The translations under genes and the position numbers were made by a program. A model generated the notes under the pieces. The model made no database searches. It was not told the DNA's origin and saw only the letters and a list, made by a program, of their open reading frames with translations. A stretch of DNA of 64,000 nucleotides from Amylibacter sp. SFDW26 (GTDB lineage: Bacteria > Pseudomonadota > Alphaproteobacteria > Rhodobacterales > Rhodobacteraceae), in the NCBI RefSeq assembly GCF_009184395.1, contig NZ_WEIC01000002.1, forward strand, positions 372,001 through 436,000, read 5' to 3'. Shown in pieces: positions 1-64,000 of this stretch (position 1 is the first letter of the stretch; each line of letters opens with the position of its first letter).

Positions 1-146
1 AATCGCGAAACCTGTCATTTGTACAATGGTTTCCGCTCAACCAATCTATATTTTGCAACCAATGCAAATCTTAAGCGGCAATAGCCACTTGCTGAAAAGC
101 ATAAAACCTAAAGCAAAACTGACTTTAAAAAATAAGGACTAAAATC

Positions 147-617
147 ATGCGAGCATTTATATTCGTTTTACTTTTACCACTAATCGGATGTGGGGGCGAA
201 GCCAACATGGGTAGGCTGTTAAAGCAAATCAATTACAATGATGTGAAAGGAAAAGAAGCTGAATTTGTAAGAAAAGCAGATGAGATAGTTGCCCAAGTAA
301 AAGCGAAAAATTTGAAATACCTGATAGCAAATTCAGGCCCTGCTGTAAAAAGAGAACTCGGCGATGCTGGTTTGGCAAAATATTACAAAGAGCAAATATT
401 CACACATGTTAAAAGTGGAACTGTATTCCAGCGACAAAACAAAACCCGTATAATGTTTGATGAAAATGACAACGCTGGTTATGCGGTTAAATATAATTTC
501 AAGAGCGCCAATTGTGAGGGGCTTTTAAATGTTGTCGTGATTTCCTATATCAGAGAACTGCAAATCCGAGGCATTTCCTTTCGTGACTTAAAGGGCGCAG
601 GTTGTGTAAAACCCTAA
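147..617 (+). CDS. Small lipoprotein of unknown function
   Basis: A 156-aa protein with a short hydrophobic N-terminus ending in a lipobox (L-I-G-C, Cys15), so it should be exported by Sec, lipidated and anchored to a membrane. The mature part is Lys-rich and helical in its first half. It becomes more beta-like towards a C-terminus with two cysteines (about residues 124 and 153) that could form a disulfide. An AAGGA ribosome-binding site lies 8 nt before the ATG. The gene is visibly more AT-rich than the core genes further right and sits at the head of an accessory patch. A hairpin follows it at 629-649. I do not recognise a family. Confidence 0.75.
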   Translation: MRAFIFVLLLPLIGCGGEANMGRLLKQINYNDVKGKEAEFVRKADEIVAQVKAKNLKYLIANSGPAVKRELGDAGLAKYYKEQIFTHVKSGTVFQRQNKTRIMFDENDNAGYAVKYNFKSANCEGLLNVVVISYIRELQIRGISFRDLKGAGCVKP

Positions 618-628
618 GATTTCTATAG

Positions 629-649
629 GGTGCGTGTTTTGCACGCACC
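629..649 (+). terminator. GC-rich hairpin after the lipoprotein gene, possibly a REP-like element
   Basis: A perfect 8-bp stem, GGTGCGTG / CACGCACC, with a 5-nt TTTTG loop lies 12 nt after the stop codon at 617. The following bases are AT-rich but hold no proper T-run. It could be a weak terminator. It could also be a dispersed palindromic repeat, because it begins TAGGGTG as the element near 50650 does. Confidence 0.5.
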
Positions 650-723
650 TTAACAATGTTCTTTTAAGGCTGTGGTAGACATCCGTTTTACGATAAGGAA
701 TAGTCACACCAAAAGGATAAATC

Positions 724-1647
724 GTGCAGACACTCAAAACCAATCTCGATCATCTACCAGCGCGCAAACAGCGTGATCTGGAACAGATCGTTGCTGTCCT
801 GCACGAAGAGTTCGCCGATAAAATCAAAACCGCCACACAGCCCGACCGCAAATTGGGGCGTATCCTGAAAATCATTCTCTTTGGTTCCCACGCCCGTGGC
901 GATTGGGTCGAGGATCGCACCAGCGGTTATTTTTCTGACTACGATATTCTGGTGATCGTCAGCCACGCAGATTTCACCGATATGGCAACCTATTGGGCCC
1001 CTGCCGAGGATCGTTTGATGCGCGGGCGCGAAATGTTTCACAGCCTGCCGCAATTCATCGTGCATACATTGGACGAGGTGAACACGGGTCTGACAACAGG
1101 CCAGTATTTTTTCACCGACATCATCCGCGACGGCGTGCTGCTTTATGAGTTGACCGATCAAACCCCCAAAGGCCAAACGAAATATAAACTCGCCACCCCA
1201 ACGCCCCCAGATCAGGCAACCGCCAAAAAGATGGCGCAAGAGTATTATGAGCATTGGAGTGAGAGTGCAAAGAGTGGTTTAAAAGGTGCACGCTTCTACA
1301 TTGAAGGCGGCGATAAAAACGACGCAGCCTTCCTGCTACACCAAACAACAGAACGCGCCTATACGTGCTTCCTACTCACAAAAACCCTCTACAACCCCTC
1401 AACCCACAACATCAAAAACTTACGCTCTATGGCAGAAGCCAAAGAAGAACACTTGCGCCCAATCTGGCCCCGAGGCCAAAAACCTTTTGATAAACGCTTT
1501 GAATTATTGAAAAAAGCCTACGTCGAAGCACGCTATTCCAAACACTACGAGATCACAGCGGAAGAATTGGATTGGTTGTTGGAGCGTGTAGAGGATTTGG
1601 TTGGTCAGGTTGATGAACTGTGTCAGGCGTATTTGACTGGTTTATAA
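724..1647 (+). CDS. Nucleotidyltransferase (MNT) and HEPN domain fusion protein
   Basis: A 307-aa protein. Residues about 40-130 form a minimal nucleotidyltransferase fold with the signature G54-S-H-A-R-G-D60 followed by D72-Y-D74, the metal-binding pair. Residues about 165-300 are helical and HEPN-like, with an ARYSKHYE stretch near the end that may be the HEPN Arg-His motif. In split MNT/HEPN (MntA-HepT) systems the HEPN protein is an RNase toxin and the MNT protein silences it by adding AMP. In this single-chain form the two activities are joined and the role is less certain. The start is GTG, chosen because AGGA lies 6 nt upstream and homology-like sequence begins right after it. It neighbours a Panacea module, which suggests a defence or stress patch. 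Confidence 0.8.
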   Translation: MQTLKTNLDHLPARKQRDLEQIVAVLHEEFADKIKTATQPDRKLGRILKIILFGSHARGDWVEDRTSGYFSDYDILVIVSHADFTDMATYWAPAEDRLMRGREMFHSLPQFIVHTLDEVNTGLTTGQYFFTDIIRDGVLLYELTDQTPKGQTKYKLATPTPPDQATAKKMAQEYYEHWSESAKSGLKGARFYIEGGDKNDAAFLLHQTTERAYTCFLLTKTLYNPSTHNIKNLRSMAEAKEEHLRPIWPRGQKPFDKRFELLKKAYVEARYSKHYEITAEELDWLLERVEDLVGQVDELCQAYLTGL

Positions 1648-1653
1648 TTTTAC

Positions 1654-1995
1654 TCAATCAGATTTTTTGGTACCCATTACATATCCAGCGATAGTTAGTT
1701 CGAAAGTAATAAGTTTTTCAAGAATGTTTGCAGCGTTATCGTTCCAGATCATAACAAATAGTGAAATTAGAATTGCTATAAACCCAAGTAATAAGAGAAT
1801 TAGACAAGTATTAAGTGAAGAATCTGACGAACCAATTAACTTGCCAAAAGGCCCTTGTTCCGTCTCTTTCTCCTCTAAGCTTCTTTTGTGAGCTGCCTCT
1901 ACAGCCTTTTCATCTGGGGATGAAAAGGCGCCAGCTTCGTCGCTTGGGGTTGGGTTTTGGTCTATATCAAGCTGGTTGTCTGTGTCCGCGCCCAT
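1654..1995 (-). CDS. Small membrane protein, candidate toxin partner of the Panacea gene
   Basis: A 113-aa protein with an acidic, Pro/Ser-rich N-terminal tail (about residues 1-40), a charged helix and then a strong transmembrane segment (about 60-85). A second, amphipathic or hydrophobic segment (about 90-108) ends in G-T-K-K-S-D. The frame is open further upstream to 2118, but the ATG at 1995 is preferred: it starts 29 nt inside the end of the Panacea gene, as coupled second cistrons do, and the upstream extension has no membrane or domain logic. Panacea antitoxins are known to be paired with unrelated toxins, some of which attack membranes, so this protein is the obvious partner. That role is inferred only from position and topology. 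Confidence 0.7.
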   Translation of the reverse strand: MGADTDNQLDIDQNPTPSDEAGAFSSPDEKAVEAAHKRSLEEKETEQGPFGKLIGSSDSSLNTCLILLLLGFIAILISLFVMIWNDNAANILEKLITFELTIAGYVMGTKKSD

Positions 1996-2518
1996 GCTGC
2001 TCGCTCTGATTATTTGCGGCAATTTCTGCAGCATTAAGTAGTTCGTTAAATTCTTCCCAGATATATTGATCTGGTATATCGGTGTTGAAAGCCACACTAA
2101 AGTTGTTGTCAGTTGCAACTCTATGCCACGGAGTTCCTGCTTTGTGTGTTAAGTCAGAAAGTGCAAACCCAGAAAGATGTCCATACCTACCCCAAATCCA
2201 TCTAATAAGATTACGGGTATATTCATCACTTTGATCTACATTTTCTGGTTGACCAAAGGGATTAGATGATTGTGGCGCAACAATAGGTTTGCGCCCAAAT
2301 ATTTTGAACGCATGATATAGGCTATCGAAAACAGGACCATGCTTCCAAATTTCAGGGCCTTCAGTCGTTAAGCGAACACCATTTAGCCCCTCTACAGCCA
2401 ACCACCATCCATATGAACAGTAAACTAGCTTTTGAAGCTTCATATGTTCGATACCGTTTGTTCCAAATTGCTCAAGAAAATTATTTGCTATAGCAAGTGG
2501 GGTATAAGGTGCGGGCAT
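1967..2518 (-). CDS. Panacea-domain (DUF4065, SocA/GepA-like) protein, probable antitoxin
   Basis: A 183-aa protein with the Panacea signature: a helical N-terminus, M26-K-L-Q-K-L-V-Y33, then E-I-W-K-H-G-P-V about 30 residues later. The family includes Caulobacter SocA (a ClpXP adaptor for the SocB toxin), phage GepA proteins and the antitoxins of PanAT systems. The ATG at 2518 is preferred over the in-frame ATG at 2578. A GAGGTGG sequence precedes 2518, and the 20 extra residues look like out-of-frame leader sequence. The start shares one base with the stop of the 29-codon ORF upstream (TAATG), so translation is probably coupled. The next gene overlaps its 3' end. Confidence 0.85.
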   Translation of the reverse strand: MPAPYTPLAIANNFLEQFGTNGIEHMKLQKLVYCSYGWWLAVEGLNGVRLTTEGPEIWKHGPVFDSLYHAFKIFGRKPIVAPQSSNPFGQPENVDQSDEYTRNLIRWIWGRYGHLSGFALSDLTHKAGTPWHRVATDNNFSVAFNTDIPDQYIWEEFNELLNAAEIAANNQSEQHGRGHRQPA

Positions 2519-2607
2519 TATATCCACCTCGACATTGCGCCATAATGGATACTGTTGCCGATCGTGTCCGCGGGGCATTTCTGACCCTGTGGCCTGTATG
2601 GCATCAT
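2518..2607 (-). CDS. 29-codon leader ORF coupled to the Panacea gene, possibly a gene remnant
   Basis: This ORF begins ATG-ATG behind a near-ideal ribosome-binding site (GGAGGAAAC at 2608-2616). It encodes MMPYRPQGQKCPADTIGN and 11 further residues, then stops with TAA whose last A is the first base of the Panacea ATG. The Shine-Dalgarno sequence is better than that of most genes in the window. The PADxIGN stretch reminds me of a small alphaproteobacterial protein family with a KGQKRPADVIGNA-like start. If so, this is the 5' end of such a gene truncated by a frameshift. It could instead be a regulatory leader peptide. Confidence 0.5.
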   Translation of the reverse strand: MMPYRPQGQKCPADTIGNSIHYGAMSRWI

Positions 2608-2822
2608 GTTTCCTCCATTTATAAGCTTTTTCTACTACTTATATTACTGATTTGGCAATAGACTTGGCTTTTATCAAGATAAACTTGCAAATATAGGCCA
2701 TACCACTAGTAAAAAACGTGTGAGTTAAGAATGCGTTAATATTCTATTGAAAGATTTAATATTTTGGTCACGCATTACAACCTTTGATTTATATACCATA
2801 ATGATATCAATACCTTAACCCA

Positions 2823-2840
2823 ATGTCCCAACTGGGACAT
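2823..2840. repeat. 18-bp near-palindrome, copy 1 (ATGTCCCA-AC-TGGGACAT)
   Basis: Two 8-bp perfect inverted arms are separated by AC. The site lies 2 bp beyond the stop codon of the minus-strand ligase gene (2843-4156), in the intergenic region after the accessory patch. An exact reverse-complement copy occurs at 50820-50837. It may be a protein-binding site, a small repeat or the stem of a terminator, though no T-run follows on either strand. Confidence 0.7.
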
Positions 2841-2842
2841 CC

Positions 2843-4156
2843 CTAAGCTGTATTCAAATAAGTCCGATATTCAAAGGCACTGACCTCTGTTTCAAACCGT
2901 TCCAATTCCTGACGTTTTGCTTTCAGATAGATACTCTTTAAAATCGGATCAAAAATAACGCCGATGGCCTCAGACGCCTCAAAAATATCCAGCGCCGCTT
3001 CCCAAGAATTCGGCAGTTTTTCCAGATCAGCCGCATAAGCATCCCCTGTGATTGGATCAGGTGCCACAGCCTTGGTTTCGATCCCATGCAGCGCCCCCCC
3101 CAATATCGCCGCGAGTATCAGGTAAACATTCGCATCCCCCCCCGCCACACGGTGCTCAATCCGCCGCGCTATATCAGGCCCACCTGGAATACGGATCGCA
3201 GCGGTCCTATTCTCATACCCCCACCCCACAGCGCTGGGCGCATGACTGTGTGCCGCGAAACGGCGGTAAGAATTATAATGCGGTGCAAAGATCGCCATCG
3301 ATGCAGGCATCATATCCAGACACCCTGCTACTGCATGTTTTAAAAGGTCAGACCCTTCATCCGTGCCATTCGCAAAGATATTGTTTCCATCTTTATCCAG
3401 AACAGAAAAATGAACATGCAACCCATTCCCAGCCCGATCCCCAAAAGGTTTCGCCATGAAGGTTGCCGCTAGTTCTTGATCACGCGCAACTGACCGTACG
3501 ATCCGTTTGAATAGCATCGCATCATCAGCGGCCTTCAAGGGATCGGGTACATGGTTCAGGTTGATTTCAAACTGACCTGTACCGCCTTCGGAAATAACGG
3601 CATCCGCTGGTACATCCCACGCTTCACATTCTTTATAGACTGCATTTAGAAAAGGTTCGTGTAGGTCTAATGTGTCTATAGCCTCTAACACTTCAAACTC
3701 TTGATTGATGGGTGCCATTTGTGCGGTGCCATAAATGGATTCTGGGTCTGTTAGATAGAATTCCATCTCTGTAGCAACGACAACAGTTAATCCCTTAGCT
3801 TTGTAGCGATCTACTATATGAGCCAAAGCTTGACGTGGGTCGCCGAGGAATGGCGTCTTGTCTTCGTTTAAGAATGTACAAGGAACCAAAACGGTTGATT
3901 CTTCTGCTGTTGATACGGTTAACGGCCCGCGACCAGTCGGAATACAGTATCCATCGCCATCGCCAGATTCGAAAACCAATTCGCTGTTTGGAATATCACG
4001 CCCCCAAATATCGATGCCCATGATTGAAATGGGCATTCGGAAGCCATCCTTAAGAATGGTATCCAGCTTGCTTGCAGGCAAACGTTTCCCGCGCATCTGT
4101 CCATTTAGGTCAAAAACGCCAACTTGAACATGCGGGGCCTGTGTTTTGTCAGTCAT
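2843..4156 (-). CDS. Glutamine synthetase family protein (gamma-glutamyl-amine ligase type)
   Basis: A 437-aa ATP-dependent ligase of the glutamine synthetase superfamily. Visible landmarks are a beta-grasp N-terminus, the catalytic E-M-E-F-Y element near residue 133, G-Q-F-E-I-N near 200, an H-V-H-F-S segment near 252 and G-Y-E-N-R-T-A-A-I-R-I-P near 320. Length and divergence from true GlnA place it with the PuuA-like group, which joins glutamate to polyamines or other amines. The true substrate cannot be read from sequence. The gene is alone on its strand, with a divergent LysR gene upstream and a palindrome directly after it. A nitrogen or amine assimilation role controlled by that LysR protein is an inference. 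Confidence 0.85.
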   Translation of the reverse strand: MTDKTQAPHVQVGVFDLNGQMRGKRLPASKLDTILKDGFRMPISIMGIDIWGRDIPNSELVFESGDGDGYCIPTGRGPLTVSTAEESTVLVPCTFLNEDKTPFLGDPRQALAHIVDRYKAKGLTVVVATEMEFYLTDPESIYGTAQMAPINQEFEVLEAIDTLDLHEPFLNAVYKECEAWDVPADAVISEGGTGQFEINLNHVPDPLKAADDAMLFKRIVRSVARDQELAATFMAKPFGDRAGNGLHVHFSVLDKDGNNIFANGTDEGSDLLKHAVAGCLDMMPASMAIFAPHYNSYRRFAAHSHAPSAVGWGYENRTAAIRIPGGPDIARRIEHRVAGGDANVYLILAAILGGALHGIETKAVAPDPITGDAYAADLEKLPNSWEAALDIFEASEAIGVIFDPILKSIYLKAKRQELERFETEVSAFEYRTYLNTA

Positions 4157-4184
4157 AGTGTGAGCGCCTAAATAAGAGTTACCA

Positions 4185-4198
4185 TAATTTGATCAAAT
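4185..4198. promoter_or_regulatory. Candidate operator: 14-bp perfect palindrome AATTTGATCAAATT
   Basis: A perfect palindrome lies in the divergent region between the ligase gene (start 4156) and the LysR gene (start 4373), 29 bp upstream of the ligase start codon. Its position fits an autoregulatory or activation site for the LysR protein, but simple AT-rich palindromes also arise by chance. Confidence 0.3.
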
Positions 4199-4372
4199 TT
4201 TTGATGCAGGGTCAATCATGCTGTTTGTCTTATTATAAGGGCACTTATCCACAAAAAGTGAGAAATGTGGCAAAACTAAGTTTGAAATAACCCAGCAATG
4301 GACAGGTTGTTTCCTAAATGTGGACAAATTTAAAGGGGAAACAATGACCTAGTTTTAACGAGGATTGTCAGT

Positions 4373-5278
4373 ATGGACCGATTAACAGAAATGGAAGCAT
4401 TCGCTAAAGTTGTCGATAGCGGAGGCTTTACTGATGCGGCAAAGAAAATGGGATTATCGAAATCCGCCGTATCCAAACACGTCTCATCTTTAGAAGCACG
4501 TCTTGGCGCACGGTTGTTAAACCGCACAACACGCCGCGTTAGTCCAACAGAAATTGGCTTGGCTTATTACGATAAAGCAAAGCAGGTTTTGGTGGATGCT
4601 ATAGAAGCAGACGCTATGGTATCGTCTATGCAAGTGGCCCCACGAGGTTCATTGCGCTTGGCAGCGTCACCTGATTTTGGTGGCAATCATTTGTCGGGTG
4701 CGCTGGGGAACTTCCTAGGCTTATACCCTGAGGTTTCCGTCGACATGGTGCTGAGCAATCAAAACCTTGATCCTGTTGCAGACAGCTATGATCTTGTTAT
4801 TCGCGTTGGTCAGCAACAAGACAGCAGCATCATGGCAAAAAAACTTGCATCTACACAGATGAAAATTGTGGGCTCGCCGCGCTATTTTGAAAAAAATGGT
4901 ATGCCAACACGCATCGAAGACTTGAACCACCACAGTTTGCTTCATTATTCAAACCAGCCAGCGGGTAGCGTTTGGAAACTAAAGTCTAATACAGGTGAAA
5001 TACGTTCTGTTCGCGCCAGCGGTAACCTAACAGCAAATGATGGCCAGTCACTATTGCAAGCAGCTGAAGCTGGTTTGGGCATCGCGTTCTTGCCGTGTTT
5101 CTTGTATCATGAGAAATTGGAAAAGGGTTCTTTGATCTCTGCCCTAAGTGATCTGCCAGAACAATCACAAGATATCTATGCAATGTACCCACATGGACAA
5201 TATACGCAGCCAAAATTGCGCGCTTTCCTTGATTTTCTTGCAGAGCATTTCAAGAATAAAGGTATGGGCAACTGGTAA
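4373..5278 (+). CDS. LysR-family transcriptional regulator (CrgA-like)
   Basis: A 301-aa LysR protein. Residues 1-60 form the winged helix-turn-helix with the typical M-x-A-F-x-x-V-V-x-x-G-G-F-T-x-A-A-x-K-M start and S-K-S-A-V-S-K-H recognition helix. Residues about 90-295 are the substrate-binding co-inducer domain. An AGG ribosome-binding site lies 9 nt before the ATG. It is divergent from the glutamine synthetase-like gene, the classic arrangement of a LysR regulator and its target, so control of that gene is likely but unproven. The effector is unknown. Confidence 0.9.
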   Translation: MDRLTEMEAFAKVVDSGGFTDAAKKMGLSKSAVSKHVSSLEARLGARLLNRTTRRVSPTEIGLAYYDKAKQVLVDAIEADAMVSSMQVAPRGSLRLAASPDFGGNHLSGALGNFLGLYPEVSVDMVLSNQNLDPVADSYDLVIRVGQQQDSSIMAKKLASTQMKIVGSPRYFEKNGMPTRIEDLNHHSLLHYSNQPAGSVWKLKSNTGEIRSVRASGNLTANDGQSLLQAAEAGLGIAFLPCFLYHEKLEKGSLISALSDLPEQSQDIYAMYPHGQYTQPKLRAFLDFLAEHFKNKGMGNW

Positions 5279-5291
5279 ATACCAGCCCTCG

Positions 5292-6008
5292 TTAAACTGA
5301 CCTTTTGAAGCGGTAGTGATAAGCTGCCGCTTCTGTCATTCCTAGGGTTTGGTAAAGTGTACATGCAGGGACGTTTTCCCTGACGGTTAGGACAGCCAGC
5401 CAATTGCAATTATGATCTTTTGCCCAAAGAGCCGCTTTATACATCAAAGCGTTTGCAACGCCTTTGCGGCGATGATCCTTTGACACCTCAACAGCGTGAA
5501 CCATTGCAATGCCTTTATGAGCAGCAACAAAAGCTACACCCATATCTGAGCTTTCTAAGATTGTTTTGGGTGCCGTAACCCGTTCCATAATTGACAAGCG
5601 ATCTGGGCTGATACCGCCATCATTCCATATGGTTTTGGCATCATTGCTAGGAGATTCTGCTAGGTTAACACTATGACTTGTGTATTTCTGTTTTAACAAG
5701 TCGCTAACTGGACTGGCCAAAACCACAACAGGATCGACGATACCGTAATCTGCCTGTTCTAAAACATTGTCCAATGCGGCATCTGAATCCCTGACCATGA
5801 ATAATGACTTTTGTCCCAAAGCGGTCATCTGTTGTTCGGCAACGATTATATCCACATCATCTATGGGTGCTTCTAGGGTTGCCGCAGATACACGTTTTCC
5901 ACCACCTGCCCCCTCACGCAGCATCCAGCCATCATGACTGATGAATTGCTTTGCTGACCATGTTGCATCAACAGCGCTAAAGAGTTCTTGTGATGTGGGT
6001 TTTTGCAT
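5292..6008 (-). CDS. GNAT family N-acetyltransferase
   Basis: A 238-aa protein whose C-terminal half carries a GNAT core: a beta strand V-A-F-V-A-A-H-K-G, then V-E-V-S-K-D-H-R-R-K-G-V-A-N-A-L-M, the acetyl-CoA pyrophosphate loop (Q/R-x-x-G-x-A type), and L-Y-Q-T-L-G-M near the end. The N-terminal half is divergent. A TTG codon sits just before the ATG at 6008; the ATG is taken as the start. The gene lies 5 bp after the MoaB-like gene and is probably cotranscribed with it. Its substrate is unknown. Confidence 0.85.
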   Translation of the reverse strand: MQKPTSQELFSAVDATWSAKQFISHDGWMLREGAGGGKRVSAATLEAPIDDVDIIVAEQQMTALGQKSLFMVRDSDAALDNVLEQADYGIVDPVVVLASPVSDLLKQKYTSHSVNLAESPSNDAKTIWNDGGISPDRLSIMERVTAPKTILESSDMGVAFVAAHKGIAMVHAVEVSKDHRRKGVANALMYKAALWAKDHNCNWLAVLTVRENVPACTLYQTLGMTEAAAYHYRFKRSV

Positions 6009-6013
6009 CAAGT

Positions 6014-6736
6014 TTACCCTAAAAAAGCGGCTTCTATTTCTGCGGCTACTGCTGCTACGCGGTCTGCGTTTGTTGAGCGGACAACAAGCTTACATCCGAA
6101 GCTACCATCATTATAATAAGGATATGAGCCAATCGCTGTATCAGAGTTTGCTTTGGCGATTTGCCCCAGAATTTTAGCGATGTCCCCTTCTTTTTGTGCG
6201 ACATCCACGGTTTGTGACAAAATCTTTTTACCCGCTCCAAGTTTTGGCAACAAACCTTCTAACATCGCTTCAAAGATTTTTGGAACGCCAGCCATTGTAT
6301 GAACATTGCCTGTCGAAAACCCTGGGGCTTTTGAAATGGGGTTATCGATTAAAACAGAGCCATCAGGTACACGCGCCATACGCAAACGCGTTTCAGTTAA
6401 TTCTGTTTCTGGATTATCGTAGTTCTGTGCCAAAGCGGCACGGGCATCATCGCGCACACCAATCGAAACGCCAAAAGCTTTGGCTACACAATCTGCTGTG
6501 ATATCGTCATGCGTTGGCCCAATGCCGCCACTGGTAAAGACATGAGTATATTTCACACGCAATGCATTTACGGCGCCAACGATTTCATCTTCATCGTCTG
6601 CAACTATACGCACCTCATTCAAATCGATACCGACTAGGGTTAATTGTTTTGCAAGGTGATGCATATTCGAATCGCGCGTGCGTCCAGACAGGATTTCATC
6701 GCCAATAACGATCATTGCGGCTGTTGGATTGCTCAT
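6014..6736 (-). CDS. Molybdopterin-binding domain protein (CinA N-terminal/MoaB-like)
   Basis: A 240-aa single-domain protein. It opens with A-A-M-I-V-I-G-D-E-I-L-S-G-R-T-x-D-x-N, the first conserved motif of the MoCF/CinA fold, and has T-S-G-G-I-G-P-T-H-D-D near residue 70, the second motif. Such proteins are usually labelled competence/damage-inducible protein A, but this one has only the MoCF-like half and lacks the CinA deamidase domain. By family comparison it may be a nucleotide-pyrophosphatase-like enzyme rather than a molybdenum enzyme. It is divergent from sfsA with 39 bp between start codons. Confidence 0.85.
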   Translation of the reverse strand: MSNPTAAMIVIGDEILSGRTRDSNMHHLAKQLTLVGIDLNEVRIVADDEDEIVGAVNALRVKYTHVFTSGGIGPTHDDITADCVAKAFGVSIGVRDDARAALAQNYDNPETELTETRLRMARVPDGSVLIDNPISKAPGFSTGNVHTMAGVPKIFEAMLEGLLPKLGAGKKILSQTVDVAQKEGDIAKILGQIAKANSDTAIGSYPYYNDGSFGCKLVVRSTNADRVAAVAAEIEAAFLG

Positions 6737-6775
6737 CTTGCTTGTCCTTATTTTATATGCGGCCTAAGTTTCGGT

Positions 6776-7480
6776 ATGAACTTTGATACACCCCTTATAC
6801 CCGCAACCTTGATCCGTAGATATAAGCGTTTTTTAGCAGACGTCACGTTGAATGATGGACGTGAAATAACAGCACATGTTGCGAACCCTGGTTCAATGTT
6901 AGGGATGAAGGATGAAGGTTTACGTGTTTGGTTAGAGCCGAATGATGATCCTAAGCGGAAGCTGAAGTATTCTTGGAAGATTGCGGAACTGGATGGTGGC
7001 GCAATGGTTGGCGTTGATACGGGTATGCCGAATAAGATTGTTGGCGAAGCCTTAAGGAATGGCTTGATCCCAGAACTGATTTACCAAAATGTTAAACCAG
7101 AGGTGAAATATGGCGAGAACTCCCGCATTGATTTTCTGTTAAGCGAAGAGGGTAAAGTGGATTGTTATGTTGAGATCAAAAGTGTCACGCTTTCTCGGCA
7201 AACTGGGTTGGCAGAGTTTCCTGATAGTGTAACTGCACGTGGTGCAAAGCATATGGGTGAATTGGCGAATGTTGTGCAATCTGATCAACGTGCCGTTATA
7301 TTATATTTATTGCAGCGCAATGACTGTGACCGCTTTGATATTGCGGGGGATATTGATCCAAAATACCAAACGGCATTTATGACGGCACGCGAAGCAGGGG
7401 TAGAGGTTTTGTGTTACAGAACCAACCTTTCGCAAACAGGTATTGAAATAAGCGAGAAAATACCCCTAGCATTTGCATAA
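6776..7480 (+). CDS. sfsA: DNA/RNA nuclease SfsA (sugar fermentation stimulation protein homologue)
   Basis: A 234-aa protein of the usual SfsA length. It has the family start L-I-x-R-Y-K-R-F-L-A-D-V and the H-V-A-N-P-G-S-M-L-G motif. A PD-(D/E)XK-like core follows, with S-R-I-D-F-L and C-Y-V-E-I-K-S-V-T-L. The family binds nucleic acid, and E. coli SfsA affects maltose gene expression; the biochemical role here is not known. The frame is open back to 6644, but the extra residues overlap the divergent gene and match nothing, so the ATG at 6776 is the start. Confidence 0.92.
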   Translation: MNFDTPLIPATLIRRYKRFLADVTLNDGREITAHVANPGSMLGMKDEGLRVWLEPNDDPKRKLKYSWKIAELDGGAMVGVDTGMPNKIVGEALRNGLIPELIYQNVKPEVKYGENSRIDFLLSEEGKVDCYVEIKSVTLSRQTGLAEFPDSVTARGAKHMGELANVVQSDQRAVILYLLQRNDCDRFDIAGDIDPKYQTAFMTAREAGVEVLCYRTNLSQTGIEISEKIPLAFA

Positions 7481-7550
7481 TCTGCAATGTTCCCATATGT
7501 GGTTTCACGTAGATTTATTTTGATGCTTACAGCCCACAAGGATTGCTCTT

Positions 7551-8402
7551 TTGGAACAGACAAAAAAGCCACGACTTAACCAAGACGGTATAACCATTCA
7601 TTCAAAAGAGGATTTTGAAGGAATGCGCCGCGCTGGGCGTTTAGCAGCTGAAGTATTGGACATGATAGCAGAGCATGTTGTGCCAGGTGTGACCACAGAG
7701 TATCTGGATCAATTGTGTCATGATTATATGGTGCAAAACAATTCTGTTCCCGCAACGCTGGGGTATCGCGGATATCCGAAATCCAGCTGTATTTCGATCA
7801 ACCATGTAGTGTGTCACGGTATTCCGGGGGCAAAAATCCCAAAGTGGAAAAATGATAAGAACAACCGCAAGGACGATACGCTTTTTGAAGGCGACATTCT
7901 AAACATCGATGTGACGTGTATCTTGGATGGTTGGTTCGGTGACAACTCTCGGATGTATGTTGCTGGTAAGCCTAAGCCCTATGCGCAAAAGCTTATCCAA
8001 GTGACACATGACGCGCTTATGTTAAGCATTGATCAGGTGAAGCCAGGTAATACATTTGGCGATATCGGTGCCGCAATCCAACGCTATGCTGAAGCGCAGG
8101 GTTATTCTGTTGTACGGGATTTTTGTGGCCATGGTTTGGGACGTGTATTCCACTCTGCGCCGAATGTGTTGCACTACGGTAATTTTGGCACTGGCCCTGT
8201 GCTGGAAGAAGGGATGTTCTTTACGATTGAGCCGATGATTAACATTGGAACACCACATACGAAAATTCTTTCGGATGATTGGACGGCGATTACAAAAGAC
8301 AAATCACTATCAGCACAGTTTGAGCATTCGATTGGTGTGACGGCAGATGGATGTGAGATTTTCACATTGTCGCCAAAGGGATTATTCCACCCAACTTACT
8401 AA
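7551..8402 (+). CDS. map: Type I methionine aminopeptidase
   Basis: A 283-aa cytosolic metalloprotease that removes the initiator methionine from nascent proteins. The pita-bread fold signatures are clear: H-G-I-P-G (catalytic His near 90), the two metal aspartates in N-I-D-V-T and G-D-N-S-R-M-Y, G-H-G-L-G-R-V-F-H, and the F-T-I-E-P-M and Q-F-E-H-S glutamates. The start is TTG, supported by AAGGA 8 nt upstream and by lack of any other start before the conserved G-M-R-R-A-G segment. The next gene, radC, follows after 44 bp on the same strand. Confidence 0.95.
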   Translation: MEQTKKPRLNQDGITIHSKEDFEGMRRAGRLAAEVLDMIAEHVVPGVTTEYLDQLCHDYMVQNNSVPATLGYRGYPKSSCISINHVVCHGIPGAKIPKWKNDKNNRKDDTLFEGDILNIDVTCILDGWFGDNSRMYVAGKPKPYAQKLIQVTHDALMLSIDQVKPGNTFGDIGAAIQRYAEAQGYSVVRDFCGHGLGRVFHSAPNVLHYGNFGTGPVLEEGMFFTIEPMINIGTPHTKILSDDWTAITKDKSLSAQFEHSIGVTADGCEIFTLSPKGLFHPTY

Positions 8403-8446
8403 GTTTTGGAAACCTTTGATTAACCATACCGCGCAATGCTGCGTAT

Positions 8447-9202
8447 ATGGCGCCAAATGTTCGAAAAACTGAGTTTTCTGATGCTGCAATGCTGGGGTTC
8501 AACCTGTCCCAAGCCAGCGTTGCTGATCCGAAACGTTTACAAAACCGACACCGTTCCAATCTGCGCGACCGTTTTATCAAAGGCGGGGTTGAGGCGGTAA
8601 ATGATATTGAGTTGTTAGAGCTGATTTTGTTTCGCGCAATACCCAACCGTGATATCCGTTTATTGTGTCAGCTTTTGCTAAAACAATTTGGCAGTTTCAA
8701 TAATGTTCTTGCTGCTGCACCAAGTGATTTACGAAAAATCAAAGGTATCGGGATTGCTGTGATTAACGAGTTGAAAATCATACGCGCAGCAGCGCATAAA
8801 ATGGCGCAGCTAGATGTGATAGAGCGCGATGTTATTTCATCATGGGACCAGCTGATTGTTTATTGTAGATCAAGCATGGCGCACTTGAAGCAAGAGCAAT
8901 TTCGCGCACTGTTTTTGGACAGCAAAAACGTTTTGATTACAGATGAATGTTTGCAAACAGGTATCGTGAACCATGTGCCTGTTTATCCGCGCCAAGTGGC
9001 AAAGCGTGCATTAGAATGTGATGCGACGGCTGTGATCTTAGTGCACAATCACCCCAGCGGTGATCCTGAGCCATCGCAATCAGATATTGATGTGACTCAT
9101 GAGATCATTGATGCGTTGGGAGCATTGAAAATAGCTGTCCATGACCATCTGATTATTGGGGCAGCTGGGGACATCAGTTTCAAAGCGCGTGGGTTGATTT
9201 AA
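8447..9202 (+). CDS. radC: RadC family JAB-domain protein
   Basis: A 251-aa protein with an N-terminal helix-hairpin-helix-like part (L-R-K-I-K-G-I-G near 102) and a C-terminal MPN/JAB metalloprotease-like domain. The metal motif is complete: an upstream Glu in E-Q-F-R-A-L-F-L-D, then H-N-H-P-S-G-D-P-E-P-S-x-x-D. Despite the name, the RadC family is not firmly shown to repair DNA. Its stop codon overlaps that of the convergent gene by 4 bp (TTAA). Confidence 0.9.
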   Translation: MAPNVRKTEFSDAAMLGFNLSQASVADPKRLQNRHRSNLRDRFIKGGVEAVNDIELLELILFRAIPNRDIRLLCQLLLKQFGSFNNVLAAAPSDLRKIKGIGIAVINELKIIRAAAHKMAQLDVIERDVISSWDQLIVYCRSSMAHLKQEQFRALFLDSKNVLITDECLQTGIVNHVPVYPRQVAKRALECDATAVILVHNHPSGDPEPSQSDIDVTHEIIDALGALKIAVHDHLIIGAAGDISFKARGLI

Positions 9203-10722
9203 AAGCTATCTTTAACCCAGATTTCTACGCGGTTGTTTGTTGCGGCCCCTTCTGGTGTGTCTTCGCAAACCAAAGGAGAAGCTTCGCCAAACCCGTGAAT
9301 TTCCATTTGTAGATCAGCCAGAATGCCACCGCTGTCTGCATTTTTAATGTAACGTGAAATTAACTGAGCGGCTGCTTTCGAATTGCGTTTGTTTTCACCC
9401 AAACTGCCATCAGATTCGGTAAAGCCAACGATCATCAGTTTTTGATCGGCATAATTACCTAAGAACAGTTCGGATACTAATGCCTCTAGTGCTGCAGATG
9501 ATTGGGTGTCTAAATCTAACCCACCTGGTGCAAAGCGCATGATCGTCGATAATTGACGCGCACCATTTAAAATATTCAGCATAGAACGGTATTCAGTGAT
9601 TGGTACATTTTTGGATGTTGCTAGTAAGCCATAAGTAATGCGATTGCCTTGATCCTCTAAATCTTTTTCTTGAAGGGACAGGCTTGGAAAACCAAAACGC
9701 TCGATCATGTCTTTGGCTTGGCTGTCCTCTAGGAAAGATAGAAATTCTCTTGCAAAAATAGGCGGGCGTTTTTCGCCTTGGGCTAAGTAATGATAATATG
9801 TGCCAGGATATGTACCTGTCGTGATATTAAAAGTGTTCGGTTTTACATAGGCTCCGCAAGCGCCAACAATAGGGAGTGCTTTGGCTGTGCGTAGATTGGC
9901 GTAATTTATTATGCCCAGTCCATATGGGTCTTGGGATACCGCCTTTGCAATGTCATCTAAAGTTTTAAAGCGCGCTGCCGTGCCTGTTTCTGCTGTATCA
10001 TAACCCATAGTTTTGGATAGGGTTGCAAAGTTCGTATTTTTTTCTGTCAGGTATAGGTTGATATCAACATCTGCACCGCCCAAATCCTTCCAGCTTGTAA
10101 TTTTTCCACTCAATACATCTTGTAGTGATTCTTGTGAAATTGATCGAATTTGGTTTATCTCAGAAACGGCTACAACAATTGCATCTGCGGCCAATGGGGT
10201 TACAGCTGTTTTGATAGCGTCTTGTGCTAAGAGTGCAGCAGAGCCTTGTTTTACCACAATTGCATTTGGGTTTTTGCTTATGTCAGCATTCAAGTTTGAT
10301 GCAGCACTGGGTTGGACAGAAATTTTAGCAAAATCGGTACCGTCTTGCCCAATAACTGTAATGTTCGCATGTCCCGTTTTATCTGTGGCTGTTTCTACAT
10401 TTGCGCCGATGGAAAAACTGTATCCTTCCATTAATGGCACAAGCAGTTGATCAATCAATTGTTTGTCCCCAAATATGGAAACCTCAGAAGCTAAGTTTAC
10501 GACCTCTGGGCAGACATCACCACTACATGTAACTGTACGCGCATCTACCTCTAGTTCGCCCAAGTCGGTCTCGACGACATAAACCTCATTATCAAAGCTT
10601 TTCAATTCGCCAACAATTTCAACAGAGCTGGATGTTGATTTAAGTGTTACCTGCGCTGCTGACGTTGCTGTCGCAGTTAAGGCAAAAGCCAAAGAAAGAG
10701 ATATCAATCTGTGAAAATACAT
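9199..10722 (-). CDS. Phosphate-binding-like periplasmic domain fused to an OmpA domain
   Basis: A 507-aa exported protein with an N-terminal signal peptide (about residues 1-22). Residues about 24-75 form a small beta domain containing a C-x4-C pair. Residues about 80-340 are a PstS-like periplasmic binding protein, and the last 120 residues form an OmpA/MotB peptidoglycan-binding domain (V-G-F-T-E-S-D-G-S, then N-N-R-V-E-I-W-V). The fusion would tether a solute-binding or sensor domain to the cell wall. No phosphate transporter genes are nearby, so a phosphate uptake role is not supported by context. It lies 13 bp after the upstream gene and is probably cotranscribed with it. Confidence 0.85.
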   Translation of the reverse strand: MYFHRLISLSLAFALTATATSAAQVTLKSTSSSVEIVGELKSFDNEVYVVETDLGELEVDARTVTCSGDVCPEVVNLASEVSIFGDKQLIDQLLVPLMEGYSFSIGANVETATDKTGHANITVIGQDGTDFAKISVQPSAASNLNADISKNPNAIVVKQGSAALLAQDAIKTAVTPLAADAIVVAVSEINQIRSISQESLQDVLSGKITSWKDLGGADVDINLYLTEKNTNFATLSKTMGYDTAETGTAARFKTLDDIAKAVSQDPYGLGIINYANLRTAKALPIVGACGAYVKPNTFNITTGTYPGTYYHYLAQGEKRPPIFAREFLSFLEDSQAKDMIERFGFPSLSLQEKDLEDQGNRITYGLLATSKNVPITEYRSMLNILNGARQLSTIMRFAPGGLDLDTQSSAALEALVSELFLGNYADQKLMIVGFTESDGSLGENKRNSKAAAQLISRYIKNADSGGILADLQMEIHGFGEASPLVCEDTPEGAATNNRVEIWVKDSF

Positions 10723-10735
10723 TGAGCACTACCAA

Positions 10736-11737
10736 TTAGTTCCGTTGTGCTACAATCATATTCCTAAGCATATTTTTCAACACAATATTTTCTGATTGGT
10801 TCATACAATGGTTTATTGTGGCGGATTTTTTTGCAATTTGAACATTCGTGTCCGATGCGTAATGAATCGTTTTCAATTCAAGGTTGTTTTGACAGACCAA
10901 ACTTTGCTTTTTCATATGTAATTGAAAGTCTACGTATTTTTTCTGCGTAATATCGGCTGTATAAATGTGAATGAATTCACCATTCGGAATTGCTGTGTTG
11001 CCAAGGGCAGTTAAATATCCACCGCCCAAGAAATAGGATTTTTCCTCTGATCGCTTGTTATCAGCAGTTAAATGCAAATTCTTTTCTGTATTATATGCTG
11101 TTTCAAGAACTTGTAGGTTTAAGCTGTTATGGCCTGACCATGCGATCCCTGTCCGTGTATACGAAGACAGATCATGCGCCTGAGTTGTTATGGATTTTTT
11201 AGTGCCATCATCAAAAGAAACTTCGATTTCTGCGGGATTCGATAAAACAGGAATGGTAATTATTATAACGCCACCACCATCAACATATTCATTAAACCGC
11301 AATCCCGCATGGGAAATGGTGATGATTTCGTTGCTATGGCAAGGGGCTGTCACACTTAGTTGCACGCGTGCGCTGCGCAATGATTTTGCAGATAGCTTAA
11401 CTTTACAATCTACGGGCACGGATTTGTAATCTAAAACAGTTTTTAACTTTTCGAATGCTTCGGTGCTAGCAGGCTTGTCCGCGCGTACAAGTTGGATACC
11501 AGTATCAAACTCTAATTCTGGTTTTGTTGGCAAAACAACGGATTCCAAGGGCATTGAAATATTATATTTGCTAGCTATGGCATCCGTTTTTATTGATGAT
11601 GAAATATCTGCCTTGGCGACCTGGACGTTTTGTTGCTTTGGTTTAAACAGCTCGTCCCCTTTGTGTACAAAAGTACCCACGCCAAGTATCAACACAAGGC
11701 CTGTTACAAATGTAAGCGCTTTATCGTTTAAACGCAT
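10736..11737 (-). CDS. Membrane-anchored periplasmic protein of unknown function
   Basis: A 333-aa protein with one N-terminal transmembrane helix (about residues 8-25) and a large beta-rich periplasmic region. It has a pair of cysteines near residue 110 and 132 and another near the C-terminus. I recall proteins at this place beside secA in Roseobacters being labelled translocase, but nothing in the sequence supports that and no motif is visible. It lies between secA and the OmpA fusion gene on the same strand, 237 bp after secA, so it probably has its own promoter. Confidence 0.75.
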   Translation of the reverse strand: MRLNDKALTFVTGLVLILGVGTFVHKGDELFKPKQQNVQVAKADISSSIKTDAIASKYNISMPLESVVLPTKPELEFDTGIQLVRADKPASTEAFEKLKTVLDYKSVPVDCKVKLSAKSLRSARVQLSVTAPCHSNEIITISHAGLRFNEYVDGGGVIIITIPVLSNPAEIEVSFDDGTKKSITTQAHDLSSYTRTGIAWSGHNSLNLQVLETAYNTEKNLHLTADNKRSEEKSYFLGGGYLTALGNTAIPNGEFIHIYTADITQKKYVDFQLHMKKQSLVCQNNLELKTIHYASDTNVQIAKKSATINHCMNQSENIVLKNMLRNMIVAQRN

Positions 11738-11930
11738 GGTACTGTTCCGCTCGTTATTTTTGAACAGTATGCCAAAAAACCTAAGATTTTTGTATATCTG
11801 GAGATGTTTGAGTGTGTGCGTGATGAGGATAGGTCACAGGGTCTATAGATCGTGTGCTATTATAAATAAAAATCTATATATGGTGTTTTTTATGCTTAAT
11901 TCGCAGTATATTGTGCCACATTTGCGCCAG

Positions 11931-11966
11931 AATTAAATGCGCAAAGAAAGCCCTGCGCATTTAATT
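11931..11966 (-). terminator. Long hairpin after secA
   Basis: A perfect 12-bp inverted repeat, AATTAAATGCGC / GCGCATTTAATT, encloses a 12-nt loop just 7 bp beyond the secA stop codon. The outer part of the stem is AT-rich. It is probably the transcription terminator of secA, separating it from the downstream gene at 11737. Confidence 0.6.
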
Positions 11967-11973
11967 TATCGGG

Positions 11974-14775
11974 TCAGGTTAGTTTTCCGTGACAATGTTT
12001 GAATTTTTTACCAGATCCACAAGGGCATAGGTCGTTGCGCGATGGATTGCCCCAAGTCGTTGGATCGTTTTCATCAAATCCATCAACGGCATCTTCTGTT
12101 GGTGCAGGTGGGGTTGGGATTTCGCCAGATGCTTGCATTTGCGCCATCATCGCCTGCTGTTCTTCTTCGGTGATCAATCGAACGCGAGATAACTGGCTTG
12201 TTACGTCCGTCCGCAAGCTATCTAGTAAACGTTCAAACAGTTCGAACCCTTCCGTTTTGTATTCATTCAATGGATCGCGTTGTGCATAACCACGGAAGCC
12301 AACAACAGATCGTAAGTGCTCAAGGGTTACCAAGTGTTCGCGCCATTTTGTATCAATTGTCTGTAACAGAAGCTGCTTTTCGATATTGCGCATGTTTTCG
12401 GGGCCAAATTGCTCTTCTTTTTCAGCCATGAATTTATCAGCAGCTTCATAAAGACGCTCGCGGATATCTTCATCATCTATACCTTCTTCTTCTGCCCAAG
12501 CTTTCACTGGAACATCAAGGCCAAGCTGTTGTTGTGTTGCTTCAAGCAGCTCATCAATATTCCATTGTTCAGCATAAGATTTGGCGGGGATAGCTTGGTC
12601 CACGATATCGTCGATCACTTGATCGCGCATATCTTTGGTTACATCCGAAAGGTCATCGCCTTCCATAATTTCACGACGTTGTTCAAATACAGCCTTACGC
12701 TGATCGTTCATCACGTCATCGTATTTCAAAAGTTGTTTGCGAATATCAAAGTTGCGACCTTCAACCTTAGCCTGAGCACGCTCCAGAGACTTATTCACCC
12801 AAGGGTGCACAATAGATTCGCCCTCTTCCATACCTAGAGTACTGAGAACTTTTTCCAAACGTTCAGACCCAAAGATACGCATCAAATCATCTTCTAATGA
12901 AAGGAAGAATGAAGAGCGACCTGGATCACCCTGGCGACCAGAACGGCCGCGCAATTGGTTATCAATACGACGACTTTCATGGCGTTCAGTTGCTAGAACA
13001 AATAGACCGCCTGCTTCAAGAACTTTGGTGCGGGCGTTTGCAAGTTGTGCTTCGATCTCAGAGCGAATAGCAACGGGATCTGCATCGTCACCCGCTTCTT
13101 TTAGAGCGGCGTCAAAGAGCATCTCAAAGTTGCCGCCCAATTGAATGTCCGTACCGCGGCCAGCCATGTTCGTTGCGATTGTAACCGCGCCAAACCGCCC
13201 AGCATCGCCGATGATACCTGCTTCTTGCTCGTGAAAACGTGCGTTTAGTACGTTATGTGGAACAGTTTCTTTTGATCTGATGAATGCTTCAATTTCCTGA
13301 GATTTTTGAAGTTCTTCTTTTTTATCGGCTTCTTTTTTATAGCTTTCAGCGCGCTTACGGATGCCTGATGCAATATCGTATAGGAATTCTTTGTTTTTTA
13401 GTAACTCAGATAACATTTCCGATTTCTCAATCGATGTTGTTCCGACCAAAACAGGCTGACCTTTGATGTGTGATAGAACGATTTCTTCAGCAACGGCTTT
13501 GTACTTTTCTTCGGCAGTGCGATAGATTGCGTCATGTTCATCAACACGGGCTATTGGACGGTTTGTTGGAACCTCTACAACGCCTAGACCATAGATTTCT
13601 GCAAATTCTTCGGCTTCTGTTTGTGCCGTACCTGTCATACCACTTAGCTTGTCATACAAGCGGAAGTAGTTTTGGAAAGTCACTGAGGCAAGTGTTACGT
13701 TCTCAGGCTGAATATCAACGTTTTCTTTTGCTTCAATCGCTTGATGAAGGCCTTCGGATAAGCGGCGACCTGCCATCATTCGGCCTGTAAATTCGTCGAT
13801 CAAGACAACCTGTCCATCACGAACGATATAATCTTTTTCGCGTGTGAACAGAACATGTGCGCGCAAACCTTGGTTGATGTGGTGAACCAATGTTGTGCTT
13901 TCAGGGTCATAAAGCGATGCCCCCTCTTCCATGATGCCCATTTCAATCAGGCGTTTCTCAATGAATTCATTGCCTTCTTCTGTTAGGTTAGAAGAGCGTG
14001 CTTTTTCATCTAAAGTATAATGTTCTGCTGTAAGTTCAGGGATTAACTTGTCGATAGTCACATAAAGTTCTGATCTATCTTCGGCTGGGCCAGAAATGAT
14101 CAGTGGAGTACGCGCTTCATCAATCAAGATTGAGTCGACTTCATCCACAATCGCAAAGTAATGATCGCGCTGCAGTACTTGGGACATTTCAGATTGCATA
14201 TTGTCACGCAGGTAATCGAAACCCAATTCATTGTTAGTCGCGTAAGCAACGTCCGCCTGGTACGATTCCATTTTTTCCACAGGGTCCATATCTGGAACAA
14301 TCACACCAGTTTTTAGACCAAGGAATCCATAAACTTGGGACATTGTTTCGGCATCACGACGTGCGAGATAATCATTCACTGTTACAACATGAACGCCGCG
14401 ACCTGTAAGAGCATTCAAATAAGCAGGGAAAGCAGCAACAAGTGTTTTACCCTCACCGGTTTTCATTTCTGAAATATTGCCCTGATGCAAAAAGATACCA
14501 CCCATAAGCTGTGTATCAAATGCACGTAATCCTAATGTACGTTTTGCTGCTTCGCGTGTATTTGCAAAGACTTCTGGCAGAATGGTATCTAAAGTTTCGC
14601 CATCAGCAATTCGTTTTTTGAATTCGTCTGTTTTGGCTTTGATTTCATCGTCACTTAAGGCTTCGAACGAAGACTCAAGATCATTGATCTTTTGAACCAA
14701 AGGGCGCACCGCTTTGATTTTGCGGTCATTTGGTGTGCCAAAAACTTTTTTGGCGATTGCATTCATGCCCAGCAT
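11974..14775 (-). CDS. secA: Preprotein translocase ATPase SecA
   Basis: A 933-aa motor ATPase that drives preproteins through SecYEG. Walker A is M-K-T-G-E-G-K-T (residues 104-111) and the DEAD-like box is D211-E-V-D. The second helicase domain carries N-M-A-G-R-G-T-D and [15 protein letters not shown], and the C-terminal SEC-C zinc site is [13 protein letters not shown]. Length and domain order are normal. The ATG at 14775 has GGAG five bases upstream. It is divergent from a parvulin gene, as in other Rhodobacteraceae. A good promoter and a hairpin-bearing leader lie upstream. Confidence 0.98.
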
Positions 14776-14792
14776 GATATCTCCGTTTATTC

Positions 14793-14814
14793 AAAAGCCG
14801 TTTTGCGGCGTTTT
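14793..14814 (-). promoter_or_regulatory. Terminator-like hairpin in the secA leader
   Basis: On the minus strand AAAAC-GCCG-CAAAA-CGGC-TTTT forms a hairpin with a GCCG/CGGC core, A-T flanks and a bulged C, ending just before the secA ribosome-binding site. No plus-strand gene ends here that would need a terminator. It could attenuate secA or gate its translation start. Confidence 0.35.
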
Positions 14815-14919
14815 TACGCAAAATTGATCCAGCTTTTGATCAGACGTCTTGTCGGTTCGGCTTCGAAAGCCTAGAAAGAACCAAACTGACCAAAGACAAG
14901 TTTTGCGTGCTACTCATGG

Positions 14920-14948
14920 CATCTAAGCGGCTCAAGTGTCAGTGTCAA
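14920..14948 (-). promoter_or_regulatory. secA: Sigma-70-type promoter candidate for secA
   Basis: On the minus strand a consensus TTGACA (14948-14943) is followed after exactly 17 bp by TAGATG (14925-14920). Transcription would start near 14913 and give a leader of about 137 nt before the secA ATG. Confidence 0.5.
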
Positions 14949-15021
14949 CTTTTGGCCTGTAAAAGAACGACACTTTTCCTTGAAGTGCGTATATATGTAG
15001 GGCTTTGTAACGGAGAATAAG

Positions 15022-15867
15022 ATGAGTATTATGGGCAAATTATTTACAACAGCAGCAGCGGTTTTGGCCTTTTCGACCGCAGGCTTCGCAGAAGATACGC
15101 CAACACGCGATACAATTGTTGCCAGTGTGAACGGGACAGACATCACATTGGGCCATGTTTTATCATTAGCAAGCCGCTTGCCAGAGCAATATCAATCTAT
15201 CGAAGATGATAAGCTTTTTGATGGAATTGTGGATCAGCTTGTACAACAGCAGCTGTTAAGTGATTTGATTACAGAAGAAACAACCGTATTGAGGTTGGCT
15301 GGCGAAAATGAGCGTCGCGCATTGTATGCAACAGAAGCGATTGAAAGTGTTTATAGCAGCGCGGTCACAGAAGATGCTGTGAAAGCACAATACGAAGAGC
15401 TTTATGTAAAAGCCGAAGCTATTCCAGAATACCACGCAAGCCATATTTTGGTTGAGACAGAAGAAGAAGCCAAAGCAATTATCGCACAGTTAGAGAGTGA
15501 TGCAGACTTTGTTGAGCTTGCAAAAGAAAAATCCACAGGTCCATCAGGCCCAAATGGTGGTGATTTGGGCTGGGCTGGTCTTGGTCAATTTGTTCCAGAA
15601 TTTGAGGCGGCAATGGTTTCACTAGAAGCTGGCAAGGTATCGGAACCTGTGAAAACACAATTTGGTTGGCATGTAATTAAATTGAATGAAACGCGTAACC
15701 AGCCTGTGCCAGAACTTGAAACAGTACGTGGTGAAATTGAAGATGGCTTAAGGTCAGCAGCACTTACAAATAAAATTTCTGAGTTGGAAACAAGTGGAAG
15801 TATTGACCGCACAGAAACAGAAATTGACCCAGCTGTGATCAGAAACACTGATCTTTTAAACGATTAA
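15022..15867 (+). CDS. Periplasmic parvulin-type peptidyl-prolyl cis-trans isomerase
   Basis: A 281-aa protein with a signal peptide (cleavage about residue 23, F-A-E-D). A SurA/PrsA-like helical chaperone segment follows (about 25-130), then one parvulin domain (about 134-225) containing H-A-S-H-I-L-V, G-P-N-G-G-D-L-G-W and F-G-W-H-V-I-K-L. It should help fold exported proteins in the periplasm. Divergence from secA and adjacency to it fit an export-related job. argJ follows after 17 bp and may share the transcript. Confidence 0.92.
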   Translation: MSIMGKLFTTAAAVLAFSTAGFAEDTPTRDTIVASVNGTDITLGHVLSLASRLPEQYQSIEDDKLFDGIVDQLVQQQLLSDLITEETTVLRLAGENERRALYATEAIESVYSSAVTEDAVKAQYEELYVKAEAIPEYHASHILVETEEEAKAIIAQLESDADFVELAKEKSTGPSGPNGGDLGWAGLGQFVPEFEAAMVSLEAGKVSEPVKTQFGWHVIKLNETRNQPVPELETVRGEIEDGLRSAALTNKISELETSGSIDRTETEIDPAVIRNTDLLND

Positions 15868-15884
15868 TCACAGGGGCTGATTAT

Positions 15885-17219
15885 ATGAGCGCGTATAAAG
15901 CACAGATCGAAAGACTGGAGCAAAAGATTGCCGATCTGGAAGCCCAGCTTAAGGTACAAGAAACAGCAAATATAGCACCAAAGGTTTCGCCTTTGGCGCC
16001 TAAGGCGGGGTTTCCTGAATTGCCCGAAATTGCAGGGGTGCGATATGCTGCTGGTCAAGCTGGCGTGAAATACCAAGGCCGCGATGATGTTATGCTGGTT
16101 GAAGCTGTTGCTGGCAGTTCGGTTGCGGGCGTGTTTACTCGGTCTGCAACACGTTCCGCGCCTGTTTTGGATTGTCAGGCAAAACTGGCGAATTCTTTGC
16201 CCGCAGATAAGCCAATTGCGATATTGGTGAACTCAGGAAATTCAAATGCGTTTACAGGCGCACGTGGTGATGGATCTGTTCAGGCAATTTGTCAAACGGT
16301 TGCGGACCAAATGAATACAGTTACGGACTGTGTTTTTACGGCGTCTACAGGTGTGATTGGCGAGCCTTTGCCGCATGACCGTATTGTGGCGCAGGTTGCG
16401 GATTTGAAATCTAAGCTATCTTCTGGTGCGGGCGAATCGGCTGCACGTGCGATTATGACAACAGACACATTCCCAAAAGGTGTATCTGCAGAAATTACGT
16501 TGGACGGTAAGCCTATTCATATCGCTGGCTTTGCTAAAGGATCGGGTATGATCGCCCCCGATATGGCGACGATGCTAGTTTATATCTTTACGGATGCCGC
16601 AGTTGAGCAAACGGTGTTGCAATCTATGGTGTCTGAGATCAATGAAAGCTCTTTTAACTCCATTACGGTTGATAGTGATACATCGACGTCTGACAGCTTA
16701 ATGCTGGTTGCTACGGGTCAAAGTGGTGCATCTATGATTACAGATGCGGGCAGTGGAAATGGCAAAGCGTTTGCCGCTGCATTAAAGCAAGTGATGTTAG
16801 AACTTTCTCATTTAGTCGTAAAAGATGGTGAAGGCGCAACGAAATTTGTGACCGTGAAAGTTAGCAATGCGGTATCGGATGCATCTGCACGTACGATTGC
16901 TTTGGCGATTGCGAATTCGCCGTTGGTCAAAACGGCTATTGCTGGTGAGGACCCAAATTGGGGCCGTGTTGTGATGGCAATTGGCAAATCAGGTGAGCCA
17001 GCGGATCGGGATAAAGTCGCAATCTCTTTTGGCGATATTGTTGTGGCTGAAAACGGTTGGGTGTCTGACAGTTATACAGAGGGTGCAGGTGCGGCCTATA
17101 TGAAAAATGAAGAGATTACTATTTCTACGGACGTTGGCATGGGGACAGGAAGCGCTACTGTTTGGACATGTGATTTGACGCATCAATATATCACAATCAA
17201 TGCGGACTATCGTTCATGA
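15885..17219 (+). CDS. argJ: Bifunctional ornithine acetyltransferase/N-acetylglutamate synthase ArgJ with N-terminal coiled coil
   Basis: A 444-aa enzyme of arginine biosynthesis that transfers acetyl from N-acetylornithine to glutamate. The self-cleavage site D-M-A-T-M-L is intact, with nucleophile Thr229, as are the N-S-G-N-S-N-A-F-T-G and E-D-P-N-W-G-R motifs. The usual protein starts at about K-V-S-P-L-A-P (here residue 33). The preceding 32 residues form a predicted coiled coil with hydrophobic positions I7, L11, I15, L18 and L22, which ArgJ proteins normally lack. A purine-rich AGGGG lies before the ATG at 15885, so the extension looks translated. mutT overlaps by ATGA. Confidence 0.93.
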   Translation: MSAYKAQIERLEQKIADLEAQLKVQETANIAPKVSPLAPKAGFPELPEIAGVRYAAGQAGVKYQGRDDVMLVEAVAGSSVAGVFTRSATRSAPVLDCQAKLANSLPADKPIAILVNSGNSNAFTGARGDGSVQAICQTVADQMNTVTDCVFTASTGVIGEPLPHDRIVAQVADLKSKLSSGAGESAARAIMTTDTFPKGVSAEITLDGKPIHIAGFAKGSGMIAPDMATMLVYIFTDAAVEQTVLQSMVSEINESSFNSITVDSDTSTSDSLMLVATGQSGASMITDAGSGNGKAFAAALKQVMLELSHLVVKDGEGATKFVTVKVSNAVSDASARTIALAIANSPLVKTAIAGEDPNWGRVVMAIGKSGEPADRDKVAISFGDIVVAENGWVSDSYTEGAGAAYMKNEEITISTDVGMGTGSATVWTCDLTHQYITINADYRS

Positions 17220-17614
17220 AAACTGTATTGGTGTCTGCAGTTGCATTGATTGATGCAGACGGTCGCGTGTTATTGGCTCAACGTCCTGAAGGAAAATCCA
17301 TGGCTGGTTTGTGGGAGTTCCCAGGGGGTAAAGTTGAGCAAGGCGAGACGCCAGAAACCGCTTTAGTGCGCGAATTAGATGAAGAGTTGGGCATTCAAAC
17401 ATGGAACAGTTGCTTGGCTCCATTGACGTTTGCGAGCCACAGTTATGACGATTTTCATTTGCTAATGCCCGTTTTTGCCTGCCGTAAATGGGAGGGTATC
17501 CCATCGCCCAAAGAGGGCCAAACATTAGCGTGGGTCCATGTAAAAGACCTGAAGTCTTACCCGATGCCAGCCGCAGATATTCCTTTGATTGCAGTTTTGC
17601 GCGATTTGTTGTAA
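17216..17614 (+). CDS. mutT: MutT-type Nudix hydrolase (8-oxo-dGTP diphosphatase)
   Basis: A 132-aa protein, standard MutT length. The Nudix box is complete from about residue 37, with G-G-K-V-E-Q-G-E-T-P followed by R-E-L-D-E-E-L-G-I. The N-terminal V-A-L-I-D-A-D-G-R-V-L-L-A-Q-R-P and W-E-F-P-G-G context is typical of the 8-oxo-dGTP sanitising branch. Its ATG overlaps the argJ stop (ATGA), so the two are translationally coupled. Confidence 0.92.
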   Translation: MKTVLVSAVALIDADGRVLLAQRPEGKSMAGLWEFPGGKVEQGETPETALVRELDEELGIQTWNSCLAPLTFASHSYDDFHLLMPVFACRKWEGIPSPKEGQTLAWVHVKDLKSYPMPAADIPLIAVLRDLL

Positions 17615-17726
17615 ACAATACCTATGAATATGGTGAGATTGTTTCCCTTTTGCTGGGTTTTACGCACCATAAGTAAGAGTAGTAGGTTTTTGAGACAGTA
17701 AGTTAATCTATTTTGGGGATAGAGTT

Positions 17727-17864
17727 ATGTATAAAACTATTATGATGGGCAGTTGTATTGCTGTTCAGGGACTTTTCGTAAGAGCAATGAAAGATGGCAA
17801 AATTGCTATTCGCGTTGGCAGCAAAGAATTTGTTGGCGTACCAGTTGAATCATACGCAGCCTAA
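17727..17864 (+). CDS. 45-aa small protein of unknown function
   Basis: A 45-codon ORF reading MYKTIMMGSCIAVQGLFV and then R-A-M-K-D-G-K-I-A-I-R-V-G and onwards, ending S-Y-A-A. It looks like a compact beta protein (an alternating hydrophobic pattern, a G-K-I turn and a second V-G-x-K-x-F-x-G strand pair). I recall similar short proteins in Roseobacter genomes but cannot verify this. A G-rich stretch (TTTTGGGGATAGAG) lies upstream of the ATG, and a strong terminator follows at 17890, which supports a real transcription unit. It is flanked by mutT and convergent hemH. Confidence 0.65.
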   Translation: MYKTIMMGSCIAVQGLFVRAMKDGKIAIRVGSKEFVGVPVESYAA

Positions 17865-17889
17865 GACGCTAAATTAGAATTATTAAATG

Positions 17890-17927
17890 GTCTGGCGGGT
17901 TACACCCAGCCAGACATTTCATTTTTT
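17890..17927 (+). terminator. Strong intrinsic terminator overlapping the hemH 3' end
   Basis: GTCTGGC-GGGT, a TAC loop, ACCC-A-GCCAGAC: an 11-bp stem with one bulged A, followed on the plus strand by ATTTCATTTTTT. It ends the transcript of the 45-aa gene and spans the hemH stop codon on the other strand. The T-rich side faces plus-strand transcription. Confidence 0.75.
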
Positions 17928-18946
17928 AAGACATTCATCAACACATCAATATGCTCGTCATCATCGTTGAGACATGGGATATATGTGAATGTTTCGCCGC
18001 CGGCCTCTTCAAAGCTTTCTTTAATTTCTTCGTTGATCTCTTCCAGTGTTTCAACGCAATCAGCTGAAAACGCAGGTGCGATTACGGCGATATTCTTTTT
18101 GCCAGCCTCAGCTAAACGAGCAACCTCTTCCACTGTATAGGGTTCGATCCATTGTTCTGGACCAAACTTAGATTGGAAGGTTACTTTTATGTCTGTGTCT
18201 TCCCAACCCAGCTCTTCTTTTAAAAGCCGCGTAGTTTTTTGGCATTGGCAATGATACGGATCACCAGCTGTTAAATATCGCATTGGAACACCGTGATAGG
18301 ACGTGACCAGAATATCAGGTTTCTTATCCATCTTATCGTAAACGGCACGTACAGAGTTTGCCAAAGCTTTGATATAATCTGGACGTGCGTAATAAGCTGG
18401 CACCGTACGAATATACGGCTGCCAGTTCATTTTCATCAATGAGCGGAACATTTCATCATTTGCTGTTGCTGTTGTCGGAGCAGCATACTGAGGATAAAGC
18501 GGGAAAAATACGATCCGCTCGCATCCCTGATCTTTCATCCGCTGGATAACACTGTCTGTGGATGGGTTGCCGTACCGCATACAAAAATCAACAACAATGT
18601 CGCCACCATACTCTTTGGCCATGGCTTCTGAAATTTTACCAGCTTGATTACGCGTTATTGTCAAAAGCGGGCTTTCGTCCAATTCGTTGTTCCAAATTCC
18701 GCGGTATGCTTCGCCAGATTTTGATGGGCGTAATGTCAAGATGATCAGTTGTAAAATCGGCTGCCATTTCCATGCGGGATAATCGATGACACGTTTGTCT
18801 GATAAGAATTGATTTAAATAACGGCGCATAGACCAGTAATCTGTCGCGTCTGGCGTTCCAAGATTTGCCAATAACACACCAACTTTAGCACGTTTTACAG
18901 GAGGGTGGTCAGCGCCCGCGTGGGCTAATCTATCAGATGTGGTCAT
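17900..18946 (-). CDS. hemH: Ferrochelatase
   Basis: A 348-aa enzyme that inserts ferrous iron into protoporphyrin IX, the last step of heme synthesis. It shows V-L-L-A-N-L-G-T-P near the start and F-F-P-L-Y-P-Q-Y. T-S-Y-H-G-V-P (catalytic His near 220) and F-Q-S-K-F-G-P-E-Q-W also follow. Near the end is a run of acidic residues (E-T-L-E-E-I-N-E-E) typical of the metal channel. Length is normal. It is a single gene; the other heme genes in the window (hemD, hemY) are far away. Confidence 0.96.
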   Translation of the reverse strand: MTTSDRLAHAGADHPPVKRAKVGVLLANLGTPDATDYWSMRRYLNQFLSDKRVIDYPAWKWQPILQLIILTLRPSKSGEAYRGIWNNELDESPLLTITRNQAGKISEAMAKEYGGDIVVDFCMRYGNPSTDSVIQRMKDQGCERIVFFPLYPQYAAPTTATANDEMFRSLMKMNWQPYIRTVPAYYARPDYIKALANSVRAVYDKMDKKPDILVTSYHGVPMRYLTAGDPYHCQCQKTTRLLKEELGWEDTDIKVTFQSKFGPEQWIEPYTVEEVARLAEAGKKNIAVIAPAFSADCVETLEEINEEIKESFEEAGGETFTYIPCLNDDDEHIDVLMNVLKNEMSGWV

Positions 18947-19006
18947 TGCTTTGGGTATACCTTGGCTTTTGCGTTCCTTACGGATTTAAAGCAGTCCGCA
19001 ATTGAA

Positions 19007-19831
19007 TCAATGGTTCTTTTCTGGATCGCGCTCTTTCGTCCCTAATGCATCTGCCAGTCTTTGCTGTGCAGATCCGGGGCGTAATGGCTTTTGTTGATCA
19101 TCTGATGGCGCCCAACCAGTTAGGAAAACCAGCTCAAACGTTGCATTCACGCGCCCATCTGTTGTGCTGTAATTTGATGCATATATATCTGCGGCAACAG
19201 CCAGGGTTTCCCGTTTTAGTAAACGACGACGGTCATGCATGATATTTGTTTCGGCCATATGGCGTAGATCGTTCATTAAATGGATTGGCGTGTCGTATTC
19301 AACAGTCAGTGTAATGCTATCTGCCACAGGCAGCGCAAATCCAGCACGTTGTAACAGCCCACCCAAATCCCGAATTTCTGCCATAGGTGCCACACGAGGG
19401 CTGATGCCACCCTCAACACGCGCTTCTGCTTCGGCAAAAGCTGTACGGAGTTCATGCAAAGTTTGCCCGCCAAACATTGTAGAAATCATCAAACCGTCAG
19501 GTTGTAACGCACGGCGCATTTGAATGAGTTGTCCTATAGGATCATTCGCCCAATGCAGGGTTAATCCATTAATCACCAGATCATGTGCTGCTTCCGATAA
19601 TTCTAAAACCTCTGTTGCAGGCACTGCTGGGCCAGAGGTTTGGGTCATCTTTTGCCAAATATCCGAGGTCCATCCTACAAATGCAGTTTTGGTAAAGGTT
19701 CTATTAACGTCTTGCAGTCTTTCATAAACACAATCGGCGGCCTGTTCGTGCAAGAACAATGCGTTGGGATCAGCACGATTGCGGCGCAGAGTTAGAACGT
19801 CTTGGTCAAACAGTTGTGTTGGTTTTTGCAT
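19007..19831 (-). CDS. SAM-dependent methyltransferase, BioC/NDUFAF5-like
   Basis: A 274-aa class I methyltransferase. The glycine-rich SAM loop is degenerate, but the D/E-acidic and post-I regions are recognisable (L-E-L-S-E-A-A-H-D-L-V-I-N-G-L-T-L-H-W). The core resembles the BioC and mitochondrial NDUFAF5 group, with an L-x-P-D-G-L-M-I-S-T-M-F-G-G element near 130. NDUFAF5 hydroxylates an arginine of complex I rather than methylating, so the actual reaction is open. It is divergent from comF. Confidence 0.8.
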   Translation of the reverse strand: MQKPTQLFDQDVLTLRRNRADPNALFLHEQAADCVYERLQDVNRTFTKTAFVGWTSDIWQKMTQTSGPAVPATEVLELSEAAHDLVINGLTLHWANDPIGQLIQMRRALQPDGLMISTMFGGQTLHELRTAFAEAEARVEGGISPRVAPMAEIRDLGGLLQRAGFALPVADSITLTVEYDTPIHLMNDLRHMAETNIMHDRRRLLKRETLAVAADIYASNYSTTDGRVNATFELVFLTGWAPSDDQQKPLRPGSAQQRLADALGTKERDPEKNH

Positions 19832-19881
19832 AGATCACCTTTTGCACGTCCCTAAGCTTTTGCAATAGAAAGGGAAAGAGT

Positions 19882-20598
19882 ATCTTAAATCAAATCATAG
19901 AAATACTCTACCCAACACGGTGTATGGCCTGTGGGGTAGAAACCGAAAATGAACGTGGTTTGTGTCAGTCTTGTTGGGTTGATACGCATTTCGCAACAGG
20001 TCAGGTTTGTGACAGCTGCGGCGTGCCTGTGCCAGAGGGTGAACAGGATGTTATTCATTGCGATAGTTGCCTGTCATTTCCGCCCGCTTGGGATCAAGGG
20101 CGGTGTTCTGTCCTGTATGTGGGGGCTGGGCGCAAGCTTGCATTGTTGCTGAAACACTCTGACAGGCTGGATTTGGTACCTGAAATGATAAAATGGATGT
20201 ATGCAAGCTGTGCATCATTGTTAGATGAAAATACAGTCATAATCCCTGTTCCACTACATCGTTTCAGGCTGTTGCGTAGACGTTTTAATCAAGCGGCCGT
20301 GTTGGCTCAAAAGTTGGGAAATTTGTCAGGCGATATAGTTCACGTTGATGCTTTACGCCGTATTAAACCCACGAAAACACAGAAGAATATGTGCCGTGAT
20401 GAACGTTTTAAAAACCTTGACCAATCGATGATACTGAACCCACGCTTTAAGGACCGTCTTAAAGGTAAATCCGTTTTATTGGTGGATGATGTGATGACAA
20501 CAGGCGCAACTTTATCCGCCTGTGCTGAAATTTGTAGGGCGGCTGGTGCCAAAAAGGTGAACGTTGTTACATTCGCACGCGTTGCAAGACCTGAATAA
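19882..20598 (+). CDS. comF: ComF family double zinc ribbon/phosphoribosyltransferase protein, non-canonical start
   Basis: A protein of about 238 aa with two CxxC zinc-ribbon pairs near the N-terminus and a type I phosphoribosyltransferase domain; the PRPP loop is V-L-L-V-D-D-V-M-T-T-G-A-T. ComF proteins aid DNA uptake or act in primosome-linked recombination. The first ATG (19924) falls inside the first CxxC (C-M-A-C), so starting there would delete the first zinc cysteine. The frame upstream reads I-L-N-Q-I-I-E-I-L-Y-P-T-R-C, which is typical ComF sequence, but no ATG, GTG or TTG occurs before the stop at 19831. An ATC at 19882 directly after AAGGGAAAG is my best guess. Confidence 0.7.
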   Translation: MLNQIIEILYPTRCMACGVETENERGLCQSCWVDTHFATGQVCDSCGVPVPEGEQDVIHCDSCLSFPPAWDQGRCSVLYVGAGRKLALLLKHSDRLDLVPEMIKWMYASCASLLDENTVIIPVPLHRFRLLRRRFNQAAVLAQKLGNLSGDIVHVDALRRIKPTKTQKNMCRDERFKNLDQSMILNPRFKDRLKGKSVLLVDDVMTTGATLSACAEICRAAGAKKVNVVTFARVARPE

Positions 20599-20633
20599 AA
20601 CCTTATATGCTTGGCGAAACAAGGAATATTGGT

Positions 20634-20891
20634 ATGAAAAAAGTCGAAATTTATACATCCCCGTTTTGTGGATATTGCGCCCGTGCAAAGCAATTGTTGA
20701 AAAGCAAAGGTGTGCGTTACAGCGAAACGAATGTTATGGCTCAGCCAAAAAAGCGTGGAGAAATGATGAAACGCTCAAATGGTGGCCGCACGGTCCCGCA
20801 AATCTTTATCGGTGACAAGCATGTCGGCGGTTGTGATGAGCTGTATGAACTAGAGCGCCAAGGCAAGCTTGATAAGATGTTGGCAGCTTAA
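20634..20891 (+). CDS. grxC: Glutaredoxin 3
   Basis: An 85-aa dithiol glutaredoxin. The active site is C12-G-Y-C15 (P-F-C-G-Y-C-A-R-A), with the glutathione-binding T-V-P-Q-I-F-I and G-G-C-D-E-L elements downstream. It reduces protein and glutathione-mixed disulfides in the cytosol. The ATG at 20634 gives the family length; nine codons of open frame upstream are not conserved. comF precedes it by 35 bp, and the amidase gene starts 1 bp after its stop, so the three form an operon. Confidence 0.95.
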   Translation: MKKVEIYTSPFCGYCARAKQLLKSKGVRYSETNVMAQPKKRGEMMKRSNGGRTVPQIFIGDKHVGGCDELYELERQGKLDKMLAA

Positions 20892-20892
20892 A

Positions 20893-21756
20893 ATGCTTAA
20901 GGTTGGTTTGATACAAACAACGTCATCAGACCAGCCCGCAGATAATCTGCAAACTGTTTCCCAAATGATCTGTGATGCGCATGCCCAAGGTGCACAGTTT
21001 ATTGTGACACCAGAGGTAACCAACTGTGTTTCTACGGATCGAAAGCATCAGGCACATGTTTTATCACTACAAGAGGATGACATTAGTCTGAGAGTATTCT
21101 GTGAATTGGCGCAGGAGCTAGGTGTTTGGCTGATGATCGGGTCGCTTGCGTTAAAATCAGGTGATCCTGATGGTCGCTTTGTGAACCGCTGTTTTTTGAT
21201 TGCCCCAGATGGCAGTATTGCAGCGGAATACGATAAGATTCATATGTTTGACGTGGCGTTGTCTGAAACGGAAACCTATCAAGAATCCAAAGGCTATCGT
21301 CCAGGTGATGTAGCTTCGATTGCCAGATGTGACTTTGGCACTGTTGGCCTAAGCATTTGTTACGATCTGCGTTTCCCGCATCTCTTCCGTGACCTTGCCC
21401 AAGCGGGCGCACAGATTATTACGGTTCCATCTGCATTTGCGACCATATCTGGCGAAGCCCATTGGCATGTCCTGCTACGTGCTCGTGCGATTGAAACAGG
21501 GTGCTTTATCATTGCGCCAGCGCAAACGGGCCAGCATGTTACCACTGTTGGAAAGCAGCGTAAAACTTACGGTCACAGCTTGGTTGTCAGCCCATGGGGT
21601 GATGTTTTGCTGGATGCAGAAACAACAACAGGCGTATCAATCATTGAAATTGACCTGGAAACTGTAGAAACTGCACGCAGACGTATTCCGTCATTGCAAC
21701 ACGATCGAAAGTACCAAGCGCCCAAATGTCAGACGCCACCACAGAAGACTCCTTAA
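20893..21756 (+). CDS. Carbon-nitrogen hydrolase (nitrilase superfamily, Nit1-like)
   Basis: A 287-aa amidase of the nitrilase superfamily. The catalytic triad is visible: Glu in V-T-P-E-V-T-N (near 43), Lys in Y-D-K-I-H-M-F-D (near 115) and Cys in G-L-S-I-C-Y-D-L-R-F-P (near 153). The pattern fits the Nit1/Nit2 branch, whose known members hydrolyse deaminated glutathione or omega-amides. Its place directly after glutaredoxin would suit repair of deaminated glutathione, but that is inferred. The ATG at 20893 starts immediately after the grxC stop. Confidence 0.9.
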   Translation: MLKVGLIQTTSSDQPADNLQTVSQMICDAHAQGAQFIVTPEVTNCVSTDRKHQAHVLSLQEDDISLRVFCELAQELGVWLMIGSLALKSGDPDGRFVNRCFLIAPDGSIAAEYDKIHMFDVALSETETYQESKGYRPGDVASIARCDFGTVGLSICYDLRFPHLFRDLAQAGAQIITVPSAFATISGEAHWHVLLRARAIETGCFIIAPAQTGQHVTTVGKQRKTYGHSLVVSPWGDVLLDAETTTGVSIIEIDLETVETARRRIPSLQHDRKYQAPKCQTPPQKTP

Positions 21757-22166
21757 CCATCGCGCTGTTCAGCGAGATCATGACGTCTGACCAATTGATC
21801 CGTGCACAACTGTCGAAAGCTTTGCCTAAAGGCATGGAGCTGTCGCATTTTTCTGTTCTCAATCACTTGGCACATCAGGGCGGCGAACGTTCCCCTGCAC
21901 AATTGGCGCGTTTATTTTCAGTCACGAAGGGTGCGATGACAAACACGCTGACGAAATTGGATTTAGCGGGTTATGTTCACATTCGCCCAGATTGGGATGA
22001 CGCGCGAAAAAAGAAAGTTGCATTAAGCGCCGCAGGTCGATTGGCACGTGATCAAGCGGTTAAGGCTGTGGAACCTGTCTTTGATGATGTGATTAAGCGG
22101 CTTGGAACTGACAAAATCAAAACGATTTTACCTATTCTGCGCGAGTTGCGTGGTGCGCTTAACTAG
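21726..22166 (+). CDS. MarR-family transcriptional regulator
   Basis: A 146-aa winged-helix regulator. The HTH reads [20 protein letters not shown], followed by the wing [12 protein letters not shown]. The ATG at 21726 lies 31 nt inside the preceding amidase gene, so it belongs to the comF-grxC-amidase run. MarR proteins usually sense phenolic or oxidising ligands; the target is unknown. Its 3' end overlaps convergent ubiG by 8 bp. Confidence 0.9.
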
Positions 22167-22905
22167 CTGGTTTTGTGCTGGCTGTAACGTAGTTTACGCT
22201 TAAATCTTTATCCGAAATAGACCATGACCAAGCTAATGGATTAAACACAAACCCTTTACGATCTACGGGTGTTAAATTGGCCGTTTTAATTAAGCCAAAT
22301 AGTTCATCTGGCGTAATAAACTTATCCCATTCATGCGTGCCTTTAGGCAGCCAACGCATGATGTGTTCGGCGCCAATAATCGCCATTAAATAGCTTTTCG
22401 GATTGCGGTTGAGTGTTGAGCATATCATCAAGCCACCTGGTTTCAGCAAATCATAACATGCATCTAAATAAGCTTGTGGATCAGCAACATGCTCGATCAC
22501 TTCCATATTCAGAATTGCATCAAATTGCTCGCCATCTGCCGCCAACTGTTCCGCAGTTATGTGGCGGTAATCAATTTCCAACCCTGATTGTTTCGCATGA
22601 ACTTGCGCTACAGGAATATTCCCAGCAGCTGCATCAGCGCCCACAACAGTGGCACCCAAACGTGCCATTGGTTCGGATAATAATCCACCACCACAGCCAA
22701 TGTCCAAAATGCGCAAACCCTCAAAAGGTAATTTCTGTGTCAGGTCACGCCCAAATTCCACTGCGATTTGGTCTGTGATGTAATCTAAACGGCATGGGTT
22801 CAGCATGTGCAACGGTTTGAACTTGCCTTCGGTGTCCCACCACTCCGCAGCCATAGCTTCGAATTTGGCAACTTCATTTGGGTCAACTGTTTTCGTAGAA
22901 TCCAT
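22159..22905 (-). CDS. ubiG: Ubiquinone biosynthesis O-methyltransferase UbiG
   Basis: A 248-aa SAM methyltransferase that performs both O-methylations of ubiquinone synthesis. Motifs: [10 protein letters not shown] near the N-terminus, [12 protein letters not shown] (SAM loop near 65), N-M-E-V-I-E-H-V, and the membrane-association region before G-T-H-E-W-D-K-F. The ATG at 22905 gives the standard length; a TTG at 22929 is in frame but less likely. Divergent from pip with about 60 bp between starts. Confidence 0.95.
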
Positions 22906-22965
22906 TGATCTTATGCCTTCAACCTGCAAAGTAATTGGTAACTTAATTTATTATATAGGTCATAA

Positions 22966-26009
<3,044 letters not shown>

Positions 26010-26033
26010 TTATTTGTCACGAAAAACGCGGCG

Positions 26034-26417
26034 TCACCCCATAGTTTCTGCACAATGGCGGCGGAACGCACGTTTTAGCATATCTAATTCTTCGCGAAGA
26101 AGGTTGATTTCATTGCGTAATTCATCATCTAAGACTTCACCCGATGCGATTGAAAAATTATCTATAGCTGTGGTGTCTTCTGTACATATAAAAAATGTCT
26201 GCAATCCATCTGAGATAATATTCACAGGAATACGGCAGCGGATCAGCCATGTATTATTATCTGTGTTAATTTGATCGGCAAAAACCTCGCCTACAGATTC
26301 CCCAAGATGTATTAAGGATAAAATGGGTGCTGCTGTTTCATTACTGCGACCCTGATATACACCTTCATAAACCCCGTTATGTATGCGTTTGCGTGTTAAT
26401 GTAGCTGCATTTAACAT
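26034..26417 (-). CDS. Hypothetical protein, no recognised domain
   Basis: A 127-aa soluble protein without signal peptide or transmembrane segment. The C-terminal third (about residues 93-120) is a charged helix that could form a coiled coil (E-L-R-N-E-I-N-L-L-R-E-E-L). It follows the DUF6478 gene by 9 bp on the same strand, so the two are probably cotranscribed. I believe it is restricted to the Roseobacter group, from memory only. Confidence 0.7.
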   Translation of the reverse strand: MLNAATLTRKRIHNGVYEGVYQGRSNETAAPILSLIHLGESVGEVFADQINTDNNTWLIRCRIPVNIISDGLQTFFICTEDTTAIDNFSIASGEVLDDELRNEINLLREELDMLKRAFRRHCAETMG

Positions 26418-26426
26418 ATCAAATCC

Positions 26427-27197
26427 TTATGTGTTCGCTCTGCGGCGGCGTATCACAGATACATCGCGGATTGTGATTTGGTTCATAGACGGGCTTTCAA
26501 AAATCAAATCGAACCAAAGGCTTTCGGCCCGCGTTTCTTTGAACTTTGTATAGAACAGATCGAATTCCACAAACAATTCGCGGGTTGAGAAATCCAATTC
26601 GCGTACGATTTGCTCTGTGTTTGGGCCGTGGCGTAAGTTCAGCCGAGCGAACATCTCTTGTGGGCGTTCGCTATCAATAATCAATGTTAAGCGGATGATA
26701 TGCTCGCGCTTTAGGTTTTCAATAGCGCTTCGGGGCATTTCTACTGCGAGAGATAAGAAAGAGCCTTGAAAGCTGAAAACATCCAATCGAATACCAAAGG
26801 GCGCAAGGTCTTCTTCATTGCTGTTGCGCACTTGGCGCAATGTTAATTCAGAGCTTTCGCAATCATGAAATATTGCAAGCTCGCTCCCAATGCGAGCTTT
26901 ACTTTTAATTGATGACATACCTGTCGGGCTTACAGGACCAGCCCATGCTTCTGGTCTGTGAGCCCATTCTGTGCCTTGTGGTTTTTTGATCGCTTTTGAA
27001 CCAATCACAGGTAAGGTTAATCGTGAAGATGCAATATGGTTAATTTTGTTTACGCGATTGCGAAATTGCCGCGCTTCTGTACGTAAATCACGCAGATCAG
27101 CAAGATCCATAGTTTCCGCACTATCTGCTTTACGATCCCACCATTTCAGGCTGCGATCATTTCGCCATTCGTCAATAAGTGTTCTGATCTTACCCAC
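26427..27197 (-). CDS. DUF6478 family protein
   Basis: A 256-aa soluble, mainly beta protein after a helical N-terminus. It matches my memory of the Rhodobacterales family DUF6478: an N-terminal R-S-L-K-W-W-D-R-K-A-D segment, the middle P-x-G-T-x-W-A-x-R-P-E-A-W motif, and a C-terminal D-F-S-T-R-E-L-F-V-E-F-D-L segment. Function is not known. It is first in a two-gene unit with the 127-aa gene. Confidence 0.8.
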   Translation of the reverse strand: MGKIRTLIDEWRNDRSLKWWDRKADSAETMDLADLRDLRTEARQFRNRVNKINHIASSRLTLPVIGSKAIKKPQGTEWAHRPEAWAGPVSPTGMSSIKSKARIGSELAIFHDCESSELTLRQVRNSNEEDLAPFGIRLDVFSFQGSFLSLAVEMPRSAIENLKREHIIRLTLIIDSERPQEMFARLNLRHGPNTEQIVRELDFSTRELFVEFDLFYTKFKETRAESLWFDLIFESPSMNQITIRDVSVIRRRRANT

Positions 27198-27262
27198 GTC
27201 GTTTGCTCATTCGTTTAGACAGCTTCTATATTTATGCCCTTAAATAGTATTGGTATCTTATT

Positions 27263-28057
27263 TTACAGTAGCAGGCGACGTAAAAGCCCAACTTTTTTTA
27301 ATTTGTTGTGCCCATCTGTTGTATTTTTTACCTCAACAGATCGTTCTATTTGTTGTCGCGCTATACTTGGCTGCACAGGGCTTAATTCATTGTTGCTTGT
27401 TATCGTTTCTGAATAGCTTTGCAGAAATTGCATTGCTTGCTCATCCGTCAGTTTATCACCTTTGTCTTTTAGCATCGTAATTGTGACTAAATGATTTTCT
27501 CTATTTACAAAGCTTTTCCATACATTTTGCGATATGGGTGCGTTTTGATCTGCGATTTGAATAAACACTGCATCAGTGGACTGCCTTTTATCAACAATAG
27601 AAACGGCATTTGCATTGCCAGAGGTACTAAGTGTTTTCAACCCATCAGATGAGCTTAGGAACTCTGAAATAGTCGCAATATCTGTTTCGTTTTGAAATGA
27701 TGCTGACTTAGAAATGCTTGTTGTCACAACGCCTGAAAATAAAGCTCCATCAGCAGAGTACTTGCCATTGGTGCTTATATTTCCACAGTTGGCAAACAGA
27801 AAAAACGCTGACAATTCGGATGACTTACTGCTGTTTGCATCTTTGCAAAACCCAGGAGGCGGTGAGATGGTAATGCTACCAGCATCCAAAATCACTGTTT
27901 CCGTTTGGGGTGTTTGGATGTTTCTTGTTGCCGCAGATGACTTTGATAACGGAGTAAAGCCTGAACTTCCACAACCACTTAAAACCAGCGTGCCGATCAG
28001 CAAACTGGGTAGTACACCAAAGCATCTTGGCTTATGCGCCAATGTCTGCTTGAACAA
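27263..28057 (-). CDS. Lipoprotein of unknown function
   Basis: A 264-aa protein with a signal peptide ending in the lipobox L-S-G-C (Cys29), so it is an anchored lipoprotein, probably in the outer membrane. The middle part is Ser/Thr-rich and contains two cysteines (about 71 and 90) that may pair. The tail is basic and hydrophobic, ending L-L-R-R-L-L-L. It is more AT-rich than its neighbours. No family recognised. Confidence 0.75.
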   Translation of the reverse strand: MFKQTLAHKPRCFGVLPSLLIGTLVLSGCGSSGFTPLSKSSAATRNIQTPQTETVILDAGSITISPPPGFCKDANSSKSSELSAFFLFANCGNISTNGKYSADGALFSGVVTTSISKSASFQNETDIATISEFLSSSDGLKTLSTSGNANAVSIVDKRQSTDAVFIQIADQNAPISQNVWKSFVNRENHLVTITMLKDKGDKLTDEQAMQFLQSYSETITSNNELSPVQPSIARQQIERSVEVKNTTDGHNKLKKVGLLRRLLL

Positions 28058-28186
28058 GATATTCCCCTCCGAAATCCGTTGTCCCTGATTAATCAGTTCG
28101 ATACGCTATAACAAGTCTCTGGTGAAAACGCATAGCTTTTTGTTATCCAGTGTTGCGTTTGGCTGTCAGTTTTAAGGAAAATCAAA

Positions 28187-29083
28187 TTGTTACCAACTAA
28201 AAATCCCAAGTTTCAAGAGTATTACGCACCTGCAGTTGCAACCAAACAGCTTTGGCGTTTGGGAGTTGGCTTTTTTATATTGTTTGTGGTTTATCTTACG
28301 TTCCCCCTTTTACTATTTCTCGTTGGTAAAAAGTTTAATCTCTTGCCAATAGTCCATACTGGTTTGGATATGAGCGATCCAATAAGTATTATTTTTATGT
28401 TATTTAGTTTTATTGGGCTTTTTATAGCTGTCATTAGCATAGTGGGTTTATTACACCAACGCAGTTTAAAAAGCCTGCTTGGGCCAAGTATACGCAGTGT
28501 TTCCAAAAATGCTTTTTATGGTTTTGCAATGATTTGTATGCTGTCAGGTATAAGTATATTCATCTATTCTTTTATTGACCCACCAACTCGTCAGATGGAT
28601 GTTTCAGTATGGTTATCGTGGATGGTATTTGCGATACCATTATTGATTATCCAAATTTCATCGGAAGAGCTAATCTTTCGCGGTTATTTTCAACAGCAGC
28701 TTGCAGCGCGATTTGACAGCCGATGGATTTGGTATTTTTTACCTTCACTACTATTTGGTCTTTTACATTATAGCCCGCAAATGATGGGTTCGAATGCATG
28801 GCTGGTCGTGGCAAATACAACGCTTTTTGGTTTGATTGCTGCGGATTTAACGGTGCGTACGGGCAATTTGGGTGCAGCTTTAGGAATGCATTTTGCTAAC
28901 AATTTATTCGCTATGATGATTGTGACATTAGACGGTGCGTTACCAGGCTTAGGTTTATATCTTACGTCTGTGCATGTGTCTGATGTAGAGCAGATCAGAG
29001 GATTATTAATCTTTGATTTTTGTTTGGTGGTTGGCCTTTATGGGGCGTTTTTATATTGGGTCAGAAACAAAGCCGAGTTGTGA
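28187..29083 (+). CDS. CPBP-family intramembrane metalloprotease
   Basis: A 298-aa protein with about eight transmembrane helices and the CPBP (CAAX protease and bacteriocin-processing, ABI) motifs: S-S-E-E-L-I-F-R-G-Y-F, F-G-L-L-H-Y-S, and G-M-H-F-A-N-N. The glutamates and histidines should bind zinc within the membrane. Family members process prenylated proteins or bacteriocin-related peptides. The start is TTG at 28187, supported by AAGGA 8 nt upstream. accD follows after about 64 bp on the same strand. Confidence 0.9.
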   Translation: MLPTKNPKFQEYYAPAVATKQLWRLGVGFFILFVVYLTFPLLLFLVGKKFNLLPIVHTGLDMSDPISIIFMLFSFIGLFIAVISIVGLLHQRSLKSLLGPSIRSVSKNAFYGFAMICMLSGISIFIYSFIDPPTRQMDVSVWLSWMVFAIPLLIIQISSEELIFRGYFQQQLAARFDSRWIWYFLPSLLFGLLHYSPQMMGSNAWLVVANTTLFGLIAADLTVRTGNLGAALGMHFANNLFAMMIVTLDGALPGLGLYLTSVHVSDVEQIRGLLIFDFCLVVGLYGAFLYWVRNKAEL

Positions 29084-29147
29084 TTGCAATTTCTACTGCC
29101 GCAACGTAATTATAGAAGCTGAATAACAACAAAGGTTCCCTTTACTC

Positions 29148-30053
29148 ATGAACTGGATTTCCAATTACGTCCGCCCACGGATTAACTCCTTGTTTTCACG
29201 CCGTGAAACACCTGATAATTTGTGGACGAAATGTTCTGAATGTGGAACCATGCTGTTTCACCGCGAGCTGACTGAATCGCAAAACGTTTGCACGAATTGT
29301 GATCATCATATGCACATCACGCCACGCGAGCGTTTTCAGGCGTTATTCGATGGCGGTGTTTTTATTGAATTGGAAACACAGCCGCCAGTAGCTGATCCAT
29401 TGCACTTTAGAGATCAGAAAAAATATCCTGACCGTATGAAAGCTGCGGTTAAAAAGACAGGTGAACACGAAGCGATGCTTGTTGCCGAAGGTGAAATCGG
29501 ACGTACGCCGATTGTGGCGGCGGGTCAAGATTTTGCCTTTATGGGCGGTTCTATGGGTATGGCCGTAGGAAATGCAATCATCGGTGCGTGTGAACGTGCC
29601 GTACAACGCAAATGCCCATTGGTTCTGTTTTCGGCCGCTGGTGGTGCGCGTATGCAAGAGGGCATTCTTTCGCTAATGCAAATGCCGCGTACAACAGTTG
29701 CGCTTCAGATGTTGAAAGAGGCAGGATTGCCGTTCATCGTTGTGCTGACACATCCAACAACAGGTGGTGTAACAGCCAGCTATGCCATGTTGGGCGATGT
29801 ACATATCGCCGAGCCCAAAGCATTGATTTGTTTTGCTGGCCCACGTGTTATTGAACAAACAATCCGTGAAAAACTGCCAGAGGGTTTCCAGCGTTCTGAA
29901 TACCTATTGGATCACGGTATGCTAGACCGCGTAACGCACCGCAAAGAGATGCGGAATGAGCTGATTACGATTTGCCGTATGTTGATGAACCTACCACCAC
30001 AAATCGTTGGTGACCTTCCTGCGCCAGAAGCAGAAGAGACTAAGGACGCTTAA
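29148..30053 (+). CDS. accD: Acetyl-CoA carboxylase carboxyltransferase subunit beta
   Basis: A 301-aa subunit that, with AccA, moves the carboxyl group from carboxybiotin to acetyl-CoA for fatty acid synthesis. The N-terminal zinc finger is complete (C-S-E-C-G, then C-T-N-C). The crotonase fold carries F-M-G-G-S-M-G and S-A-A-G-G-A-R-M-Q-E-G and T-T-G-G-V-T-A-S. folC begins one base after its stop, an arrangement common in Proteobacteria. Confidence 0.97.
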   Translation: MNWISNYVRPRINSLFSRRETPDNLWTKCSECGTMLFHRELTESQNVCTNCDHHMHITPRERFQALFDGGVFIELETQPPVADPLHFRDQKKYPDRMKAAVKKTGEHEAMLVAEGEIGRTPIVAAGQDFAFMGGSMGMAVGNAIIGACERAVQRKCPLVLFSAAGGARMQEGILSLMQMPRTTVALQMLKEAGLPFIVVLTHPTTGGVTASYAMLGDVHIAEPKALICFAGPRVIEQTIREKLPEGFQRSEYLLDHGMLDRVTHRKEMRNELITICRMLMNLPPQIVGDLPAPEAEETKDA

Positions 30054-30054
30054 C

Positions 30055-31329
30055 GTGGCAACCCCTTCGAGTGATGTTGTTTTAGAACGGCTGATGTCGT
30101 TGCATCCAAAGATCATTGATTTGACTTTGGATCGGATGACGCAATTGCTGGACGCTTTAGGTTCACCCGAGACGGACATTCCCCCTGCAATCCACATTGC
30201 GGGCACGAATGGTAAAGGCTCTACAGGTGCTATGATCCGTGCAGGGTTAGAAGCATCTGGTGATAAGGTTCATGCGTACACATCCCCACACCTTGCGCGT
30301 TTTCATGAACGTATCCGTTTGGCGGGTGATTTAATTGATGAGACGCTTTTGTCTGAGACTTTGGAGGAATGTGAACGCATCAATGGTGGTGTTCCGATCA
30401 CGTACTTTGAGATCACCACTTGTGCTGCTTTCCTAGCGTTTTCACGTGTTGCAGCTGATTATACAATTCTAGAAGTTGGTTTGGGCGGTCGCTTGGATGC
30501 AACCAACGTGATCGACGAACCTGCGCTAACATTCATCACACCTGTTTCTGTGGATCACCAACAATATTTAGGTGAAACGCTTGCAGAAATCGCTGGCGAA
30601 AAAGCGGGCATATTAAAGCGCAATTGTTTCTGTGTTGTCGGCCCTCAAGAAGATGCAGCGTTAGACGTGATCGAACGTCAAGCAGCACGTGTAGGTGCGA
30701 CTTTGAAAATTCATGGGCAGCACTGGCATGTTTGGGAAGAGAATGGGCGTTTGATTTTCCAAGACGAATACGGACTATTGGATTTACCGATGCCAATTTT
30801 GTTGGGTGCACACCAAGTACAAAATGCAGGTATGGTTGTGGCTGGCTTGCGGTTGCTTGGTAAATCCGAAGAGGATTGTGCAGCAGCATTAACCAAAACA
30901 GAATGGCCTGCGCGTATGCAGCGCCTGAAATCTGGCCCATTGATTGATGCGGCACCTGAAACAGAGCTTTGGTTAGACGGCGGTCATAATGAGGCGGCTG
31001 GCGCTGCAATTTCAAAACTAATAGCGGAGTTGCCGCAACGACCAACACATATGGTTGTGGGGATGCTGAACACGAAAGATGTGTCTGGTTATTTGAACCA
31101 TTTCTTAGATGGGACAACTAGTTTGCAAGCCGTGTCTATTCCGGGTGAAGCAGCAACGCTGACCGCAAAAGAAACGTCCACTGCTGCAGCTAAGCTAGGG
31201 TTTGATGCATCTGAAGCGGATGATGTTCTGTCAGCTGTGAAAAACATTGTTGCCAAAGACAAAGCTGCGCGCATTCTGATTTGCGGATCACTTTATTTGG
31301 CTGGCAACATCCTGCGCGAAAACGCATAA
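30055..31329 (+). CDS. folC: Bifunctional folylpolyglutamate synthase/dihydrofolate synthase
   Basis: A 424-aa Mur-ligase-like enzyme adding glutamate to dihydropteroate and folates. The P-loop H-I-A-G-T-N-G-K-G-S-T is near residue 45, followed by Y-T-S-P-H-L-A-R-F-H-E-R-I. Further on come E-V-G-L-G-G-R-L-D-A-T-N, V-S-x-D-H-Q and L-D-G-G-H-N. The start is GTG at 30055, one base past the accD stop; the ATG at 30007 lies inside accD and gives a poor match. A strong bidirectional terminator follows. Confidence 0.96.
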   Translation: MATPSSDVVLERLMSLHPKIIDLTLDRMTQLLDALGSPETDIPPAIHIAGTNGKGSTGAMIRAGLEASGDKVHAYTSPHLARFHERIRLAGDLIDETLLSETLEECERINGGVPITYFEITTCAAFLAFSRVAADYTILEVGLGGRLDATNVIDEPALTFITPVSVDHQQYLGETLAEIAGEKAGILKRNCFCVVGPQEDAALDVIERQAARVGATLKIHGQHWHVWEENGRLIFQDEYGLLDLPMPILLGAHQVQNAGMVVAGLRLLGKSEEDCAAALTKTEWPARMQRLKSGPLIDAAPETELWLDGGHNEAAGAAISKLIAELPQRPTHMVVGMLNTKDVSGYLNHFLDGTTSLQAVSIPGEAATLTAKETSTAAAKLGFDASEADDVLSAVKNIVAKDKAARILICGSLYLAGNILRENA

Positions 31330-31330
31330 A

Positions 31331-31355
31331 AAAGGGCGCCTTATAAGCGCCCTTT
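31331..31355. terminator. Bidirectional intrinsic terminator between folC and trxA
   Basis: AAAGGGCGC / GCGCCCTTT forms a perfect 9-bp stem with a 7-nt CTTATAA loop, with A-runs on the left and T-rich sequence on the right. It can end both the accD-folC transcript and the convergent trxA transcript. Confidence 0.85.
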
Positions 31356-31376
31356 AAAAGTCTATAATCGTAGCAA

Positions 31377-31697
31377 TTAAACAGAAGCGTCAATCCAATC
31401 AGCCAAAGCTGCTTTTGGTGCTGCACCTGTTTTATTTGCAATAACTTGACCATCTTTGAACAGGAACAATGCAGGGATACCACGCACACCCAGCTGAGCT
31501 GGGGAATTCGGGTTTTCATCCACGTTCACTTTCGCGATTTTCACTTTGCCAGCATATTCTTCTGACAGCTCTTCTAGAGAAGGGCCAATTTGTTTACATG
31601 GGCCACACCATTCCGCCCAAAAGTCTACAACAACAGGGATATCTGATCCTGTTACTTCTGCTGCGAATGTGTCGTCTGTTACTTTTACAGTTGCCAT
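31377..31697 (-). CDS. trxA: Thioredoxin
   Basis: A 106-aa classical thioredoxin with active site W30-C-G-P-C34 in [10 protein letters not shown], and the cis-proline loop G-I-P-A-L-F-L-F. It reduces cytosolic disulfides using TrxB. It follows addA by 57 bp and may have its own promoter there. Confidence 0.97.
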
Positions 31698-31754
31698 AAT
31701 CTCGGCTCCTTAGTGTTTACGTTTTCCCCAACCTATGAATGCACCCGCAAAGGG

Positions 31755-34700
31755 TCAAGACATAGTCGAATTTTTCAATGCATCTATCACCAAATCGTGC
31801 GGTAATGACATAAGTTTCTGCGTTTCTGTCCATAAAATAGCCCCTTCAACGCTGTGATCGGGATAGATTTGTTTCAAAGCGGAAATATAAGCCCCCATTT
31901 GGCGTAACAATCCATCGGGAATATCTTCGACTTTATCAGGGACCGTTTTGTTGCTTTTGAAATCTACGGCTAAAACTGTGCCATCGCGAACGATCAAACG
32001 GTCAATGGCACCGTATATTGTTTCATTGTTCAACTCTGGTACGTTTGCGCATAGATTCACCTCTGTTAATGCGCCTGGTTGAAAGAGGAATTCTAAATCA
32101 GATGCCTCTAAAACACGCACCGCAGTATCATAGACTTCGGATGTGTCTAATGTTGGAATGTTCCCCAGCAATTTATCTGACAGGTCTTTCCAGTTCGACC
32201 TATGCGTACTGGGTAAATGCTCTAGAAAGGTATGAATTAAAGTGCCGCGCATCTTTGCGGTTTCTTCATCCATATGCTGTGCTTCGGTTGGTAATGCTTT
32301 CGCTCCGCCCAAGTTTGAAGGGGAAAGCGTAGAAAGCCGTGGCGCAGGAATTGGTGCTGCCGCATTCAACCAATCAGGCAGTTTAGCTTTTTCTATCTGA
32401 GCATCATCATCGGATGGTTTCAAGTCTGTGGGCCAAAATTCATTCTGTAAAACCAACCCACCATCAGCATGCTCTGCCCCAGCATTTTCCATACCTTCAG
32501 CCACCAAACGGTACCAAGGACTGCCTGTTTTCCCTAACTTGCCAGCGCCACAAACAACCAACCAGTTTTCAGCGCGCGTTAAGCCTACATAAAGCAATCG
32601 CAGCCGTTCCTGTTGGTCCAATTCTTTACGTGCTTCTAAAACAGCACGTTCCGCTTGGTTGGCATTCTCTTTGGCAGACTTCCAACCAACCAAACCTTCA
32701 TCCAATGCAACAACTTCCTGACCATCCCTGCTGCGGGTATCCACAGTATCTGGCAGTATGACAATTGGTGCTTCCAAACCTTTGGATGCATGTACAGTCA
32801 TCACTCGAATTTGGCCTGAACTGCTGTCCATTTCACGTTTGATTTCTACAGCACCAGAGGCAAACCAGTTTAGAAATCCTGTCAGGGTTGGTGTTTCTGT
32901 TTGCTCATATCGCATGGCTTGGGAGAGCAATTCATCAATGCCATCTTCCGCCTCTTCGCCCAAACGATCCAACAGATTTTCACGCCCATGATGCTGCGTT
33001 AAAATACGATCGATCAATTCAAACGGGCGCATCCAATCCGCATGATCCAGCACATCATCAACAATCGCTTTCGCTGTTGGAAATGCATCCGCCTGTTCGC
33101 GAAAACTTTGCCAAAGCGTGCCTTTGCGCCCATGTGAAAGCGTGAACAATTCACTTTCCGATATGTTCAAAAGAGGGGATCGCATGGCCTCTGCCAAAGA
33201 CAGATCATCCTCTGGTGTGGCTGCAAATTTTAACAAGGATAGAATGTCCTTAACCGCCAACTCCTCGCCGACTTTCAAACGATCCGCACCCGCCACGTTC
33301 AAGCCAAGTGATTTCAGCTCTTTTATGATTGCACGGAATAAAAGGGATCGTTTTTGCACAAGAATCAAAAAATCCCCCGCATGAACGGGACGTAATCCAT
33401 CATCTGTTTCGATCTGGTGGCCACTAGAAATGGTCGTATCAATCCATTCCGCAATCTGTGTTGCTAACACCTGACGTGGGTCACTTGCGCTGGGGCGATC
33501 CAAGGGTTCGAACCATGGTTTATCTTCTGGCTCTGGCTGTGCTTCAACCAATGGCCAAAGCTCCACGCGCCCAGGTTTTTCTGATTTAAATGCGCGGTGC
33601 TTTACATCCCCAATGATCCCGCTTTTAGCGTCGCCTACGAACGTATGATCCACCAACCGCAAAATTGGTTCGGCAGAACGGAATGAAAACAACAGGCTTT
33701 GTTTATGCAGCTGGTTTTCAATCGCGGTTAACCGTTCTTCAAACCAATCGCGCATTTCACCAAAATATTTTGGATCGGCCCCTTGGAATGAATAAATAGA
33801 TTGCTTTTCATCCCCCACAACGAAAATGGTACGCTCTGTATTACTAGCGCCTTGCCCCGATGTGAATTCTTCGGTCAAGCATTCAATCAACCGCCACTGA
33901 TCGGGACTGGTATCCTGCGCCTCATCCACCAGAACGTGATCTATGCCACCATCCAGACGGTAGAGCACCCATTGCGACATAGAACTATTTTGCAGCAAAG
34001 CTTGCGATTTTTCGATCAAGTCTTGGTAATCCAATTTACCATGCAACAGTTTGTAGCTGTTATAGGCTTTCAGGAATGGCGTTGCGAAATCATAAAGTGC
34101 AACAGCCCGTTCATACGCTGAAACAGATACAAACGCCTCGCGCGCTGCTTCGACACGCGCCATTAAATCATGCAGTTGTGATACCAACGCAACATTGGCT
34201 TCGCGCACAGCTTTGGTTGGTTTCAAATTTGGCAGCGCCTCAAAGCGTTCCTTATGCAACATACAACCAATAAGGATTTGAAAACGTGCGCGATCAGTTT
34301 GTGCAGACAGTGCCATTTGGAAAGCTGCCCCAAGTTTTTTGTCATTGGCACCACTTGCCAAAAGCAGCGGCACCATATCGGTGAGCACAGACAGATCATC
34401 CGACGTGACTGTTGTCTGCGCAATAGTTTCCGCAGTCATATCTGGGATCAGGCCAAAATCACTATGCGTAGGTCGTGTTGCAAACCCACGATGATTTTGC
34501 GCAATTGCTTGTAATAAACTGTCTGGATCAGCGCCCGTATAAAACTCAGCCAACCGTTCAAAGGCAGGACGGGCATCGCCCTCTGCCAATTGTTCCAGAA
34601 TATCAGAACGGACTTGTTTGGCTTGGCGGTCTTCCAGAATTTCAAACTGTGGAGATACATGCGCTTCTAACGGAAATTGCCGCAATAAAGCATCACAAAA

Positions 34701-35081
34701 AGCATGTATCGTTTGGATTTTCAAACCGCCTGGTGTTTCCAATGCGCTAGCAAACAAAGTCCGCGCTTGCCGCAATTTGATATCATCCAAAAGCCCAGCA
34801 TCTTCACCCAATTTTTCCAAGGTTTCGCGCAAACCAGCATCAGGCATCATCGCCCATTCACCCAACCGCTTAAACAGACGGTTCTGCATTTCGGCAGCGG
34901 CTGCATTGGTATAGGTCAGACACAGGATTTTTTGCGGATCAGTGCCATGCAACAACAAGCGTGCCACGCGATCGGTCAGCACCCGTGTTTTGCCAGATCC
35001 GGCATTGGCCGACACCCATGTCGATGCATTCGGGCGCGCGGCTGTTACCTGTGCCTGCGTTGCTTCATCAAACTGGATCAT
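31755..35081 (-). CDS. addA: Double-strand break repair helicase-nuclease AddA
   Basis: An 1108-aa UvrD-type helicase with a C-terminal nuclease. Walker A is N-A-G-S-G-K-T (residues 26-32) and motif II is D-E-A-Q-D-T-S. Q-G-A-D-P-K-Y is further in, motif VI is L-Y-V-G-L-T-R-A-E, and the PD-(D/E)XK core V-L-A-V-D-F-K-S-N-K lies near 1040. With AddB it processes DNA ends for RecA loading, the alphaproteobacterial counterpart of RecBCD. Its ATG overlaps the addB stop by 4 bp. Confidence 0.96.
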   Translation of the reverse strand: MIQFDEATQAQVTAARPNASTWVSANAGSGKTRVLTDRVARLLLHGTDPQKILCLTYTNAAAAEMQNRLFKRLGEWAMMPDAGLRETLEKLGEDAGLLDDIKLRQARTLFASALETPGGLKIQTIHAFCDALLRQFPLEAHVSPQFEILEDRQAKQVRSDILEQLAEGDARPAFERLAEFYTGADPDSLLQAIAQNHRGFATRPTHSDFGLIPDMTAETIAQTTVTSDDLSVLTDMVPLLLASGANDKKLGAAFQMALSAQTDRARFQILIGCMLHKERFEALPNLKPTKAVREANVALVSQLHDLMARVEAAREAFVSVSAYERAVALYDFATPFLKAYNSYKLLHGKLDYQDLIEKSQALLQNSSMSQWVLYRLDGGIDHVLVDEAQDTSPDQWRLIECLTEEFTSGQGASNTERTIFVVGDEKQSIYSFQGADPKYFGEMRDWFEERLTAIENQLHKQSLLFSFRSAEPILRLVDHTFVGDAKSGIIGDVKHRAFKSEKPGRVELWPLVEAQPEPEDKPWFEPLDRPSASDPRQVLATQIAEWIDTTISSGHQIETDDGLRPVHAGDFLILVQKRSLLFRAIIKELKSLGLNVAGADRLKVGEELAVKDILSLLKFAATPEDDLSLAEAMRSPLLNISESELFTLSHGRKGTLWQSFREQADAFPTAKAIVDDVLDHADWMRPFELIDRILTQHHGRENLLDRLGEEAEDGIDELLSQAMRYEQTETPTLTGFLNWFASGAVEIKREMDSSSGQIRVMTVHASKGLEAPIVILPDTVDTRSRDGQEVVALDEGLVGWKSAKENANQAERAVLEARKELDQQERLRLLYVGLTRAENWLVVCGAGKLGKTGSPWYRLVAEGMENAGAEHADGGLVLQNEFWPTDLKPSDDDAQIEKAKLPDWLNAAAPIPAPRLSTLSPSNLGGAKALPTEAQHMDEETAKMRGTLIHTFLEHLPSTHRSNWKDLSDKLLGNIPTLDTSEVYDTAVRVLEASDLEFLFQPGALTEVNLCANVPELNNETIYGAIDRLIVRDGTVLAVDFKSNKTVPDKVEDIPDGLLRQMGAYISALKQIYPDHSVEGAILWTETQKLMSLPHDLVIDALKNSTMS

Positions 35082-38032
35082 GGTACATCCCTCGTTTCAG
35101 GCATGTCCGTTTCTTCCCATTCGCCAAAGCGCGACAGGTGGTCATAATCTGATCCGTATTTATCCTTTTGCATTTTCAAGCGTGCACCGTAGCCAACACC
35201 GTTTTCAAAATGGCATCGCAACAATTGGATCAATTCAGCCCAAGTGTCATCCGCAAGCGTATCTGTGACTGGAACACTGCGCGAAGCTTCTGGCCCTTTC
35301 AGGCTGATATACTGCAATGCAGCAATGCTGAGTGGCGCCATATTTGCAAAGCCACCAGCCGCAGCGATCGCAGCCTCTAATTGCAATTGTTTGTCAAAAT
35401 GGTGGATTTCTTTTGGCCCAGGGGGATCACCAGACTTGTAATCATAAATCATCAACTGCCCTTTGGGGTCGAGGTCTAAGCGATCTGCCTTGGCGGTTAG
35501 GGTGAAAACAAACTCCGTCGCCTGACGCGCTCCTTTAATCTCTTGTGCAGAAATACGTCCTAATTGAGAACGTTCTTGTTCTGCCTCAACCAACCAAGGT
35601 GCGATCTTTTTCAAACGTCCAAACCATAAACGACGCGCAGATTGCCAAGGTACATCACGCTCCAAAACCTTAGTTGCAATGTCTAGAAAATGTTCAACGG
35701 TATATTCCCCATCTTCAAAATGGGTAGATTGATTGAAGGTTTCCAAAATCGTATGCAAAACAATCCCGCGCGATAATGCATCAGGTTCTAATCCATAAGG
35801 TTTCAATGCACGCAGTTCCAAAACAGATTGGGCATAAATCTCGTATGGATTGCGCACTAACGTTTTGATCCGCGTTACAGACAGTCTTTTCGGATGTGCT
35901 GTTGCAGGTGGCACAGGTGCAGGGCGCGCCGCTTTCTCCAACCGTCCAGTTGGTCTGTCCAAGCTACGTGCAAGCTGCAACCAACGATCCCCACGGTTTG
36001 CCATATCACTCAGCGCGGTTTCACCGACTTTTCCTAACCCTGTCAGCAGGTTGTTCAATCGCGTCAGCCAGCGCGATGAAACAGTGGGCGCTTCACCATC
36101 GCGTATTGCACGGGACAGCACAATCTTATTTTGTCCGAACGCCTGTTGAAAGTCATGTGCAGAGAGCCCGATATTACGTTCAGGTAAAAGCAGCCCAAGC
36201 TGCTTACGCATGGAACGATTCAGCCACGGATCGGGTTTTGGTTTTTGTGGCCAAATGCCTTCGTTCAGCCCGCCAAGAATCACCAAATCAGCCCCTTGTA
36301 CACGTGCCTCTAGCGTACCCCAAATTGCAATGTTTGGGTGTGGTTTCACAGCATCGCGCACTTCACCGCTTTGCAACACAGAGTAGAGCAAAGAGGCGTA
36401 ATCGGACGCTGTCCAAACGCTATCCCCATCCGCCTCTTGTGCTAGATTGTCAAACAACCGTTGTGCTTGTTGCCCCTCGTTCTCACGCCACAGACAATGC
36501 TGCTCTGCTTTGGCGCCTTTTGAAAGCGCGTATAAAAAACCCTCATGCACAGCCAGCCAATCTGACATACTACGCGGTGTTGTATCGGTAATCATCTCAA
36601 ACCCGTCACAAAGCCAAGCGACCCAGGGTTGTGCATCGACATGTTTAGCATCTGCCCATTCACGGATTATGTCGAATTGCACAAACGGCGGTCCGCCCCG
36701 AATAAGCGGTGTATCACGATCAAGTTCAGCGCGTTCCAAATCACGCGTAAAACGCAAATGATTGCCGCGATCATCAGCTTGATGCGTTAATGGATGCTTC
36801 AATACAGCAATCAGTTCAGCAGGGGTGATGACTTTGCCCAACAAACCAGCAGTCAGGCGCATGAAAATACCAATCGCTGACAAATGCAATGGTTCTCCCG
36901 CACTGTCATCGGGGGTGATGTTCCAGCGGTTCAATTGTGCGGAAACACGGCGTGTTAAATTTCTGTCAGGCGTTATCAAAACCGCGGTTTCATTTCGTTC
37001 GGCTGCTTCACGCAAACATACAGCAATCGCATTGGCTTCGTCTTTGGGTGAGACTGCTGAAATCAGACTGATGTTTTGTGTCGCGGAAGGAATAGTGGGG
37101 ATTAAATCAGGTCCTTCCTCTAACCATTGATCCGTTACAGGTGCAGGGCGCAAAGCAAGCGATAGTAATTTGTTCCTGTCCTGTGAAAAAACCAGTTTTT
37201 CATGCCAAGCAGGAATGTCATTTGGGTCCGTATTCAATTTACCGCAGACCCGTGCCAGCATTGACTGAGGATGATCGTCATTGGCATTTTTACGCCCTAA
37301 AACATCCCAAACATCTGCTGGTGTTTCCACATCATACCCAGGTAAAACCACTGCCCCTTGTGGTAGCTTCGAAACGGCCTGCATGAATAATGCAGTTGCG
37401 CCGCGTGACCCTGTTGACCCTGCAATGATGATTGGGTTGCTTGGTGGATCTTCTACCCAGTGATTTGTATAGGCTTGGATCACCGCACGTTGTCGAGCTT
37501 CTGGATCAATCAAAGACTGTGCTGTCCAATATTGGGTCAGGATGTTCAAAAACTTCAGGCTGCGATCCCAGTGTTCAGATGCATTGCCTAGTTCAACATC
37601 TTGCAACCGATCCAATGAAACACCTTCACCGTGAAACTCATCCAATAGCGCGGCCAAACTATCGGCCAGCGCAAACACCGATGATTTTGGTGCAAGGTCT
37701 GGCTGCTGTTCAATCAAAGCTGCGACCAAGTCCGCCAGTTTTAACCGACGCTGTAATGGTGATACAGGCAAGGCCAAATCTATCGGTGCCAAAGCATCAT
37801 GCGTTAAATCTGAAAGCACTTTAAGGCGGGGCAATAACGTTGCCCCTTTTTGTTTGAACAAATCTTCAACACGCCGTGCTGCACGCCGCGTGTTCAGATA
37901 AATTGTTATGCTTGCAAACTCATGCGGTTGCTTTGTTATTGCGCGTTCAAAAAGACCATCAACAAAATTTTGCGAAAAATCAGCGCCAATCGGAACCATA
38001 AAAACACGTGATTGATGGTTTGGTTCAAACAT
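35078..38032 (-). CDS. addB: Double-strand break repair protein AddB
   Basis: A 984-aa partner of AddA. The N-terminal domain is an inactivated helicase fold: no canonical Walker A, as in alphaproteobacterial AddB. The C-terminal nuclease shows L-M-I-Y-D-Y-K-S-G near 900. Later residues lack an obvious complete iron-sulfur cysteine set, which also fits the alphaproteobacterial type. It overlaps murU upstream by 8 bp and addA downstream by 4 bp. Confidence 0.94.
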   Translation of the reverse strand: MFEPNHQSRVFMVPIGADFSQNFVDGLFERAITKQPHEFASITIYLNTRRAARRVEDLFKQKGATLLPRLKVLSDLTHDALAPIDLALPVSPLQRRLKLADLVAALIEQQPDLAPKSSVFALADSLAALLDEFHGEGVSLDRLQDVELGNASEHWDRSLKFLNILTQYWTAQSLIDPEARQRAVIQAYTNHWVEDPPSNPIIIAGSTGSRGATALFMQAVSKLPQGAVVLPGYDVETPADVWDVLGRKNANDDHPQSMLARVCGKLNTDPNDIPAWHEKLVFSQDRNKLLSLALRPAPVTDQWLEEGPDLIPTIPSATQNISLISAVSPKDEANAIAVCLREAAERNETAVLITPDRNLTRRVSAQLNRWNITPDDSAGEPLHLSAIGIFMRLTAGLLGKVITPAELIAVLKHPLTHQADDRGNHLRFTRDLERAELDRDTPLIRGGPPFVQFDIIREWADAKHVDAQPWVAWLCDGFEMITDTTPRSMSDWLAVHEGFLYALSKGAKAEQHCLWRENEGQQAQRLFDNLAQEADGDSVWTASDYASLLYSVLQSGEVRDAVKPHPNIAIWGTLEARVQGADLVILGGLNEGIWPQKPKPDPWLNRSMRKQLGLLLPERNIGLSAHDFQQAFGQNKIVLSRAIRDGEAPTVSSRWLTRLNNLLTGLGKVGETALSDMANRGDRWLQLARSLDRPTGRLEKAARPAPVPPATAHPKRLSVTRIKTLVRNPYEIYAQSVLELRALKPYGLEPDALSRGIVLHTILETFNQSTHFEDGEYTVEHFLDIATKVLERDVPWQSARRLWFGRLKKIAPWLVEAEQERSQLGRISAQEIKGARQATEFVFTLTAKADRLDLDPKGQLMIYDYKSGDPPGPKEIHHFDKQLQLEAAIAAAGGFANMAPLSIAALQYISLKGPEASRSVPVTDTLADDTWAELIQLLRCHFENGVGYGARLKMQKDKYGSDYDHLSRFGEWEETDMPETRDVP

Positions 38033-38723
38033 CAGCAGCTATCTTTTCTGCTAACTCTATGCCTTCGGGATATCCCACATCTACCCATGTGCCATCATAA
38101 ATAGCACCGCTTAACCGTCCTTCTGCAATCATCTTTTCCCACAGAACATTAATCGAAAAACATTGTTCCGTAATCGCATTCAATCCTTCTGTTTTGATGA
38201 TCTGAACACCTGAATAAACATAAGGGGCTTCTTTTGCAGTACCTTTACGCTGCAAACGTGCTTGGTCTGTTAAAAGAAAATCCCCAGCTCCTAAATAACC
38301 TTGAGCATTAGGTTTCTTTAATATCAGCAGCAATCCATCCATGGTATCGGGGTTCCACGATTGCAGCAGCTGTTCAATTGGGTTTCCGTCAAGCCATATG
38401 GAATCGCAATTCATCGTAAAAACAGGATCGGTTCCAATTTGTGGCAATGCATTTTTTAACCCACCGCCCGTTTCCAGTATTTCAGGTTCTTCGCGGATAG
38501 TGGTGATACTAATTTTGGTTTTTAGATGCTGTTCCAAAGGATCTGCAAAGTAATGTGTGTTTACGAAAACATCCGCAATCCCAGCATTGGATAAGATATC
38601 CAACGTATGATCAATCATTGGCTTGCCCAGCACTGGAACTAAAGGTTTTGGCATGTCATTGGTCAAATGGCGCATACGGGTTCCAAACCCAGCAGCAAAA
38701 ACCATAGCGGACTTAGGCTGCAT
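38025..38723 (-). CDS. murU: N-acetylmuramate alpha-1-phosphate uridylyltransferase (MurU-like)
   Basis: A 232-aa sugar nucleotidyltransferase with the signature A-M-V-F-A-A-G-F-G-T-R-M-R and P-K-P-L-V-P-V-L-G-K-P-M. The N-C-D-S-I-W-L motif binds the metal. MurU makes UDP-MurNAc from MurNAc-1-phosphate in peptidoglycan recycling, and the adjacent kinase AmgK makes that substrate, so the pair identifies the pathway. The ATG at 38723 lies 11 nt inside amgK; an upstream in-frame start at 38783 would sit deep inside amgK. Confidence 0.92.
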   Translation of the reverse strand: MQPKSAMVFAAGFGTRMRHLTNDMPKPLVPVLGKPMIDHTLDILSNAGIADVFVNTHYFADPLEQHLKTKISITTIREEPEILETGGGLKNALPQIGTDPVFTMNCDSIWLDGNPIEQLLQSWNPDTMDGLLLILKKPNAQGYLGAGDFLLTDQARLQRKGTAKEAPYVYSGVQIIKTEGLNAITEQCFSINVLWEKMIAEGRLSGAIYDGTWVDVGYPEGIELAEKIAADV

Positions 38724-39732
38724 GCGCGGCCTCTTTAATCTGCGATAATATCTCTGGCGTGGGCGTTGGAATATGGGCAGCAACCCATGCTTTTAAATCT
38801 GCCAATTCTGGATGTGCTAAATCGTGTTGCAAATGATCCCAAACACGTGGAATTAAATCTACATAATGGGGTTTACCATCACGAACACAAAGCCGTGCAA
38901 AGATGCCGATAATTTTCAAATTTCTCTGTGCGCCGATTGCTGCATATGCGTAATTGAACGCATCTGCATTGGCACCTGACTGTTTGATGAAATAACACTT
39001 CATGCTGTTTTGCAAATCCAGCGATGTATCTCTGCGTGCATCTTCCAACAACGATACCAGATCATATGCAGGATGACCCATTAAAGCGTCTTGGAAGTCC
39101 AACAGTCCAACATTTCGAACCCCGTTACGCTTAGGCATCCATAATAGATTTTCTGCGTGATAATCGCGCAAGACTAAAACAGGCGCTTTGTTTTCAACAC
39201 GCCCACATACTTCACGGATATGATCGCGGTATGCAGCCGTAAGGTCATCAGAAGTTTCTTGTCCTGAAATCGCAGGTAAATACCAATCTGTCACCAAATC
39301 CGTTTCGCGCAAATATGTTGCCATGTCATAGGGCGGAATTCCATCAGGTATCGTGGCGCCATGCAAGCTTAGCAAGACATCAATCGCTGCTTTATAAAGA
39401 ACAGTTTCGCTATTTTGATCTCGCGCGCATATGCGTGCGAAAAGATCATCCCCTAAATCCTCTAACAACAAAAATCCATTAGTCTCATCACTGGCTAATA
39501 ATTTTGGTGCAGATAGTTTATGATCAACAAGAATGTTTAAAACCTTTACGAATGGGCGTACATCTTCGCCCTTTTCAGGGGGCGCATTCATCAAAATTGC
39601 TTTGCGCCCGTCTGATTTTGTTAAACGATCATAGCTACGGTTCGAAGCATCCCCTGCAACCATTACAGACACAGCGTCATCCCAGCTGATATGTTTTAAG
39701 AAAGTTTGTTTTTTTGCTGCTCGGTTTGTCAT
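38713..39732 (-). CDS. amgK: N-acetylmuramate/N-acetylglucosamine kinase (AmgK-like)
   Basis: A 339-aa kinase of the aminoglycoside phosphotransferase fold. It has L-L-E-D-L-G-D-D-L-F-A (hinge), the catalytic L-R-D-Y-H-A-E-N-L-L-W (Brenner motif) and L-L-D-F-Q-D-A-L (metal-binding Asp). It phosphorylates the anomeric position of MurNAc released from the cell wall, feeding MurU. It starts 2 bp after the tsaE stop and overlaps murU. Confidence 0.92.
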   Translation of the reverse strand: MTNRAAKKQTFLKHISWDDAVSVMVAGDASNRSYDRLTKSDGRKAILMNAPPEKGEDVRPFVKVLNILVDHKLSAPKLLASDETNGFLLLEDLGDDLFARICARDQNSETVLYKAAIDVLLSLHGATIPDGIPPYDMATYLRETDLVTDWYLPAISGQETSDDLTAAYRDHIREVCGRVENKAPVLVLRDYHAENLLWMPKRNGVRNVGLLDFQDALMGHPAYDLVSLLEDARRDTSLDLQNSMKCYFIKQSGANADAFNYAYAAIGAQRNLKIIGIFARLCVRDGKPHYVDLIPRVWDHLQHDLAHPELADLKAWVAAHIPTPTPEILSQIKEAAHAA

Positions 39733-39734
39733 GC

Positions 39735-40223
39735 TTAAGTATTGCCTAAATCTAGGGATTTTACATCTGCTAGCTTATGGTTCCATTTCGCATCTTGCCA
39801 TGAAAATACGATGGATCTTTTACCTTCACCAACAATGCCAATTTGAACGCTTAACGCGTGCTCTGGTGCCAAAGATCCTAATCGATCAGGCCATTCAACA
39901 AAGCATGCTGCTGTTTCAAATGCATTGTCCAACCCAAGTTCAAAAACCTCATCAGGGTGGGATAGGCGATAAAGGTCAGCATGCACATATTCAACAGTGC
40001 CCATTTCATAGGTTTGCACCAATGTGAATGTTGGAGACGGCACGTCTTCGACTTGCCCTGACTTTTGCATTGCTGTTTGGATGATTTTACGCGTTAAATC
40101 TGTTTTCCCAACACCAACTTCACCGTACAAAAGTACCACATCACCATTGATAATATTCGCTGCCAATGCTGTTGCGATGTCTGCCGTATCATCAGGGGTG
40201 TTAGAAATGAGTGTAAATTGCAC
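39735..40223 (-). CDS. tsaE: tRNA threonylcarbamoyladenosine synthesis ATPase TsaE
   Basis: A 162-aa P-loop ATPase with G-E-V-G-V-G-K-T (near 36), P-S-P-T-F-T-L-V-Q-T-Y and H-A-D-L-Y-R-L. It energises the TsaB-TsaD complex that makes the t6A modification at position 37 of ANN-decoding tRNAs; tsaD is also in this window at 53.7 kb. The start codon is GTG. Confidence 0.95.
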   Translation of the reverse strand: MQFTLISNTPDDTADIATALAANIINGDVVLLYGEVGVGKTDLTRKIIQTAMQKSGQVEDVPSPTFTLVQTYEMGTVEYVHADLYRLSHPDEVFELGLDNAFETAACFVEWPDRLGSLAPEHALSVQIGIVGEGKRSIVFSWQDAKWNHKLADVKSLDLGNT

Positions 40224-40267
40224 AGGGCGTCCTTTGGTTCTGCTAAAGCGAAACTAAGGAATTCTGC

Positions 40268-41200
40268 CTATGCTTCGCAAGCTAAACTGACATTTTCTGT
40301 GTTATTTATTTTCGTATAGGTGTGAAATTCACATAAAGTGTCCCCAGTCGGCATGGGTTCAAAGTTAACAATGACAGGATCACCGTTATGCGTTTTAATA
40401 TCTGCGTACCATGGTGTTCGGTCTTGTGTATTTTCAACATATTCTCTCAAATCCCCCCATGTGGGTGTTGGATGAAAGATACTCTGCATCAGGTTTGAAA
40501 AATCATGAGTTGTTTTACAGTCTCTTGCATTAATGACCTCTTCTTTAAACGCGTGGTTTTGAAATGTTGTTGCGCCAGTTCGATCAAAAACAATGATTCC
40601 GATTGATGTAGCATTCATCGCACTTTGTAATTTATGTATCTTGGATCTAAATCCCCGTTCCATAACCAGAGCATTGGTCACGTCTTCAAATAAAAACACA
40701 ACCGTTCCAGACGGGTGAGGGCGCCCAATCACACGTAAAGTGCGCCCATCTGGTAAATCCCAGTCTTCTCGAAAGTCATCTCGCATTGCACTACGTTCAA
40801 TTTGTCGAAATGTTTGTCGCCAAGATGTATAGTTTTTGGGTTCTGGCAACACTTGTGTATCACGCAGTCGATCCATGAATGACAGTAAGTTGGGTTGTTG
40901 AAGTAACCATTCTGGGCGCAAACCCAGATGCTGCGATAGGGCGGGGTTAAACAATGAAAGCTCATTATTTTTGTCAAAGACAGCAATCCCAACCATCAGC
41001 TGTGCAAAAGTAGCACTAAGCGTTTGGACAAATTTGCTACGTCCCCCATTACTTTGTGTAACAGTTTTTCGTGAAGCCCTTTGATCTGTTTTTTTAAAAT
41101 TATTTTCATTTTCCGGTTTAGGCAATTTGAATAACACAATGCTGATCAGCAGAAGGCTGGTCATAAAAACGCAGAACAGAGTTAAAATAGATAGAATCAC
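40268..41200 (-). CDS. Membrane-anchored PAS-domain protein without output domain
   Basis: A 310-aa protein with one N-terminal transmembrane helix (about residues 4-25), a basic linker, then two PAS-like domains (about 60-175 and 190-300). The first contains G-I-A-V-F-D-K-N-N-E and N-P-A-L-S-Q-H-L-G. The second contains G-I-I-V-F-D-R-T-G. No histidine kinase, GGDEF or other output domain follows. It lies 54 bp after regB on the same strand, so a role in signal input near the RegB system is possible but unproven. Confidence 0.8.
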   Translation of the reverse strand: MILSILTLFCVFMTSLLLISIVLFKLPKPENENNFKKTDQRASRKTVTQSNGGRSKFVQTLSATFAQLMVGIAVFDKNNELSLFNPALSQHLGLRPEWLLQQPNLLSFMDRLRDTQVLPEPKNYTSWRQTFRQIERSAMRDDFREDWDLPDGRTLRVIGRPHPSGTVVFLFEDVTNALVMERGFRSKIHKLQSAMNATSIGIIVFDRTGATTFQNHAFKEEVINARDCKTTHDFSNLMQSIFHPTPTWGDLREYVENTQDRTPWYADIKTHNGDPVIVNFEPMPTGDTLCEFHTYTKINNTENVSLACEA

Positions 41201-41254
41201 GGCTATATCTTTAATTAGGTTCCCCCATCAAAGCGTGAAATTCTGAATCAGAGA

Positions 41255-42673
41255 TTAAGAGCTTGTCTCGAATTGTTGATTCAATCCCAATGCGCCACGT
41301 ATATCCGCGGGATCCTTTTCCAGTCCGGCCCGCTCCCAGCGTACATTCACAAGGGCGCCTTTAATTTTTGCGCCAACGATGTGATGTTTTTCATTCGTAT
41401 CAGCAGAAGCATTTGCAAACGTAAGTTCAGCACCAGAACGTTCCAGCAAAGTTTTTGCGATAAATAAACCCAGCCCCATACCTTGATATTCGGAGAAATC
41501 TTGTGCGCGTTGGTTTTGACGGGATCGTTTGCTGATAAAAGGGTCGCCAATACGGTCCAACAGATCACTTGGATAGCCATTGCCATCATCTGCAACAATA
41601 ATACGAACAGATGCTTCATCCCAAGTAGCGTCGACCCATACATTAGCACGCGAAAAGTCTACTGCGTTTTGAACCAGATTACGAAGTCCGTGGATGATTT
41701 CTGGGTGGCGCGAAATAATGGGAGTGTCTTCTGCAAACATATCTTCATCTTTGCCATTGATTGTGAAATTGATTATTTTACCGCGGCCTTCATGGGGCTC
41801 TGCAGCCTCATGAATAATGGCTGTTAATGGTGCGTGTCTTAACAATAAATCATCTTTGCCGCTGCGCCCCATGTCGCGCAAAATTTGACTTAGGCGATCC
41901 GCCTGCTCCTTAATCAAGATTGCATCGTCATGCAGGTCGGCATCCTCTTTTAATTCTGATGCAAGTTCAGAGGAAACCAATTTAATTGTTGCAAGCGGTG
42001 TGCCCATTTCATGAGCGGCTGCAGCTACAACGCCACCCAAAGCTGTTAGCTTATACTCACGAGCAAGAGCCATTTGTGTAGCGGACAAAGCCTGTGACAT
42101 TGAAAACATTTCCACAGTGACACGTCGCGCATAACTGGCAAGGAAAAGAATACCGATGGTCAAAGCAAACCACATACCGCCCAAGAAAATATTCTGAACT
42201 TCTAAAATCTCACCAGTTTGCCGTGCTAATGGTGTGTATACGAAGGTCAGTAGTGTAATTGTGATCAATGCGGTTATGCTGATTACTAATGTTGCATTAA
42301 ATGTAAGTGCTGTTGCTGCAATTGTTACAGGCGCCAAAATCAACATAGAAAACGGATTATGCAGCCCGCCTGTTAAATACAGTAATAAAATTAGCTGCGC
42401 TAAATCGAACAGCAAAGACAGCATCGCTTCGCGCTCTGAAAGACGTTTATTCGCAGGCAGGATTAATGTGGCAGATATATTGAACAATACAGCCGCAGTG
42501 ATAACTATTAAACAAGCACGAAATGGAATTGCCAGCTCCAGATAATAAACAGCAGCCACAACAGCCCCTGTTTGCCCCGCAATAGCAAGCCAACGCAAAA
42601 TAACCAGTGTTCTCAATCTGATCCAATCGCTGCGGGCTTCTTTTGTAAAAAGATTTGTAGATGGCTGCGACAA
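41255..42673 (-). CDS. regB: RegB/PrrB-type redox sensor histidine kinase lacking the redox cysteine
   Basis: A 472-aa membrane kinase that controls photosynthesis, respiration, and carbon and nitrogen fixation genes through RegA in related species. It has six transmembrane helices with the quinone-binding heptapeptide G102-G-L-H-N-P-F108. The H-box is A-A-A-H221-E-M-G-T-P-L, and the ATP-binding N-A-V-D-F and G-M-G-L-G-L-F-I-A-K motifs are intact. In R. capsulatus RegB the phosphorylated His is 225 and the redox-active Cys is 265. The same 4-residue offset places Leu261 here (Q-A-D-R-L-S-Q-I-L-R). The only Cys in the protein is Cys54 in the membrane domain. The start is TTG; no other start exists in frame. 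Confidence 0.93.
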   Translation of the reverse strand: MSQPSTNLFTKEARSDWIRLRTLVILRWLAIAGQTGAVVAAVYYLELAIPFRACLIVITAAVLFNISATLILPANKRLSEREAMLSLLFDLAQLILLLYLTGGLHNPFSMLILAPVTIAATALTFNATLVISITALITITLLTFVYTPLARQTGEILEVQNIFLGGMWFALTIGILFLASYARRVTVEMFSMSQALSATQMALAREYKLTALGGVVAAAAHEMGTPLATIKLVSSELASELKEDADLHDDAILIKEQADRLSQILRDMGRSGKDDLLLRHAPLTAIIHEAAEPHEGRGKIINFTINGKDEDMFAEDTPIISRHPEIIHGLRNLVQNAVDFSRANVWVDATWDEASVRIIVADDGNGYPSDLLDRIGDPFISKRSRQNQRAQDFSEYQGMGLGLFIAKTLLERSGAELTFANASADTNEKHHIVGAKIKGALVNVRWERAGLEKDPADIRGALGLNQQFETSS

Positions 42674-42752
42674 TGAATGACTCTCTTGTGACTTGTCTTC
42701 TGTGTCATGAAGTTAGATGAATGAATACAACTAATCTAGAGTGGTTACTGTT

Positions 42753-43349
42753 ATGTCTAAGTCTTTAGCAATATTTGCATCAAGCGTAGCAACCTTGGGA
42801 ATCGCTGTTGGTGCGTATTTCGTATTATCCCCAACTGAAAATCAATGTGGCCCAACTGGTGTGATTGCAGGCAATGCCACGATTGGCGGCCCATTTGAGT
42901 TGGTGAACCATAAAGGTGTTACAGTTACCGAAAAGGATGTTATCAAAGACGTATCGCTTGTTTATTTCGGCTACACATATTGCCCAGATGTTTGCCCATT
43001 GGATGTGGCGCGTAATGCAGAAGCGGTTGATCTGGTCGCCGCAGATGGAATTAATGTAACGCCTGTATTCATCACAATTGATCCTGCACGTGATACACCA
43101 GAAGCTTTGTCAGATTATGTGGATGTTACACATGAAAAAATGATTGGGCTGACAGGTACAGACGAACAAATCGCAGCGGCATCCAAAGCGTATAAAACCT
43201 ATTACCGTAAAAACGGTGAAGGCGAAGATTACTTAATGGACCATTCGACATTCAGTTATTTGATGTCCCCAGACGGTTTTTTGGATTATATACGCCGCGA
43301 TATGACAGCTGAACAAGTTGCTGAAAAAGTCGGGTGTTTCGTTGGTTAA
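42753..43349 (+). CDS. senC: SCO/SenC family copper protein (PrrC-like)
   Basis: A 198-aa protein anchored by an N-terminal helix, with its domain in the periplasm. The copper site is C77-P-D-V-C81 plus His164 in D-H-S-T-F. SCO proteins deliver copper to the CuA or CuB centre of cytochrome oxidase; in this operon SenC/PrrC also links oxidase state to RegB. It is divergent from regB and followed by regA. The ATG at 42753 is preferred to a GTG at 42741. Confidence 0.95.
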   Translation: MSKSLAIFASSVATLGIAVGAYFVLSPTENQCGPTGVIAGNATIGGPFELVNHKGVTVTEKDVIKDVSLVYFGYTYCPDVCPLDVARNAEAVDLVAADGINVTPVFITIDPARDTPEALSDYVDVTHEKMIGLTGTDEQIAAASKAYKTYYRKNGEGEDYLMDHSTFSYLMSPDGFLDYIRRDMTAEQVAEKVGCFVG

Positions 43350-43420
43350 TTAGGTCAAATTGACCTCATGTAATCTTCCATTTAAAAGTGATCTTATGGA
43401 ATTATATAAAGTTGGTGGAA

Positions 43421-43975
43421 ATGTCAGAAGATGAACTTGGCGAGATTGGCCCAGATAACAGTCTTTTAATCTTAGATGATGATGAACCGTTTCGTCGTCG
43501 CTTGGCGCGCGCGATGGAAAAACGTGGTTTCAACCCAACACCATTAGACTCTGTTGCTGCAGGGCGTGCGTTTTGTACAGCAACACCGCCAGCCTATGCG
43601 GTTGTCGATTTACGTTTGTTAGATGGTAACGGTTTGGATGTGGTCGAAGTGTTACGTGCCCGCCGCCCAGAAGCCAAGATTATTGTCCTAACAGGATACG
43701 GTGCCATTGCGACTGCTGTTGCTGCTGTGAAAATCGGCGCAACGGATTATTTGGCGAAACCAGCGGATGCAAATGATGTGACAAACGCGCTGCTTGCAAC
43801 ACCAGGTGACAAACCTCCGCCCCCAGAAAATCCAATGTCTGCGGATCGTGTGCGCTGGGAACATATCCAGCGCGTATTTGAATTATGTGATCGCAATGTT
43901 TCAGAAACAGCACGTCGCTTGAACATGCATCGCCGCACATTGCAGCGGATTTTGGCAAAGCGTAGCCCACGTTAA
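43421..43975 (+). CDS. regA: RegA/PrrA response regulator
   Basis: A 184-aa regulator, the exact length of PrrA. The receiver domain has the acidic pocket D-D-D-E and phosphorylated Asp63 (V-V-D-L-R-L-L-D-G-N-G). A Pro-rich linker (P-P-P-P-E-N-P) leads to a Fis-type helix-turn-helix, N-V-S-E-T-A-R-R-L-N-M-H-R-R-T-L. The DNA-binding part is almost invariant in the family. The ATG at 43421 follows GGTGG closely. Its receiver looks fully competent, so the altered RegB still has a normal partner. Confidence 0.97.
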   Translation: MSEDELGEIGPDNSLLILDDDEPFRRRLARAMEKRGFNPTPLDSVAAGRAFCTATPPAYAVVDLRLLDGNGLDVVEVLRARRPEAKIIVLTGYGAIATAVAAVKIGATDYLAKPADANDVTNALLATPGDKPPPPENPMSADRVRWEHIQRVFELCDRNVSETARRLNMHRRTLQRILAKRSPR

Positions 43976-44071
43976 TGTTACTCTATGTTTTGTGGAAGAT
44001 AGTTGATTGAAATAATCGGGTATGGTTTTAAGAATACATAAATATCCTCCAACTATAACCAGAAAAAACAA

Positions 44072-44443
44072 ATGCATAAAACCGTTTTACCTGCTATTTT
44101 ATTTACAACTTTAGCAGCGACACAAGTCCAGGCAAAACCTATACAAACCTATTTCTGCCCAGCCGATAAATCTGTAGACAACCACTTTATTCAGGTTACA
44201 GACGAGCCTTTAATGCTCAAAGTTATTAACGTTCCGAATGGTCAAAATGATATAAATAAGGGTTCAGTCTTACTGGAAGTTCCAGGTGAGAAAAATAGCA
44301 AAAATGGAGCAATGAAGTTTGGTCCAGAAGTATTTAAAGCGCCTTATTTTTACCTTCCTAAAAGTGGAGGGTTTAGTTTTAAATTCAAAGACCGTACTGG
44401 AAAAGAGGTGGATTTTGCACATTATCACTGTGAGTCAATATAG
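44072..44443 (+). CDS. Small exported protein of unknown function
   Basis: A 123-aa protein with a signal peptide (cleavage after V-Q-A, about residue 22). The mature part is mainly beta and has two cysteines, one near the start (Y-F-C-P) and one near the end (H-Y-H-C), which probably form a disulfide. It is AT-richer than the flanking core genes. A strong terminator follows at 44498. No family recognised. Confidence 0.7.
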   Translation: MHKTVLPAILFTTLAATQVQAKPIQTYFCPADKSVDNHFIQVTDEPLMLKVINVPNGQNDINKGSVLLEVPGEKNSKNGAMKFGPEVFKAPYFYLPKSGGFSFKFKDRTGKEVDFAHYHCESI

Positions 44444-44446
44444 AGG

Positions 44447-45325
44447 TTAGGTTCCTTTAGCTGCACGAAGTAACCATTTTTTAAATGTAAGCAAAGAGGG
44501 CGTTTCGCGCCCTTTTTTTGTAACGATATAATACCCTAACCCATCATCCTTTAATTCGCATAGCTGCTGAAGGCTTCCATTGGCAATGGCTTGTTCGACA
44601 TGCGCATATGGCTGTAAAGTTAATCCTGCACCTGATTTGATAGCAGCAAGAACCAGTTCGCTGTTATCGAACATCGTGATATTGGCTTTCTCTAAGTCCA
44701 AACCAGCATCTTCCATCAACAATTTGCGTTCATGCATCATGCCTTGAAAGAACCACGGCAAATCTTGCGTATGTTGAAAACAGCTAATTGAATGTTCTTT
44801 GGTGTATTCAGTGCTAGCAACCACAATAAATCGATCTCGAACAAGGGGTGTTACATCCAACCCTGACCAATCACCTTTTCCAAATCGAATAGCCATATCA
44901 GCTTCGCCTGATGCTAAATCAACAGCATGTGCGCTTGGGTTAAGGTTGATCGTGATATCTGGGTATTTTGACCAAAAAGCCCCCATGCGCGGTATCAACC
45001 AGTTTGATGCAAATGCAGGTGTTAGTGAAACATTTATAGGGCGTGTTTCACTATGACTACGCAAATCATCAACGCCGTCTGCAATGGTAGAAAACCCAGA
45101 CTTAAGACTCTTTGCTAAAGCAGTGCCTTTTTCTGTAGTTGCCATACCGCGACCTTGTCTTATAACAAGGTTTTCCGAAAAATAGCTTTCCAAATTACGA
45201 ACGTGCTGGGCAATAGCGGCGTGTGTAACATTTAGCTCGCGTGCTGCTTTGCTAAAGCTGTTGTGTCTAGCTGTAGCTTCAAAAGCGCGTAGGGACGCCA
45301 ATGGCGGAATCTTGTGCCAATTCAT
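44447..45325 (-). CDS. LysR-family transcriptional regulator (GcvA-like)
   Basis: A 292-aa LysR protein. Its N-terminus, P-P-L-A-S-L-R-A-F-E-A-T-A-R-H-N-S-F-S-K, is the hallmark of the GcvA subgroup. It is followed by the HTH A-A-R-E-L-N-V-T-H-A-A-I-A-Q-H-V and a co-inducer domain from about 90 to 290. The target is unknown; the divergent 56-aa ORF at 45425 is the nearest candidate. Its last codons contain a terminator for the opposite strand. Confidence 0.9.
   Translation of the reverse strand: MNWHKIPPLASLRAFEATARHNSFSKAARELNVTHAAIAQHVRNLESYFSENLVIRQGRGMATTEKGTALAKSLKSGFSTIADGVDDLRSHSETRPINVSLTPAFASNWLIPRMGAFWSKYPDITINLNPSAHAVDLASGEADMAIRFGKGDWSGLDVTPLVRDRFIVVASTEYTKEHSISCFQHTQDLPWFFQGMMHERKLLMEDAGLDLEKANITMFDNSELVLAAIKSGAGLTLQPYAHVEQAIANGSLQQLCELKDDGLGYYIVTKKGRETPSLLTFKKWLLRAAKGT
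44498..44519 (+). terminator. Intrinsic terminator embedded in the 3' end of the LysR gene
   Basis: GGGCG-TTTCG-CGCCC followed by seven T on the plus strand. It lies 54 bp after the exported-protein gene (stop 44443) and ends its transcript while overlapping coding sequence of the minus-strand LysR gene. Confidence 0.7.
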
Positions 45326-45424
45326 ATATGATACCTCAGCTTACATATTGAAAACCGTAATGAATCGATTTCATTCTTTAAAATAGGCATAAATAATCCA
45401 ACGAAGCAATGAAAGGATTTAGAT

Positions 45425-45595
45425 ATGTTAAGTATTATATCAGATGCAATGATGATTGCGACGCGCACAAGCTCTCCCAAGCGCCCTTTTGAAGACAGAG
45501 AAGAAAACAGACGTTACCTGTATTTAGAAGATCGTCGTCGGCGTGAAGAAAAGCGCCAATTAAACCTCGCTTTAGGGCGAGGTTTGTTAAAATAA
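45425..45595 (+). CDS. 56-aa charged small protein
   Basis: A 56-codon ORF beginning MLSIISDAMMIATRT, followed by a highly charged middle (E-E-N-R-R-Y-L, E-D-R-R-R-R-E-E-K-R) and a hydrophobic tail A-L-G-R-G-L-L-K. A good Shine-Dalgarno AAGGA (45413-45417) lies 7 nt before the ATG. The ORF is divergent from the GcvA-like gene with 99 bp between them, the layout of regulator and target. An 8-bp inverted repeat, AACCTCGC / GCGAGGTT (45563-45584), lies inside its last codons. The function is unknown; a small RNA with an incidental frame is the main alternative. Confidence 0.6.
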   Translation: MLSIISDAMMIATRTSSPKRPFEDREENRRYLYLEDRRRREEKRQLNLALGRGLLK

Positions 45596-45602
45596 ATGCA
45601 AA

Positions 45603-46226
45603 TTATGCAGAATAAGGTGCGAGAGCGATCTTTTTAAAACTAGGTCGCTCTTGCAATTTATCGACGATACTTGCCAGTTTTTTGCGATCGCGCCATTGAG
45701 CACCCATTCTGGATTCTGCCCATAAAACGATACAAGCAAAAGCGTAATCACACACGTTTGGCTCATCGCGTATCAACCAGTCGCCAGCTTGCGCCTCTAA
45801 CCAATCCAATGTTTTCTGCCCACGCAAAATATGTCGGTCACGTGGGTTGTAACCCAATACATTTTCCCCAACAGGTTCTAAGCCAGCCCAAACTTGTTGT
45901 TGTGCTGCGACAAGAAAATTCCCGACTTCCAGAATGACAGCCAAAATTTGACGGTCTGCCAAAGGATCTAAATAGGGTTCGGTTGCCTCTTCGGTCATCG
46001 CCCAAAGTTGCTCCACAATTTGCGAAGTTGGAAAAATCGTTTCACCCACAGTTTTCAAAACAGGCACTTGGCCTGTAGGCGTGATCTCAAAATAATCATC
46101 AGGTAATGGATGATCCAATGGGATCGACTTAACAGGCAAATGCCATTCTTCGATTAAGATGCGGCACAACCGTGCAAAGGGTGATCCTTCGATATAAAAT
46201 AGTTTTGCTGAGTCTAATTCATCCAT
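45603..46226 (-). CDS. Glutathione S-transferase family protein
   Basis: A 207-aa protein with an N-terminal thioredoxin-like half (F-A-R-L-C-R-I-L-I-E-E-W, then the cis-Pro segment G-Q-V-P-V-L-K-T and the S-Q-I-V-E glutathione contact) and an all-helical C-terminal half. S-P-F-A-R at the start may hold the catalytic serine. Substrate unknown. It overlaps the HD hydrolase gene upstream by 8 bp, so the two are cotranscribed. Confidence 0.85.
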   Translation of the reverse strand: MDELDSAKLFYIEGSPFARLCRILIEEWHLPVKSIPLDHPLPDDYFEITPTGQVPVLKTVGETIFPTSQIVEQLWAMTEEATEPYLDPLADRQILAVILEVGNFLVAAQQQVWAGLEPVGENVLGYNPRDRHILRGQKTLDWLEAQAGDWLIRDEPNVCDYAFACIVLWAESRMGAQWRDRKKLASIVDKLQERPSFKKIALAPYSA

Positions 46227-46818
46227 CTGTCAAATCCGTAAATCGTTCCAAGAAGCGTCCTTTCACTTCCATAGGAGCATGTGGGCGTAATGTACGCTTT
46301 GGCAAGTCTGATATCACCGGTTTTCCAAATAATTTGTCGGCTTCAGACTTTGAGAAGCCCGCAATTTGCACTGCTTCAAGCCAAGCTGACAATTTATCCG
46401 CACGTTTGATCTGTTTTTTGATTAAATCTGGGGTTTTTGCAGGCAACCCAAACCGCACATGAATCGCTGCCACTAAACGCTCATCTAACGCTTCATATCC
46501 TGGCCCAACAGCAGCCTTAACAGGCGATATCATATCGCCGATTACATACTCAGGTGCATCATGGAGCAAAGCTGCTAATCGCCATTTTGGATCTATGCGT
46601 GGGTTAAGTGTGGTGAATAGTTCTTCTACAAACACAGAGTGCTCAGCAACAGAATAAGGATAATCCCCAATCGTCTGCCCATTCCAACGCGCCTGAAACG
46701 CTAAACCATGGGCGATATCTTCTATCTCGATATCTAATGGAGATGGATCAAGAAGGTCTAACCTACGTCCAGATAGCATGCGTTGCCAGGCTCTGGGTGG
46801 GATAGAATTCTTTGACAT
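46219..46818 (-). CDS. HD-domain phosphohydrolase (YfbR-like)
   Basis: A 199-aa protein of the HD superfamily. Metal-binding residues are visible: H in V-A-E-H-S-V-F, the H-D pair in A-A-L-L-H-D-A-P-E, and D in R-A-D-K-L-S-A-W. Relatives are 5'-deoxynucleotidases acting on dNMPs. The ATG at 46818 has GGAG 6 nt upstream; the longer open frame to 46878 is not supported. It is divergent from ahcY, and the two genes' control regions overlap. Confidence 0.88.
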   Translation of the reverse strand: MSKNSIPPRAWQRMLSGRRLDLLDPSPLDIEIEDIAHGLAFQARWNGQTIGDYPYSVAEHSVFVEELFTTLNPRIDPKWRLAALLHDAPEYVIGDMISPVKAAVGPGYEALDERLVAAIHVRFGLPAKTPDLIKKQIKRADKLSAWLEAVQIAGFSKSEADKLFGKPVISDLPKRTLRPHAPMEVKGRFLERFTDLTDG

Positions 46819-46841
46819 AAAATCTCCGTATAAAGTTAATA
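46812..46841 (+). promoter_or_regulatory. ahcY: Sigma-70-type promoter candidate for ahcY
   Basis: TTGACA (46812-46817) is followed after 18 bp by TTAATA (46836-46841). Transcription would begin near 46848, giving a leader of about 85 nt before the ahcY ATG. The -35 overlaps the start codon of the divergent HD gene. Confidence 0.45.
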
Positions 46842-46852
46842 AATACACCCAA

Positions 46853-46901
46853 TAGGGTAACCCCTTGTCGATACTCAATCTGAGTGCTACATGCCACCCT
46901 A
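46853..46901 (+). promoter_or_regulatory. Possible structured 5' leader of ahcY
   Basis: Directly after the predicted transcription start, TAGGGT (46853-46858) can pair with ACCCTA (46896-46901). Between them ACTCA-ATC-TGAGT forms a second hairpin (46873-46885). The outer pairing would close a small multi-element fold 30 nt before the start codon. It does not match the SAH, SAM-II or SAM/SAH riboswitch consensus as I remember them. Confidence 0.3.
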
Positions 46902-46931
46902 GAATTATATATTTGTAGAGGACCTTACATA

Positions 46932-48317
46932 ATGGCCAATGACTATATCGTAAAAGACATCGCTCTTGCAGACTTTGGTCGTAAAGAGTTGAACATTGCT
47001 GAAACAGAAATGCCGGGCCTAATGTCCTTGCGCGAAGAGTTCGGCGATAGCCAACCTCTTAAAGGTTCGCGCATAGTTGGTTCTCTGCACATGACGATCC
47101 AAACCGCTGTTCTAATCGAAACATTGACAGCTCTTGGTGCAGACGTGCGTTGGGCATCATGTAACATCTTCTCTACACAAGACCACGCTGCTGCAGCTAT
47201 TGCCGCCGCTGGTGTTCCAGTATTTGCGATCAAAGGCCAAAGCCTTGAAGAGCACTGGGATTACTTGGACAAATCATTCTTGTTTGAAGATGGCCCAAAC
47301 TTGATCTTGGATGATGGTGGCGACGCTACACTCTACATCCTTTTGGGCGCACGCATCGAAGCTGGCGAAGAATTCAGCGTTGCTGGTTCTGAAGAAGAAG
47401 TAGCGATCCAAGCACAAATCAAAAAGCGTATGGCGGCATCTCCTGGTTGGTTCACAAAAATGCGTGACCAGATCCAAGGCGTATCTGAAGAAACGACAAC
47501 GGGTGTACACCGTCTGTACGAACTGCACAAAAACGGTGAACTACCATTCCCAGCGATTAACGTGAACGACTCTGTAACGAAGTCAAAGTTCGACAACAAA
47601 TACGGTTGTAAAGAATCATTGGTAGACGGCATCCGCCGCGCAACTGACACAATGATGGCTGGTAAAACAGCAGTCGTATGTGGCTATGGCGATGTTGGCA
47701 AAGGTTCAGCCGCTTCTCTTCAAGGTGCTGGTGCACGTGTTAAAGTCACTGAAATTGACCCAATCTGTGCGCTACAAGCAGCAATGGATGGCTTTGAGGT
47801 TACAACACTAGAAGACGCAGTTGCTGACGCTGACATCTTTGTAACGACAACGGGCAACAAAGACATCATCCGCATCGAACACATGCGTGCGATGAAAGAT
47901 ATGGCCATCGTTGGTAACATCGGCCACTTTGATAACGAAATTCAAGTTGCACAATTGGACAACCTGAAAATGACAAACATCAAAGATCAAGTAGACATGT
48001 ACGAAATGCCATCAGGCAACCGTATGATCCTATTGTCTCAGGGTCGTTTGTTGAACCTTGGTAACGCAACGGGCCACCCATCATTCGTGATGTCAGCATC
48101 GTTTACAAACCAAGTTCTAGCACAAATCGAATTGTGGACTAAGGGTGATGAGTACAACAACGAAGTGTACATCTTGCCGAAGCACTTGGATGAAAAAGTT
48201 GCACGCCTACACTTAGAAAAAATTGGTGTGAAACTAACAGAGCTTTCCAAAGACCAAGCCAGCTACATTGGTGTGGAACAAGAAGGCCCATATAAGCCAG
48301 AGCATTATCGTTACTAA
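46932..48317 (+). CDS. ahcY: Adenosylhomocysteinase (SAH hydrolase)
   Basis: A 461-aa NAD-dependent enzyme that splits S-adenosylhomocysteine into adenosine and homocysteine, relieving methyltransferase inhibition. Motifs: [12 protein letters not shown] near 49, the Rossmann loop [10 protein letters not shown] near 245, E-I-D-P near 268, G-N-I-G-H-F-D-N-E, and the C-terminal K-P-E-H-Y-R-Y lid. The ATG at 46932 gives the canonical start; 16 extra codons upstream are not conserved. Codon usage is more C-ending than in its neighbours, as expected for a highly expressed gene. Confidence 0.97.
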
Positions 48318-48331
48318 TCATCTGATCTTAG

Positions 48332-49066
48332 ATGACAGATAACTTAAAAAAACGCCGTCCCTATTTCCAGTGGGCGGCGTTTTTGCTTGTAGTAGCTGCC
48401 GCAACCTATGGCGGTTATCAGGCCATGATTCACCCCAACACATCCTTACCACCCGAATGGAACCCTACCGTTCCATTAAATGTGGATCACAAGCTTTCAC
48501 CTCTTACGATGTGGAAGTTACGCAATGCTCTAGGCGATGCAGAACAATGTCATTCAGCTTTGGCAAACATAGCCAAATTGACCCGCTTGCCAGATTTTGA
48601 AAAAGACGAACTTTGCCACATCCGTGATCAAGTGGAATTGAATGCGATCGGTCAATCAAAAGTATTGCCCTTCAACACAAGATGCCAAATGGTATTGCGT
48701 ATGGCGATGTGGGAAAAACACGGCATCCAACCTGCCGCGCAAAAGCATTTCCAGATCCCCGTTGGCGAGATCAAACATTATTCCAGTTACAGTTGTCGCA
48801 AAATCCGTACCGTTGGAGGTGACAATACTCGCATGAGCACACATGCCACGGCAGAAGCCATAGATGTATCAGGGTTCGTATTAAAAGATGGAAGCCGTAT
48901 CGATTTAAAATCAGGCTGGAATGGTTCTGCCCAAGAAGCAGCATTCCTTAGAGATGTGCGCAATAGCGCTTGCGATTGGTTCAAACTCACCCTCAGTCCA
49001 GACTTTAACGCGCTTCATTCTGATCATTTTCATCTGCAACATAAGGGCTGGAATGCGTGCAGATGA
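48332..49066 (+). CDS. Extensin-like C-terminal domain protein
   Basis: A 244-aa protein with one N-terminal transmembrane helix (about residues 11-31) and a periplasmic extensin-like domain. The domain shows I-K-H-Y-S-S-Y-S-C, then H-A-T-A-E-A-I-D-V-S-G-F, and near the end H-S-D-H-F-H-L, a set of His and Asp residues like those of zinc D,D-peptidase-related folds. Several cysteines may form disulfides. Function is unproven, though a cell wall role is plausible. It follows ahcY by 14 bp. Confidence 0.88.
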   Translation: MTDNLKKRRPYFQWAAFLLVVAAATYGGYQAMIHPNTSLPPEWNPTVPLNVDHKLSPLTMWKLRNALGDAEQCHSALANIAKLTRLPDFEKDELCHIRDQVELNAIGQSKVLPFNTRCQMVLRMAMWEKHGIQPAAQKHFQIPVGEIKHYSSYSCRKIRTVGGDNTRMSTHATAEAIDVSGFVLKDGSRIDLKSGWNGSAQEAAFLRDVRNSACDWFKLTLSPDFNALHSDHFHLQHKGWNACR

Positions 49067-49432
49067 TCCATGCCTTGAAGAGACCATAATACCATTTACA
49101 ACTGTTTATATTACAAGCGTAGGATATACTGCGGAATTGTGCTGCTCTCTTAACTGCACATTATGCATTAAAGCAGAATGTTGTCTGCGGGCGATTTTAC
49201 GGGCTATAAAATTTATCATGAAATATGTTGGTATTCTCATCTATAGTGTTGGCTCAATCGCACAAGAAATCGCTTAGTATGAAACAAAGTCAAAGCCGCA
49301 CTCAAAATAATGTTTCAAAGGTTTAACTTTATGATATTGGGGGTAATTATAATTAGTGGATTGTCTCCACTGTGAGCCTGAGTAGCTTTAGTTAGCATCT
49401 AGGCTCCTAGAAACGAAGATGAAGGTTATATC
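49067..49432. other. AT-rich intergenic region without recognisable gene
   Basis: About 366 bp between the extensin-like gene and a small exported protein. I see only short frames without ribosome-binding sites, and no tRNA-like fold. The last 60 bp carry the upstream sequence of the next gene (GAAGG 7 nt before its ATG). Confidence 0.6.
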
Positions 49433-49858
49433 ATGAAATTGTTCACCAGTTTTGCACTTATTGCTTCTATGTGCGGGTCTCTTGCCGTTGCCCAAGATAT
49501 GGAGATTGTCGTTCCAAATGGTTGGGTTGCAACCGATTCTGGCATAGCAAAGGGAAATAGCGAATTATCCGTAGGGCCAATCCTCGATCTTGGTGAGCTG
49601 ACGCCGGCGGAATACTTGGAACGGCTCGCGAAAGAGCCATTTGAATATAGCGAAATAACGTCGGTTAGCGAATTGAAAGATGGTAACATTGTTACGCAAG
49701 TAGCGCGCGAAGTGATAAAAGACGAGATTGAAGCAAGGTCAATCCTATTCATCTGCAAGGACGGGCAAAATAAACACCGCTTATTGGAACTCTTCACTGA
49801 TGATGTTTTTGCGGTGATCTCTGGCGGAAAAGCGGCAATCGGCTTCTGTAGCCAGTAA
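49433..49858 (+). CDS. Small periplasmic protein of unknown function
   Basis: A 141-aa protein with a signal peptide (cleavage after V-A-Q, about residue 21). The mature part is acidic with alternating strands and helices, and two cysteines near the C-terminus (I-L-F-I-C and G-F-C-S-Q) may pair. The pattern of a compact alpha/beta domain ending in a predicted disulfide recalls small periplasmic stress proteins, but I do not recognise it. A clear GAAGG lies upstream of the ATG. Confidence 0.7.
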   Translation: MKLFTSFALIASMCGSLAVAQDMEIVVPNGWVATDSGIAKGNSELSVGPILDLGELTPAEYLERLAKEPFEYSEITSVSELKDGNIVTQVAREVIKDEIEARSILFICKDGQNKHRLLELFTDDVFAVISGGKAAIGFCSQ

Positions 49859-49917
49859 TCGATCCGTTTGCTCTGCCAACTTTAGGCTTGCCTCAAGCGA
49901 TCGCAAACTATGTCCAA

Positions 49918-49939
49918 CAGCGCGCAGCAATGTGCGCTG
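49918..49939 (+). terminator. Hairpin with GCAA tetraloop after the small periplasmic gene
   Basis: CAGCGCGCA / TGTGCGCTG (9 bp with one G-U pair) closes a GCAA loop, a stable GNRA-type tetraloop. It is followed by AT-rich sequence but no T-run. It lies about 60 bp after the stop at 49858 and 35 bp before the next start. Confidence 0.45.
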
Positions 49940-49973
49940 ATTGTAATAAATTTAAGAAAATGGAGACTTCAAA

Positions 49974-50528
49974 GTGCTCAAGCTTACAACTCTACTAACC
50001 AGCATAATTTTCATGGCATTTGGTGGTATTGCGTTTTCTAAAGACCTTACAAGTAAAGATGTAACCCATTTCACGACGTTGATTGATTTATTGGAACACG
50101 AATACCGTGGTTCTTTAAGTAACTTAAAAACAAAGTTCGATACGTCATCAGCAGCTCAATTTCCGACAAACAATGCAGGGCATGTTGCTTTGTATGATCA
50201 TACTTACAACGATCTAGCCAATGACACGGAGCAAGGTATTATAGATAAGGCCGTCATCCAGTCTGGATATTCTGAAGACGATGATTGGATATCCAAAAGC
50301 GATCGGATTGTAGCTGCATATATCAAAATTCAAACAGACAAAGGGCTTTATAAAAATATCATATCTATGCCCAACAGTGCGTTGCAGTCACTACCTACTG
50401 ATGTTGCAAATCAGATCAAAGGCTTGTTGGCGATCATTCCCGCTGCGGAAAAAGCCAGTGATGCAGATGTTGCAGTGGTTCGACCACACATGGCTGCATT
50501 AGAAACAGCTATGACGGATGGGTTCTGA
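49974..50528 (+). CDS. Exported helical protein of unknown function
   Basis: A 184-aa protein with a signal peptide (cleavage about residue 22, I-A-F-S-K). The mature part is almost entirely helical and without cysteine, with acidic patches. The start is GTG, supported by GGAG 8 nt upstream. It shares strand and style with the previous exported protein but not sequence. No family recognised. Confidence 0.7.
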   Translation: MLKLTTLLTSIIFMAFGGIAFSKDLTSKDVTHFTTLIDLLEHEYRGSLSNLKTKFDTSSAAQFPTNNAGHVALYDHTYNDLANDTEQGIIDKAVIQSGYSEDDDWISKSDRIVAAYIKIQTDKGLYKNIISMPNSALQSLPTDVANQIKGLLAIIPAAEKASDADVAVVRPHMAALETAMTDGF

Positions 50529-50648
50529 TATGAAACATAAATTGCGTGACTTATGTATAAGAGTTACTACACAGACAGAATGAGAGATAAAAATCAATAT
50601 GAGTGATACGATAGGGATTGAGAGATGGTTGAGCTTTGCTCAGAAAGC

Positions 50649-50671
50649 GTAGGGTGGGCTTAAGCCTGCAC
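50649..50671. repeat. REP-like palindrome with GGCTTAAGCC core
   Basis: A perfect 10-bp palindrome, GGCTTAAGCC (50657-50666), is flanked by GTAGGGTG on the left and TGCAC on the right, so the arms extend imperfectly. It shares the TAGGGTG beginning with the hairpin at 629-649. Confidence 0.45.
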
Positions 50672-50819
50672 ACTCTATAAATTCACCTATCAAAGTGATC
50701 GTGGCAAGCTGCGTACATTAATGTAATCAACTTATTCACGTGCTGTATCGCTCAACCTAGTTTTTCTTTGATGATCCTATAGTTTTTATATTGTTTAATC
50801 CTATCAATTACTTAATTTA

Positions 50820-50837
50820 ATGTCCCAGTTGGGACAT
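50820..50837. repeat. 18-bp near-palindrome, copy 2 (ATGTCCCA-GT-TGGGACAT)
   Basis: This is the exact reverse complement of the site at 2823-2840. It lies in the middle of an AT-rich intergenic region, 292 bp after the exported-protein gene and 216 bp before the DUF2853 gene. Confidence 0.7.
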
Positions 50838-51053
50838 AGTGGTTTTCCTCAGATATAGAAACAATCATCCATCCTTCCTAGTGGCATACTAATGTACCTA
50901 AATTTCCAGGTTTTCGCTTTTTTCATCTTTTTCCTTTTTTATTGAAGGCACTTCACCTATCCTCTGGATTGAAACCGTGCATGTATCTAGCTCCAGCACA
51001 GTTTTTTAAAGAAATTTCGGGGTACGATCCGAAAACAGGGAAGGAATTAATTA

Positions 51054-51395
51054 ATGAGCAAACGTGATGATTTGATCGCGCTGTACGCGGAAGACCTAAG
51101 CAGCAAATGCGGAATGCAGGCTGACATGGATTTACTCACAAAAGTAACAATTGGCTGTGGCCCTGCAATCTATAATGATGACGCATCTACTGTTGCAGGT
51201 TCTCAAGAGGCTGAACTTGAAACGGTGAAAAACAATTTTCTAATCAAAAAATTGGGTATGTCAGATAGCCCTGAGTTGATGGATGCTATCAATTCTGTGA
51301 TGACAACATACGGCCAATCAAACCGCAACAAATACCGCGCGGTTGTGTATTACATGCTGGTTAAGCATTTTGGCAAAGAGTCCGTATACGGCTAA
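51054..51395 (+). CDS. DUF2853 family protein
   Basis: A 113-aa soluble helical protein matching the DUF2853 pattern as I know it: an N-terminal helix K-R-D-D-L-I-A-L-Y-A-E-D-L, the middle I-G-P-A/C-G-P-A-I-Y-N-D-D-A-S-like turn and a C-terminal K-Y-R-A-V-V-Y-Y-M-L-V-K-H-F segment. Its function is unknown. A strong AAGGA site lies 8 nt before the ATG and a strong terminator follows. Confidence 0.88.
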   Translation: MSKRDDLIALYAEDLSSKCGMQADMDLLTKVTIGCGPAIYNDDASTVAGSQEAELETVKNNFLIKKLGMSDSPELMDAINSVMTTYGQSNRNKYRAVVYYMLVKHFGKESVYG

Positions 51396-51414
51396 GCCAC
51401 TTCACAAGTTTACG

Positions 51415-51444
51415 AAAAGGCGTCCATTAAGGGCGCCTTTTTTA
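51415..51444. terminator. Bidirectional intrinsic terminator between DUF2853 and DUF1761 genes
   Basis: AAAAGGCGTCC pairs with GGGCGCCTTTT (11 bp, one G-T wobble) around an ATTAA loop. Six T follow on the plus strand and four T on the minus strand. Both flanking genes point towards it. Confidence 0.88.
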
Positions 51445-51445
51445 T

Positions 51446-51829
51446 TTAGAACAGCATTAACACCAAACCGATGACACCACAGCCAATCGTGGCATACCCG
51501 CCATCGATTAAAAGTAATTTCATAGGTCTGCCCGCAAACCCATAGTTTGTAGCGATCCAAGGTGTTGCAATAAACAAACCAAGACCTAGACCGCTTATGA
51601 CACCCTTTCCAAGACTATCAACGCCAGTTCCTACAAAAACATGACGCATCATACCAGCCACTAAAATCGCACTGATAAGCCCTGTTAGATATGTCACAGC
51701 ACCAGCGTTATGCGCCTGTTCTTCGGAAACACCTGCAGCTTCCATCCATGGTTTCGACAATGACATGTACCAAACGGCACCAAAGGCAAAGGCTGCGATA
51801 CCTGCTGCAATAACGGATAAATATTCCAT
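51446..51829 (-). CDS. DUF1761 family membrane protein
   Basis: A 127-aa protein with four transmembrane helices. The first, A-A-G-I-A-A-F-A-F-G-A-V-W-Y, is followed by S-L-S-K-P-W-M-E-A-A-G, the family signature. W-I-A-T-N-Y-G-F near residue 91 precedes the last helix. DUF1761 proteins are of unknown function. Confidence 0.88.
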   Translation of the reverse strand: MEYLSVIAAGIAAFAFGAVWYMSLSKPWMEAAGVSEEQAHNAGAVTYLTGLISAILVAGMMRHVFVGTGVDSLGKGVISGLGLGLFIATPWIATNYGFAGRPMKLLLIDGGYATIGCGVIGLVLMLF

Positions 51830-51941
51830 AACTCATCCTTTCTGTTTGAATTTTTAGTATGCGAAGTTTCGCCGCCCGAATCTATGATTTTATTTTTCGA
51901 GTAAGTAACTAAGGTAATCCTATGAAGCGAAAGGAAGCAGA

Positions 51942-52322
51942 ATGATTGTACGTGACATAAAATCTATTATTGGCAGCGACCATGATGTGCATGGGTCAGG
52001 TTGGAACAGCCGTCGCTTATTGGTGCGCGATGATGGCATGGGATACACAATGACGGATACGATCGTTAAAGCAGGAACAGAGATGACGTTAGAGTACAAA
52101 AACCATCTTGAGGCTTGTTATTGTATTTCAGGATCGGGTGAGATCGAAGATCATGCATCAGGTCAAATACACCAGCTTTTTAAAGGTGTGATTTATGCTT
52201 TGGATAAGAATGATTATCACACATTACGTGTGCATGAGGGCGCGGATATGAATTTGATTTGTACATTTACACCCGCTTTAACGGGGCAAGAGGTACATGG
52301 ACCTGACGGCAGTTATTCTTAA
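51942..52322 (+). CDS. ectC: Ectoine synthase, apparently solitary
   Basis: A 126-aa cupin enzyme that closes the ring of N-gamma-acetyl-diaminobutyrate to make the osmolyte ectoine. Residues equivalent to the iron ligands of characterised EctC fall at the same numbers: Glu57 (L-E-A-C-Y), Tyr85 (V-I-Y-A-L) and His93 (D-Y-H-T-L). AAGGA lies upstream of the ATG. ectA and ectB, normally adjacent, are absent from this window. Solitary ectC genes are known in other bacteria and may need an imported substrate or act on another one. Its stop overlaps the convergent gene by TTAA. Confidence 0.93.
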   Translation: MIVRDIKSIIGSDHDVHGSGWNSRRLLVRDDGMGYTMTDTIVKAGTEMTLEYKNHLEACYCISGSGEIEDHASGQIHQLFKGVIYALDKNDYHTLRVHEGADMNLICTFTPALTGQEVHGPDGSYS

Positions 52323-52738
52323 CCTGTATACCCACCAAGGTCGCAAACGATTTTCCATTCTTCATTTGTGACTGGTTGCACAGATAGACGTGAACTTTTC
52401 ACCAATGCCATTTCAGTCAAACGTGGATCAGCTTTGATCTGTTCTAGTGTCACAGGATTTGGCACATCTGCCACAGCTTTTACATCCACACATTCCCAAC
52501 GATGATCGTCCGTGGTGCTGTCAGGGTGGCATTCCGCACAAACCTCGACCACACCCACAATGCGTTTTTCTTTGACGGAATGATAAAAGAACCCCAAGTC
52601 GCCAACCGACATTTGACGCATGAAATTGCGGGCCTGATAATTGCGCACGCCATCCCATTCTTCGCCAACATCACCCTTGGCCACCTGTTTGTCCCAACCC
52701 CATGTGTTGGGTTCCGATTTAAACAACCAATATGCCAT
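52319..52738 (-). CDS. EVE domain-containing protein
   Basis: A 139-aa PUA-like EVE domain protein. It starts M-A-Y-W-L-F-K-S-E-P-N-T-W-G-W and continues with W-D-G-V-R-N-Y-Q-A-R-N-F-M-R, the signature part, and G-D-L-G-F-F-Y-H-S. EVE domains bind modified bases in DNA or RNA. It lies 1 bp after gpsA and forms an operon with tsaD-gpsA, a conserved neighbourhood in alphaproteobacteria. Confidence 0.93.
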   Translation of the reverse strand: MAYWLFKSEPNTWGWDKQVAKGDVGEEWDGVRNYQARNFMRQMSVGDLGFFYHSVKEKRIVGVVEVCAECHPDSTTDDHRWECVDVKAVADVPNPVTLEQIKADPRLTEMALVKSSRLSVQPVTNEEWKIVCDLGGYTG

Positions 52739-52739
52739 A

Positions 52740-53711
52740 TCACACCTCGTGTTTTAGTGGCCTCGACATCAATTGCGTCAAGGCGTCTGTAACGGATAGT
52801 TCTTCTTGTAGCACAGCTGAAACCGCTTTGCAGATTGGCATTTCCAATCCGTGTTTTTCCGCCAATGCACCAACTGCCAGTGCTGTTGAAATACCTTCAA
52901 CGGTTTTCGTTTGCCCAAATCCCGCTTGCGACCCAACCTGATGCCCAAAGGCAAAGTTGCGTGATTGCATGGATGTACAGCTTAACACCATATCGCCAAA
53001 CCCAGACAGTCCAGACAATGTTTCGGGTTGCGCACCCATCTTATGCGCCAATCCCGTGAGTTCCGCAAAACCGCGTGTTAACAATGCCGCTTGCGCACTT
53101 TCGCCCAAGTTTGATCCATTCACGATCCCACAAGCTATGGCATAGACGTTTTTCAATGCGCCGCCCAATTGCACACCCTGCACATCATGGGATAAATACA
53201 TCCGCAATGTTGGTGTCGATAGCAATTCTTGCAGTTCGGCACCCAGTTCGGGGTCAGCGATGCCAAGCGTTAAGGCCGTTGGCTTCCCACTGGCAATCTC
53301 TGCCGCAAAGCCTGGGCCAGAGATGGCACCGAATATCAGATCAGGGCGTTCCTCTGCCAAAATATCTGTTTGGCTGCGCGATGTGTTCAACTCAATCCCT
53401 TTGGCGCACATCAACACAGGGCAGGTTAAACCCTTGAAAGCATCCGATTGAATAACCGAGCGTGAAACCTGCGCAGGCACCACCATGAGCAACACATCAG
53501 AGTTTGTTAAATCAGACAGATCGCTTGTGGTCATCAAAGCCTTTGGCAACTCAATATCGGGCAGATAAGCTGTATTTACACGCTTTTCAGACATCGCATT
53601 CATCTTTTCAGCACTCCGCCCCCAAAGCGTAACAGAGTTGCCGCCGCGTGCCAGAACACAGGCCAAAGCCGTTCCAAATGCACCTGCGCCAATCACCCCG
53701 ATATTTTTCAT
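52740..53711 (-). CDS. gpsA: Glycerol-3-phosphate dehydrogenase [NAD(P)+]
   Basis: A 323-aa enzyme that reduces dihydroxyacetone phosphate to sn-glycerol 3-phosphate for phospholipids. The Rossmann loop G-A-G-A-F-G-T-A-L is near residue 8. [13 protein letters not shown] holds the catalytic lysine, and [10 protein letters not shown] follows. The ATG overlaps the tsaD stop by 4 bp. Confidence 0.96.
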
Positions 53712-54808
53712 GCCTTAGCACCCTTTTTACCCGAGCCTAGCATTGGTGCCGCCGATTGATCCAGTGGCCATCTTGGGCGGGCGTTCAAGGATATGTCGCT
53801 GAATGCACCTGCGCGGTACTTTTCAACGCCAACCCACGCGATCATAGCAGCGTTATCTGTGCAGTATTTCAAGGGGGGTGCCAAAAAGGAAAACCCTTGT
53901 TCCGCGCATAAATCTTGCAGTGCCGCACGAATTTGAATGTTGGCAGCTACACCCCCTGCTACAGCAAGAACAGGCGTTTTCGTATCCGTTTGTTCCATAA
54001 ACGCCAAACAAGCGCGGCGCGTTTTTTCAGTCAGAACCGCAGCAACAGCATCCTGAAACCCAGCACATAAATCAGCTTGATCCGTAACAGTCAGTCCGCC
54101 TTTTTCTTCAACAATCTGATCACGGGCACGACGCAATGCGGTTTTCAAACCTGAAAAGGACATATCGCAACCGGCACGATCCAGCAAAGGTCGTGGGAAT
54201 TTAAACCGTTTTACATCACCTTGCGCAGCTTTTTCTTGAACCAATGGCCCACCCGGGTACCCAAGCCCCAACAGCTTTGCAGTTTTGTCAAATGCTTCAC
54301 CAGGTGAATCATCAATAGTACCGCCAAGGCGTGTGTATTCATCCGCCGAATGCACAATCAAGAACTGGCAATGCCCGCCACTGATCAGCAACATCAAGTA
54401 GGGAAAGGCAATGCCATCCGTCATGCGGGGCGTCAAAGCATGCCCTGCCAAATGGTTCACACTGATCAGCGGTTTACCAGCGCCCACAGACAACCCTTTG
54501 GCACACATCACGCCGCTTAAAACACCCCCGATTAAACCGGGGCCTGAGGTCACAGAAATTGCATCAACCTCTGCCAATTTCAATCCCGCTTTATCCAGCG
54601 CGTTCTCAACACAAATATCCAAACGCTCTGCATGTGCGCGCGCTGCAATCTCTGGCACTACGCCACCAAAATCAGCGTGTAGATCATATTGCTCAAACAC
54701 TTCGGATGAAAGGATTTCAGTGCCGTTTTCAGCACTGTGGCGCACAACAGCAGCGGCTGTATCATCACAGCTGCTTTCCAATCCTAAGATCGTAATTGAA
54801 TCTGACAT
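53708..54808 (-). CDS. tsaD: tRNA threonylcarbamoyltransferase TsaD
   Basis: A 366-aa ASKHA-fold enzyme, the catalytic subunit for t6A37 tRNA modification. It has [13 protein letters not shown] near the start and the iron-binding H-L-A-G-H (near 120). Further on are S-G-G-H-C-Q and G-G-V-A-A-N. The ATG at 54808 is preferred to an in-frame TTG 6 bp upstream. tsaE lies at 39.7 kb. It is divergent from hemD. Confidence 0.96.
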
Positions 54809-54875
54809 TGCCAATCGTCGCCTTACATGTGCATTTTGGTTAAGGTTGAGTTATCACCTGACTGAAACGCAAGCA

Positions 54876-55577
54876 ATGGACAGCCGCATGAAAACACTTC
54901 TGATGATCAGGGATGAACAGCTTGCTGCAGATTTCGTGACTGCGCTGGGTGCGGTAAACCCAGTTATCTATGCGCCTATGGTGACGATTGAGTGGGTTAA
55001 TGCAGATCAGCCTATTCCTGCCGCAGAAGTTTTAATTTTCACATCCTCAAACGCTGTACGCGCCTATTGCAAAGCCACTGAAGGTCGCTCTGCAAAAGCC
55101 ATATGCGTTGGGTCTATAACGGCTAAAGCAGCGGGTAACCAAGGTATTGAGGTATCTAAAACCTATGAAACTGTCGAAGCTTTGATTGCAGATGTAAAGA
55201 ACGACCAAGATCAATATACATCAATTCTTTATCCAAGAGGCGAAGTTGTATCCGTAGATATTGCCCAAGCGTTATCTGATACCGATATCACTCTAACAGA
55301 AGCCATTCTGTACAAACAAACGTTTCATGACCTACCTCAACAGGGCATTAACGAAATCGAATCATCCCCAGTTGTGGTGCCAATTCTATCCAAAGAAATC
55401 GCAGGAAGGTTCCTAGAGGCCATAACCATATTAAATTCACGAAACGTCACTATAATTTGCATCAGCCCTGCAGTTGCTGAAATTTTCAAAGATTCCACAG
55501 GTTTTACAGTGCAAATCGCACCTAAGCCCACACGTGCGGCTTTAATACAGATGGTACAGGTCGCATTGTCGGCCTAG
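54876..55577 (+). CDS. hemD: Uroporphyrinogen-III synthase
   Basis: A 233-aa two-lobed enzyme that cyclises hydroxymethylbilane. HemD sequences are poorly conserved; here L-I-F-T-S-S-N-A-V-R-A-Y (residues 45-60) is the typical core motif. The C-terminal lobe shows V-T-I-I-C-I-S-P-A-V-A-E and P-K-P-T-R-A-A-L-I. Context settles it: divergent from tsaD and followed by mitofilin and hemY, a standard alphaproteobacterial order. The start is ATG at 54876, or possibly 54888 in the same frame; the long open frame upstream is antisense to tsaD. Confidence 0.88.
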   Translation: MDSRMKTLLMIRDEQLAADFVTALGAVNPVIYAPMVTIEWVNADQPIPAAEVLIFTSSNAVRAYCKATEGRSAKAICVGSITAKAAGNQGIEVSKTYETVEALIADVKNDQDQYTSILYPRGEVVSVDIAQALSDTDITLTEAILYKQTFHDLPQQGINEIESSPVVVPILSKEIAGRFLEAITILNSRNVTIICISPAVAEIFKDSTGFTVQIAPKPTRAALIQMVQVALSA

Positions 55578-55649
55578 AAAACCGCAAGAAGCCCTTTAAG
55601 ATCGTGAAACAGGGCCTTATATTCAATCTGTTAGTTAAAAGGTATTCCC

Positions 55650-56810
55650 GTGGCAAAAAAAGACACCGAAAACACAGATGTTGAACAGCTAGAAGACAAA
55701 GCAGAAATTGTTGAAGCTGAAACAGAAGAAGTGATCGCGGACGAAGACACATCTGATCAGGATGTTTCTGACGAAGAGTTTGAAGATGACGAACATGAAG
55801 ACGAGGAAGAGCATCGTTCCCTTTCCGCAAAAGTCTTGCGTGCTTTGGGCATCTTTGTTGTCGGCGCAGGTGTTGCCCTATGGGGTGGTCCAAAAGTGGC
55901 GCCTATGTTGCCAGCGGGTTTGTCACCTGTTGCGGAATTCCTATCCCCGCAAACAGATGTATCAACGCAGCTTGCGGCACTGAAAACGGATTTTGAAGCA
56001 CAGATCGAAGTGGCAAAAGCAGACACATCAGCTTTGGCAGAATTGAAAACGCTTGCTGAAAAGAATGCAGTACTTGAAATGCATGTGGATACATTGGGTG
56101 CAAGTATTACGGAGCTGTCTGAAAGCTTGCAAAAGATCCAAGCAGATGTGGCAACATTGGAAACGCGCCAAAGCTTAACAACTCAAGGCGGTGAACTATC
56201 CGCAGAAGCATTGAAAAACTTCGAAGAGAAGTTGGCTGCAATTTCCGAAGCACAGTTAAAACTGAACCAAAGCCAAGACTCAGCTGTTGCAGCACAGCAA
56301 ACAGCAGAAGAAAAACTGAAACTGGCAACTGCAACACGCGCAATTGGTCAGATTACAGATGCTTTGAAATCAGGCGCGCCATTCAACGATGTATTGGCAG
56401 AGCTTGGTGATATCAACGTTCCAACAGCTTTGGCAGATATTGCTGAAACGGGCACTGCATCCTTGAACGATCTAAAAAAACAACTGCCATCACTGGCACG
56501 TACTGCAATCCGCGAAGATGCAGCCGTAAATTCAACAGATAGCGTTGTTGGTAAATTCACATCCTTCCTGAAATCTCAGGTGGGCACACGGTCATTAGAG
56601 CCACAAGAAGGCGATGCCGTCGATGCCGTTCTATCACGTATCGAGGCAGCATTGGCTGATGCAAGCCTAAGCGATGCACTGGCAGAAGCGGGCGCTTTAT
56701 CAGATGCAGCAAAAGCCACATTGGGCGATTGGATAGCATCATTGGGCACGTTGGATGCTGCTACGAATGCGCTAAACGATTTACAACAAACACTAACGTC
56801 ACAAGACTAG
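55650..56810 (+). CDS. Mitofilin/Mic60-like membrane protein
   Basis: A 386-aa protein with a strongly acidic cytoplasmic N-terminus (about residues 1-53) and one transmembrane helix (about 65-82). A long periplasmic coiled coil (about 110-230) and a C-terminal mitofilin-like domain follow. Alphaproteobacterial homologues are related to mitochondrial Mic60 and shape intracytoplasmic membranes. It sits in the hemD-hemY operon, 72 bp after hemD and 13 bp before hemY. Confidence 0.9.
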   Translation: MAKKDTENTDVEQLEDKAEIVEAETEEVIADEDTSDQDVSDEEFEDDEHEDEEEHRSLSAKVLRALGIFVVGAGVALWGGPKVAPMLPAGLSPVAEFLSPQTDVSTQLAALKTDFEAQIEVAKADTSALAELKTLAEKNAVLEMHVDTLGASITELSESLQKIQADVATLETRQSLTTQGGELSAEALKNFEEKLAAISEAQLKLNQSQDSAVAAQQTAEEKLKLATATRAIGQITDALKSGAPFNDVLAELGDINVPTALADIAETGTASLNDLKKQLPSLARTAIREDAAVNSTDSVVGKFTSFLKSQVGTRSLEPQEGDAVDAVLSRIEAALADASLSDALAEAGALSDAAKATLGDWIASLGTLDAATNALNDLQQTLTSQD

Positions 56811-56823
56811 ACGGGACATCATT

Positions 56824-58260
56824 ATGATTTGGTCATTGGTAAGAATTATACTTTTTATCGGCATTATTGCCCTCATTACCTTTGGCATAGTGTTTGTCAT
56901 TGAAACTGGTGGTGAAGTCAGACTGTCTTTGGCAGAAAAAGAATACAGCTTTAGCCCGCTTATAGGCGTCATTGGCTTGGTTCTGCTTCTTGCCGCGCTT
57001 TGGGTTGCCAAATTGGCACTGGGCTTGATGTCTGCCGTGTTCCACTTCTTTAACGGTGATGAAACTGCAATTACACGCTATTTCAACCGCAACCGTGAAA
57101 AGAAAGGTTTTGATGCGTTGGCCGAAGGTATGGTTGCCTTGGCAGCTGGCGAAGGCAAAACAGCGATGGCGCAAGTGTCCAAAGCGGAACGTATGTTGCA
57201 ACGTCCAGAACTGACAAACCTTGTGAATGCGCAAGCGGCGGAAATGTCTGGCGATACGAAAAAAGCGCTAAAGTATTACAAAAGCCTTTTGGAAAACGAT
57301 CGCACCCGTTTTGTGGGTGTCCGTGGTTTGATGAAGCAAAAGCTGGCAGAGGGTGACACTGACACGGCTATGAAGCTGGCGCAAAAGGCTTTTGCTTTGC
57401 GTCCTGCACATGAAGAAACACAAAACCTATTGTTCGAAATGCAGTCTGATTCAGGTGATTGGTCAGGGGCACGTGAAACGATTGTAACCAAGGTTCGCAA
57501 GGGCAGCTTGCCCAAAGATGTGGGTCGTCGTCGTGAAGCAATTTTGGCAATGGCTGATGCAAAGGATCTGTTAGATGCTGGCGATGTTGAAGCGGGTAAA
57601 AATGCAGCGATTAATGCGAATAAGCTAGCGCCGACTTTGATTCCAGCGGCAGTTCTGGCGGCCGAAATGCAAACCCTTGCGGGCAATAAATCTGCGGCTG
57701 CTAAGATCATCAAAAAAGCGTGGACAGGGAATACCCACCCTGATCTTGCAGCGGCTTTTGCAGAGATCGAGGAAAATGAAACATCTGAACAGCGTTTGAA
57801 ACGTTTCAACGTTCTGACAAGGGTCAATGCAACAGATACAGAAACACGTCTGTTAAAAGCAGAACTTGCTTTGGCAGACGAAGATTTTCCAGCGGCACGC
57901 CGCGCGTTGGCTGATCTGCATGAAACAGAACCAACAGCGCGTTCGTTGTCTGTTATGGCAGCTATTCACCGTGGCGAAGGTGCTGGCGATGAAATCGTAC
58001 GCGGCTGGCTGAACAAAGCTTTGGTTGCATCGCGCGGTCCGCAATGGATTTGCTCGTCTTGTAATAAAATCCACGTTGCTTGGACGCCGAAGTGTGACAA
58101 CTGTAAAGCGTTCGACAGCATGGATTGGAAAACACCGCCAGCAAGCGATGATGTGGAACAGTCGACACGTCAACTGCCATTTGTAGCTAGCGTATTAACA
58201 GCATCAGACAGTGCAACAGATGCCGTTGTTGAAGAAGCAGAGGTTGTTAGCGAAAGCTAA
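56824..58260 (+). CDS. hemY: HemY-type heme biosynthesis-associated TPR protein
   Basis: A 478-aa protein with two N-terminal transmembrane helices (about 5-25 and 40-64), then the HemY_N region and tetratricopeptide-like repeats. At the end a treble-clef-like zinc ribbon occurs: C-S-S-C near residue 405 and C-D-N-C near 421. The family is linked to heme synthesis by gene order and is distinct from the Bacillus enzyme also called HemY. Its last four bases overlap a convergent 47-aa ORF. Confidence 0.88.
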   Translation: MIWSLVRIILFIGIIALITFGIVFVIETGGEVRLSLAEKEYSFSPLIGVIGLVLLLAALWVAKLALGLMSAVFHFFNGDETAITRYFNRNREKKGFDALAEGMVALAAGEGKTAMAQVSKAERMLQRPELTNLVNAQAAEMSGDTKKALKYYKSLLENDRTRFVGVRGLMKQKLAEGDTDTAMKLAQKAFALRPAHEETQNLLFEMQSDSGDWSGARETIVTKVRKGSLPKDVGRRREAILAMADAKDLLDAGDVEAGKNAAINANKLAPTLIPAAVLAAEMQTLAGNKSAAAKIIKKAWTGNTHPDLAAAFAEIEENETSEQRLKRFNVLTRVNATDTETRLLKAELALADEDFPAARRALADLHETEPTARSLSVMAAIHRGEGAGDEIVRGWLNKALVASRGPQWICSSCNKIHVAWTPKCDNCKAFDSMDWKTPPASDDVEQSTRQLPFVASVLTASDSATDAVVEEAEVVSES

Positions 58261-58400
58261 ACATTCTCAGCAATCATAGAGATCATCTCAAATATCACTT
58301 CAGCCGCACCTATCGCTGTTATTTGGTTGGGGCTGACTTTGGTCGGAATCAAACAAACCACATCACCACTAATGGAAACAGGCCGTGCGCCACTTTTCAT
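58257..58400 (-). CDS. 47-aa small protein at the end of the sthA operon
   Basis: A 47-codon ORF beginning MKSGARPVSISGDVVCL and continuing with P-T-K-V-S-P-N-Q-I-T-A-I-G and a helical amphipathic tail. AAAGG lies 7 nt before the ATG, and the ATG follows the ornithine cyclodeaminase stop by 3 bp, like the other tight junctions in this operon. Its stop overlaps the hemY stop by 4 bp, as three other convergent pairs in the window do. No family recognised. Confidence 0.6.
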   Translation of the reverse strand: MKSGARPVSISGDVVCLIPTKVSPNQITAIGAAEVIFEMISMIAENV

Positions 58401-58403
58401 GAT

Positions 58404-59339
58404 TTAGCCTTTCATTTTATACCATTTCTTTAGGATCAATTTAGCGGTCATCAAATCCAGATGTGCCCCACCGCCATTTTTAAACAGATTTATCTCATCG
58501 TCACTTTGACGGGTAAATGCGCCGCTTGTAATGTCATAATAATCGGCAATGACATCATTTGCGGATATCACACCATCAGCAATCGGGGTCTTTAATTCGC
58601 CGATATGTTCAATCGTTGTTTCGCGGCTGTCCACAAAGATACGTGACCGTGTTAAAGCCGCATCATTCGTTTCGCGCATGTCGGGACGGTAAGCACCAAT
58701 AAGGTTCAAATGTTGCCCTGCTTGCAACCACGCCCCATCCACCACAGGGTCACTAGACATGGTGGCGCAATTTATAATATCTGCGGCTTCTGTTGCGCTC
58801 TTTAGGTCTGTAACGGGTGTAATATCATGATGGTTTGAAAGCTCTTTTGCCATCGTGACCGCTTTATCAGAACTACGGTTCCAAAGTTGGAATCGTGCGT
58901 CAGGGTAAAGTTTTGAATAGCCATCAATCATATTTGTGGAAACGGTGCCTGCACCCACAACTAGAATATTATTGCTATCAGTACGCGCCAGTAATTTTGC
59001 ACCCAGCAATGAATCTCCAGCGGTTTTCCATTTGGTGACCAAATGGAAGTCAACTAACGCTTCCAATTCCCCCGTTTCATCATCGAATAGCATAACGCCG
59101 CCATTCACCATAGGACGATCATTTGCTATATTTGAGGGCATAATAGTGGCGCCTTTAATGGCGACACCTAACCCATCAATCCATGCAGAACGCGATAACA
59201 AAGTGTCATCACCGCGATAGGCAAACCCATCTGCAACACTGGCCTTTGGTAGTTTATGGCCTTCCTCAATCGCGCCTATAACGTCTGTCCATTCTAACAT
59301 TGGATCCATTTCGTCAAAGCTGATGAAGGGTATGGTCAT
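58404..59339 (-). CDS. Ornithine cyclodeaminase/mu-crystallin family protein
   Basis: A 311-aa NAD(P)-binding enzyme of the ornithine cyclodeaminase superfamily. It has A-V-K-G-A-T-like catalytic Lys (I-K-G-A near 74), the Rossmann loop V-V-G-A-G-T-V-S-T-N near 125 and D-S-R-E-T near 235. Members convert ornithine to proline, or reduce ketimines, or act as alanine dehydrogenase; the substrate cannot be assigned. It starts immediately after the HAD gene stop. Confidence 0.88.
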   Translation of the reverse strand: MTIPFISFDEMDPMLEWTDVIGAIEEGHKLPKASVADGFAYRGDDTLLSRSAWIDGLGVAIKGATIMPSNIANDRPMVNGGVMLFDDETGELEALVDFHLVTKWKTAGDSLLGAKLLARTDSNNILVVGAGTVSTNMIDGYSKLYPDARFQLWNRSSDKAVTMAKELSNHHDITPVTDLKSATEAADIINCATMSSDPVVDGAWLQAGQHLNLIGAYRPDMRETNDAALTRSRIFVDSRETTIEHIGELKTPIADGVISANDVIADYYDITSGAFTRQSDDEINLFKNGGGAHLDLMTAKLILKKWYKMKG

Positions 59340-59966
59340 TTACTGTCCTATTTCTGCCTGTGTTAGAAGCCCGTGATCAATCAAACATTGTGCCCAACCT
59401 TGAGGGTGTTCGAATAAATGCGCTTGCCAACCACGCGCCTGTGCTGCTGTGATATTGTCCTGACGATCATCCGCAAACAAGAGTTTTTCTGGGGCGATCC
59501 CACAATCATCCTCTAGCATCTGGTAAATCTGTGCATCAGGTTTGATGACGGACATATGGCCCGAGATATAACGGCGATCAAATTCACCCAACTCAGGATA
59601 CTTCGTTTCCGCATAAGCAAAGCTTTGAATGCCAAAGTTAGATAGGGCAAACACAGGAACGTTTTTGGCGCGCAATGCACGCAAACAAGTCCACGACAGA
59701 TCAATCGCTGGCGTGGCCATTTCAATCCAACGATCATGCCACATACGGATTTCCAGCGTGAATTCTGGGTACTTTTTAGCCCAAGCGTAAATCGTATCTT
59801 TAAAGTTGCCACCACGATCCACTTCATCATTCATACCATGCAGGTCAACAGTGCTGAACATCGCTTTGCGACGTTCCCTACCAATAACGCTGTCATAAAA
59901 TCGTTCAGGTTGCCATTCGATCAAAACATTGCCGATATCAAATACGACGGCTTTTATATGTGTCAC
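59340..59966 (-). CDS. HAD-family phosphatase (YihX-like)
   Basis: A 208-aa haloacid dehalogenase-like hydrolase. Motif I is [12 protein letters not shown], motif II F-A-L-S-N-F, and motif [10 protein letters not shown]. This D-x-G-N motif I is found in the YihX-type alpha-glucose-1-phosphatase subgroup. Substrate unknown. It overlaps yaiI by 4 bp. Confidence 0.9.
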
Positions 59967-60424
59967 TTAACGAATTTCCTCTTGGCTGTTTGAACTTCGC
60001 GTTCCAGCATATCTAAAAACCTGGAACGATCCGCTTTGGAAAAAGGTTTCCCGCCCCCTTGTCTGAATGGGTCAGCGGCACGCAGGTCCGCCATTAAATC
60101 ACGCGTGGCCAATCTATTGCCAATATTACCTTCGGTGAAGACCTCACCATTGTGTTGCAAAACCTGCGCTTTATTCGCCACGCATTTAGCTGCTAATGGG
60201 ATGTCATTTGTAACCACAACATCCCCCACACCTGCACGATCTGCAATCCACATATCCGCGATATCAGGGCCATCAGAAACAATCACTGTTTCTACCAATG
60301 GATGCGGGTTTGGGCGCAATCCACCGTTAGAAACAATATAGATTTTTAGCTTATGGCGATCTGCAACTTTGACGGCTTCGTCCTTTACAGGGCAAGCGTC
60401 CGCATCAACATAAATCTGGGTCAT
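59963..60424 (-). CDS. yaiI: YaiI/YqxD family (DUF188) protein
   Basis: A 153-aa protein with the family start [13 protein letters not shown] and D-I-W-A-like D-M-W-I-A-D-R-A near 56. V-V-T-N-D-I-P-L-A and later R-G-E-V-like H-N-G-E-V-F-T follow. The fold is a PIN-like nuclease; function is not established. It overlaps sthA by 4 bp upstream. Confidence 0.94.
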
Positions 60425-61824
60425 TTTTCCAAATCAAGGTTAGGCATCCGGTTCCACGCATCAAGACCCGCAATTTTATAGGCTTCAGCCAAAGTCGGAT
60501 AGTTGAACGTGTTTTCAACAAAGTAATCGACTGTGCCGTCCAAATTCAAAACAGCTTGTGCAATATGGATCAACTCGGTCGCGCCTTCGCCAACGATTTG
60601 AACGCCCAGAATTTTGCGATTTTTCAATGATACAAGCATTTTCAACATACCTGTTTTCAATCCCATAATATGTCCACGTGATGTTTCGCGGAATCGCGCA
60701 ATACCCACTTCATAGGCTATACCACGCTCAGCGCATTCCTCTTCTGACATGCCGCACGTGGACATCTCTGGAACGGAATAAATCCCATATGGAAACCAAG
60801 GGGATTGTTTTAATGTTGGGTGATCCATGGCATGACAAGCTGCGACACGCCCTTGTTGCAAAGACGTAGACGCAAGGCTGGGAAAACCAATTACATCGCC
60901 GCAAGCATAAATATGAGATTGCGGTGTCTGGTAGCTGTCTTTGTCCACTGGAATGCGATTGCGATGATCAGTTTCCAACCCGCAAGCTTCTAAGTTCAGC
61001 TTTTCCGTGGCTCCCATACGTCCAGCTGCAAATAGCAGCATTTCTGCAGAAACATTACGGCCATTTTCTAGTTCTACATGGACTTTTTCTTCATCGGTTG
61101 AAACTTTGGTCACTGTTGATCCAAGACGTAAATCTACGCCCATATCGCGAATTTCATGCGTAAATTCTTGGATCAAAGTTTTATCAATGAAATCAAGGAA
61201 ACTGTCGCGCGGTTCTATCAGAATAACATGCACATCAAGGGCGGACATCATCGTGGCATATTCAACGCCAATCACACCTGCACCGATTACGATCATACTG
61301 CGTGGGATACGTGGCAGACTTAGAATTTCGTCACCATCCAAAACCTTTTCACCATCGAACGGAATATAGTCTGGGCGGAACGGAACTGTACCAGTCGCTA
61401 ATAAAAAACGATCAGCAGTAAATGTCGCACGTTCGCCATCCTCGCCAATTACTTCGATGCTGGATTTAGATGTGAAGTGCGCTTCACCAAACATGGTATC
61501 AACACGGTTTCTAGAAAATTGATGCTCGAGAACATCCACTTCGTAATCCAATGTTTTACGTAAGCGATCCCGCAAATCCCGCGCTTTGATTTCATCCTTA
61601 GCGCGGTAAGAGCGGCCATAGAATGATCGCTCGCGGTAGCCTGATAAGTTCATAATCGTTTCACGCAAAGTCTTGGATGGGATCGTTCCTGTATGGACAC
61701 AAACACCGCCTACTTTTTGGCCGCGTTCGACCACCAATACTTTGTGCTTTAGTTTTGCAGCTTGGATTGCTGCGGCGCGACCCGCTGGTCCGCTGCCGAT
61801 AACGATTAGATCATAATGGCTCAT
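60421..61824 (-). CDS. sthA: Soluble pyridine nucleotide transhydrogenase
   Basis: A 467-aa FAD flavoprotein that exchanges hydride between NADPH and NAD. The dinucleotide loop is [12 protein letters not shown]. The active site segment [11 protein letters not shown] has one cysteine (Cys42) and Thr47 where lipoamide dehydrogenase has the second redox cysteine. That pattern marks Sth rather than Lpd. The C-terminal dimer domain is complete. It opens a tightly overlapped operon: sthA-yaiI-HAD-cyclodeaminase-47-aa ORF. Confidence 0.95.
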
Positions 61825-61987
61825 ATAGTCCCCTAAGTTGCTTTTATTGTGTCAAAGCTATGTTGGTTTTTTAACGTTTATGTATCAAACACGAAAAAAA
61901 ACGAATTAAAAATACCAAAACAGGTGAAATTTACACATTTTAGGCATTAATGGCCTGTTTTTCAGTGATTACTTCCGAAAATAGCAC

Positions 61988-62470
61988 CTATAGCTTTTTA
62001 TACATGACCAAGGCGTCTACATACCCAATTTTCGGATGATTGAATGCTTCTGGAATGTGTCCGATAATATCGAAACCATATTTTTGCCAAGTGGCAATTG
62101 CGCGTTCATTCGATGCTAAAACAAAGTTGAATTGCATGCCGCGAAAACCCATTTCTGGCGCGGCTTTCAAACTGTGTTCAATCATGGCGCGGGCTATGCC
62201 TTTGCCTTGGGCATCAGGGTGGGTGATGAAACCGCAATTGCAAATATGTGCGCCATGCCCGCTTTGGTTGGGGCAGATATAGTAAGTGCCTAATATTTGC
62301 TTTTCATACTCCACAACAAACGCAGTGTGTGAGCCGTCTATCCAATAAGACAACGCATCTTTTTCAGAGATATCAGGGTTGACCGCATATGTTTCACCTG
62401 AGCGGAAAACAGGTTTTAAGATCGCCCATATTTCGGGGCGATCTTGGGTATTAGCTCGGCGTATAATCAC
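61988..62470 (-). CDS. GNAT family N-acetyltransferase
   Basis: A 160-aa GNAT enzyme. The N-terminus is I-I-R-R-A-N-T-Q-D-R, the acetyl-CoA loop reads H-P-D-A-Q-G-K-G-I-A-R-A-M, and A-I-A-T-W-Q-K-Y-G-F is the typical C-terminal element. It starts 3 bp after frmA and is probably cotranscribed with it. Substrate unknown. Confidence 0.9.
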   Translation of the reverse strand: MIIRRANTQDRPEIWAILKPVFRSGETYAVNPDISEKDALSYWIDGSHTAFVVEYEKQILGTYYICPNQSGHGAHICNCGFITHPDAQGKGIARAMIEHSLKAAPEMGFRGMQFNFVLASNERAIATWQKYGFDIIGHIPEAFNHPKIGYVDALVMYKKL

Positions 62471-62473
62471 ACT

Positions 62474-63586
62474 TTAGAATTCGACAACTGCACGAATGGA
62501 TTTGCCTTCGTGCATCAAATCGAAACCTTTATTGATATCATCCAGTGACATTGTATGTGTGATCATTGGATCAATTTCGATTTTACCGTCCATGTACCAA
62601 TCAACGATTTTCGGCACATCAGTACGACCGCTTGCGCCACCAAATGCCGTGCCGCGCCATGATCGACCTGTCACCAACTGGAAGGGACGTGTGGAAATTT
62701 CTGCACCCGCTGGCGCCACGCCGATAATGATGCTTTCGCCCCATCCTTTGTGTGCAGCTTCTAATGCTGTGCGCATCACACCAACGTTGCCTGTAGCATC
62801 GAATGTGTAATCTGCACCGCCACCTGTCAGTTCAACCAAATGCGCTACCAGATCACCATCTACTTCTGATGGGTTTACGAAATCTGTCATGCCGAATTCT
62901 TTGGCCATCGGCACTTTGCTGTCGTTCAAATCAACACCAACGATTTGATCAGCCCCCGCAAGACGTAAACCCTGGACAACATTTAAACCAATCCCACCCA
63001 AACCGAATACGATGGCAGTAGAACCGATCTCTACTTTTGCCGTATTGATCACAGCGCCAATACCTGTGGTCACACCACAACCGATATAGCAAATCTTATC
63101 AAACGGCGCGTCTTTGCGTACTTTTGCCAATGCAATCTCTGGCACCACTGTGTGGTTCGCGAAAGTTGAACAGCCCATGTAGTGATGGATCGGTGTACCG
63201 TCCATCATGGAAAAACGTGTTGAGCCGTCTGGCAATAGACCAGCACCCTGTGTCGAGCGAATTTTCTGGCACAGGTTTGTTTTCGGGTTCAAACAGTATT
63301 CGCATTCGCGGCACTCTGGTGTGTAAAGCGGGATCACGTGATCGCCGACTTCCAATGATGTAACACCTTCGCCAACTTCAATCACAACGCCAGCACCTTC
63401 GTGGCCTAGGATTGCAGGAAAGATGCCTTCTGGGTCATCGCCAGAGCGTGTGAACTCATCTGTGTGACAAAGCCCTGTTGCTTTGATTTCAACCAATACT
63501 TCACCTGCGCGTGGACCTTCTAAATTAACGTCCATCACTTCAAGTGGTTTACCCGCCTCTAGGGCGACCGCAGCGCGTGTTATCAT
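62474..63586 (-). CDS. frmA: S-(hydroxymethyl)glutathione dehydrogenase (class III alcohol dehydrogenase)
   Basis: A 370-aa zinc enzyme that oxidises the glutathione-formaldehyde adduct, the first step of formaldehyde detoxification. The catalytic zinc ligands are in G-L-C-H-T-D and G-H-E-G-A-G. The structural zinc cysteines are C-R-E-C-E-Y-C-L plus a later C-Q. C-Y-I-G-C-G-V-T-T-G and G-L-G-G-I-G-L-N-V complete the picture. The ATG at 63586 has GGGAGA 6 nt upstream; the ATG at 63628 adds unmatched residues. S-formylglutathione hydrolase is not adjacent here. Confidence 0.95.
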   Translation of the reverse strand: MITRAAVALEAGKPLEVMDVNLEGPRAGEVLVEIKATGLCHTDEFTRSGDDPEGIFPAILGHEGAGVVIEVGEGVTSLEVGDHVIPLYTPECRECEYCLNPKTNLCQKIRSTQGAGLLPDGSTRFSMMDGTPIHHYMGCSTFANHTVVPEIALAKVRKDAPFDKICYIGCGVTTGIGAVINTAKVEIGSTAIVFGLGGIGLNVVQGLRLAGADQIVGVDLNDSKVPMAKEFGMTDFVNPSEVDGDLVAHLVELTGGGADYTFDATGNVGVMRTALEAAHKGWGESIIIGVAPAGAEISTRPFQLVTGRSWRGTAFGGASGRTDVPKIVDWYMDGKIEIDPMITHTMSLDDINKGFDLMHEGKSIRAVVEF

Positions 63587-63719
63587 GAGTTTTCTCCCAA
63601 ATGTTTGTCTGCAAAGTGCTTGAACCAAGCGTCAAAATCAAGTGAATTAGCAGAAACCAAGTGACCATGTCGGCTCCTACCGCTAGGGTGACGTTAATGA
63701 ACAAAGAGAGACGTATGTT

Positions 63720-64000
63720 TTGGAAAAATATGATGTTTTGGTAATCGGTGGTGGCGTAAATGGGTGTGGTATTGCCCGTGATGCAGCCGGTCGTGGATTG
63801 AAAGTTGCACTGGTAGAGCAATCTGATTTGGCCAGTGCCACGTCGTCTGCGTCCACGAAACTGTTTCATGGCGGTTTGCGTTACTTAGAATATTACGAAT
63901 TTGATTTGGTGCGCAAAGCGCTGAAAGAGCGCGAGGTCCTGTTGCAAAATATGCCACATATTTCATGGCCGATGCGGTTTGTTATTCCACATTTGTCTGG
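63720..64000 (+). CDS. glpD: Aerobic glycerol-3-phosphate dehydrogenase, 5' part only
   Basis: The first 93 codons of an FAD-dependent dehydrogenase, cut by the window edge. It reads E-K-Y-D-V-L-V-I-G-G-G-V-N-G-C-G, the FAD loop, then S-S-A-S-T-K-L-F-H-G-G-L-R-Y-L-E, the GlpD signature. The enzyme passes electrons from glycerol 3-phosphate to quinone at the membrane. The start is TTG at 63720, with a purine-rich AAAGAGAG upstream; the nearby ATGs are in other frames. Confidence 0.93.
   Translation, partial: MEKYDVLVIGGGVNGCGIARDAAGRGLKVALVEQSDLASATSSASTKLFHGGLRYLEYYEFDLVRKALKEREVLLQNMPHISWPMRFVIPHLS

Follow-up and report, generated by a model that had tools for sequence, protein, structure and literature searches.

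Oxidation of Cys265 in the sensor histidine kinase RegB of R. capsulatus, to a sulfenate or a disulfide, is reported to inhibit the kinase (PMC9147068, PMC5359404). The residue is called conserved and is treated as half of the sensor in passages of PMC9147068, PMC8191878 and PMC6530869. C. crescentus SpdS is described as carrying it as C248 (PMC6530869), and a conserved cysteine is also ascribed to the RegB proteins of B. pseudomallei (PMC8191878) and A. ferrooxidans (PMC5506826). A regB gene with a leucine codon at this position is found in the 64,000-nucleotide stretch of DNA from Amylibacter sp. SFDW26 analysed here (contig NZ_WEIC01000002.1, positions 372,001–436,000; hereafter the window). 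This raises the questions of whether the gene encodes a genuine RegB, how widely the cysteine is missing, and what kind of sensor would be left without it. Searches of the open-access literature returned no paper linking Amylibacter with RegB, and none on a RegB that "lacks the conserved cysteine".

The regB locus of the window

The regB gene (41255–42673, minus strand) opens with a TTG start codon and encodes 472 residues. The protein scores above the cut-offs of two NCBIfam equivalog models, NF045988 (652.1 bits versus 570) and NF033792 (542.3 versus 350). It is the single strong RegB-like match in the genome, the runner-up reaching 35 bits. His221, the phospho-acceptor of the H-box (42011–42013, minus strand), is invariant in 175/175 rows outside the genus, and it is present in all 29 genus RegB rows together with N336, D362, G364, G366, G400 and G402. 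The membrane domain matches Pfam 6TM_PilS over residues 47–184 (29.2 bits versus 27). The quinone heptapeptide GGLHNPF is found at residues 102–108 (42350–42370, minus strand), and 29/29 genus rows have GGxxNPF there. An original prediction, made from the letters of the window, had described the quinone site and the kinase motifs as intact, and they are.

The same prediction placed a leucine 40 residues past the H-box histidine, in the column of the redox-active cysteine. Leu261 indeed lies exactly at His221 + 40, and its codon (41891–41893, minus strand) reads CTA. The equal spacing and the conserved column point to His221 and Leu261 as the counterparts of His225 and Cys265 of R. capsulatus. 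The only cysteine of the protein is Cys54 (42512–42514, minus strand) in the membrane domain, as had been predicted. This residue occurs in 23/29 genus and 80/119 family RegB rows, and is common in relatives that keep Cys261.

The genes of the locus are arranged in the order regB-senC-regA. senC (42741–43349, plus strand) matches the SCO1/SenC family PF02630 with 157 bits. The CxxxC motif of SenC is kept here and in the genus loci where senC was found, which bears out the earlier view that SenC is normal. The regA reading frame (43388–43975, plus strand) is open from a GTG and scores 312.9 bits versus 250 with NF033791; starting from the ATG at 43421, RegA has 184 residues and matches the published Cys156 numbering, so that this ATG is used for RegA positions below.

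The window protein has the equivalog profile, the quinone heptapeptide, the H-box, the kinase motifs and the adjoining senC and regA in common with RegB of R. capsulatus and its orthologues (PrrB, ActS, RegS, SpdS). It differs from them in the conserved redox cysteine, which they have. By these features, it is a true RegB orthologue without the redox cysteine at the usual column.

The cysteine column outside the genus

Cysteine was found at the column in 373/373 RegB-type rows outside the genus, down to about 28% identity. The rows, of which 360 are distinct over residues 200–289, represent 362 genomes or named records, of which 252 belong to the same family, 72 to the same class and 36 to the same phylum, and two are named records. 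Cysteine was invariably read in successive batches of loci (28/28, 30/30, 24/24 and 28/28), in divergent members of the family and class (60/60), in further family members (80/80 and 50/50), and in RegBs from outside the class Alphaproteobacteria (36/36). It is also kept by four of four further RegB-like proteins of the class. Some class genomes (L288–L291) have RegB-like proteins of a non-Alphaproteobacteria type, in several cases as a second copy; the four proteins of this type that were read keep both the cysteine and GGxxNPF.

A RegB was detected in 283 of 296 family genomes (E ≤ 1e-60), and the column was read in 211 of the 281 that lie outside the genus. The other 13 family genomes, including nearly complete ones such as G148 and G178, gave no RegB match at 1e-30 either, apparently through loss of the whole system or through gaps in the assemblies. 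At one locus (L185, G044:C1:1156300-1158300), the regB match is split over two frames of 242 and 508 residues, so that either a frameshift or a sequence error is suspected.

Over the 175 outside rows scored, only six columns never vary: column 261 and those of His221, Asn336, Pro226, Leu227 and Ile230. The prediction was offered with the proviso that the cysteine might be commonly absent from functional RegB proteins, which is not what the 373 outside rows show. It had also called for the column to be mapped on a tree. When column 261 was left out and a tree of 88 RegBs was built, a single change accounted for the cysteine and leucine states. On this tree the genus clade is weakly supported (SH-aLRT 54), with the leucine proteins in two neighbouring groups. 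The replacement of cysteine by leucine apparently occurred once. In the sample, every RegB read keeps the cysteine apart from those of one genus, all of whose members read lack it.

Leucine 261 within the genus

Among 33 genomes of the genus that were searched, 30 have a RegB and all 30 have leucine at the column. No RegB was found in the remaining three (G009, G016 and G021), which are 71–83% complete. Codons were read at 28 of 29 genus loci, where all six leucine codons are represented, and the identity between RegBs of the genus falls to 50%. That every leucine codon is used despite such divergence argues that the leucine is old and has been held, rather than being recent drift, and that it is the leucine itself that is maintained by selection. 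A sequencing error is excluded, since the 29 other genus RegBs also have leucine and all six codons are in use.

The cysteine does not appear to have been relocated within the protein. The cytoplasmic half contains no cysteine in 27 of 29 genus rows, one in a single row and three in another. Relocation was rejected on this ground, which also disposes of the possibility, raised with the prediction, of a conserved cysteine elsewhere in RegB.

Residue 261 in other histidine kinases

The position aligned with residue 261 is a leucine in the kinases of solved structure ZraS, CpxA and 9p6i. In ten distinct other kinases of the window's genome, aligned by eye, it is leucine (seven), isoleucine (two) or methionine (one), and never cysteine. 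An AlphaFold model of RegB computed from a four-row alignment has a mean pLDDT of 60; it predicts, with low confidence, a helix spanning residues 245–275. This helix and the hydrophobic spacing (261, 264/265, 268) tentatively place residue 261 in the second DHp helix, on the side turned towards the core.

The cysteine of RegB thus looks like a redox device placed in what is normally a hydrophobic core position. As other HisKA kinases have leucine, or isoleucine or methionine, there, the genus would have moved to a generic residue of the helix bundle. With such a residue in place, a kinase that works without a thiol switch is plausible.

RegA of the genus

The original prediction considered RegA to look normal. 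This was wrong, as RegA of the genus has seven specific substitutions, all within one stretch of the receiver domain (43472–43585, plus strand): L18, R25, T40, L42, F51, C52 and T55. All or almost all members of the genus carry these residues, which are missing or infrequent in the family; R25, however, is common elsewhere in the class (18/28 rows). Cys52 (43574–43576, plus strand), which is new in the genus, lies 11 residues before the column of the phospho-accepting Asp63. It is found in 28/28 genus RegAs and in 1/136 outside the genus (0/80 in the family, 0/28 in the class and 1/28 in a further family set). RegA was absent in the search from 7/87 family loci, 1/28 genus loci and 2/30 further loci. 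In relatives, the Cys52 column holds A, V, S, I or L, and G once. At one locus (L398, in G098), a RegA with Cys52 accompanies a RegB that keeps its cysteine.

Other features of RegA are unaltered. The columns of Asp63 and Cys156 (R. capsulatus numbering; 43886–43888, plus strand, in the window) hold D and C in 28/28 genus rows, and these columns and the C-terminal helix-turn-helix are shared with RegA/PrrA of R. capsulatus, from which the seven genus-specific receiver residues, Cys52 among them, set RegA of the genus apart. The AlphaFold model of the receiver, again from a four-row alignment, is of fair confidence, with blocks of 76–90 over residues 11–90, and its top Foldseek match is 3rqi, a RegA-like regulator. 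Cys52 lies in a predicted helix (residues 45–54), and its exposure is not evident from the model. From end to end, the window RegA (43388–43975) and that of another locus (L046:1687-2271) do not differ at any residue; the two corresponding RegBs are 88% identical.

Coincident change in RegB and RegA

By a single criterion, seven genus-diagnostic columns were counted in RegA, two in RegB (Leu261 and a weak one at 306) and one in SenC. The excess in RegA (7/195 columns, versus 3/674 in RegB and SenC together) has a Fisher p of 0.0017, for a test that was picked after the data had been seen.

The share of the total tree length that falls on the genus stem was calculated from a common tree, in which the genus is represented by 25 rows and the family by every second one of its 76. 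It is 0.0035 for the membrane half of RegB and 0.0041 for SenC, versus 0.0154 for the cytoplasmic half of RegB and 0.0367 for the RegA receiver. The two phosphorelay parts thus have a share 4–10 times larger than that of SenC or the quinone domain. When the columns were bootstrapped 20 times, neither of these two parts overlapped in range with the RegB membrane half or with SenC. When column 261 was removed, the range of the RegB cytoplasmic half (0.0087–0.0205) just touched that of SenC (0–0.0090) over 20 replicates. By this measure of sequence change, the two phosphorelay partners changed jointly, on the branch on which the cysteine was lost, and the quinone domain took no part. No contact is claimed between Leu261 and the changed residues of RegA, as the confidence of the RegB model is low (mean 60).

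The genus-wide fixation of the leucine, its identity with the generic HisKA residue and the faster change of the phosphorelay pair, as read from the alignments and trees, are points that go beyond the original prediction.

Genomic and ecological context

Several features of the genome were considered as possible causes or substitutes for the lost cysteine. Reaction-centre genes occur in 3/33 genus genomes and are absent from that of the window. Loss of phototrophy is insufficient as a cause, since the two genomes with both reaction-centre genes and RegB (G010 and G028) also have the leucine. A match to ccoN is found in 24/33 genus genomes including the window's, for which the loss of a low-oxygen oxidase was rejected. 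A PAS-fold protein (PAS_7) is encoded directly downstream of regB (window 40268–41200, minus strand). A homologue flanks regB at 79/86 family and 22/29 genus loci, so that this protein is a standard neighbour, and it was rejected as a new partner supplying a second input. Metagenome-assembled genomes of Amylibacter are described in a metagenome study as abundant in spring in estuaries and as being without phototrophy genes (PMC11837527).

Discussion

The explanation that best fits these observations, and that is considered probable, though with appreciable room for doubt, is that RegB of the genus is a thiol-blind, quinone-responsive kinase, in which the redox cysteine was replaced by leucine, apparently once, alongside a co-evolved RegA. 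Leu261 would sit in the core of the four-helix bundle and pack there like any ordinary residue. If it does, the kinase would be insensitive to oxidation at position 261 and could not be switched off there by a sulfenate or a disulfide. The quinone pool would set the balance of kinase and phosphatase activities through the unchanged membrane domain, a response that is assumed from the kept motif. The original prediction had proposed a kinase that senses the quinone pool alone, which is a reasonable reading as far as the sequence goes. The RegA receiver would have been retuned to the altered kinase, and any remaining oxygen or thiol input would act on RegA or elsewhere.

There is next to no chance that the leucine is an artefact, be it a sequencing error, a pseudogene or a wrong orthologue. 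The 30 genus genomes agree, regB is single copy in the window's genome, its frame is open with the RegB motifs intact, the gene order is kept and the equivalog cut-offs are passed. A paralogue or a misassembly was likewise rejected, given the sole strong match in the genome and the concordance of 30 genomes. It is also improbable that the replacement had little effect, the cysteine serving mainly for packing and the genus having drifted to another packing residue. Such a drift would agree with the leucine, isoleucine or methionine of other HisKA kinases, but a cysteine kept in 373/373 rows over a wide divergence is not simply an interchangeable packing residue. No leucine codon can be reached from TGY by fewer than two base changes, the changes in RegA fall on this stem too, and redox control has been assigned to this cysteine in R. 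capsulatus, according to PMC9147068 and PMC5359404.

A somewhat better, though still rather low, likelihood is given to the thiol switch having moved, RegB reading the quinone pool and RegA reading the oxygen or thiol state with Cys52 and Cys156. The distribution of Cys52 (28/28 in the genus, 1/136 outside) and its gain on the very stem where RegB lost its cysteine speak for such a transfer. So does the retention of Cys156, whose R. capsulatus counterpart is described as forming an oxygen- and copper-dependent disulfide (PMC9147068). RitR of streptococci, in the account given in PMC5965902, shows that a response regulator can become a thiol sensor through a cysteine switch, and bears on this possibility only. 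However, the RitR cysteine is in the linker and RitR has diverged from kinase control (PMC5965902), whereas RegA of the genus keeps its phospho-accepting aspartate and its kinase. In addition, Cys52 may merely reflect a repacking of the core, as A, V, S, I or L stands in its place in relatives and the neighbouring A42L and I51F changed as well. The predicted helix gives no sign that Cys52 is exposed, and the L398 proteins indicate that Cys52 can be accommodated while the switch in the kinase is retained. If the switch did move, two inputs that are combined in RegB elsewhere would be split over two proteins. With Cys156 kept, an oxygen or copper input on RegA is on offer in any case (PMC9147068).

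A comparison can be drawn with the R. capsulatus RegB variants whose cysteine was mutated in the laboratory, and which reportedly have no thiol at this position. The likeness lies in a RegB without the thiol. The window case differs in being natural and fixed in the genus, in having leucine instead of a test residue, and in the accompanying change of RegA. RegB of the genus may therefore be a natural version of the thiol-blind sensor, in marine bacteria. It would represent a natural knockout, fixed across a genus, of one of the two inputs of RegB, and would let quinone sensing alone be tested directly in a native system. The changes in RegA would provide a defined case of co-evolution between a kinase and its regulator, with named residues.
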